Shown piece after piece: positions 1 through 33,363 of a stretch of 33,363 bases of DNA (the first letter of the stretch is position 1; each line of letters starts with the position of its first letter). The notes below the pieces were generated by a model, which saw only the letters and a list, made by a program, of their open reading frames with translations, had not been told where the DNA came from and did no database searches. The stretch is from positions 1,246,620 to 1,279,982 of the forward strand of contig CP070653.1 in assembly GCA_020354665.1 (NCBI GenBank). The letters are read 5' to 3'. A program made the translations under genes and the position numbers. This DNA is from Burkholderiales bacterium. GTDB lineage: Bacteria; Pseudomonadota; Gammaproteobacteria; Burkholderiales; Burkholderiaceae_C.

Positions 1-125
1 CCTCCGCCGCAGCTCGACACCAGCGGCGGCATGGTGGCTGCGGCCCACAGCGCGCTCAGACGCGCGAGCGCTGTGCGGCGGGTTGCGCTGTCGGGATCGC
101 TGCGCTTGTCGTCACGCCCGGTCAT
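1..125 (-). CDS. Partial exported protein, N-terminus only (Tat/lipoprotein-like signal)
   Basis: The reading frame opens at an ATG at 125-123, 29 bases downstream of the recJ stop on the same strand, and runs off the left edge after 41 codons. The visible N-terminus is polar (MTGRDDKRSD), then has a twin-arginine pair (TRRTAL, residues 15-20), an Ala/Leu-rich stretch and a possible lipobox ending in Cys39 (LVSSC). This looks like a Tat-type or lipoprotein export signal. The mature protein lies outside the window, so no function can be given. The start has no strong ribosome-binding site (nearest GGAG is about 22 bases upstream). Its position suggests it is the third gene of an rpfE-like/recJ transcript. 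Chance opening in GC-rich DNA is the main alternative. Confidence 0.5.
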   Translation of the reverse strand, partial: MTGRDDKRSDPDSATRRTALARLSALWAAATMPPLVSSCGG

Positions 126-154
126 CGCTGACTCACTTGTCCGAAGGCTCCTCG

Positions 155-1891
155 TCATCCCATCGCCTGCACCACCATCTGCAGCCGCTGCTCGCCTTGC
201 CACGTGTCGAGCGCCAACCGGTACGCGAGGCGCGCGCGCTGGGGCAGTGGGTCGGTGCGGCCGAACCAGATCGCCTCGCGCAGCGTGCCGCCATGGCGCA
301 CGACGAGCTTCAGGTGCTTTTCGCCGACCAGCCGCTGCGACGTCACCTCGACCACGTCGTCGAACAGCGGCGGCTCGAACGCCTGGCCCCAGACCTGGCT
401 GTCGAGCATCTGCGCCACCGCGGGGTCGAACCAGCGCGCCGGCAGCGGCCCGTCGGTCGCGAGCCGATGGTGCAAGAGAGCCGGATCAAGCCACTCGCTT
501 GCCACCGCCTGCAGCGCGGCATCGAAGGTGGCCAAATCCGCTTCGGCGATCGTGCATCCGGCCGCCATCGCGTGTCCGCCAAAGCGTTGCAACACGGCGG
601 GGTGGCGTTTGCACATCAGGTCGAGCGCATCGCGCAGGTGAAAGCCGTTGATCGAGCGGCCCGATCCCTTGAGCAGGCCGTCACGTCCGCGTGCGAACAC
701 GAACGTCGGACGGTGCAGGCGGTCTTTCAGCCGCGACGCGACGATGCCGACCACGCCCTCGTGAAAGCTCTCGTCAAAGATCGAGACCGCGCTCGGCGGG
801 TCGGCCGGCGTGTCGAGCTGGGCGAGCAGCGCCTGCAACCTCAGTTCGGCCTGTTCGCGCATGCCAGCCTCGACGTCACGGCGCTCGCGGTTGATCGCGT
901 CGAGCTGCTGCGCCAGTTCGAGCGCGCGTAGCGGGTCGTCGGTGAGCAGGCATTCGATGCCGATCGTCATGTCGGCAAGTCGGCCCGCTGCGTTGAGCCG
1001 AGGGCCGATCGCGAAGCCGAAGTCGAACGCACTCGCCCGCGACGGCTCACGCCCGGCGGCGGCGAACAGCGCCGCCACGCCGGCTTGCATGCGCCCGGCG
1101 CGAATCCGCTTGAGCCCCTGCGCAACGAGGCGCCGGTTGTTGGCGTCGAGCCGAACGACATCGGCGACGGTGCCCAGCGCGACGAGGTCGAGCAGCGCAT
1201 CGAGCCGCGGCTGCGCGTCGGCAGCAAATGCGCCGCGCGATCGCAGCTCGGCGCGAAGTGCAAGCAACACGTAGAACATCACGCCGACGCCGGCCAACGC
1301 CTTGCTCTGAAAGCTGCAGCCCGGCTGGTTCGGGTTCACGATCCACGGCGTGTCGGGCAGCGATACGCTGTCGCCCTCGCGCGCCGGCAGATGGTGGTCG
1401 GTGACGATCACGTCGAGGCCGAGCGTGCGCGCGTGTGCGACGCCGGCGAGGCTCGCGATGCCGTTGTCGACCGTGATCAACAGCTCGGGCCTGCCGCGGC
1501 GCGCGAGCTCGACGATCTCCGGCGTCAGCCCGTAGCCGTGAACGGCGCGGTCGGGCACCACGTAGTGCAAGGTCTCGCGAGCCGCGCCCAGCATCGCCAG
1601 CGCGCGCAGCGCGACCGCGCACGCCGTCGCACCGTCGCAGTCGTAGTCGGCGACGACGCAAATATGTTGACCGCGTTGGATCGCTTCGGCGAGCCGTGCC
1701 GCGGCCGATGCGGCCCCTTTCAGCGTGTCCGGGGGGAGCAGCCGTGCCGGCGCATCGTCGAGCTGGTCGGCGCTCGTCACGCCGCGGGCTGCGAACAGGC
1801 GAGCCAGCAACGGGTGTACGCCCGCCTGCTCGAGGGTCCAGCAAGCGCGCGGTGGCACGTCGCGCGGTTCGATGATCGGCGGCAGACTCAC
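155..1891 (-). CDS. recJ: Single-stranded-DNA-specific 5'-3' exonuclease RecJ
   Basis: This 578-residue protein has the length and domain order of bacterial RecJ, the exonuclease that degrades 5'-ended single strands in RecF-pathway recombination and mismatch repair. The DHH domain carries the metal-binding motifs: VADYDCDGATA near residue 80, VDNGIA near 140 and the DHH signature VTDHHLP near 165. The DHHA1 domain follows, with GGHAMAAG near residue 440 and a C-terminal OB-like segment. The ATG overlaps the TGA of the upstream RpfE-like gene by four bases (ATGA), which implies translational coupling. An rpfE-recJ pair is also known in Xanthomonas, so the synteny supports both calls. Confidence 0.95.
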   Translation of the reverse strand: MSLPPIIEPRDVPPRACWTLEQAGVHPLLARLFAARGVTSADQLDDAPARLLPPDTLKGAASAAARLAEAIQRGQHICVVADYDCDGATACAVALRALAMLGAARETLHYVVPDRAVHGYGLTPEIVELARRGRPELLITVDNGIASLAGVAHARTLGLDVIVTDHHLPAREGDSVSLPDTPWIVNPNQPGCSFQSKALAGVGVMFYVLLALRAELRSRGAFAADAQPRLDALLDLVALGTVADVVRLDANNRRLVAQGLKRIRAGRMQAGVAALFAAAGREPSRASAFDFGFAIGPRLNAAGRLADMTIGIECLLTDDPLRALELAQQLDAINRERRDVEAGMREQAELRLQALLAQLDTPADPPSAVSIFDESFHEGVVGIVASRLKDRLHRPTFVFARGRDGLLKGSGRSINGFHLRDALDLMCKRHPAVLQRFGGHAMAAGCTIAEADLATFDAALQAVASEWLDPALLHHRLATDGPLPARWFDPAVAQMLDSQVWGQAFEPPLFDDVVEVTSQRLVGEKHLKLVVRHGGTLREAIWFGRTDPLPQRARLAYRLALDTWQGEQRLQMVVQAMG

Positions 1892-2820
1892 AGCGAGGCG
1901 AGCAGGTCAAAGGCAGCGGGCGCACTGCGCCGGCGGCGCCAACGATCGAGCGGACCGAGTGGCAGATGGTCGAGCTGCACCGCGCTGCGCTGGCCGGCGA
2001 GGGTCAGCCGCACCTTTTCGCCGCGGCGCGCGCGCGACAGCAGCTCGCGCAGCAGCCCTTCGTCGAGCGCGCGCCACGCATTGCACCATGCGTCCCGATC
2101 GCCACCGAGCGCAGGTCCGCGCAGTTCGTTGACGATCGCCAACCGGGAATGCCTGCGTGCCGCTTGGGCGATGCCGCAGCCGCTCAGCCACAGCGAGTTG
2201 ACCGGCAATCGGTCGCGCCTCTCCCGCTCGACGTTCACCGGGTGGTCGTGCAGCACCATCTGCGCCTCGCTGAGCAATCGCGGCAGCAGGCGTGCCCCGC
2301 CCAGCGACGGCATCATTCCGTCCGGGCCGACCCCGATCACCCGGTCGATCGACGCGGTCGCCAGGCCGGCGAGCGATTCGTGGGCGATGTACCAGCGCAG
2401 CGGCGCCCCCCAGGAGATCGCGACGCCTTCCTCCGCAAAGAGGGGTCGCAGCGCGTCAAACAGAGCGTGCGATTCCGACGCGCCGAGCGTCAGCGCCTCG
2501 GGGTCGCTGAATGTGATCCCGTCGGCATGGACTTGGCAATGCAGCGGCGTGAGCAGGCCCCACGCGAGGTCGAGCGTCTCGATGGCGTCGCGCGACGCCA
2601 TGTAGGCCGCCCACGGCAACAGGCCGTCGGCGCCCGATAGCCCGATCGCGCGCGCGAACGCGCGCTCGTGGGGAGGGGTCAGTGTCGACTCGTCGCCCTC
2701 GTCACGCGCGGTCTGGGTCAACAGCGGGAGCAGGCTGCCGAGGTTGGGCAGCGCGAGCTCTTCGGGCTGCGGCGCGTCCTGCTGGCGCGGCAGGCCCGCG
2801 AACGGGATCAGCACATGCAT
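1888..2820 (-). CDS. RpfE-like protein (phosphoglycerate mutase-like regulatory family)
   Basis: This protein of about 310 residues begins MHVLIPFAGLP and resembles the family annotated as RpfE or predicted cofactor-independent phosphoglycerate mutase, which commonly sits directly upstream of recJ. I recognise it from the N-terminus, the central segment around RVIGVGPDGMMPSLGG and the position before recJ; I see no complete catalytic motif. The frame stays open to 3012, but residues before 2829 would run across the divergent DUF427 start, so ATG 2820 (or ATG 2829, three codons earlier) is preferred. A GATAAT-like -10 hexamer at 2833-2828 would put the transcript start almost on the ATG. The biochemical role is not established. 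Confidence 0.7.
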   Translation of the reverse strand: MHVLIPFAGLPRQQDAPQPEELALPNLGSLLPLLTQTARDEGDESTLTPPHERAFARAIGLSGADGLLPWAAYMASRDAIETLDLAWGLLTPLHCQVHADGITFSDPEALTLGASESHALFDALRPLFAEEGVAISWGAPLRWYIAHESLAGLATASIDRVIGVGPDGMMPSLGGARLLPRLLSEAQMVLHDHPVNVERERRDRLPVNSLWLSGCGIAQAARRHSRLAIVNELRGPALGGDRDAWCNAWRALDEGLLRELLSRARRGEKVRLTLAGQRSAVQLDHLPLGPLDRWRRRRSAPAAFDLLASL

Positions 2821-2892
2821 GGCCAGCATTATCGAAGTGGCCGCGGCGGGTTGCTCTGCGATCATTGGGGTTGGACAGCCGAGGAGCCTGCG

Positions 2893-3174
2893 ATGAAAGC
2901 AATCTGGCGCGGCGTAGTGATTGCCGAGAGCGACGAAACCGTGCTGCTCGAGGGGGAGCACTACTTTCCGGAGGGCAGCCTGAAGCGCGAATACGTGACG
3001 TTCAGCAACCACCGCACGAGTGACCCGTGGAAGGGGCAGGCGCGCTACTACAGCCTCCTCGTCAACGGTGAATTGAACCCTGACGCCATCTGCTACTACC
3101 CGGAGCCGACCGAGGCGGCTGCGCAGATCAAGGGGCGGGTCGTGTTTGGCAAGAGTGTGCGGATCGAGGACTGA
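2893..3174 (+). CDS. DUF427 domain protein
   Basis: A small protein of 93 residues with the DUF427 pattern: an N-terminal strand (MKAIWRGVVIAESDETV), then YFPEGSLKREY, TFSNHRTSDPWKG, a YYSLLVNG strand and a CYYPEPTEAA segment. The fold family is a compact beta-rich domain whose biochemical function is not established. The start is set by GAGGAG at 2881-2886, six bases before the ATG. The gene diverges from the RpfE-like gene with about 70 bases between starts, so the gap must hold both promoters. An upstream in-frame start at 2668 would overlap that gene antisense and is rejected. Confidence 0.85.
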   Translation: MKAIWRGVVIAESDETVLLEGEHYFPEGSLKREYVTFSNHRTSDPWKGQARYYSLLVNGELNPDAICYYPEPTEAAAQIKGRVVFGKSVRIED

Positions 3175-3185
3175 GTCGAAACAAT

Positions 3186-4463
3186 GTGGCGCCGCGCACC
3201 GTGCAGATGCGTCCAGGCGAACCGAAACGGCGCGCGTTCACCCCACCGATGACCCCCGCAGCGCCGTTTCGGTCCGCGCTGCCGCGCGCGATCTGGGCGC
3301 TCGGCTTCGTCAGCCTGCTGATGGACGTCTCCTCGGAGATGATCCACAGCCTGCTGCCGGTATTCATGGTCGTCAGCCTCGGCGCGAGCGCCACCGTGGT
3401 GGGCGTCGTCGAGGGCATCGCCGAGGCCACGGCGCTCATTGTCAAGGTTTTCTCGGGTGTGATCTCCGACTGGTGGGGGCGGCGCAAGCCGCTGGCGCTG
3501 GTCGGCTACGGGCTCGGTGCGGCGTCCAAGCCCCTGTTCGCGCTCGCGACCGGCGTCGGCGCGGTACTCGCCGCGCGCTTCATCGATCGCATCGGCAAGG
3601 GCATCCGCGGCGCACCGCGTGATGCCCTGGTGGCCGATCTGACGCCGCCGCAGATCCGTGGTGCGGCGTTCGGCCTGCGTCAGGCGCTCGACACGGTCGG
3701 CTCATTCCTCGGTCCGGCGCTGGCGATCGCGTTGATGCTCGCGCTGGCCGACGACTTCCGCGCGGTGTTCTGGTTTGCGGTCGTGCCCGGAGCGCTGGCG
3801 GTGCTGCTGCTGGCGCTGGGCGTGCGCGAGCCCGACCGCCAGGGTGGCATCGCACGCGTCAATCCGATCCGGCGCGCCAGCCTGCGCCAGCTGTCCGCTG
3901 GCTATTGGGCGGTGGTCGCGATCGGTTCGGTGTTCACGCTGGCGCGGTTCTCCGAGGCGTTTCTGGTGCTGCGCGCGCAGCAGGCCGGACTGCCGCTCGC
4001 CTGGGTGCCGCTGGTGATGATCGGCATGAACGTGGTCTATGCGGCGAGCGCGTATCCGTTCGGCCGGCTGGCCGACCGCATCGACCATCGACGCCTGCTC
4101 GTGGCCGGTCTGGCCGTGCTGATTGGCGCCGACGTCCTGCTCGCGCACGGCGAGCACGCTTCCGTGCTCGCCGGCGGGGTTGCGATGTGGGGGCTGCACC
4201 TGGGCATGACGCAGGGCCTGCTCGCGACGATGGTCGCCGCTGTCGCGCCGGCTTCACTGCGCGGCACCGCCTTCGGTGTTTTCAACCTGGCCTGCGGCGT
4301 GGCGATGCTGCTGGCCAGCGTGATCGCCGGCGTGCTGTGGGATCGGATTGGCGCGGCGGCGACATTTCTTGCCGGTGCGGTGTTCGCGGTGCTCGCACTG
4401 GTCGGGCTGTGGCTGCTGCCGTCGGCCGATCGCAGTCGCTCGGGTAGCATCGACGCTTCATGA
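3186..4463 (+). CDS. Major facilitator superfamily (MFS) transporter
   Basis: An integral membrane protein of about 400-425 residues with some twelve hydrophobic segments. The family loop between helices 2 and 3 appears as SDWWGRRKPLAL, and its repeat in the second half as GRLADRIDHRRLL. A conserved stretch RIGKGIRGAPRDALVAD precedes helix 5. Substrate cannot be told; the closest picture I have is an uncharacterised MFS subfamily with this motif. The start is uncertain: GTG 3186, ATG 3207 and ATG 3249 are all in frame and none has a good ribosome-binding site. GC3 bias already looks coding from 3186, but ATG 3249 leaves a normal 13 residues before helix 1. The TGA overlaps the lolC ATG (ATGA). 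Confidence 0.85.
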   Translation: MAPRTVQMRPGEPKRRAFTPPMTPAAPFRSALPRAIWALGFVSLLMDVSSEMIHSLLPVFMVVSLGASATVVGVVEGIAEATALIVKVFSGVISDWWGRRKPLALVGYGLGAASKPLFALATGVGAVLAARFIDRIGKGIRGAPRDALVADLTPPQIRGAAFGLRQALDTVGSFLGPALAIALMLALADDFRAVFWFAVVPGALAVLLLALGVREPDRQGGIARVNPIRRASLRQLSAGYWAVVAIGSVFTLARFSEAFLVLRAQQAGLPLAWVPLVMIGMNVVYAASAYPFGRLADRIDHRRLLVAGLAVLIGADVLLAHGEHASVLAGGVAMWGLHLGMTQGLLATMVAAVAPASLRGTAFGVFNLACGVAMLLASVIAGVLWDRIGAAATFLAGAVFAVLALVGLWLLPSADRSRSGSIDAS

Positions 4464-5713
4464 GCCTTCCCTACGAGCTGCAGGTCGGTTGGCGCTACAC
4501 CCGCGCCGGCCGGGGCGGGCGGCGCAACCGGTTCATCTCGTTCATCTCCGGCGTGTCGATGCTCGGCATCGCGCTCGGCGTGGCGGCGCTGATCATCGTG
4601 CTGTCGGTGATGAACGGCTTCCAGAAGGAAGTCCGCGACCGCATGCTCAGCGTGATCGCGCACGTCGAAGTCGTCGACGCCGCGGGCGCGCTGTCCGACT
4701 GGCGGGCGGTCGCCGACGCGGCACGCGAGGATTCGCAGGTGGTCGGCGTCGCGCCTTTTATCGCCGTCCAGGCGCTGGTCGCGCGCGGCGAGGACATGCG
4801 TGGTGCGGTGGTGCGCGGCATCTCGCCTGCCGACGAGGCCACCGTCACGCCGCTCGCGGCCCGGCTCGCCGGTACCACCTTCGGCCGGCTCGCGCCGGGC
4901 GAGTTCGGCATCGTGCTCGGTGTGGAGCTCGCGCGGATGCTCGGCGTGCACGCGGGCGACAAGGTCACGATCGTCGCACCTGGCGGCCAGGTCACGCCGG
5001 CCGGCGTGGTGCCGCGACTCAAGCAGTTCACCGTGGTCGGCACGTTCGACGCTGGCCACTACGAGTACGACAGCGCACTCGCGCTGGTGCACCTGGAAGA
5101 CGCGCAGCGCCTGTTTCGGCTCGAGGGTCCCAGCGGCGTGCAACTGAAGCTGCGCGACCTCAACCAGGCCCGCGAGGTGGCCGCGCGGTTGTCGAGCCGG
5201 CTTGGCGAGCACCTGATCGTGCGCGACTGGACGCGCACCAACCGCAACTGGTTCGACGCGGTGCAGATCGAGAAGCGGCTGATGTTCATCATCCTGACGC
5301 TGATCGTGGCGGTCGCGGCGTTCAACCTCGTCTCGACGCTGGTCATGACGGTGACCGACAAGCAGAGCGACATCGCGATCCTGCGCACGCTCGGCGCGAG
5401 TCCGCGTTCGGTGATGGGCATCTTCATGGTCCAGGGCGCGCTCGCGGGCGTGATCGGCACGCTCGGCGGGACGCTGCTCGGTCTGCTGGTCGCCTACAAC
5501 GTCGACGTGATCGTGCCCGCGATCGAACGTGCGTTGTCGGTGAGTTTCCTGCCCGGCAGCATCTACCTGATCAGCCGTATGCCCAGCGACCCACGGGCCT
5601 CCGACGTGGTGCCGATCGTGCTGGTCTCGCTGCTGCTGGCGTTCGTCGCCACGCTGTACCCGAGCTGGCGCGCCAGCCGGGTGCGGCCGGCCGAGGCGCT
5701 GCGCTATGAGTGA
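4460..5713 (+). CDS. lolC: Lipoprotein-releasing ABC transporter permease LolC/LolE family
   Basis: A 417-residue inner-membrane permease of the LolCE/MacB family, which extracts lipoproteins from the inner membrane and hands them to LolA. It opens with the family signature ([11 protein letters not shown], then [20 protein letters not shown] as transmembrane helix 1). A large periplasmic domain of about 220 residues follows, then three helices near the C-terminus ([18 protein letters not shown]; the [13 protein letters not shown] region; [17 protein letters not shown]) and the coupling end [17 protein letters not shown]. Only one permease gene precedes lolD, so the transporter is probably a homodimeric LolF-like form unless a second gene lies elsewhere. 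It overlaps lolD by eight bases. Confidence 0.93.
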
Positions 5714-6422
5714 GCCGGTGGCTGCGACCCCGGACGCGCCGGACGGCGCCGGCAACCTCGTGTTGCAGGCGCAGGCGCTGCACCGCCGATTCCGCGAAGG
5801 CGGACTCGACGTGCCGGTGCTCAACGGCGTCGACTTGAGCGTGGCGCGCGGCGAGACGCTTGCCGTCGTCGGCGCATCGGGTTCGGGAAAGAGCACGCTG
5901 CTGCACCTGCTCGGCGGGCTCGACGAGCCGACGTCGGGCAAGGTCGTGCTGGCCGGGCGGGACTTCGTCGCGATGACACCGGCCGAGCAGGGGGTGTGGC
6001 GCAACCGGCATCTCGGGTTCGTCTATCAGTTCCATCACCTGCTGCCCGAATTCAGCGCGCTGGACAACGTCGCAATGCCGCTGCGCATCCGCCGCGTCGA
6101 CGCCGCCGCAGCGCAAGCCACTGCGCAGGTGGTGCTGCAGCAGGTGGGCCTCGGGGAGCGCGTTGCGCACCGCCCGGCGGAACTGTCGGGCGGCGAGCGC
6201 CAGCGCGTTGCGGTGGCGCGCGCACTGGTCGCGCAACCCGACTGCGTGCTCGCCGACGAGCCCACGGGCAATCTCGACCGGCGCACCGCCGACAGCGTGT
6301 TCGGGCTGATGCTCGACCTTGCGCGCGAGCGCCGGATGGCGTTCGTGCTGGTCACGCATGACGAGGGCCTGGCCGCGCGCTGCGACCGCGTGCTGCGTCT
6401 GGAGCTGGGCCGTCTCCGCTGA
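5706..6422 (+). CDS. lolD: Lipoprotein-releasing ABC transporter ATP-binding protein LolD
   Basis: A 238-residue cytoplasmic ATPase driving lipoprotein release with the permease just upstream. Visible motifs in order: Walker [10 protein letters not shown] near residue 58, the LolD-typical Q-loop region [16 protein letters not shown] near 108, the ABC signature [15 protein letters not shown] near 160, Walker [13 protein letters not shown] near 182 and the switch histidine in VLVTHD near 218. The start ATGAG lies inside the end of lolC, consistent with coupled translation. Length and motif order are normal for LolD. Confidence 0.96.
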
Positions 6423-6430
6423 GCGCACCG

Positions 6431-7243
6431 ATGTGGATCGACACGCATTGCCACCTGGATGCCGCCGAATTCGATGCTGACCGCGCTGCGGTGATCGATC
6501 GTGCACGTGCGGCGGGTGTAGGGCAGATGGTGCTGCCGGCCGTGCAGGTCGGTGACTTCGAGGCGGTGCGCACGCTCGCGCATCGCGAGGGCTTTGCCTA
6601 CGCGCTCGGTATCCATCCGCTCTATGTGGAGCAGGCCGGCGAAGACGACCTCGAGCGGCTGCGCGATGCGTTGGGGGCGCAGCGCGACGATTCGCGGCTG
6701 GTTGCGGTCGGAGAGATCGGCCTCGACCACTTCGTGCCGGAAGAAGTCGCCGGCCGGGAGCGCCAGGAGCGCTTCTATGCAGCACAACTCGCGATCGCCG
6801 CGCAGTTCGACCTGCCGGTGATCCTGCATGTCCGGCGCTCGGCCGACAGCCTGCTCAAGCAGCTGCGGCGCATTCGCGTGCGTGGCGGCATCGCGCACGC
6901 TTTCAACGGCAGCCGCCAGCAGGCCGCGGCGTTCATCGAGCTGGGCTTCAAGCTCGGATTCGGTGGCACGATGACCTACGAGCGCGCCCGGCAGATCCGC
7001 GATCACGCGGCGACATTGCCGGCTTCGGCGATCGTGCTCGAGACCGACGCGCCCGACATCCCGCCGCACTGGCTCTATCGCACGGCCGAGCAACGTGCGG
7101 CCGGTGCGATGGCGCGCAACGAACCCGCCGAGCTGCCGCGCATTGCGCAGACGCTGGCTGGCCTGCGCGGCTGGACGATCGAGCAGGCGGCCGAGGTCAC
7201 GCTCGCCAACGCGAGGGCCGCGCTGCCGAGGCTGCCCCGATGA
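6431..7243 (+). CDS. TatD family metal-dependent deoxyribonuclease
   Basis: A 270-residue TIM-barrel metallohydrolase of the TatD family, which acts on DNA 3' ends in repair and turnover. The metal-binding residues are all visible: HxH in WIDTHCHLD at the N-terminus, Glu in VGEIGLDHF near residue 98, His in ILHVRRS near 133, His in IAHAFNGS near 157 and the final Asp in LETDAPDIPP near 206. It starts eight bases after lolD and its TGA overlaps the next ATG by four bases (7240-7243), so it belongs to the same transcript. The exact paralogue (TatD, YcfH or YjjV type) cannot be told from sequence alone. Confidence 0.93.
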   Translation: MWIDTHCHLDAAEFDADRAAVIDRARAAGVGQMVLPAVQVGDFEAVRTLAHREGFAYALGIHPLYVEQAGEDDLERLRDALGAQRDDSRLVAVGEIGLDHFVPEEVAGRERQERFYAAQLAIAAQFDLPVILHVRRSADSLLKQLRRIRVRGGIAHAFNGSRQQAAAFIELGFKLGFGGTMTYERARQIRDHAATLPASAIVLETDAPDIPPHWLYRTAEQRAAGAMARNEPAELPRIAQTLAGLRGWTIEQAAEVTLANARAALPRLPR

Positions 7244-7749
7244 GCCCGGCCGCCCCGACGCGCCTGCACGGCTTGCCGCCGGTGATCGCGGCGCACACCC
7301 GCTTGGTCGTGCTCGGCAGCTTTCCGAGAGTCGCGTCGCTCGAGGCCGGTGAGTACTATGCACACCCGCGCAATCATTTCTGGCCGATTCTCTCGGCGCT
7401 GTGGGACCTGGACCTGCGCGCGATGCCCTACGCAAAGCGGCTGGATGCGGTGCGCGACCACGGCCTGGGCATCTGGGACGTCTACGCGAGCTGCCGTCGC
7501 GAGGGGAGCCTGGACAGTTCGATCGAGGACGCGCAGCCCAACGACCTGGCGTCGCTGCTGCGCGTCGCGCCAAGCCTGCAGGCGTTCGCGCACAACGGCG
7601 GCGAATCGGCCCGCGCGATGCGCGTGACACGCGCGCTCGGACTCGTCGTGCACCGCCTGCCGTCGACGAGCCCGGCCAACGCGAGCTGGTCTTTCGATCG
7701 CAAGCTGCAGGCGTGGCGGAGCGTGTTCGAGCGCCACGCAGTGGCATGA
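7240..7749 (+). CDS. Family 6 uracil-DNA glycosylase superfamily protein (hypoxanthine-DNA glycosylase type)
   Basis: A 169-residue protein with the pattern of the DNA-deoxyinosine glycosylase branch of the uracil-DNA glycosylase superfamily, which removes deaminated bases. Motif 1 appears as LVVLGSFPRVASLEAGEYYAHPRNHFWPI (split here only by reading, residues about 23-51), with the family Asn in HPRNHFW. Motif 2, near the C-terminus, is LPSTSPANAS. A central IWDVYASCRREGSLDSSI segment matches the family. It overlaps both neighbours by four bases (ATGA), so it is translated with tatD and the following methyltransferase-fold gene. Activity on hypoxanthine is known for the family and inferred here. 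Confidence 0.85.
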   Translation: MSPAAPTRLHGLPPVIAAHTRLVVLGSFPRVASLEAGEYYAHPRNHFWPILSALWDLDLRAMPYAKRLDAVRDHGLGIWDVYASCRREGSLDSSIEDAQPNDLASLLRVAPSLQAFAHNGGESARAMRVTRALGLVVHRLPSTSPANASWSFDRKLQAWRSVFERHAVA

Positions 7750-8525
7750 AGCACCACGACCCGAAGCTGGCGCCGGCGACGATCTCCGAGTGCGACGGCG
7801 TGCGCTACCTGCACCTGGGCACCGAGTGGGTTCAGGGGGCCATGCGGCTGCGCAGGCCGCACGCCATCGAGCTGGAGTACGTGCGGCGCATGATGGCGTG
7901 GCTGTTGTGGCGTCCGCCGGCAGCGGTCGGCGACGGCCATGCCGTGCAGCTCGGGCTGGGCGCGGGAACGATCACGCGCTTCTGCCACCGCGTGCTCGGC
8001 ATGCGCACGACCGCCGTGGAGATCAACCCGGGCGTGATCGCCGCGTGCCGCACCTACTTCCGACTCCCGGCCGACGACGACCGGTTGCATGTCATTCGTG
8101 GGGACGCGGCGCGCTGGATTCGCGAACCGCACCGACGCGGCACGGTGGACGTGTTGTGCGTCGACTTGTACGACCACGAGGCGGCTGCGCCGTTGCTCGA
8201 CGACGAAGCGTTCTACGCGGACTGCCGGGGCGTGCTCATGGCCGGGGGCGTGATGAGTGTCAACCTGTTCGGCCGCAAGGCGAGCTTCGAGCGCAGCGCG
8301 GCGCGCATTGCCGCTGCGTTCGGGCGCGAACAGGTGTGGCGGCTCGAGCCGACCACCGAGGGCAACACCGTGCTCATCGCTGGCTGCGGCATCGAAGTCC
8401 CCGGGCGCGAGGAGCTCGAGCGCCGAGCGGATACCATCGAGTCTCGGTGGGGCCTGCCGGCGCGCAAGTGGTTGCGCTGGGTGCGGCCCCTGGCGCCGCC
8501 ATCGACGCTGCGGGAGCTTGCATGA
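7746..8525 (+). CDS. Spermidine synthase-like / SAM-binding Rossmann-fold protein
   Basis: A protein of about 259 residues of the spermine/spermidine-synthase-like family. The nucleotide-binding loop is VQLGLGAGTITRF near residue 68, the acidic end of strand 2 is AVEINPGVI near 91, a GDAARWI segment follows, and VLCVDLYDHEAAAP near 140 occupies the catalytic-Asp region of true spermidine synthases. Putrescine aminopropyl transfer is not certain, because this short family often has no polyamine partner gene nearby, as here. ATG 7746 is chosen because it overlaps the glycosylase TGA; a longer frame reaching 7401 runs antisense to codon bias. The stop overlaps the next start. Confidence 0.8.
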   Translation: MKHHDPKLAPATISECDGVRYLHLGTEWVQGAMRLRRPHAIELEYVRRMMAWLLWRPPAAVGDGHAVQLGLGAGTITRFCHRVLGMRTTAVEINPGVIAACRTYFRLPADDDRLHVIRGDAARWIREPHRRGTVDVLCVDLYDHEAAAPLLDDEAFYADCRGVLMAGGVMSVNLFGRKASFERSAARIAAAFGREQVWRLEPTTEGNTVLIAGCGIEVPGREELERRADTIESRWGLPARKWLRWVRPLAPPSTLRELA

Positions 8526-10384
8526 GCGCGTCGCGAGGGGCGGGTACGACGCGGCGCCCCGCGGGGCGTTCCCAGGATGTTGACCAAGCGATGAAAGTCT
8601 CGACTGCCTTCCGACCCGACACGGCGCCGCACGGCAAGCTGCAGTGGCAGCAGCTGGTCAAGTGGTTGCTCGAGGACGGGCAAATCACAGCGGAGGATCA
8701 CCGCCGCATCGAGCAGCGCTTCGCGGCCGGGGCGAGCAGCCAGCATCCGCTGGTGCGGCTCGGCGGCGCGGGGCTCGCGCGCGCGAGCGATGGCAGGACG
8801 CTCGATGCCGAGGCGCTCACCGAGTGGCTCGCCGGGCGTGCGAAGCTGCCTTACTTGCGAATCGATCCGCTGAAGGTCGACGTCGGCCGCGTGGCCGACT
8901 TCATGTCGATCACGTACGCCGAGGCGCACCGGGTGCTTCCGGTGCAGTTCGCGCTGAACGAGATCACGGTCGCCACCTGCGAGCCCTTCGACACCGAGTG
9001 GGTTGCCGAGATCGAGGCGCATGCGCGCAAGACAGTGCGGCTGGTGGTCGCCAGTCCGCTGGAGCTGCAGCGTTACACGACCGAGTTCTTCACGCTCGCG
9101 AAGTCGGTGCGCGCCGCGCAGAAACAGGGCGAGACCGGCGCGATCGCGAGTTTCGAGCAGCTCGTTGAGCTCGGCAAGGCCAAGGGGACGCTCGACGCCA
9201 ACGACCAGGGCGTCGTGCAGGTCGTCGACTGGCTGTGGCAGTACGCGTTCGACCAGCGCGCGAGCGACATCCACCTCGAGCCGCGGCGCGAGATGGGTGC
9301 GATCCGCTTCCGCATCGACGGTGTGCTGCACACCGTTTACCAGCTGCCGCCGACGGTGATGAACGCGATGACCTCGCGCATCAAGCTGCTCGGCCGCATG
9401 GACGTGGTCGAAAAGCGTCGGCCGCAGGACGGGCGCATCAAGGTGCGCAATCCGCGGGGTGACGAGGTCGAGATGCGGCTGTCGACGCTGCCGACCGCAT
9501 TCGGCGAGAAGCTGGTGATGCGCATCTTCGATCCCGAAACCACCGTCAAGGACGTGTCCGGCCTCGGCTTTGCCTCCCACGACGCCGAGCGCTGGAGCAC
9601 GCTGGTTGCACAGCCGCACGGCATCATCCTCGTCACCGGGCCCACTGGCAGCGGCAAGACGACGACGCTGTACTCGACGTTGAAGAAACTCGCGACCGAC
9701 GAGGTCAACGTCTGCACCGTCGAAGACCCGATCGAGATGATCGAGCCGTCGTTCAACCAGACGCAGGTGCAGCAGGCCCTCGATCTGGGCTTTGCCGACG
9801 GCCTGCGCGCGCTGATGCGGCAGGACCCCGACATCATCATGGTGGGCGAGATCCGCGATCTCGAAACGGCCGAGATGGCGATCCAGGCCGCGCTGACCGG
9901 CCACCTCGTGTTCAGCACGCTGCACACCAACGACTCGCCGTCGGCCATCACGCGGCTGACCGACCTCGGCGTGCCGGCATACCTGATCTCTGCCACCGTG
10001 ATCGGCGTGCTCGCGCAGCGGCTGGTGCGTATGCTGTGCCCGGCATGCAAGCAGCGCGACGACTCGGTGGATGCCGAGCACCTGCAGGAGCTGGTCAAGC
10101 CTTGGCGGCTCAGCGGTGCGGTCAAGGCGTACAAGCCGGTGGGCTGTCTCGACTGCCGCATGACCGGTTACCGTGGCCGCGCCGGGCTGTTCGAATTGCT
10201 GCTGATCAACGAACCGATCAAGGCGGCGCTGCATCCCACGCCGGACCTGCGCGCACTGCGCCGGCACGCAATCAAGGAAGGGCTGCGCCCCCTGCGCATG
10301 GCCGGCATGATGAAGGTGGCCGAGGGCGTGACGACGATCGACGAGGTCTTGCGCTGCACCCCGGCGTGGGCCGAGGGCATGTAG
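8522..10384 (+). CDS. GspE/PulE/PilB-family secretion or pilus ATPase
   Basis: A 620-residue cytoplasmic hexameric ATPase of the type II secretion/type IV pilus family. An N-terminal GspE-N-like domain (residues about 70-200) is followed by the ATPase core with Walker A GPTGSGKT near residue 373, an Asp box, Walker B DPDIIMVGEIRD near 435 and the His box LVFSTLHTNDSP. A tetracysteine zinc site follows (CPAC near 504 and CLDC near 542), as in GspE. Start 8522 has GGGAG five bases upstream and overlaps the previous stop; ATG 8591 is an alternative that drops 23 low-complexity residues. No other secretion gene is present, so its partners lie elsewhere. Confidence 0.92.
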   Translation: MSASRGAGTTRRPAGRSQDVDQAMKVSTAFRPDTAPHGKLQWQQLVKWLLEDGQITAEDHRRIEQRFAAGASSQHPLVRLGGAGLARASDGRTLDAEALTEWLAGRAKLPYLRIDPLKVDVGRVADFMSITYAEAHRVLPVQFALNEITVATCEPFDTEWVAEIEAHARKTVRLVVASPLELQRYTTEFFTLAKSVRAAQKQGETGAIASFEQLVELGKAKGTLDANDQGVVQVVDWLWQYAFDQRASDIHLEPRREMGAIRFRIDGVLHTVYQLPPTVMNAMTSRIKLLGRMDVVEKRRPQDGRIKVRNPRGDEVEMRLSTLPTAFGEKLVMRIFDPETTVKDVSGLGFASHDAERWSTLVAQPHGIILVTGPTGSGKTTTLYSTLKKLATDEVNVCTVEDPIEMIEPSFNQTQVQQALDLGFADGLRALMRQDPDIIMVGEIRDLETAEMAIQAALTGHLVFSTLHTNDSPSAITRLTDLGVPAYLISATVIGVLAQRLVRMLCPACKQRDDSVDAEHLQELVKPWRLSGAVKAYKPVGCLDCRMTGYRGRAGLFELLLINEPIKAALHPTPDLRALRRHAIKEGLRPLRMAGMMKVAEGVTTIDEVLRCTPAWAEGM

Positions 10385-10402
10385 GCCGGCCGCACGGCCG
10401 GC
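10385..10402 (+). terminator. Hairpin directly after the GspE-type ATPase gene
   Basis: A perfect 7-bp stem (GCCGGCC / GGCCGGC) with loop GCAC starts on the base after the TAG stop. There is no following T-run, so it is at best a weak or Rho-assisted terminator or an mRNA 3' stabiliser. It closes the long overlapping gene run that starts at the MFS gene. Confidence 0.4.
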
Positions 10403-10447
10403 GCGCCTGCGGGCAAACCGCACCTGCGATGCGCGCAGGGGCGTCCC

Positions 10448-10453
10448 TAGAAT
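10448..10453 (+). promoter_or_regulatory. Candidate -10 element before tctBA
   Basis: TAGAAT matches the sigma-70 -10 consensus at five of six bases, 40 bases before the tctB start. No good -35 hexamer lies at 16-18 bases, so this is only a candidate; it would start tctB-tctA transcription after the hairpin at 10385. Confidence 0.35.
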
Positions 10454-10493
10454 CGGTGGACCACGCGATGCACGGACACCGAGGAGGCGGCAC

Positions 10494-10955
10494 GTGAAGA
10501 TCAAGAGCCACCGCGACTTCTGGGCGGGTTTGATGTTCATCGTCATCGGGCTGGCCTTTGCCTGGGGCGCGACCTACTACAGGTTCGGCGAATCGGCGCG
10601 GCCCGGGCCGGGCTATTTCCCGCTCGGGCTGGGCATCCTGCTGGCGGTTCTCGGCACGATCGTGCTGTTCAAGGCGATGACGATCGAGACCGACGGCGGC
10701 GAGCCGGTCGGCCGCATCGCCTGGCGGCCGCTGCTGATCGTGCTCGGCGCGCTCGCGCTGTTCGCCTTTCTGCTGCCACGGGTGGGCCTGGTGATCTCGC
10801 TGCCGATCCTGGTCGTCACGTCGGCGCTCGCGGGCAAGGAGTTCCATATCGGCGAGGCGCTGGCCGATGCCGCGGTGCTCACGCTCGGCAGCTGGCTCGT
10901 CTTCATCAAGGGGCTGGGTCTGACGATCCCGGTGTGGCCGCCGCTCGTCGGCTGA
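10494..10955 (+). CDS. tctB: Tripartite tricarboxylate transporter small permease TctB
   Basis: A 153-residue membrane protein with four hydrophobic segments, matching TctB, the small permease of the tripartite tricarboxylate transporter. The N-terminus (SHRDFWAGLMFIVIGLAFAWGA, helix 1) and the YRFGESARPGPGYFPLGLG loop are typical of the family, whose members take up citrate and other carboxylates with TctA and a periplasmic Bug-type binding protein. The start is GTG, set by GAGGAGG at 10481-10487. It is followed after ten bases by tctA. No tctC lies on either side, which is unusual because the binding-protein gene is often adjacent. Confidence 0.88.
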   Translation: MKIKSHRDFWAGLMFIVIGLAFAWGATYYRFGESARPGPGYFPLGLGILLAVLGTIVLFKAMTIETDGGEPVGRIAWRPLLIVLGALALFAFLLPRVGLVISLPILVVTSALAGKEFHIGEALADAAVLTLGSWLVFIKGLGLTIPVWPPLVG

Positions 10956-10965
10956 GGCTCTGTCG

Positions 10966-12474
10966 GTGGACCTGTTCGCCAACCTGTCGCTGGGCTTCCA
11001 GACGGCACTGTCGCTGCAGAACCTCGCCTACGCGTTGTTCGGCACCGTCCTGGGCACGCTGATCGGTGTGCTGCCGGGCCTCGGGCCGGTGGCAACGATC
11101 GCGATGCTGCTGCCGTCGATCTACGCGTTGGATGCGACGGCGGCGCTGATCATGCTGGCCGGCATCTACTACGGCGCGCAGTACGGCGGTTCGACGACTG
11201 CGATTCTGATCAACGTGCCGGGCGAGGCATCGTCGGTGGTCACCGTGATCGACGGCTACCAGATGGCGCGCCAGGGGCGCGCCGGTCCGGCGCTGGCGGC
11301 CGCTGGCCTGGGCTCGTTCTTCGCGGGCTGCGTCGGCACGGTCGTGATTGCGGCCTTCGCGCCGCCACTGACCGAGCTCGCGTTCAAGTTCGGTCCGGCT
11401 GAATACTTCTCGTTGATGGTGCTGGGATTGATCGGCGCGGCCGTGCTGGCCTCGGGGTCGTTGATCAAGGCGATCGCGATGATCGTCCTTGGGCTGTTGC
11501 TCGGGCAGGTCAACACGGACGTGATCTCGGGTGTGCCGCGCTACAGCTTCGACATTCCAGAACTCACGGACGGCATCGGCTTCATCGCGATCGCCATGGG
11601 CGTGTTCGGCATCGGCGAGGTGATCATGAACCTGGGCCGCCCGCCTGAGCACCGGGAGGTGTTCACCAAGAATGTGAAGGGCTTGTGGCCGACGCGCGAG
11701 GACTTCCGCCGCGCGTGGCCCGCCGTGCTGCGCGGCACCGGACTGGGATCGCTGCTCGGTGTGTTGCCCGGCGGCGGTGCGTTGCTGTCGAGCTTCGCGT
11801 CGTACGCCGTCGAAAAACGCCTCGCCGGCCCGAGCGGGCGCTTCGGCCGAGGCGACATCCGCGGCGTGGCCGGACCGGAATCGGCCAACAACGCGGGCGC
11901 GCAGACCTCGTTCATCCCGATGCTGACGCTGGGCATTCCGCCCAACGCCGTGATGGCGCTGATGGTCGGTGCGATGACGATCAAGGGCATTCAGCCCGGA
12001 CCGCAGGTGATGACAAGCAATCCGCAGCTGTTCTGGGGCCTGATCGCGTCGATGTGGGTCGGGAATCTGATGCTCGTCATCCTCAACCTGCCGCTGATCG
12101 GTATCTGGATCAAGGTGCTGACGGTGCCCTACCGCCTTCTCTTCCCCGCGATCCTCGTGTTCTGCGGGATCGGCCTGTACACGACGAACAACAACAGCTG
12201 GGACGTTTACATGGGCGTTCTGTTCGGGCTGATCGGCTACGTGTTCTTCAAGCTGCAGTGCGAACCCGCGCCCCTCATCCTGGGCTTCATCCTCGGGCCG
12301 ATGATGGAGGAGAACCTGCGCCGCGCGCTGCTGCTGTCGCGTGGCGACTGGAGCACGTTCGTCGCGCGTCCGGTCTCGGCGGGGCTGCTGATTGCGGCGG
12401 CGCTGATGGTGATCGCGGTCCTGCTGCCGGCGCTGCGCAAGAAACGCGCCGTCACGTTCAAGAAAGAGCTCTGA
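10966..12474 (+). CDS. tctA: Tripartite tricarboxylate transporter large permease TctA
   Basis: A 502-residue polytopic membrane protein matching TctA. The family hallmark repeats are visible: GTLIGVLPGLGPVATIAMLLP near residue 30, YYGAQYGGSTTAILINVPGE near 67 and, in the second half, SLLGVLPGGGALLSSF and GPESANNAGAQTSFIPMLTLGIP near 306. Start is GTG ten bases after tctB, so the two are co-transcribed. Together they form the membrane part of a sodium- or proton-driven carboxylate importer whose substrate is set by an unlinked Bug-type receptor. The aldehyde dehydrogenase downstream hints at a sugar-acid-type substrate, which is inference only. Confidence 0.93.
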   Translation: MDLFANLSLGFQTALSLQNLAYALFGTVLGTLIGVLPGLGPVATIAMLLPSIYALDATAALIMLAGIYYGAQYGGSTTAILINVPGEASSVVTVIDGYQMARQGRAGPALAAAGLGSFFAGCVGTVVIAAFAPPLTELAFKFGPAEYFSLMVLGLIGAAVLASGSLIKAIAMIVLGLLLGQVNTDVISGVPRYSFDIPELTDGIGFIAIAMGVFGIGEVIMNLGRPPEHREVFTKNVKGLWPTREDFRRAWPAVLRGTGLGSLLGVLPGGGALLSSFASYAVEKRLAGPSGRFGRGDIRGVAGPESANNAGAQTSFIPMLTLGIPPNAVMALMVGAMTIKGIQPGPQVMTSNPQLFWGLIASMWVGNLMLVILNLPLIGIWIKVLTVPYRLLFPAILVFCGIGLYTTNNNSWDVYMGVLFGLIGYVFFKLQCEPAPLILGFILGPMMEENLRRALLLSRGDWSTFVARPVSAGLLIAAALMVIAVLLPALRKKRAVTFKKEL

Positions 12475-12787
12475 TTGGCGATCCCGACCGACGTCGCTGC
12501 TCGACCGTCGGCGAGTTGGCGCTGGTGTGTTGCAGAGTTGTCGTCGGGCGTTTGGTGGGCCCGACTAAGCCCCGCGATCTGATCGAGCGCGTGCCGGTCG
12601 TTTGGTCTGGCCACGTCGCGGCCGCTCAGTGGCACGATGCGGTCTTGCGATGAGCGCACGGACCGCGGTCTTCCTTGGCAGGCCGGCTGCCCCGCACCGG
12701 ATCGCTCAAAGCATGCGATCGGGATCAGGGCGGGCGGGGCGATGTCGACCCTGCTGCCCGCGGCCACCACATGAGATGGGAGTGAAG
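12475..12787 (+). other. 313-base gap between tctA and the aldehyde dehydrogenase gene
   Basis: No convincing gene or RNA. A small 6-bp hairpin (CCGACG at 12488-12493 with CGTCGG at 12506-12511) sits 13 bases after the tctA stop and may weakly terminate. The aldehyde dehydrogenase frame stays open back to 12602 but lacks family similarity there. No clear sigma-70 promoter was found. Confidence 0.5.
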
Positions 12788-14218
12788 ATGACACTGCGAG
12801 ACCAGACCCCTGCCGAGATCGACGCCGCCGTGGCCGCTGCGCACGCCGCGAGCAACGCCTGGGCCGCCTCCGACGCAGTCGCCCGCGCGGCGCTGCTTCG
12901 CGGGCTGGCCGACGCGCTCGAGGGCGCGCGCGAGAGGCTCGTGCCGCTGGCCGACCGCGAGACCTCGCTCGGCCCGGCCCGGCTGAACGGCGAGCTCGAC
13001 CGCACCGCGTTCCAGCTGCGTGGCTTCGCCACTCGCGTCGAAGCAGGTGATGCCTTTGCCTGGATCGACGATCCGGCCGTGGCCGGTGCGCCGCCCGTCG
13101 GGCACCCGCACCTGGCGCGCGTGCGCATGCCGCTGGGACCGGTCGCGATGTTCGCGGCAAGCAACTTCCCGTTTGCGTTCTCGGTGCTGGGCGGCGACAC
13201 CGCCTCGGCGCTGGCGGCTGGCTGCCCGGTCGTCGTGAAGGCGCACCCCGGGCATCCCGCGCTCTCGCATGCGGTGGCGGCGCTCGCGCGCGACGTCGTG
13301 GCGGCGCAGGGCGTGCCGACCGGCGTGTTCGGCATGGTCGAGGGAGCCGGCGTCGAGGTCGGGGTGCACTTGGTGCAGCATCCCGACATTGCAGCGGTCG
13401 CGTTCACCGGCTCGTTCAAAGGGGGTGCTGCCTTGCAGGCGGTGGCCAACGCGCGTCCGCGCCCGATCCCGTTCTTCGGCGAGCAGGGTTCGATCAACCC
13501 GGTGGTGGCGCTGCCGTCGGCGCTGGGGGCACGCGGTGCGGAACTGGCCGCCATGCTGGCCGGCTCGATTTCGCTGGGCTGCGGGCAGTTCTGTACCAGC
13601 CCGGGCATCGTGCTGCTGTTCGACCACCCCGCTTCCGACGCCTTCACCGACGCGCTGGCCCGGGCCTTGGGTGCACAGCAGCCGCACGCGATGCTGACAC
13701 CAGGCATGCGGCGCAACTTCGACGCGGGCGTTGCGCGCCTCGCGGCGACCGAAGGCGTTCGCGCGTTGCTGCCGGCCGAGGCGGGCGCAGGGCCGGCGCC
13801 GCGGCCCTTTCTGGGCCAGATCGACGCGCCGGCCTTCGCAGCCCATCCGGCGCTGCACGAGGAGGTGTTCGGCCCGGCCGCGCTGATCGTGCGTGCTGCC
13901 TCCGTGGATGAGGCGGTCGATGCGCTGCACGCGATCGGCGGCAGCCTGACGGTCACGCTGTGGGGGGCCGAGGACGACCGCGCCGACACGCATCGCCTGG
14001 TGCGCGCGGCGATGCGCACCGCCGGGCGTGTGCTGTTCAGCGGCGTGCCCACCGGCGTGGCGGTGACGGCGGCACAGCAGCACGGCGGCCCGTGGCCGTC
14101 GTCGACGCGGCCCGAGAGCACCTCGGTCGGCTGGGCCGCGCTGGACCGCTTCCTGCGCCCGGTGGCGCTGCAGGACGCGCCGGCCTGGCTGCTTGCGCAG
14201 CAGGGGCGGCCGTGCTGA
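12788..14218 (+). CDS. Aldehyde dehydrogenase (NADP+), alpha-ketoglutarate-semialdehyde dehydrogenase type
   Basis: A 476-residue NAD(P)-dependent aldehyde dehydrogenase of the type that oxidises 2,5-dioxovalerate to 2-oxoglutarate at the end of pentonate, hexarate and hydroxyproline breakdown. Family landmarks: RTAFQLRGFA, LGPVAMFAASNFPFAFSVLGG near residue 125, AAGCPVVVKAHPGHP, FTGSFKGG, the catalytic Glu in FFGEQGSINP near 235 and the catalytic Cys in GCGQFCTSPG near 264. Start ATG 12788 has GGGAG five bases upstream; ATG 12776 adds four residues. Both leave the protein some 30-40 residues shorter at the N-terminus than relatives, which normally begin with an IGG/NPATGE segment. Substrate is inferred from family only. 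Confidence 0.85.
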   Translation: MTLRDQTPAEIDAAVAAAHAASNAWAASDAVARAALLRGLADALEGARERLVPLADRETSLGPARLNGELDRTAFQLRGFATRVEAGDAFAWIDDPAVAGAPPVGHPHLARVRMPLGPVAMFAASNFPFAFSVLGGDTASALAAGCPVVVKAHPGHPALSHAVAALARDVVAAQGVPTGVFGMVEGAGVEVGVHLVQHPDIAAVAFTGSFKGGAALQAVANARPRPIPFFGEQGSINPVVALPSALGARGAELAAMLAGSISLGCGQFCTSPGIVLLFDHPASDAFTDALARALGAQQPHAMLTPGMRRNFDAGVARLAATEGVRALLPAEAGAGPAPRPFLGQIDAPAFAAHPALHEEVFGPAALIVRAASVDEAVDALHAIGGSLTVTLWGAEDDRADTHRLVRAAMRTAGRVLFSGVPTGVAVTAAQQHGGPWPSSTRPESTSVGWAALDRFLRPVALQDAPAWLLAQQGRPC

Positions 14219-14318
14219 TCCATTCACCCCCGAGTGCAGTTGCGTCGGGCAGACGGACGTGATGCCGCAGTCGAGGAACGGCCGGCCGTTACGGCGACGG
14301 CGCACGGCGCCATCGCTA

Positions 14319-14347
14319 TTGTAGAAAATTGGCGGGTCTGTTAAATT
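14319..14347 (+). promoter_or_regulatory. Candidate sigma-70 promoter of the tetR gene
   Basis: In an AT-rich island within GC-rich DNA, TTGTAG (14319-14324, 3/6 to -35) and TAAATT (14342-14347, 4/6 to -10) are separated by 17 bases. The match is modest; base composition and position before the tetR start support it. Confidence 0.35.
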
Positions 14348-14351
14348 ATGC

Positions 14352-14365
14352 TGACGGATCCGACA
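14352..14365. promoter_or_regulatory. Palindromic operator candidate before tetR
   Basis: TGACGGATCCGACA is a 14-base near-palindrome (one mismatched pair) placed just after the candidate -10 and 19 bases before the tetR ATG. Size, symmetry and position suit an autoregulatory TetR-family operator. A looser inverted pair (GAAAATTG at 14324, CAATTTCC at 14364) surrounds it. Confidence 0.35.
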
Positions 14366-14384
14366 ATTTCCCGCACGTTGAACC

Positions 14385-15056
14385 ATGCTGCAGCTGGCGA
14401 CGAGCCGAACCAAGGCGATGCGCAAGCCCAAGGCGCCGGAGGCGAACCGGGCGCGCATCCTGGCAGCGGCCACCGCCGAATTCGCCGCGAGGGGCTACGA
14501 CGGTGCCAGCATGGATGCCATCGCGGCGCGCACCCGGACCACGCGCGCGTTGATCAACTATTACTTTGGCAGCAAGGAGCGGCTCTACCAGGCGGTTCTC
14601 GAGCGGGTCTACGCGGAGATCCGCGAGGCTGAGGAAGGGCTGGAACTCGACCACCTGTCGCCGCTCGAGGCGATGCGCCGGATCGTCGAGTTCACATACG
14701 ACTACTACGTCGGCCACGAATACTTCGTGCGCATCGTGGTGGCCGAGAACCAGGCCAGGGGCCGGCACCTGAAGCGCTCGCCGACCTTGCGTACGCTCAA
14801 CCGCCCGATCGTCGATCGGCTCGCTGCAGTCATCGCGCGGGGCCAGTCGGAAGGGACGCTCCGGCGCGACGTTGACCCGGTCTCCGTCCATATGGCGATC
14901 GCCGCCTTGGGCATGTTCAACGTGACCAATCAATTCACCTTCGGCGCGCTGTTTCAGCAGGACATGGGCGCAAAGGGAGACGTCGCCGGCCGTCGCGGTA
15001 TCGTGGCCGACATCATCTTGAGCTGGCTCGTCACCGCGGGCGTGTCGGCCCGCTAA
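14385..15056 (+). CDS. TetR family transcriptional regulator
   Basis: A 223-residue regulator. The N-terminal TetR DNA-binding domain is clear: NRARILAAATAEFAARGYDG (residues about 24-43), then the helix-turn-helix ASMDAIAARTRTTRALINYYFGSKERLY with the conserved YYF/FGSKE segment. The C-terminal ligand domain (from about residue 90) resembles RutR/YcdC-type regulators in beginning EFTYDYYVGHEYFVRIVVAEN. ATG 14385 is the first start; ATG 14418 (MRKPK) is an alternative closer to the usual N-terminus. The dctP gene follows after 25 bases, so the regulator probably leads and controls the TRAP transporter operon, with the imported substrate or its product as ligand (inference). Confidence 0.92.
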   Translation: MLQLATSRTKAMRKPKAPEANRARILAAATAEFAARGYDGASMDAIAARTRTTRALINYYFGSKERLYQAVLERVYAEIREAEEGLELDHLSPLEAMRRIVEFTYDYYVGHEYFVRIVVAENQARGRHLKRSPTLRTLNRPIVDRLAAVIARGQSEGTLRRDVDPVSVHMAIAALGMFNVTNQFTFGALFQQDMGAKGDVAGRRGIVADIILSWLVTAGVSAR

Positions 15057-15081
15057 CACCTACTTGATTGAGGAGTGAACC

Positions 15082-16071
15082 ATGGAATCGAAGATCGATC
15101 GCCGCAAGCTTCTGATCTCTGGCGCTGCGCTCGCCGCGACGCAGGGCTTCCCTGCCTGGGCGCAGGACAAGCCCACGCTGCGCTTTGCCGCCGTGTTCTC
15201 GGACAAGGACATCCGCGCCGACATGATGCGGATGCTGGCCAAGGACGTCGAGGGCGACTTCAAGATCGAGCCATTTCTCGGCGGGACGCTGTTCAAGCAG
15301 GGCACCGAACTGGTGGCATTGCAGCGCGACAACCTCGAGATGGGCAACGTCGCGCCGCAGGAGATCAGCAAACAGATGCCCTCGTGGTCGGTGCTGACGT
15401 CCGCCTACACCTTCCGTGACGCCAACCACGTGCTCTCGTTCTTCTCGAGCGATCTCGGCGTGCAGATGAAGAAGCAGGCCGAGGACCAGCTCAAGATCAA
15501 GATCCTCGGTCCGACGTTCTACGGCACCCGTCAGGTGGGGCTGCGGATCAAGAAGAAGGTCAACACGCCTGCCGACATGGCGGGGGTCAAGCTGCGCATG
15601 CCGCCGGGCGACGCCTGGCAGCTGTTGGGTCGTTCGCTCGGCGCCAACCCGACGCCGATGGCCTATGCCGAGACCTACACCGGCCTGCAGACCGGGGCCA
15701 TCGATGGCCAGGACAACCCACTGCCGAACGTGCAGAACATGAAGTTCTACGAGGTGATGTCGCAGATCGTGCTGACTTCGCATCTCGTGGCCTTCGACGT
15801 GCTGTCGATGAACCTGAAGTCCTGGGACGCAATGGGCCCGGCCAAGCAGAAGACATTCCAGGCAGCCGTCGACAAGGCCCTTGCGTGGAGCGTGCAGCAG
15901 CACCTGAGCCGCGAGACGGAGCTCGCCGAGGGCTTCAAGAAGCAGGGGCTCGACATCTACGCCCCTGACATCGCCGCGTTCCGCGCTCACGCGCAGAAGG
16001 TCTACCTCGCCTCGGACGAGGCGAAGTCCTGGGCGCCGGGGATCCTGGACAAGATCCTGGCCGTCAAGTAG
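15082..16071 (+). CDS. dctP: TRAP transporter periplasmic substrate-binding protein, DctP family
   Basis: A 329-residue periplasmic binding protein. The N-terminus has a twin-arginine-like export signal (DRRKLLISGAALAA, probable cleavage after AWA at residue 28). The mature part shows DctP-family landmarks: LRFAAVFSDKDIRADMM, FKIEPFLGGTLFKQGTELVALQRDN, RQVGLRIKKKVNTPADMAGVKLRMPPGDAW (the ligand-carboxylate-binding Arg lies in KLRMP) and GAIDGQDNPLPNV. It captures an organic acid for the DctQM permeases downstream. AGGAG sits six bases before ATG. It is the only binding-protein gene for two permease pairs. The ligand cannot be predicted. Confidence 0.93.
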   Translation: MESKIDRRKLLISGAALAATQGFPAWAQDKPTLRFAAVFSDKDIRADMMRMLAKDVEGDFKIEPFLGGTLFKQGTELVALQRDNLEMGNVAPQEISKQMPSWSVLTSAYTFRDANHVLSFFSSDLGVQMKKQAEDQLKIKILGPTFYGTRQVGLRIKKKVNTPADMAGVKLRMPPGDAWQLLGRSLGANPTPMAYAETYTGLQTGAIDGQDNPLPNVQNMKFYEVMSQIVLTSHLVAFDVLSMNLKSWDAMGPAKQKTFQAAVDKALAWSVQQHLSRETELAEGFKKQGLDIYAPDIAAFRAHAQKVYLASDEAKSWAPGILDKILAVK

Positions 16072-16095
16072 GCGCCAAGCTCCACTCGGCGGGAC

Positions 16096-16164
16096 CGGCG
16101 GCAGCCAGGCCCGCCGCCGCAGCCGGGTTGGCATTTTTTACGGCGGCCGTCCGCGCGACGGCCG
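16096..16164 (+). terminator. Paired hairpins with a T6 run between dctP and dctQ
   Basis: CGGCGGC (16096-16102) pairs with GCCGCCG (16113-16119). A T6 run follows at 16134-16139, 14 bases later, and a second strong stem-loop (CGGCCGTC at 16144-16151, GACGGCCG at 16157-16164) comes after it. This resembles a partial terminator or stabilising element that raises binding-protein mRNA relative to permease mRNA. The T-run is too far from the first stem for a textbook intrinsic terminator. Confidence 0.45.
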
Positions 16165-16225
16165 TTCGTCTGCTTAGGATCGCGCGCGGTGTGGCGCCCA
16201 CGTCCGCGGTGGGGGAGGGGGACGT

Positions 16226-16744
16226 ATGCATCCGGCCCTGCGCAAGGTCGTCGACTGGATTCGCACGTGCGCCGAGATCGCCGTCTCGGCTCTGCTGGCG
16301 GTGATGTTCGTCGCCTTCATCGTCCAGATCGTCTTCCGGTACTTCTTCAACTTCCCGGTCGGTTGGTCCTCCGAGCTGTCGGTCATTGCCTGGCTCTACA
16401 TGGTCCTGCTCGGCTCGGCGTTCTGGCTGCGCGAGGGCGAGGAGATCCGCTTTGACCTGCTGGAGGGCGCGAGCCGTCCCGCGGTGCGCAGGGTCATCGG
16501 CGTCCTGGTCGCCGTCGGCGCGGTTGTGCTGTTCGCGATGTCGTTGCCGGCCACGATCAAGTACGTGACCTTCATGAGGGTCGAGAGCTCTTCATACCTC
16601 AAGATCCGGCTCGACTTCCTGTACTCGATCTACGTCGTGTTCGCGGTGGCGCTGATCGTTCGCTACGCGTGGGCGGCGTGGGCGGCACTGCGTGGTGACG
16701 CCGCGCAGGACGTGGATGTCACGCAGAAGGGGTACGGTCTGTGA
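16226..16744 (+). CDS. dctQ: TRAP transporter small permease DctQ (first copy)
   Basis: A 172-residue protein with four membrane helices, the DctQ component of a TRAP importer. Family landmarks: VQIVFRYFFNFPVGWSSELS near residue 30, LGSAFWLREGEEIRFDLL near 60 and the C-terminal helix LYSIYVVFAVALIVRYAW. Its GTGA overlap with dctM (16741-16744) shows coupled translation. It is clearly homologous to the second DctQ at 18223; both share the pattern SLPAT-KYV-FM-VE-SSYL-IRLD-LYSIYVVF, which I take as a tandem duplication. Substrate is set by DctP. Confidence 0.92.
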   Translation: MHPALRKVVDWIRTCAEIAVSALLAVMFVAFIVQIVFRYFFNFPVGWSSELSVIAWLYMVLLGSAFWLREGEEIRFDLLEGASRPAVRRVIGVLVAVGAVVLFAMSLPATIKYVTFMRVESSSYLKIRLDFLYSIYVVFAVALIVRYAWAAWAALRGDAAQDVDVTQKGYGL

Positions 16745-18042
16745 ACCTGACCAGCCCGTTCTCGATCTCGATCTCCACGATCGTCGTGTTCAGCATGCTC
16801 GGGCTGCCGATCGGGCACGCGATGATCGCCGGCTCGGTCCTCTACCTGTACGCCGCGGGCCTGGACATGGGCACCGCCGCCGAGCAACTGCTCAACGGCA
16901 TGTACACGAGCTTCCTGCTCCTCGCGATTCCCCTGTTCATCCTGGCTGCCGAGTTCATGAACGCGGGCAGCATCATGGACAGGCTGCTGAGTTTCTGCAA
17001 CGCCATCGTCGGCCGCTTCCGCGGCGGCCTGGCGCAGGTGAATGTGGTGCAGAGCATCATCTTTGCGAGCATGTCGGGCTCGGCCCTCGCAGACGCTGCC
17101 AGCTCGGGCAAGCTGATGCAGACGCTGATGACCAAGGACGGAAAGTACCCGCCCGCCTACGCGGCCGCGCTGACCACGGTGTCGTCGGTGATCGGGCCGA
17201 TCATGCCGCCGTCGATCCCGCTCGTGCTCTACGCGCTGGTCTCGGACACCTCGGTGGGCTACCTGTTCCTCGCCGGGGTCGTTCCGGGCCTGTTGTTGGG
17301 CATCGTCCAGATGGGGCTGATCGCCTTGACTGCAAAGCGGCGCAACTTCCCGGTCGAGGCGCCGGTGCCGTTGCGCGAGCTACCAGGCGTGACGTGGCGC
17401 GCCGTTCCCGCGCTGATGATGCCGGTGATTCTGCTCGGCTGCCTGTACAGCGGCGTCACCACGCCGACGGAGGCCGCCGCGGTTGCTGCCGCCTATGCGC
17501 TTCTGATCTCGGCGCTGCTGTATCGCAGCGTGCGCCCGACGGACGTGTACCACTCGCTGCGAACGAGCGCGCGCCTCACGGTATCGATCGGCATGCTGAT
17601 CGCTGGCGCGCTCGTCTTCAACTACGTGATCACGGCCGAAAACATCCCGAAGACGCTGAGCGCAATGCTCAAGGCCTACGAGATGACGCCACTCGCGTTT
17701 CTGCTCGCGGTCAACTTCCTGTTGCTGATCCTGGGCTGCTTCCTGGAGGGCACGACGATCATCCTCGTGATCCTGCCCGTGCTGCTGCCCACCGCGCAGT
17801 CGCTCGGCGTCGATCCGGTGCATTTCGGCGTGATGGCCGTGACCAACATCATGCTGGGGCTGGTGACTCCGCCCTATGGCCTGCTCTTGTTCATGATGAC
17901 CAAGATCGCCAACGTGCCGCTGCGCGAAATCGTGCGTGAATCGCTGCCGTTCCTGTACGTGATGTTCGGCGCGCTGGCGCTGATCACGCTGTTCCCCGGG
18001 ATCTCGCTGTTTCTGCCGCGGCTGCTCGGTTACGCCGGTTGA
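16741..18042 (+). CDS. dctM: TRAP transporter large permease DctM (first copy)
   Basis: A 433-residue polytopic permease forming the substrate channel of a sodium-driven TRAP importer. Landmarks: GLPIGHAMIAGSVLYLY in helix 1-2, the FMNAGSIMDRLL segment, ASMSGSALADAASSGKLM near residue 105, GPIMPPSIPLVLYAL near 155, TPTEAAAVAAAYALLI near 240, LEGTTIILVILPVLLPTAQ near 340 and GLVTPPYGLLLFMM near 378. Start is GTG inside the dctQ stop. Over its first 60 residues it is identical to the second DctM at 44 positions by eye, and both are exactly 433 residues. Confidence 0.94.
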   Translation: MNLTSPFSISISTIVVFSMLGLPIGHAMIAGSVLYLYAAGLDMGTAAEQLLNGMYTSFLLLAIPLFILAAEFMNAGSIMDRLLSFCNAIVGRFRGGLAQVNVVQSIIFASMSGSALADAASSGKLMQTLMTKDGKYPPAYAAALTTVSSVIGPIMPPSIPLVLYALVSDTSVGYLFLAGVVPGLLLGIVQMGLIALTAKRRNFPVEAPVPLRELPGVTWRAVPALMMPVILLGCLYSGVTTPTEAAAVAAAYALLISALLYRSVRPTDVYHSLRTSARLTVSIGMLIAGALVFNYVITAENIPKTLSAMLKAYEMTPLAFLLAVNFLLLILGCFLEGTTIILVILPVLLPTAQSLGVDPVHFGVMAVTNIMLGLVTPPYGLLLFMMTKIANVPLREIVRESLPFLYVMFGALALITLFPGISLFLPRLLGYAG

Positions 18043-18153
18043 TCTGGCGTCTTCCGTGTCGCGCGAGGGCCTCCGACGAGGCCAAGGCCTGGCCGCGAGG
18101 TCGCCTGCCGAAGATCCGGGCCGTAAAGTTAAAGTAAACGGGCCGATACGCTT

Positions 18154-18173
18154 CGGACCCCCAGGGTGGTCCG
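18154..18173 (+). repeat. Hairpin between the two dctQM pairs
   Basis: CGGACC pairs with GGTCCG around an 8-base loop. No T-run follows. The 180-base gap also holds an A-rich patch (18123-18139), but I see no -35/-10 pair. It may separate or stabilise the two permease messages. Confidence 0.3.
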
Positions 18174-18222
18174 GCCCCGGCCGCCAAGCCGAGCGGGCAC
18201 GCGTGCGCTTGAGGAACACGAC

Positions 18223-18738
18223 ATGGATTCATTGATTCGCACGGTGGCAGGCTGGGTGCAGCGTCGAGCCGAGAACGTGATTGCCGTCTTGCTCGGCATC
18301 ATGTTCACCGCCTTCGTCACCCAGATCGTCTTCCGCTACTTCCTGAACCTGCCGACCGGCTGGTCCACCGAGACCGTGGTCATCTGCTGGCTGTGGTTGG
18401 TGCTTCTGGGCACGGCCCTGGCCCTGAAGGAGAAGGACGAGATCCGCTTCGACATCCTCACCTCGGTGGCCGGGCCACGCGTTCGACGGGTGATGGCCTT
18501 GATCGTCTCGGTGGCCACCGTCGCGCTGTTCGGCCTGTCGCTGCCCGCTACATACAAGTACGTCGCGTTCATGAAGGTCGAGAAGTCCTCGTACCTCAAC
18601 ATCCGCCTCGACTGGCTGTACTCGATCTACGTGGTGTTCGTACTCGCGATCATCCTGCGCTACCTCTGGTTGCTGTGGGAAGGCCTGCGCGGTGAGCCGC
18701 CGAGCGAGCAGACGATGGACGAGGGCCGGGTGCGATGA
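18223..18738 (+). CDS. dctQ: TRAP transporter small permease DctQ (second copy)
   Basis: A 171-residue, four-helix DctQ protein. GAGGAA at 18211-18216 sets ATG 18223; the open frame back to 18166 has no family similarity. Landmarks match the first copy: TQIVFRYFLNLPTGWSTET, LGTALALKEKDEIRFDIL and YSIYVVFVLAIILRYLW. It overlaps the second dctM by four bases (ATGA). No second dctP precedes it, so it either shares the upstream DctP or uses an unlinked receptor. Confidence 0.92.
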   Translation: MDSLIRTVAGWVQRRAENVIAVLLGIMFTAFVTQIVFRYFLNLPTGWSTETVVICWLWLVLLGTALALKEKDEIRFDILTSVAGPRVRRVMALIVSVATVALFGLSLPATYKYVAFMKVEKSSYLNIRLDWLYSIYVVFVLAIILRYLWLLWEGLRGEPPSEQTMDEGRVR

Positions 18739-20036
18739 GCTTGCCGAGCCCGTTCACCCTTTCGCTGCTGACCATCGTCGTCTTGAGTCTGCTCGGTCTG
18801 CCGATCGGCCTGGCAATGGTCGGCGGGTCGGTGCTCTACCTGTTCGCAGCGGGGCTCGATGTCGGGACGGCGGCCGAACAGATCCTCAACGGCATGATGA
18901 CCAGCTACCTTCTGCTGGCCATTCCGCTGTTCATCCTCGCTGCCGAGTTCATGAACGCCGGCAGCATCATGGACAGGCTGGTGCGGTTCTGCAACGCACT
19001 GGTCGGACGGTTCCGGGGCGGCCTCGCGCTTGTCAACGTTGCGCAGAGCATCGTCTTCGCGAGCATGTCCGGCTCGGCGCTGGCCGATGCGGCCGGCGCC
19101 GGCAAGATCATGCAGAACCTGATGACGCGCGAGGGGAAGTACACGCGCGGGTTCGCCGCCGCGCTGACCGCGGTCTCGGCCACGATCGGCCCGATCCTGC
19201 CGCCGTCGATTCCCCTCGTCGTCTATTCGCTGGTGTCCGACGCATCGGTGGGGTACCTCTTCCTCGCGGGCGTAGTCCCCGGTCTACTGATCGGCGCCGT
19301 ACAGATGGCGCTGATCGTTGCCGTCGGCAAGCGGCGAAAGTTCCCCGTCGAAGCGAAAGTGCCGGTGAGCGAAATACCTCGAGTGACGAGGGAGGCGTTT
19401 CCGGCACTGCTGATGCCGATCATCCTGTTCACCTGCCTTTACAGCGGAATCACCACGCCCACCGAGGCGGCAGCCGTGGCCGCGGCCTACGCGTTGCTGA
19501 TCGCCGGCGGTCTCTATCGCAGCGTGAGTCCGAGCGGCATCTACCGCTCGCTCCTCGGCAGCGCTCGCACGAGCGTGTCGATCGGCATGCTGATCGCGGG
19601 CGCGATGGCCTACAACTACGTCATCACCGTCGAGAACATCCCCAAGACGGTGAGCGCGATCCTCACCGCCACGGATCTGTCGCAGACGGGCTTCCTGATG
19701 CTCGTCAACGTCATCCTGCTGGTGCTCGGTTGCCTGCTCGAGGGCACGACGATCATCCTGGTGATCCTGCCGGTCCTGCTGCCCACGGCCACCGCACTGG
19801 GCATCGACCCGGTGCATTTCGGGGTCATGGCCGTAACGAACATCATGTTCGGCCTGGTGACGCCGCCCTACGGCCTGCTGCTGTTCATGATGACCAAGGT
19901 CGCGAATGTCTCACTGCGGGAGATCACGCGCGAGGTGATGCCCTTCCTCGGCGTCATGTTCATCGCCCTGATGATCATCACCTATGTTCCCGACGCGGTG
20001 TTGTTCCTGCCGCGCTTGTTCGGCTATTCGGGCTGA
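18735..20036 (+). CDS. dctM: TRAP transporter large permease DctM (second copy)
   Basis: A 433-residue DctM channel protein with the same landmarks as the first copy: GLPIGLAMVGGSVLYLF, EFMNAGSIMDRL, SMSGSALADAAGAGKIM, GPILPPSIPLVVYSL, TPTEAAAVAAAYALLI, LEGTTIILVILPVLLPTA and LVTPPYGLLLFMM. Divergence from the first copy is spread along the protein and is mostly conservative, as expected for an old tandem duplication kept under selection, not a recent or decaying copy. It is the last plus-strand gene before a convergent minus-strand pair. Confidence 0.94.
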   Translation: MSLPSPFTLSLLTIVVLSLLGLPIGLAMVGGSVLYLFAAGLDVGTAAEQILNGMMTSYLLLAIPLFILAAEFMNAGSIMDRLVRFCNALVGRFRGGLALVNVAQSIVFASMSGSALADAAGAGKIMQNLMTREGKYTRGFAAALTAVSATIGPILPPSIPLVVYSLVSDASVGYLFLAGVVPGLLIGAVQMALIVAVGKRRKFPVEAKVPVSEIPRVTREAFPALLMPIILFTCLYSGITTPTEAAAVAAAYALLIAGGLYRSVSPSGIYRSLLGSARTSVSIGMLIAGAMAYNYVITVENIPKTVSAILTATDLSQTGFLMLVNVILLVLGCLLEGTTIILVILPVLLPTATALGIDPVHFGVMAVTNIMFGLVTPPYGLLLFMMTKVANVSLREITREVMPFLGVMFIALMIITYVPDAVLFLPRLFGYSG

Positions 20037-20056
20037 AGCGATCGTCGTGTCGGGGG

Positions 20057-20084
20057 CCGGCGCTTCGCGCGCAGCAGGCGCCGG
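20057..20084. terminator. Hairpin between convergent dctM and the alpha/beta-barrel gene
   Basis: CCGGCGC (20057-20063) pairs with GCGCCGG (20078-20084) around a 14-base loop. It lies in the 66-base gap between converging genes and could slow polymerase from both sides. No T-run, so intrinsic termination is uncertain. Confidence 0.4.
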
Positions 20085-20102
20085 TGGAGTTGGCTGCAGC
20101 GC

Positions 20103-20780
20103 CTAGGCACCGGGGGAGGTCAAGCTGTACGCCAGCCCGAACACGGCATGATCGACGGCCACGGCACCGTAGCCGCTCATGCGCTGTGCGCCGAGTTCGG
20201 CCTCGGCGAGCGACGCGACGGCGTCCACGTCGTACCCCGTCACCCACAGCGCCGAATGGATCGCGCTGTCGCGACCACGGATCGACTGCTCGTGCGTCAT
20301 GGGCGCTTGCAGAGCATTCTCGAGCCATCGCCAGGCCACCAGGCCGCGCCGGCCGGCCAGCGGTCGCAACGTGTCGACCAGCCGCTCGCGTAGTTGCTCC
20401 GTTCTTCCCAGCGCAGGCGCGAAGGTCACGACGAGGCACGCGGAACCGATGCCCTCGCCGTCACCACCCTTGATCTCGCACAGCGTCCTGCGCATCCCGA
20501 GGTAGTGCAGCATCATCTTCGCCGTCCACGGCGTCGGGTGGTCGAGGCGTTCGCGGTAGGCGGCGCTGTCCAGTACAGCGGGGCTGTCGACCTCGTAGAG
20601 GACGCAATAGCGCGGGCCGGTCGATGGTCGTGTCCAGCGCGTCCCGCGCAGGAATCCGGGAATGGCCAGCCGCTCGGGCATGTGCTCGTGCGTATGCCAG
20701 TCATCATGTTCGGCGACGGCGTCTTCGGCCACGTCGAACAGCAGCAGCATCGTTCCCCGTGCACGCGACAGCCTGCTCAT
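20103..20780 (-). CDS. Conserved protein, probable dimeric alpha/beta-barrel (EthD/antibiotic-monooxygenase-like) fold
   Basis: A 225-residue protein I cannot name. Residues 11-50 (LLLFDVAED, then DWHTHEHMPERLAIPGFLRG) resemble the His/Glu-rich start of ferredoxin-like dimeric alpha/beta-barrel proteins. A second half beginning ACLVVTFAPALGRTEQLRERLVD looks like a diverged repeat of the same strand-helix unit. Such proteins bind or transform small organic molecules or act as accessory subunits. ATG 20780 has GGAG eight bases upstream; GTG 20789 is an alternative. It follows the flavoprotein gene by 75 bases on the same strand and is probably co-transcribed, which suggests a shared substrate. 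Confidence 0.7.
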   Translation of the reverse strand: MSRLSRARGTMLLLFDVAEDAVAEHDDWHTHEHMPERLAIPGFLRGTRWTRPSTGPRYCVLYEVDSPAVLDSAAYRERLDHPTPWTAKMMLHYLGMRRTLCEIKGGDGEGIGSACLVVTFAPALGRTEQLRERLVDTLRPLAGRRGLVAWRWLENALQAPMTHEQSIRGRDSAIHSALWVTGYDVDAVASLAEAELGAQRMSGYGAVAVDHAVFGLAYSLTSPGA

Positions 20781-20855
20781 CTCTTGCACTCCGCTTGCGG
20801 CAGCGACCTGGGCGCAGGCACCACCGATGGCCTCGACACACGCACCGGCGCTGCT

Positions 20856-22790
20856 CTACAGCCGATGCGCCAGCGCCGCCGCGTCGTGGATTGCCTCGAG
20901 CGCCGTGCGCGGCTCGGCGCAGTCGCCGATGACGTGAACCTCCAGCGACGGTTGCCGTTCGTAGAGTTCATCCGCAACCCGGGTGACCGGGAGCAGCACG
21001 CGCGTCGGCACGACGAGGTCGACGGCCTCTTGCCAGCGCTCGCGATCATTCCAGAGCACGGCGCTGCGCTCGCCGAGCGCCTCGATCGTGGTGCCGAGAT
21101 GGATCGTGACCTTCGAATGCTCCGCCAGTGCGCCGATCTGGAAGCGGCGCGATCGCATGCCGATGTCGGTGACCAGCTCGCGCGAGGGTTCGACCAACAC
21201 GACCTCGATTCCTTTGTCGGCGAGCAGCCGCGCGACGGCCACCCCCCGAATGTCACCGCCGATGACGAGGGCGCGCCCGATGCTGGCACGCGGACGACGC
21301 AGGATCTCGTACGCATCGACGACGGGGCTGTCGAGAATCCCCGGAATCGCCGGCAAGCCGAGCCTCGAGCCCGTGGCGACGACCACGACGTCCGGCTGCC
21401 CGGCCAGCACATCGTCCGCCGTGGCCTCGACCCCGAGCTTGAGCGTGACACCGGCCCGCGCCACTGCGCTCGCGAGCCAGGGCAGGTGGCCAGCGAACTC
21501 CTCCCGGCCAGGCACATGGCGGCCGAGTTTCATCTGGCCTCCTGGCTCCTCGTCGCGCTCGAAGAGCGTCACCGCGTGACCGCGCAGCGCCAGGATGCGT
21601 GCGGCTTCCAGGCCTGCCGGACCACCGCCCACCACAGTGATGCGTTTCGGAGCCGCGGTACGCCGGATCGCGTACTCTCGCTCTCGACCGCTGGTGGTAT
21701 TGACCAGGCACACGATGGGCAGGCCGCGCGAGTGCATGTCGCTGCAGCCCTGGTTGCACGCGATGCAGGTGCAGATCTCATCGGTATGGCCGTCCCGCGC
21801 CTTGTTCGGGAACGCGGGGTCCGCATGCAGTGCGCGGCCCAGCGTGACAAAGTCCGAAGTGCCGGACGCGATCAGATGGTCGGCCACGCTGGGATCGGTG
21901 AGACGGCCGGAGACGCTGACGGGCACGTCGACGTGCCTTCGCACCTCGCGCGCGAGCGGCGCGAGCACGCCTTGCGGCATCTCCATCGGCTGCGTGATCC
22001 ACCAGTTCGTCTCGTACATGCCGGCCGACACGTCGATCAAGTCGACGCCGGCCGCCACCAGGTGCGGTGCGATTGCGCAGACGTCGGCGAGCGAAAGTCC
22101 GTTGTCCTGATGCTCGTCGCCGCTGATGCGGTACAGGATCGGTGGACCGCCGCCGATCGCCTGACGCACCGCCCTGACCACCTCGAGCGGGAAGCGCATG
22201 CGGCCCGCGAGGCTGCCGCCGTACTCGTCCTCGCGCTTGTTGCACCACGGCGAGAGGAACTGGCTCAGCAGGTAGCCGTGCGCACTGTGGATCCCCACGA
22301 AATCACAGCCCGCCTCGATCGCCCGGCGCGCCGCATCGGCGAACCGCTGCACGATCTCGGCGATCTCCCCACGATCAAGTGCGCGCGGGGCGAAGCCGCC
22401 TGCACCTGCGTACGGCACCACCGAGGGCGCACGACTCTGCAGTCCGCTGATCCACGGCTGGACGACACGCCCGCCGTAGTTGAGTTCCGGGCCAATGACG
22501 CCGCCGTGGCGGTGCACCGCGCGCACGAGCCGTGCGAAATCGGGGACGAGGTCGTCGTCGTGCAGACCCATCTGGTAGGTCCGCCCCTTGCCGCGCGGAT
22601 CAACGTACGTCGCTTCCGTGTAGAACAGACCGGCTCCACCGCGCGCGCGCGCCGCCATGTAGTCGATGTAGCGTTGGGTGACCCTGCCCTCGGCGGTGCA
22701 ATAGTTGCGCTCCATCGGCGAGCCGATGATGCGATTGCGGATCTCCAGCGTGCCGATTCGACCGGGCTGAAAGAGGTGGGGAAAACGCAT
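20856..22790 (-). CDS. FMN/FAD/4Fe-4S oxidoreductase, 2,4-dienoyl-CoA reductase (FadH)/old-yellow-enzyme type
   Basis: A 644-residue three-part flavoenzyme with the architecture of FadH, trimethylamine dehydrogenase and related enoate reductases. The N-terminal FMN TIM barrel (residues 1-340) begins LFQPGRIGTLEIRNRII and carries GIHSAHGYLLSQFLSP and EYGGS. The 4Fe-4S ligands are Cys342, Cys345, Cys349 and Cys361 (spacing 2-3-11), as in the family. The FAD/NAD(P)H part starts with ITVVGGGPAGLEAARI near residue 384, followed by VVVVATGS and a second dinucleotide loop RALVIGGDIRG. It passes electrons from NAD(P)H to an unsaturated or oxidised substrate not identifiable here. The gene diverges from the SDR gene. 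Confidence 0.9.
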   Translation of the reverse strand: MRFPHLFQPGRIGTLEIRNRIIGSPMERNYCTAEGRVTQRYIDYMAARARGGAGLFYTEATYVDPRGKGRTYQMGLHDDDLVPDFARLVRAVHRHGGVIGPELNYGGRVVQPWISGLQSRAPSVVPYAGAGGFAPRALDRGEIAEIVQRFADAARRAIEAGCDFVGIHSAHGYLLSQFLSPWCNKREDEYGGSLAGRMRFPLEVVRAVRQAIGGGPPILYRISGDEHQDNGLSLADVCAIAPHLVAAGVDLIDVSAGMYETNWWITQPMEMPQGVLAPLAREVRRHVDVPVSVSGRLTDPSVADHLIASGTSDFVTLGRALHADPAFPNKARDGHTDEICTCIACNQGCSDMHSRGLPIVCLVNTTSGREREYAIRRTAAPKRITVVGGGPAGLEAARILALRGHAVTLFERDEEPGGQMKLGRHVPGREEFAGHLPWLASAVARAGVTLKLGVEATADDVLAGQPDVVVVATGSRLGLPAIPGILDSPVVDAYEILRRPRASIGRALVIGGDIRGVAVARLLADKGIEVVLVEPSRELVTDIGMRSRRFQIGALAEHSKVTIHLGTTIEALGERSAVLWNDRERWQEAVDLVVPTRVLLPVTRVADELYERQPSLEVHVIGDCAEPRTALEAIHDAAALAHRL

Positions 22791-22848
22791 GGCCTGACTT
22801 GCGTGGTCGCGTCTGAGCTCGTGCCTCAGTGGACTATCTGCGCGCGTG

Positions 22849-22923
22849 CCGTGTCAAGCAAGCCGGTGACTGCTGAGCGCTCGGTGCATCGATGCCGCGA
22901 TGTTGCTGCCTCGATTGACACGG
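22849..22923. promoter_or_regulatory. Divergent TTGACACGG pair between the flavoprotein and SDR genes
   Basis: The nonamer TTGACACGG occurs at 22915-22923 on the plus strand and, inverted, at 22857-22849. Each points toward the gene on its own side and contains a perfect -35 hexamer. Neither has a good -10 at 17 bases (nearest on the minus strand is GATAGT after only 13), so they may be -35 elements with activator-dependent -10s or two regulator half-sites. Confidence 0.35.
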
Positions 22924-22939
22924 AGTGCCCTGTTGCGCT

Positions 22940-22957
22940 CCACTGGCATGCCAGCGG
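22940..22957. promoter_or_regulatory. Perfect 12-base palindrome in the SDR promoter region
   Basis: CTGGCATGCCAG (22943-22954) is a perfect palindrome, extended to 16 of 18 matching positions at 22940-22957. It sits 20-39 bases after the TTGACA at 22915, where a repressor would cover the -10/start region. No regulator gene for it is identified. Confidence 0.35.
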
Positions 22958-23045
22958 TCAGGTGCGCGATCGAGGCAGGTGCAGGCCCGCTGCTGGTGCC
23001 GAGCCGGCCGCCCGCTGACCCGCACCGGGGAACCGGAGTCCTGAT

Positions 23046-23867
23046 TTGAGCCAAGAAGCGAGTGGCCTCTTGCGTGCGCTGGTGACGGGCGCCACCGGCG
23101 GCATTGGACGCGCGACCTGCCTTGCATTGGCGGCATCCGCGCGTTCCCGGGGGCGGCGCCTCGTGATCGCCGTTGCCGCGTCGAAACCCGGTGCAGCGCT
23201 TGACGCGCTGTGCGCGGAGCTCACAGCACAAGGCGCCCAGCCCCATGCCGTCCACGGTGATCTTGGCGACGCCGGCGACTGCATGCGCGTCGCGGAGGAC
23301 GCGGTCCGATGCTGTGGTGGGCTGGACGTGCTGGTCTCGAATGCGGGCATTGTGTGCGCGTCGCCGCTGGCGACGCTCGACGTCGCGGAGTGGGATCGCG
23401 TCTTTGCGCTCGATGCGCGCGCGACCTGGCTGCTCGCGAGGACGGCGCGCGCCGCGCTCGTGCAGAGCCGGGGCGCGATCGTTGCGGTGGCTTCGGTGGC
23501 GGCTCTGTACCCGTTCCCGGGGCTGGGCGCGTATTCGCCGGCCAAGGCGGCGCTGGTGATGCTGTGTCGGCAGCTCGCACAGGAGTGGGCATCGGAGGGC
23601 ATCCGCGTGAACACGGTCTCTCCGGGCTTGATCCGCACGCCGCTGTCCGAACCCATCTACCGCGATGCCGAGTTGCTCAGGCGACGCGAAGCCGCGGTTC
23701 CACTCGGACGCATCGGCAGGCCCGACGATGTCGCTCAAGCGGTCGTGCACCTGCTGTCGCCCGAATCCAGTTACGTGACGGGCATCGACCTGCGGCTCGA
23801 CGGGGGGCTCGGCGATCGCGTGCTGGCCACGGTCCCTGGCAAGCCACCGGCGCGCGCGGTGCGCTGA
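23046..23867 (+). CDS. Short-chain dehydrogenase/reductase (SDR)
   Basis: A 273-residue classical SDR. The cofactor loop is VTGATGGIGRATC near residue 14, the NAG motif is VSNAGIV near 98, and the catalytic Ser and YxxxK are in VASVAALYPFPGLG and AYSPAKAAL near 160. INTVSPGLIRTPL-type (here VNTVSPGLIRTPLS) and VTGIDLRLDGG follow near the C-terminus. The start is a TTG, but GGAG at 23035-23038, seven bases upstream, and the absence of an earlier in-frame start support it. It probably oxidises or reduces an alcohol/ketone pair. The TIM-barrel gene begins 36 bases downstream, so they form an operon. A basic insertion near residue 35 replaces the acidic end of strand 2, which suggests NADP preference. 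Confidence 0.9.
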   Translation: MSQEASGLLRALVTGATGGIGRATCLALAASARSRGRRLVIAVAASKPGAALDALCAELTAQGAQPHAVHGDLGDAGDCMRVAEDAVRCCGGLDVLVSNAGIVCASPLATLDVAEWDRVFALDARATWLLARTARAALVQSRGAIVAVASVAALYPFPGLGAYSPAKAALVMLCRQLAQEWASEGIRVNTVSPGLIRTPLSEPIYRDAELLRRREAAVPLGRIGRPDDVAQAVVHLLSPESSYVTGIDLRLDGGLGDRVLATVPGKPPARAVR

Positions 23868-23903
23868 CGCCACGCCCACGGCCCGCCGCAGCAGCGCCAC
23901 CCC

Positions 23904-24779
23904 GTGCCCATCGTCTCGCTCGACCATCTCACGCTGTTTGAACTGACGCCGCCGCAGTTGGTAGAGGCCGCGGCGGTCTCGGGGTTCGGCCACGTCGGGC
24001 TCAGGCTCAATCCGGCGGCGCCGCCGGGGGAGCGGCAACATCCGATGCTCGGCGATTCACCGATGCGACGCGAAACCCTCGCGCGGATGCGTGACACCGG
24101 CGTGGCGGTCTTCGACTTCGGCGTGTTCAGGCTGAAGCAGGGCGTTGACTTGGCCGCGTTCGAGCCGGTGCTCGAATCCGCGGCCGTGCTCGGTGCGCGC
24201 GAAGCCGTCGTCAACGGCGACGAGCCCGATCCGCAGCGCCTCGCCGACCTGCTGCGCCGGCTCTGCGAACTCGGGCGCCGCTACGGCGTGCGGATGAATC
24301 TCGAACCGACGCCGTGGACGGGCATCCCGACGCTCGGCGCGGCGGTCGCGGTCATCGAGGCATGTGGCGACGTGGATGCGCGACTGATGGTCGACACGAT
24401 TCACGTCGACCGCTCGGGTGGCACGCTCGCTGACCTCGCGGCACTGCCCCGTGCGCTGATCGACTACGTCCAGGTGTGCGACGCGGTGGGGCCGCGGCCG
24501 CGCGATCTCGAGACGATGATCTATCAAGCGCGCAATGAGCGTGCGTACCCGGGTGAAGGCGATCTGGACTTGGTCGGCATGCTGTCGATGCTGCCGGCGG
24601 ATGTGCCGCTGAGCCTGGAGGCGCCGGTGAAGTCGCTGTCGGCCACGTTGGATCCGGTTCAGCGCGCGCGTCGCGCGCAGGAGCGCATGGCGTCGCTCGT
24701 CGCCGCGGTGGCGGCGCGCCGCAAGGCGTCAGCGATCAGCGGGGGGTCGCAGGGTGCGCGGTCCGACGGCCGCGGCTAG
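23904..24779 (+). CDS. Sugar phosphate isomerase/epimerase family TIM barrel (first of two)
   Basis: A 291-residue xylose-isomerase-like TIM barrel. The N-terminus SLDHLTLFELTPPQLVEAAA and GFGHVGLRL match the AP-endonuclease-2 superfamily. Putative metal ligands sit in MNLEPTPW (Glu), LMVDTIHVDRSG (Asp, His), VQVCDA and LSLEAPV (Glu). Family members include isomerases, epimerases, 2-keto-myo-inositol dehydratase and 3-dehydroshikimate dehydratase, so the reaction cannot be fixed. Start is GTG 36 bases after the SDR stop, without a strong ribosome-binding site. The last 30 residues are low-complexity. It differs substantially from the second such gene at 30499, so the two are not recent copies. 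Confidence 0.82.
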   Translation: MPIVSLDHLTLFELTPPQLVEAAAVSGFGHVGLRLNPAAPPGERQHPMLGDSPMRRETLARMRDTGVAVFDFGVFRLKQGVDLAAFEPVLESAAVLGAREAVVNGDEPDPQRLADLLRRLCELGRRYGVRMNLEPTPWTGIPTLGAAVAVIEACGDVDARLMVDTIHVDRSGGTLADLAALPRALIDYVQVCDAVGPRPRDLETMIYQARNERAYPGEGDLDLVGMLSMLPADVPLSLEAPVKSLSATLDPVQRARRAQERMASLVAAVAARRKASAISGGSQGARSDGRG

Positions 24780-24809
24780 TGCGCCGCCCGCCGACCAGGT
24801 CGGCTGATA

Positions 24810-24836
24810 CCGGACGTCCGGCGCCGGAGGGCGCCG
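24810..24836. terminator. Overlapping hairpins between convergent TIM-barrel and lyase genes
   Basis: CCGGACGTCCGG (24810-24821) is a perfect 12-base palindrome. Overlapping it, CGGCGCC (24819-24825) pairs with GGCGCCG (24830-24836) around loop GGAG, two bases after the lyase stop on the minus strand. The mutually exclusive stems suit a bidirectional terminator; no clear T-run follows. Confidence 0.45.
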
Positions 24837-24838
24837 AT

Positions 24839-25786
24839 TCAAACGGTCACGCGGTGGGGTACCCAGCCCTTCGGCAGACCGGCCTCCGGCGTCATGCCGT
24901 AGATCGGCTCGCCGGGCAGGCCCCGCTTCAACGGCTCGCGGGCCGCGATCAGCCTGTCCAGGTCGACGCCGGTGTTCAACCCCATCGCCTCGAACATGAA
25001 GACCAGGTCTTCGGTCACGACGTTGCCCGACGCACCGGGCGCATACGGGCAGCCGCCAAGGCCTCCCAGCGAGGCGTCGAAGGTGCGCACGCCGACATCC
25101 CAGGCGGCGAGGCAGTTCGCCAGGCCCAGCCCGCGGGTGTTGTGCATGTGCGCGGCGCCGGTACGCTCGCCGATCGCGGCGCGCACCTTGTCGAACAGCC
25201 GGCGCACCTGCGCCGGGTTGGCCATGCCCGTAGTGTCGGACAGGCCGACCTCGTCAGCGCCCGCGCCGGCACACTCCTTTGCAAGCCAGACGACGTCGTC
25301 CTCGCTGACCTCGCCCTGGATCGTGCAGCCGAACGCCGTCGACATGCCGGTCTCGACCTTGACGCCTGGTGCAATTTCGTCGCGCAGTTGCACGATCGCG
25401 CTGACCTCCTTGACCATGTCGACGCGGGTCTTGCGCACGTTGGCGAGCGAGTGCGCCTCACTCGCGGAAACGGGCAGGGTCAACTTGTGGACCCCGGCTC
25501 GCAGCGCCGCCTCGGCACCGCGCAGGTTGGGCACCAGCGCCATCACGGTGACGCCGGGGTGGGTCAAGGCGTGACGTACCACTTCGGCGACGTCGGCCAT
25601 CTGCGGGAGCAGCTTTGCCGGCACGAACGAGCCGACCTCGATCTCGCGCAGGCCCGCGGCGACGAGGGCGTCGATCCACAGAAGCTTGTTCGCCGTCGGC
25701 ATCACGGCCTTGACGGACTGCAGGCCGTCACGGGGGCCCACTTCGCTGATCAGGACATCGGTCGGGCGCAAATTCGTGCTGCTCAT
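24839..25786 (-). CDS. Hydroxymethylglutaryl-CoA lyase family protein
   Basis: A 315-residue TIM-barrel lyase of the HMG-CoA lyase family, which splits 3-hydroxy-3-methylglutaryl-CoA-type thioesters into acetyl-CoA and a keto acid. Catalytic features are intact: SEVGPRDGLQ (Arg, Asp) near residue 14, IEVGSFVPAKLLPQMAD near 49, the metal histidines in HMHNTRGLGLAN near 217 and the C-terminal loop GGCPYAPGASGNV with the catalytic Cys near 246 and Asn. The Asp after the His pair of many relatives is Asn here. ATG 25786 is preferred, because a start at 25846 would place the N-terminus inside the operator and before the predicted transcription start. Gene context argues for a non-leucine substrate. 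Confidence 0.9.
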   Translation of the reverse strand: MSSTNLRPTDVLISEVGPRDGLQSVKAVMPTANKLLWIDALVAAGLREIEVGSFVPAKLLPQMADVAEVVRHALTHPGVTVMALVPNLRGAEAALRAGVHKLTLPVSASEAHSLANVRKTRVDMVKEVSAIVQLRDEIAPGVKVETGMSTAFGCTIQGEVSEDDVVWLAKECAGAGADEVGLSDTTGMANPAQVRRLFDKVRAAIGERTGAAHMHNTRGLGLANCLAAWDVGVRTFDASLGGLGGCPYAPGASGNVVTEDLVFMFEAMGLNTGVDLDRLIAAREPLKRGLPGEPIYGMTPEAGLPKGWVPHRVTV

Positions 25787-25816
25787 GGGTCGGGGTCGTC
25801 TCGTGCAGATGGCAAC

Positions 25817-25845
25817 ACGATAGTGGGTCGGCGCCATATCTTCCA
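25817..25845 (-). promoter_or_regulatory. Predicted LysR-activated promoter of the lyase gene
   Basis: On the minus strand TGGAAG (25845-25840) and TATCGT (25822-25817) are separated by 17 bases, giving a start near 25810 and a leader of about 24 bases. The -35 overlaps the operator at 25834-25871. The same arrangement recurs before the aldehyde dehydrogenase operon, which is the main support. Confidence 0.6.
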
Positions 25846-25871
25846 TGCCATGGGCGCAATACAGTAGATTT
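25834..25871 (-). promoter_or_regulatory. LysR operator copy A (lyase/lysR intergenic region)
   Basis: A 38-base element matching 26887-26924 (inverted) at 34 of 38 positions. Its core, at 25840-25856, is a near-palindrome centred on CCATGCCATGG. It lies between divergent lyase and lysR genes and ends ten bases before the lysR ATG, the classic place for an autoregulatory LysR-family site. Confidence 0.7.
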
Positions 25872-25880
25872 CATGGGGCA

Positions 25881-26801
25881 ATGAAAACCCTGCCCCCCAC
25901 GGAACCCGACGACGGCCTGCTCGATGTGCGGTTGCTGCGCATGTTCGAGCTGATCTACGACACGCGCAGCGTCACCCGGACGGCCGAGAAGATGGGGCAG
26001 CAGCAACCGACTGTCAGCATCTGGCTGGGCAAGTTGCGCGCCCAGCTGAACGACCCGCTCTTCGTGCGCACGCCGGCCGGCATGCAGCCGACCCCCCGTG
26101 CCGAAGCGCTGATCACCACGGCGCGCTCGGTGCTGCAGTCGCTGCGCCACTTCGCCAGCGCGAGCGACGAATTCGATCCGGGGTCGTCGACGAGGCAGTT
26201 CCGCATCTGCATGGCCGACTCCAGCCACCTGTGCCTGATGCCGCAACTCCTCGCGCACGTACGCGAGGTCGCGCCCAACGTGAGGCTGGTTGCCGCGCGC
26301 ATCGACGCCCAGACCGGTGACGCGCTGCAATCAGGCCAGGCCGATCTGGCGGTGGGTTTCATCCCGTGGCTGGAGTCGGGGTTCTACCAGCAGATGCTCT
26401 ACCCGGAAGATTGGGTGTGCCTCGTGAACGCCAGCCATCCGCGCATTGGCGATGCGCTGACGCTCGACGCCTACCGCGAGGAAGGACACGTGGCGATCAC
26501 GGCCGGCACCGGCGCGCAAATGCTCGAGGACGCCATGGCGCGCCAGAGGGTGCAGCGCCGCGTCGTGCTCGAACTGCCCGGCTTCCTGGGCCTGTCGGGC
26601 ATCGTTTCGGTCACCGACCTGATCGCGACGCTGCCACGCCGCATCGGCGAGACGCTCGCGCACATGGCCGGGCTACGGGTGATGGACTGCCCGCTCGACG
26701 TGCCCTCGTTCAGCATCAAGCAACACTGGCACGCGCGCTACCATCAGGATCCCGGTAACCAGTGGCTCCGGGGCGTGGCGGCGAAGCTGTTCCTGCTCTG
26801 A
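25881..26801 (+). CDS. LysR family transcriptional regulator
   Basis: A 306-residue LysR-type regulator. The winged helix-turn-helix is at residues about 14-70: LLDVRLLRMFELIYDTRSVT, then RTAEKMGQQQPTVSIWLGKLRAQLNDPLFVRTPAGMQPTPRA. The periplasmic-binding-like effector domain begins near residue 105 (RQFRICMADSSHLCLMPQLL). The N-terminus and the QQPTVSIWLGKLR recognition helix resemble the NodD/NahR/PcpR branch. ATG 25881 is the first codon after the operator; earlier in-frame codons would lie inside it. It probably activates both the divergent lyase gene and the dehydrogenase operon downstream, since the same operator precedes each. The inducer is unknown. Confidence 0.92.
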   Translation: MKTLPPTEPDDGLLDVRLLRMFELIYDTRSVTRTAEKMGQQQPTVSIWLGKLRAQLNDPLFVRTPAGMQPTPRAEALITTARSVLQSLRHFASASDEFDPGSSTRQFRICMADSSHLCLMPQLLAHVREVAPNVRLVAARIDAQTGDALQSGQADLAVGFIPWLESGFYQQMLYPEDWVCLVNASHPRIGDALTLDAYREEGHVAITAGTGAQMLEDAMARQRVQRRVVLELPGFLGLSGIVSVTDLIATLPRRIGETLAHMAGLRVMDCPLDVPSFSIKQHWHARYHQDPGNQWLRGVAAKLFLL

Positions 26802-26886
26802 TCTCACCGACACCGGCTGGGCCAGGCCCCGAGCGCCCGCTGGCCAACAACGGACCGCTCCCGGGCAGTGCGTTCATTACCCGGAC

Positions 26887-26924
26887 AAATGCAGTGTATT
26901 GCGCCCATGGCATGGACGATATGG
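26887..26924 (+). promoter_or_regulatory. LysR operator copy B (before the acylating dehydrogenase operon)
   Basis: Same 38-base element as copy A, inverted, so that both copies face their target genes in the same orientation. The 17-base near-palindrome CGTCCATGCCATGGGCG occupies 26902-26918 on the minus strand and is more symmetrical than in copy A. Confidence 0.7.
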
Positions 26925-26941
26925 GTCGCGAGGGCTATCTT
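26913..26941 (+). promoter_or_regulatory. Predicted LysR-activated promoter of the dehydrogenase operon
   Basis: TGGACG (26913-26918, 4/6 to -35) and TATCTT (26936-26941) are 17 bases apart, exactly as in the lyase promoter, while the spacer between them has diverged almost completely (2 of 11 non-operator positions match). The start would be near 26948, leaving a leader of about 225 bases before 27173. Confidence 0.6.
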
Positions 26942-26995
26942 CACCCAGGGCGGTTGCATCGGACGGCGATTGCGACAGCAACAGGAGACCCTATC

Positions 26996-27145
26996 GTGTG
27001 CGGATGGTTCGGAGAGAACGCTGCGGACCAACAAGGACCCGGCGAATCGGCCTCTTTTCTGTCCGGCAGCCGTGCAGTTGCGCATGCGGGCGGGGCTCGT
27101 TCGGCTTGCCGCGAGAGAGGTGTCGCGCAGCGCCTGATCTCTTGA
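26996..27145 (+). CDS. Possible 49-residue leader ORF upstream of the acylating dehydrogenase
   Basis: Within the predicted leader a GTG start has a strong ribosome-binding site (AGGAG at 26983-26987, eight bases upstream) and opens a 49-codon frame ending at TGA 27143-27145, 27 bases before the dehydrogenase ATG. The product starts MCGWFGENAADQQ, has no recognised domain, no signal peptide and no codon run typical of attenuation leaders. It may be a translated leader, a decayed gene end or chance. The rest of the 371-base gap from the lysR stop holds the operator and promoter described separately. Confidence 0.35.
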   Translation: MCGWFGENAADQQGPGESASFLSGSRAVAHAGGARSACRERGVAQRLIS

Positions 27146-27172
27146 TCCGTACCGTCTTAGGAGACTTGCCAG

Positions 27173-28621
27173 ATGGCTACTGCAACCGAACAGAAGAAGG
27201 GCATCACCCCGGAACAGCAGCAGGAACTCGACGAGGTCTTCGAGCGGGCGCGCAAGGCGCTCGCGATCATCGAGACCTACGACCAGGCACGCGTCGACCG
27301 CTTGTGCCAGGCCGTGGCGTGGGCCGTGGCGAACAAGAGGACCTTCACGCGCCTGGTCGATATGGGGATCCAGGAATCGGGTCTCGGCGACGCTGAAAGC
27401 CGCATGGGCAAGCGAATGAAGATCCGCGGCGTGCTGCGCGACGCGTTGCGCCAGAAGAGCGTCGGGATCATCGAGGAAGTTCCCGAGAAGGGCCTCGTCA
27501 AGTACGGCAAGCCCGCCGGGATCATCGCCTGCATCGTGCCGACGACCAATCCCGACCTGACGCCGGCCGGCAATGCCATCTATGGCATCAAGGCTCGCGA
27601 CGTCGTCATCTTCTCGCCGCACCCGCGCTCCAAGCGCACCTCGTTCGAAACCGTGCGCCTGATGCGCGAGGCGCTTCAGGCCGAGGGCGCGCCGCCCGAC
27701 ATCCTGCAGTGCCTCACGAAAGTCAACATCCCGATGTCGCAGGCGCTGATGGCGCGTGCCGACCTCATCATCGCCACCGGCGGCCAGCCGATGGTGCGCG
27801 CCGCCTACAGCTCGGGCACGCCGGCTTATGGCGTTGGCGCAGGCAACTCGACGATGATCATCGACGAGACCGCCGACGTCGCCGAGGCAGCGCGCAACAC
27901 GCGTGTCTCCAAGACCAGCGACTTCGGCTCGGGCTGTTCGGCCGACGGCAACCTGATCATCGAGGCGTCGATCTTCGACCGCCTGGTGGCGCAGCTGCAG
28001 TCGGAAGGGGGCTACCTCGCGACGCCGCAAGAGAAGGAACTGCTGCGCAAGGCGATGTGGGACGCCGAGCGCCACCGCACCTCGAACACCGTGGCCATCG
28101 CGCCGCAGCAGTTGGCCCAGATCGCCGGCTTCGAGATCCCGGCGGACCGCAAGTTCATCATGGTTCACGGGGACGGCATCGGCAAGGAGCACCACTTCTC
28201 AAGCGAGAAGCTGACGACGCTGCTCGCGCTATACAAGTACAAGGGCTTCGATCAGGCGCTGCAGATGATGCGCGATATCTACGAAGTGGGCGGCAAGGGC
28301 CACTCGTGCGGCATCTACTCGTTCAATCCCGATCACATCAATCGCCTGGCCCTGGCGGCGCCGGTGTCGCGCATCATGGTGCGCCAACCCCAGTCGAAGG
28401 CCAATGCCGGCGCCTTCAACAACGGCATGCCGATGACGTCGAGCCTGGGTTGCGGCACCTGGGGCGGCAACATCATCTCCGAGAACGTTTACCTGAAGCA
28501 CTACATGAATACCACGTGGGTGTCGGTGCCGATCAAGGAGGACAGGCCCTCCGACGAGGAGCTGTTTGGCCCCTTCTACGATCCCGCGCTCGAGAACGGC
28601 GTCGAGACGATCACGACCTGA
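27173..28621 (+). CDS. CoA-acylating aldehyde dehydrogenase (sulfoacetaldehyde dehydrogenase SauS-like)
   Basis: A 482-residue member of the CoA-acylating aldehyde dehydrogenases, which convert an aldehyde plus CoA and NAD(P)+ to an acyl-CoA. Landmarks: DQARVDRLCQAVAWA near residue 37, GIIACIVPTTNPDLTPAGNAI near 116, FSPHPRSKRTS near 147, SGTPAYGVGAGNSTMIID near 214, the catalytic Cys255 in SDFGSGCSADGN, and SKANAGAFNNGMPMTSS with GCGTWGGN near the C-terminus. This pattern resembles SauS more than AdhE or EutE, but no other sulfonate gene (xsc, sauT, sulfite handling) is in the window. AGGAG at 27159-27163 supports the ATG. It leads a four-gene operon with a ThDP enzyme that could supply its aldehyde. 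Confidence 0.88.
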   Translation: MATATEQKKGITPEQQQELDEVFERARKALAIIETYDQARVDRLCQAVAWAVANKRTFTRLVDMGIQESGLGDAESRMGKRMKIRGVLRDALRQKSVGIIEEVPEKGLVKYGKPAGIIACIVPTTNPDLTPAGNAIYGIKARDVVIFSPHPRSKRTSFETVRLMREALQAEGAPPDILQCLTKVNIPMSQALMARADLIIATGGQPMVRAAYSSGTPAYGVGAGNSTMIIDETADVAEAARNTRVSKTSDFGSGCSADGNLIIEASIFDRLVAQLQSEGGYLATPQEKELLRKAMWDAERHRTSNTVAIAPQQLAQIAGFEIPADRKFIMVHGDGIGKEHHFSSEKLTTLLALYKYKGFDQALQMMRDIYEVGGKGHSCGIYSFNPDHINRLALAAPVSRIMVRQPQSKANAGAFNNGMPMTSSLGCGTWGGNIISENVYLKHYMNTTWVSVPIKEDRPSDEELFGPFYDPALENGVETITT

Positions 28622-28669
28622 GGCGGCATAGGGGCATCAGGGCCACCCACCGAAGAACGACGAAACCCA

Positions 28670-28696
28670 CCGTCCAGCGCCTGCGGCGCGGGACGG
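28670..28696 (+). ncRNA. Strong intra-operon RNA hairpin before the ThDP enzyme gene
   Basis: Bases 28670-28681 pair with 28685-28696: 11 GC-rich pairs with one internal A/G mismatch and a TGC loop. The hairpin ends nine bases before the purine-rich ribosome-binding site (28705-28713). It could set relative message stability or modulate translation of the ThDP enzyme; there is no T-run, so it is not an intrinsic terminator. Confidence 0.45.
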
Positions 28697-28714
28697 CGAT
28701 CCCGAGAGGAAGGC

Positions 28715-30484
28715 ATGAAGACAGACCTGATCGCCAACCAGCTGGTCAAGTACCTGGAGGGACGCGGCATCCGGCACATCTTCGGCCTGTGCGGTCACAC
28801 CAACATCGCGGTGCTGGCGGCGCTGTCCAAGAGCCGGAAGATCAATTTCATCAATACCCGCCACGAACAGATCGCCGCACACGCCGCCGATGGCTACGCG
28901 CGCGCGACCGGCCGCGCCTCGGTGGTGCTCTCGCATCTGTCGCCGGGGCTGACGAACGCGGCGACGGGGGTGGCCAACGCGGCGCTCGATTCGATCCCGA
29001 TGGTGGTGATTGCGGGTGACGTACCGTCGCACTACTACGGCAAGCACCCGCACCAGGAAGTCAACCTGCACGGCGATGCGCAGCAGTACGAGATCTACCG
29101 GCCGTTCGTCAAGCGGGCCTGGCGTGTCGACTCGCCGCACTTGATGCCCGAGATCATGGAGAAGGCATTCACGCTGGCCGAGAGCGGGCGGCCGGGCCCG
29201 GTGCTGGTCGACGTGCCGATGGATGTCTTTTCGAAGGAGATCGACGTTGCGCTGTGGAAGCGCGCGCTGGCCAACACCAAGGCGCTGCACAAGCCCTCGC
29301 TGGACGAGGCGGTGGCGATGAAAATCATCGACTCGCTGACCGGCGCCAAGTCGCCGGTCCTGTATGTCGGCGGCGGCATCTTGCTGGCCGATGCTGCGGC
29401 GCAGATGCGCGAGCTCGCCGAACACCTGTCGCTACCCGTGGCGCACACGCTGATGGGCAAGGGCGCGCTGCCCGACGACCACCCGCTGATCCTCGGCATG
29501 ACCGGGTTCTGGGGAACCCAGTACATCAACGACAAGACACGCAACGCCGACTGGATCCTGGCGCTGGGCACGCGCTTCTCGGAGGCCGACTGCAGCTCCT
29601 GGGAGGACCAGTACACGTTCCGCATCCCGCCGACGAGGCTGATCCACATCGACATCGACCCGGCGGAGATCGGCCGCAACTATCCCGTCGAGATCGGCGC
29701 GGTCGCCGACCTGAAGGAAGCGCTGCGCGTGCTCAACCGCGTCGCGCGCAAGCTGGTGCCCAAGGGGATCAAGCGCGACAAGCTGGTGGCCGAGATGGCT
29801 GCGAACCGCGCCAAGTTCGCGGCCGGCAACCTGAAGGCGCAGCGCAGCGACCAGTGGCCGATGCGGCCCGAGCGCATCCTGGCTGACCTGCGGGCCGTGC
29901 TGCCCCGCGACGCGCTGATCTGCACCGACGTCGGCTGGAACAAGAACGGCGTCGGGCAGCAGTTCCCCATTTACACGCCCGGCACGATCTACACACCCGG
30001 TGGCTACGCGACGATGGGCTTCGGTTCACCGGCGGCGCTGGGGGTCAAGATCGCGCGGCCCGACCGCGTCGTTGTCGCGCTCATCGGCGATGGCGGCTTC
30101 GGACAGAACCCGGCTGCGCTGGCTACCGCGCACGAGCAGGACATTGGCGTCATCTGGGTGGTGATGAACAACCGCGCTTTCGGCACGATCGCCGGACTGG
30201 AGTCGGCGCACTTCGGCACGACCTTCGGTACAGTGTTCGAGAAGGGCGGCAAGCCGTATTCGCCGGACTTCGCGGCCGTCGCGCGGGCTTACGGCGTCGA
30301 TGGCGTGAAGATCGACACCGCGGCCGCGTTCAAGCCTGCGCTCGAGCAGGCCATCCAGGCGGGCCGACCCTGCGTGATCGACGTCAACATGAAGAACGAG
30401 CCGGTGCCCACCGCGGGCCACTGGAACATCATGGACATCTACTCGCCGGGCAAGAAAGTTCACCACGTCGCCACCGGCAACTGA
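28715..30484 (+). CDS. Thiamine-diphosphate-dependent enzyme (acetolactate synthase-like decarboxylase/carboligase)
   Basis: A 589-residue ThDP enzyme of the acetolactate synthase/benzoylformate decarboxylase superfamily. The PYR domain has GIRHIFGLCGHTN near residue 18, the activating Glu51 in TRHEQIAAHAADGYARATG, and SHLSPGLTNAATGVANA. A central domain follows (LYVGGGILLADAAAQ near 212). The PP domain shows YATMGFGSPAALG and the cofactor motif GDG at 458-460 with NN at 485-486. Gly-rich loop residues differ from true acetolactate synthase (GLCG for GxPG), so branched-chain amino acid synthesis is unlikely. A 2-keto acid decarboxylase feeding the upstream acylating dehydrogenase, or a diketone hydrolase as in IolD or cyclohexane-1,2-dione hydrolase, are both possible. 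Confidence 0.88.
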   Translation: MKTDLIANQLVKYLEGRGIRHIFGLCGHTNIAVLAALSKSRKINFINTRHEQIAAHAADGYARATGRASVVLSHLSPGLTNAATGVANAALDSIPMVVIAGDVPSHYYGKHPHQEVNLHGDAQQYEIYRPFVKRAWRVDSPHLMPEIMEKAFTLAESGRPGPVLVDVPMDVFSKEIDVALWKRALANTKALHKPSLDEAVAMKIIDSLTGAKSPVLYVGGGILLADAAAQMRELAEHLSLPVAHTLMGKGALPDDHPLILGMTGFWGTQYINDKTRNADWILALGTRFSEADCSSWEDQYTFRIPPTRLIHIDIDPAEIGRNYPVEIGAVADLKEALRVLNRVARKLVPKGIKRDKLVAEMAANRAKFAAGNLKAQRSDQWPMRPERILADLRAVLPRDALICTDVGWNKNGVGQQFPIYTPGTIYTPGGYATMGFGSPAALGVKIARPDRVVVALIGDGGFGQNPAALATAHEQDIGVIWVVMNNRAFGTIAGLESAHFGTTFGTVFEKGGKPYSPDFAAVARAYGVDGVKIDTAAAFKPALEQAIQAGRPCVIDVNMKNEPVPTAGHWNIMDIYSPGKKVHHVATGN

Positions 30485-30498
30485 CGTAGGGGGTGAGC

Positions 30499-31317
30499 AT
30501 GAAGCAGGAGTTTTCGCTGGCCCACCTGACGGTGCTGGGCTGCGCGCCGCCCGAAATGACTTACATCGCTGCGCGTGCGGGTTACGACTACGTCAGCATC
30601 CGGCCGATCTACATGGGACTGCCCGGCGAGCCCAACTACGCGCTCGCCGAAAACAAGGAACTGCTGCGGCAGACGAAGTCGGCGCTGAAGTCCACCGGCG
30701 TGCGCATCCATGACATCGAGCTGGCACGCATCTTCGACGGCGTGGACGTCAGGACGTACCTCCCGGCGATGGAGGTGTCGGCCGAGCTCGGCGCCAAGGC
30801 GGTGCTGTCGTCGATCTGGGGCGGTGAGCGCGAGTACTACATCGAAAAGTTCGCCGAGTTGTGCGATCTGGCACGGCCCTTGGGTTTGACCGTCGACTTG
30901 GAATACGTGCCGATCGCGGCGGTACGCGATCTGGCCGGTGCCGTCGACGTGCTGCGCACGATCGACCGTCCCAACGCGGGTCTGATGATCGACATGCACC
31001 ATATCCACCGGGCGCGCGACAACCCGGCTGATCTCGATGCGTTGCCGCGCCAGTGGTTTCACTTCGCGCACCTGTGCGACGCTCCAGCCGAGATCCCGAC
31101 GGAAAGACAGGAGATGATCCGCATCATGCGCGAGGCGCGGCTGTACGTCGGCGAGGGTGGTATCGACATCGCAGCGATCCTGGCTCACATCCCCCCGTGT
31201 GTCTATTCGATCGAGTTGCCCAACCGGCTGCGGCACGAGGAAATGGGCTATGCGGAACACGCAACGCGATGCCTCGAGACGCTGAAGGCCTACCTGGCGA
31301 GTCAGGGCCGCCCCTGA
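30499..31317 (+). CDS. Sugar phosphate isomerase/epimerase family TIM barrel (second)
   Basis: A 272-residue xylose-isomerase-like TIM barrel. It opens FSLAHLTVLGCAPPEMTYIAARAGYDYVSIRPIY; the presumed metal ligands are Glu in VDLEYVPI, Asp and His in LMIDMHHIHRA, His in WFHFAHLCDAP and Glu in YSIELPN, so the catalytic set looks complete. The ERQEMIRIMREARLYVGEGGIDIAAIL segment is typical of this subfamily. ATG 30499 follows a GGGGG tract by five bases; GTG 30493 is an alternative. It lies 14 bases after the ThDP gene and 43 before the dehydroquinase-like gene. Isomerase, epimerase or dehydratase activity on a polyhydroxy or keto acid is likely, but the substrate is unknown. Confidence 0.88.
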   Translation: MKQEFSLAHLTVLGCAPPEMTYIAARAGYDYVSIRPIYMGLPGEPNYALAENKELLRQTKSALKSTGVRIHDIELARIFDGVDVRTYLPAMEVSAELGAKAVLSSIWGGEREYYIEKFAELCDLARPLGLTVDLEYVPIAAVRDLAGAVDVLRTIDRPNAGLMIDMHHIHRARDNPADLDALPRQWFHFAHLCDAPAEIPTERQEMIRIMREARLYVGEGGIDIAAILAHIPPCVYSIELPNRLRHEEMGYAEHATRCLETLKAYLASQGRP

Positions 31318-31360
31318 GGCTCGCCCCCATCGTTCAAGCCCCGCTATCGGAGTACGAGGC

Positions 31361-32146
31361 ATGAAACATCTTCTGGTGCTTGATTCGCGCGGCAGGAAGC
31401 CTGGCGGTGAAACGCCGCTCGTTTGCACGCCCCTGGTGGGCCGGACGCGCGAGCGCGTTCTGGCCGAAGCGGCCCACATCCTGCCCAAGTCGCCCGACCT
31501 GCTCGAGTGGCGCGTCGACCATTTCGGTGCGATCGCAGACACCGCGGCGGTGATCGAGACGCTGCGCGAATTGCGCCGCGCTGCGGGCCGGCTGCCGATC
31601 ATCTTCACGTGCCGTGCCAAGGAAGGCGGCGGGCATCGCGTTCCGATCGGCGCGAAGGAGGTCGTCGCGCTGCACGAGGCGGTGGCTGCGACGCGTATGG
31701 TCGACTTCATCGACTTCGAGATCGACAACGACGCCGAGCTCGTGCGGCACGTCCGGCAGAGCACGCAGGCGCAGGAAGTGCGGCTGATCCTCTCGTACCA
31801 CAACCACAGCTACACGCCTGGCCACGAATTCCTCGTCGACCGGTTCCTCGAGGCGGAGCGACTGGGTGCCGACGTCGCGATGGTGCAGGTCAAGCCGCGC
31901 GAGCGTGCCGACGTGCTGCGCCTGCTGGCGGCGACGGCCGAGGCCGATACGAAGGTGCGCATTCCGCTGATCAGCATGTCGATCGGGCCGCTCGGCTCGG
32001 TTTCGCGCATCGTCGGCGGCCTGTTCGGTTCGAGTCTGTCGTTTGCCGTTGGCGAGAAGGCCTCGGCCCCAGGCCAGATCCCGATCGACGACCTCGTCAC
32101 CGCATTCGACATCATCCGGCGCGCCCGCGGCGGCGAGATGCTCTGA
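31361..32146 (+). CDS. Type I 3-dehydroquinate dehydratase-like protein lacking the Schiff-base lysine
   Basis: A 261-residue AroD-family TIM barrel. Most active-site residues of type I dehydroquinase are present: Glu49 and Arg51 in LEWRVDHF, Arg85 and Glu88 in CRAKEGG, His147 in SYHN, Arg216 in VSR and Ser235/Gln239 in ASAPGQ. The residue aligned with the imine-forming Lys170 of the enteric enzyme (GADIPKIAVMP) is Met174 in GADVAMVQVKP, and a Lys appears four residues later (Lys178). On the same strand face this Lys could point into the barrel. The protein therefore either uses a displaced lysine or does different chemistry. It ends a catabolic operon, which also argues against a role in aromatic amino acid synthesis. 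AGTACGAGGC before the ATG provides the ribosome-binding site. Confidence 0.85.
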   Translation: MKHLLVLDSRGRKPGGETPLVCTPLVGRTRERVLAEAAHILPKSPDLLEWRVDHFGAIADTAAVIETLRELRRAAGRLPIIFTCRAKEGGGHRVPIGAKEVVALHEAVAATRMVDFIDFEIDNDAELVRHVRQSTQAQEVRLILSYHNHSYTPGHEFLVDRFLEAERLGADVAMVQVKPRERADVLRLLAATAEADTKVRIPLISMSIGPLGSVSRIVGGLFGSSLSFAVGEKASAPGQIPIDDLVTAFDIIRRARGGEML

Positions 32147-32395
32147 GCAGAGCTCGCGGCTAGGCAATCTTCGCGCGCGGTGCTGGGTCGTGCGGCGAGC
32201 GACGCGATCGCCGGGCACTGCCAGTGCCATCGCCGACGCCGCGTGCAGCGACGTCGCGCGAATGCGCTGAACGGGTCGACGACGCGTCTGCGCGCATCGA
32301 GCGTCACAGACGCCAGGCAGGGCCGTGGCGGGCCGCTGCGCAGCGTCGTAACCGCGCATTCGAGTGCGACTTTCGGAATGCGTTAAGGTACGGCG

Positions 32396-33151
32396 ATGAA
32401 CGAACTTCCGACGCCCTCTTCGGGCGCGGCGTGGTTCTTCGATTTCGACGGCACGCTGGTTCCCATCGCTCCCTCGCCGGATCGCGTGGCCCCGCCAGCC
32501 GGGCTCTCGTCGCTGCTGTCGCGGCTGCAGTCGCTTGACGTGGCTTTGGTGGTCGTGACCGGACGACCGCTGGCCGAGATCGATGCCTACCTCGCTCCCC
32601 TGCAACTGCCGTGCGCAGGCGTGCATGGCGTCGAGCGGCGAGACGCGAACGGGCGCCTGCATTGCGTGCAGCGGCCCGACCTGACGGAGGCCGTGTCGGC
32701 GATCCAGGCGCTATGTCATCGCGAGCCTTCGCTGCGATGCGAGGTCAAGCCGGGTGCGGTGGCACTGCATTTCCGGCAGGCACCACAGCTGCAGCCGCTG
32801 TGCGAAGAGACGATGGCGGACGTCGCGGCTGTTTCGCCCGGCATGGTCGTGCTGCGAGGGAAGATGGTGCTCGAGCTGAAACCCGCGATCGCGGACAAGG
32901 GGCGCGCGGTGCGTGCGTTCCTCGAAGAGCCGCTCTTCCAGCAGCGGCGGCCGTGGTACTTCGGCGACGACGTTACCGACGAAGCGGCGTTTCAGGCGGT
33001 GCAGGATCTTGGCGGGGTGGCAGTAAAGATCGGAGACGGCGAGACCGCGGCCATGCATCGGCTCAGCGGCCCGGAGGCCGTGCGGGCATGGTTGGGCGAC
33101 GCGGTGACGCTGCTCGAGCATCGGCACGCGATCGGCTCGGAGGCACATTGA
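32396..33151 (+). CDS. otsB: Trehalose-6-phosphate phosphatase OtsB
   Basis: A 251-residue HAD-superfamily phosphatase converting trehalose-6-phosphate to trehalose, used for osmotic and desiccation protection. HAD motif I is FDFDGTLVPI (nucleophile Asp16, Asp18), motif II is VVVTGRP near residue 57, the VHGVERRD substrate-loop segment lies near 76, motif III is the Lys in ELKPAIADKG near 165 and motif IV is YFGDDVTDEAAF near 185. TAAGG seven bases before ATG 32396 supports the start. The TGA overlaps the otsA ATG by one base (TGATG). A 249-base gap separates it from the dehydroquinase-like gene, with no recognisable feature except a possible promoter near the start. Confidence 0.94.
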   Translation: MNELPTPSSGAAWFFDFDGTLVPIAPSPDRVAPPAGLSSLLSRLQSLDVALVVVTGRPLAEIDAYLAPLQLPCAGVHGVERRDANGRLHCVQRPDLTEAVSAIQALCHREPSLRCEVKPGAVALHFRQAPQLQPLCEETMADVAAVSPGMVVLRGKMVLELKPAIADKGRAVRAFLEEPLFQQRRPWYFGDDVTDEAAFQAVQDLGGVAVKIGDGETAAMHRLSGPEAVRAWLGDAVTLLEHRHAIGSEAH

Positions 33152-33363
33152 TGGCGCGCCTGGTCGTCGTCTCCAACCGCGTCGCCGACCCGCGCAAGGC
33201 CGCGGCTGGCGGGCTCGCGGTGGCGCTTGGCGATGCCCTGAAGAGTTCCGGGGGACTGTGGTTTGGGTGGAGTGGGCGAGTCAGGCCCGACAACGCGACT
33301 GCCCCAGACCATGACGTCCACGTGCACAAGCACGGCGACGTCACACTGGCCACCGTCGACCTC
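33151..33363 (+). CDS. otsA: Trehalose-6-phosphate synthase OtsA, N-terminus (cut by window end)
   Basis: The first 71 codons of a retaining glycosyltransferase (GT20) that joins UDP-glucose and glucose-6-phosphate to trehalose-6-phosphate. The OtsA start is clear: RLVVVSNRVADPRKAAAGGL, with the SNRV motif and the glycine-rich AAGGLAVAL substrate loop, then GLWFGWSGR. GGAGG at 33139-33143 precedes the ATG, which overlaps the otsB stop. The rest lies beyond the window. Confidence 0.93.
   Translation, partial: MARLVVVSNRVADPRKAAAGGLAVALGDALKSSGGLWFGWSGRVRPDNATAPDHDVHVHKHGDVTLATVDL

Follow-up and report, generated by a model that had tools for sequence, protein, structure and literature searches.

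Type I dehydroquinases (AroD) dehydrate 3-dehydroquinate through a Schiff base on a lysine, Lys170 in the numbering of the E. coli enzyme. Mutants of K170 lose activity, and mutants of Glu86 are partly active. For pocket residues other than S21, E46, R48, R82, R213 and Q236, the roles given below are those that we take them to have. These six residues are listed as ligand contacts in PMC9902378, and the same source gives the roles of Lys170 (S. typhi K170) and His143. Glu86 and His143 form a relay, as stated in PMC11796326.

Changes at these residues are known from an engineered and from a natural protein. In K170M Salmonella AroD the imine lysine is replaced by Met; as far as their titles are displayed, entry 3nnt is described as a non-covalent complex and entry 4iuo as a complex. 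According to PMC9074039, the DHQase domain of Candida albicans Aro1 (7u5s, 7u5u, 7tbv) has the type I fold with lost catalytic residues, is inactive by active-site substitutions, including His to Gln, and belongs to a five-domain protein; an active type II enzyme compensates for it. The same source reports that, of seven Candida sequences, the His is missing from five and the Lys is altered as well in three, and that the affected species carry a type II enzyme. Our limited literature search, which does not prove absence, found no paper on K170M and apparently nothing on dehydroquinate dehydratase as a pseudoenzyme.

Here we describe an AroD homologue in which, as in K170M Salmonella AroD, Met stands at the imine Lys position. 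In contrast to that laboratory mutant with a single change, the protein is natural and carries five further changes. Compared with AroD of E. coli and Salmonella (PF01487), the predicted fold, the catalytic His and the residues that bind the carboxylate and hydroxyl groups are the same, whereas the imine Lys is Met, the triad Glu is Gly, and F145H, A172Q, M174K and M205I are present. The protein shares with the Aro1 domain a type I fold with lost catalytic residues. Unlike that domain, it keeps the His, stands alone and shows a concentration of polar replacements, and its assembly yielded only a truncated AroQ and no intact type II enzyme.

The gene and its neighbourhood

We analysed a stretch of 33,363 nucleotides (G000:C1:1246620-1279982), referred to as the window, and the AroD homologue encoded there as the window protein. 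The gene is the last of a same-strand run with the following features:

25845 to 26801, + strand: LysR-type regulator upstream of the operon (profile matches)
27173 to 28621, + strand: acylating aldehyde dehydrogenase, nearest SauS (NF047625, 469.5 bits, below the cut-off of 600; GSGCSAD motif)
28715 to 30484, + strand: ThDP-dependent enzyme of acetolactate-synthase type (RHEQ and GDG...NN motifs present)
30493 to 31317, + strand: xylose-isomerase-like TIM barrel (PF01261)
31361 to 32146, + strand: AroD homologue (type I dehydroquinase) with an apparently rewired active site, 261 aa (PF01487, TIGR01093, fold matches)

The gaps between the aldehyde dehydrogenase, the ThDP enzyme, the TIM barrel and the AroD homologue were 93, 8 and 43 bp, respectively, and a trehalose-phosphatase gene followed 249 bp after the AroD homologue. 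With its ThDP enzyme and acylating aldehyde dehydrogenase, the operon looks catabolic.

The frame of the AroD homologue started with ATG, ended with TGA and contained no internal stops. A stretch containing GGAG was present upstream of the start codon. The G+C content by codon position was 0.718/0.454/0.855, and the neighbouring genes were alike in this respect. The protein belongs to the type I dehydroquinase family by PF01487 (199.4 bits, cut-off 22.2), and it also scored above the curated cut-off of the aroD equivalog model TIGR01093 (181.2 bits, cut-off 139.3). Since TIGR01093 passes a sequence without the imine Lys, the aroD name taken from this model is unsafe for 31361-32146. A phmmer comparison with solved structures gave 22 distinct sequences with E up to 0.01, all named dehydroquinase or dehydroquinase-containing enzyme. 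The best match was 2yr1 of Geobacillus kaustophilus (E 1.8e-60), the nearest solved structure by sequence, with 44% identity over 247 alignment columns.

Elsewhere in the window we noted TRAP transporter genes at 15082-20036, with one solute-binding frame and two large-permease-like frames close together (a candidate at 16741-18042 and one at 18735-20036). A frame of 228 residues at 20103-20789 (- strand) had no Pfam match and lies beside an old-yellow-enzyme gene, which is related to mycofactocin FadH/OYE 2 at a score below the cut-off.

Residues at the active site

We prepared two MAFFT alignments of the window protein with its relatives. The first one left out L001 (the window protein itself), L016 and L035 (partial or poor) and L036, which was without a tblastn hit; two of its rows, L010 and L011, were identical. 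The second one, also used for the tree, further left out L010 and two fragments (L002 and L034), and AroD of Azoarcus and of E. coli were added to it. The rows, picked by similarity to the window protein, do not sample the family at random. The positions discussed below are:

31625 to 31627, + strand: GGC codon of Gly89, at the position of catalytic Glu86; Glu88 is one codon upstream
31799 to 31807, + strand: CAC AAC CAC, His147-Asn148-His149; His147 is the catalytic His, which is kept
31880 to 31882, + strand: ATG codon of Met174, at the Schiff-base Lys (E. coli Lys170) by phmmer and MAFFT alignments
31886 to 31888, + strand: CAG codon of Gln176, at E. coli Ala172 (Ala in 30 of 30 relatives)
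31892 to 31894, + strand: AAG codon of Lys178, at the position of E. coli Met174 by alignment
31982 to 31984, + strand: ATC codon of Ile208, aligned with E. coli Met205 (all 30 relatives have Met)

The Schiff-base column contained Lys in all other rows of both alignments (31/31 in the first, 30/30 in the second) and Met174 in the window protein, which thus has no Lys at the Lys170 position of EC 4.2.1.10. Four phmmer alignments were printed; in three of them Met174 was placed over the Schiff-base Lys, and the fourth was with 3nnt, titled 'K170M Mutant', which has Met itself. In the column of Lys178 the other rows had Met (29/30) or Ile (1/30). We also considered a realignment that would put Lys178 at the imine column. 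It needs a four-residue shift against well-conserved flanks, and phmmer and MAFFT agree against it.

At the Glu86 column Gly89 of the window protein stood against Glu in 29 and Asp in one of the 30 other rows, so that the triad Glu is absent from this column. His149 replaces a Phe (E. coli Phe145) that all 30 relatives share. The catalytic His143 is present as His147, and the binding positions Glu46, Arg48, Arg82, Arg213, Ser232 and Gln236 were all identical in the window protein.

Further, we counted the near-invariant columns, defined by an identity of 96% or more in the other rows. There were 36 of them, one being the start Met, which is fixed by the chosen translation. The window protein broke six (E86G, F145H, K170M, A172Q, M174K and M205I in E. 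coli numbering), and three of these substitutions changed a hydrophobic residue to a polar one (F to H, A to Q, M to K). The other 30 columns were kept, the start Met included, among them the equivalents of Glu46, Arg48, Arg82, Asp114, His143, Arg213, Phe225, Ser232 and Gln236. When the remaining 30 rows were treated in the same leave-one-out manner, two rows broke three columns, one broke two, five broke one and twenty-two broke none; the next worst rows thus had 3/37 and 3/36 columns broken.

The original prediction, made from the letters and a list of open reading frames, had reported Met174 at the catalytic Lys, Lys178 four residues on, and a sound frame with clear ATG and AAG codons. All of this was borne out by the intact frame, the codon reading and the alignment columns, and the refutation that it named, a better alignment with a Lys at the imine position, was looked for and not found. 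It had also stated that all other active-site residues align. This holds for Glu49, Arg51, Arg85, His147, Arg216, Ser235 and Gln239, but not for Glu88, which lies one residue before the Glu86 column. The changes of F145 to His149, A172 to Gln176 and M205 to Ile208 were absent from it. The core observation therefore holds, one residue was assigned wrongly, and the actual pattern is more marked than first noted.

An AlphaFold2 model built with a 7-row alignment (mean pLDDT 88.0, pTM 0.87) had the dehydroquinase barrel. Its best matches were type I dehydroquinases, with 4h3d at Z 38.0 and rmsd 1.4 over 253 residues; 2yr1 gave Z 37.7 and TM 0.91. The loop of Glu88 and Gly89 was less certain (block mean pLDDT 74 and 78). 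Model strand 172-177 holds Met174 and Gln176, and Lys178 comes directly after it. By strand parity, residues 174, 176 and 178 should face the same side, and Phe145, Ala172 and Met174 of the E. coli enzyme would line the pocket, as parity together with conservation suggests.

In the tree the window protein fell into an unresolved group of 17 rows (support 100/99) with an end branch of 0.91. Longer end branches were found for L020 (1.29), L012 (1.15), L022 (1.03) and L021 (0.98), which broke 0, 2, 0 and 0 near-invariant columns, respectively. Since longer-branched rows break few columns, divergence alone does not account for the six breaks. The changes are concentrated at catalytic positions and their same-strand neighbours and do not follow from divergence in general.

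Relatives, related clusters and the rest of the assembly

No clade with Met174/Lys178 was found in the searched genomes, plasmids, phage records or viral contigs. A match to the window protein was present in 14 of 300 genomes of the order, 14 of 399 of the family and 1 of 1 of the genus, in 8 of 399 genomes of relatives at 1e-50 and in 1 of 369 of the class at 1e-20; these draws overlap, and the source genome (G000) is counted each time. With only these 14 of 399 family genomes matching, some of them weakly, type I dehydroquinases are uncommon around the source organism. Among 125 genomes of the phylum scanned with Pfam, two had the family, one of them being the source genome. Six exact peptides of the window protein retrieved 6 relatives from a collection of 84,980 species, all with Lys; such a scan is blind to diverged relatives that have none of the six peptides. 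The plasmid matches (64 records) and phage-record matches (22) were all below 60% identity, and in these two sets the residues were read only for Azoarcus KH32C and one E. coli AroD. Viral contigs searched with the window protein gave no match. Four Listeria phage records of 2.9 to 30 kb (OR848245.1, OR846739.1, OR848980.1 and OR846753.1) carry an AroD gene that may be host DNA; its identity to the window protein is 35-36%.

Clusters similar to the operon were found in Azoarcus KH32C (NC_020548.1:600539-608904, L044) and in genome G598 (G598:C36, L047). In Azoarcus a ThDP enzyme 72.5% identical to that of the window adjoins shikimate dehydrogenase and a Lys-bearing AroD. This cluster also has a class III CoA transferase and a citryl-CoA lyase, and nothing matching the window's acylating aldehyde dehydrogenase was detected in this stretch. 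In G598 the aldehyde dehydrogenase (82.9%), the ThDP enzyme (70.5%) and the TIM barrel (64.9%) all resemble the window proteins, and CoA transferase, citryl-CoA lyase, shikimate dehydrogenase and AroD with Lys are present as well. The citryl-CoA lyase of both clusters is of the citrate-synthase type.

The AroDs of these two clusters keep both the Lys and the Glu, whereas the window protein keeps neither at those columns. It was 43.0 and 46.1% identical to them, and they were 56.6% identical to each other. In three-way comparison the window AroD homologue had 55 unique changes against 28 and 20. The window ThDP enzyme was also the most changed of its trio (88 against 25 and 37), and faster change is thus not unique to the AroD homologue.

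CoA transferase and citryl-CoA lyase also occurred in four further genomes with the ThDP enzyme (G408, G465, G492 and G677) and in records of Streptomyces and Nonomuraea (with a 53-55% ThDP relative); the stretches examined there showed no AroD. Since AroD is missing from several related stretches, it is an occasional and not a constant partner of the ThDP cluster. A cluster of ThDP enzyme, CoA transferase, citryl-CoA lyase, shikimate dehydrogenase and AroD may represent an undescribed route for quinate- or shikimate-like acids. It is possible that shikimate dehydrogenase, dehydroquinase, the ThDP enzyme, the acylating dehydrogenase, CoA transferase and citryl-CoA lyase would together open the ring of a quinate-type acid and lead to a citrate-like CoA ester. 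A limited literature search, which is no proof of absence, found nothing on quinate or dehydroquinate dehydratase with citryl-CoA lyase, and a similarly limited one apparently nothing on ring cleavage with ThDP and quinate.

A TauE/SafE sulfite-exporter gene (NC_020548.1:600539-601288) lies beside the Azoarcus AroD, and the closest relative of the window aldehyde dehydrogenase is, below the cut-off, sulfoacetaldehyde dehydrogenase SauS. Both observations make a sulfonate link for these clusters possible.

We also looked for other dehydroquinases in the assembly, which is 94.5% complete and gapped and is the one genome of the genus searched. An AroQ (type II) match at C1:144319-144570 covered profile positions 54-136 of 138 (81.4 bits). 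The missing N-terminal part was not seen in the three forward frames of the preceding DNA, read by eye; therefore this AroQ is truncated in the assembly. A second AroD piece at C1:133376-133723 keeps the Lys and begins just after a 100-N gap. These were the only other matches to the two families in the assembly, so that outside the window neither type of dehydroquinase was found intact. The N-terminal domain of shikimate dehydrogenase gave three matches.

These pieces lie in what looks like a broken second Azoarcus-like cluster (L054:10278-12248, that is G000:C1:133277-135247, and L055:1320-1571, that is G000:C1:144319-144570). Its CoA transferase has no match to residues 179-372, its citryl-CoA lyase lacks residues 67-210 and its ThDP enzyme comprises only residues 3-77, in addition to the AroD piece after the N gap and the AroQ without N-terminal part. 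The cause is either decay or misassembly, which look alike here.

Possible roles of the window protein

Loss of the ordinary type I chemistry is well supported by the sequence. It is probably no longer a 3-dehydroquinate dehydratase and would have a new or a non-catalytic job beside a breakdown pathway. We favoured, in this order, a new activity, a binder without activity, a relocated imine lysine and an error.

The reading that we tentatively place first is that 31361-32146 encodes a rewired type I dehydroquinase paralogue that would have given up the normal imine reaction for a different role, on a quinate-like acid. It has replaced the imine Lys, the triad Glu and four more near-invariant residues, and it retains the predicted fold, the residues binding the ring acid and the catalytic His. 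The usual dehydration of 3-dehydroquinate by way of a Schiff base would then not run. The protein would still bind a quinate- or dehydroshikimate-like ring acid made by, or feeding, the neighbouring operon, and the new polar set of His147, His149, Gln176 and Lys178 may act on it. Because the changes fall on catalytic or nearby near-invariant sites and the rest of the framework is kept, neofunctionalisation fits better than decay. The original prediction had likewise suggested a neofunctionalised enzyme working on a catabolic intermediate. The apparent loss of chemistry, the location of the changes, the kept framework and the catabolic-looking operon speak for it, but the AroDs of the two related clusters keep the Lys, and the role may instead be non-catalytic. 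Other points against it are that the searches gave no second sequence with these changes, that the rest of the assembly yielded no intact enzyme as a spare for the normal reaction, and that the ThDP enzyme of the window has changed fast as well.

A pseudoenzyme without catalysis, retained because its fold or its ligand binding is of use, for example as a metabolite sensor or partner subunit, or else a protein in slow decay, comes second and is a real possibility. The lost Lys and the Gly at the Glu86 position agree with it, and the inactive Aro1 domain offers a precedent, but this parallel is weak because the AroQ of the present assembly is N-terminally truncated. The fungal quinate repressor descends from AROM. 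According to PMC12610400, a fungal quinate repressor is thought to respond to pathway compounds, which is a parallel for a sensor. However, none of the remaining 30 near-invariant positions has changed, and the replacements bring in polar groups close together, while changes from simple decay should be scattered.

It is improbable that the protein still works as a dehydroquinate dehydratase, or as a related lyase, by means of an imine Lys that moved from 174 to 178 on the same strand. Lys and Met are indeed swapped, and Lys178 comes just after model strand 172-177 with the parity of residue 174, but Lys178 lies four residues beyond the usual site, and the Glu86 position has been lost to Gly as well. 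An engineered move of the lysine has reportedly been made in KDPG aldolase. According to PMC3962226, the strand that bears the Lys in transaldolases is not the one that bears it in related class I aldolases. As the rest of the assembly yielded no intact dehydroquinase, the cell may need the window protein; however, gaps in the assembly may hide a normal enzyme, and the AroDs of related clusters keep the usual Lys.

A sequence or assembly error concealing a gene with a normal active site is very hard to credit: the scaffold does have 100-N gaps (one of them directly adjoining the end of the window), another cluster contains several truncated genes and a single assembly is behind the codons, but the window contains no N and the six separate amino-acid changes lie in one intact frame, where Ala to Gln and Phe to His need two base changes each.

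A more far-reaching reading is a change of mechanistic class within the type I fold, which we consider rather unlikely. The imine Lys would have been discarded and the pocket rebuilt, either with His147-x-His149 and an acid on a metal or with Lys178 as a relocated nucleophile, and the substrate would be a ring-acid intermediate in catabolism by a ThDP/acyl-CoA pathway. Besides His147-x-His149, Asp118 and Glu49 are seen in the sequence; these residues are candidates for a metal site such as metal-dependent (class II) TIM-barrel lyases have at the barrel mouth, made of two His and an acid. By analogy with a Salmonella AroD entry with nickel (4gfs, as far as its title is displayed), a related pocket may be able to hold metal.

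In summary, the window protein passes a curated aroD model without the residue that defines the chemistry, and databases will probably misname it for this reason. The name 3-dehydroquinate dehydratase is unsuitable for it on sequence alone. If active, it would be a natural example of altered chemistry in an imine enzyme whose ligand site stays.
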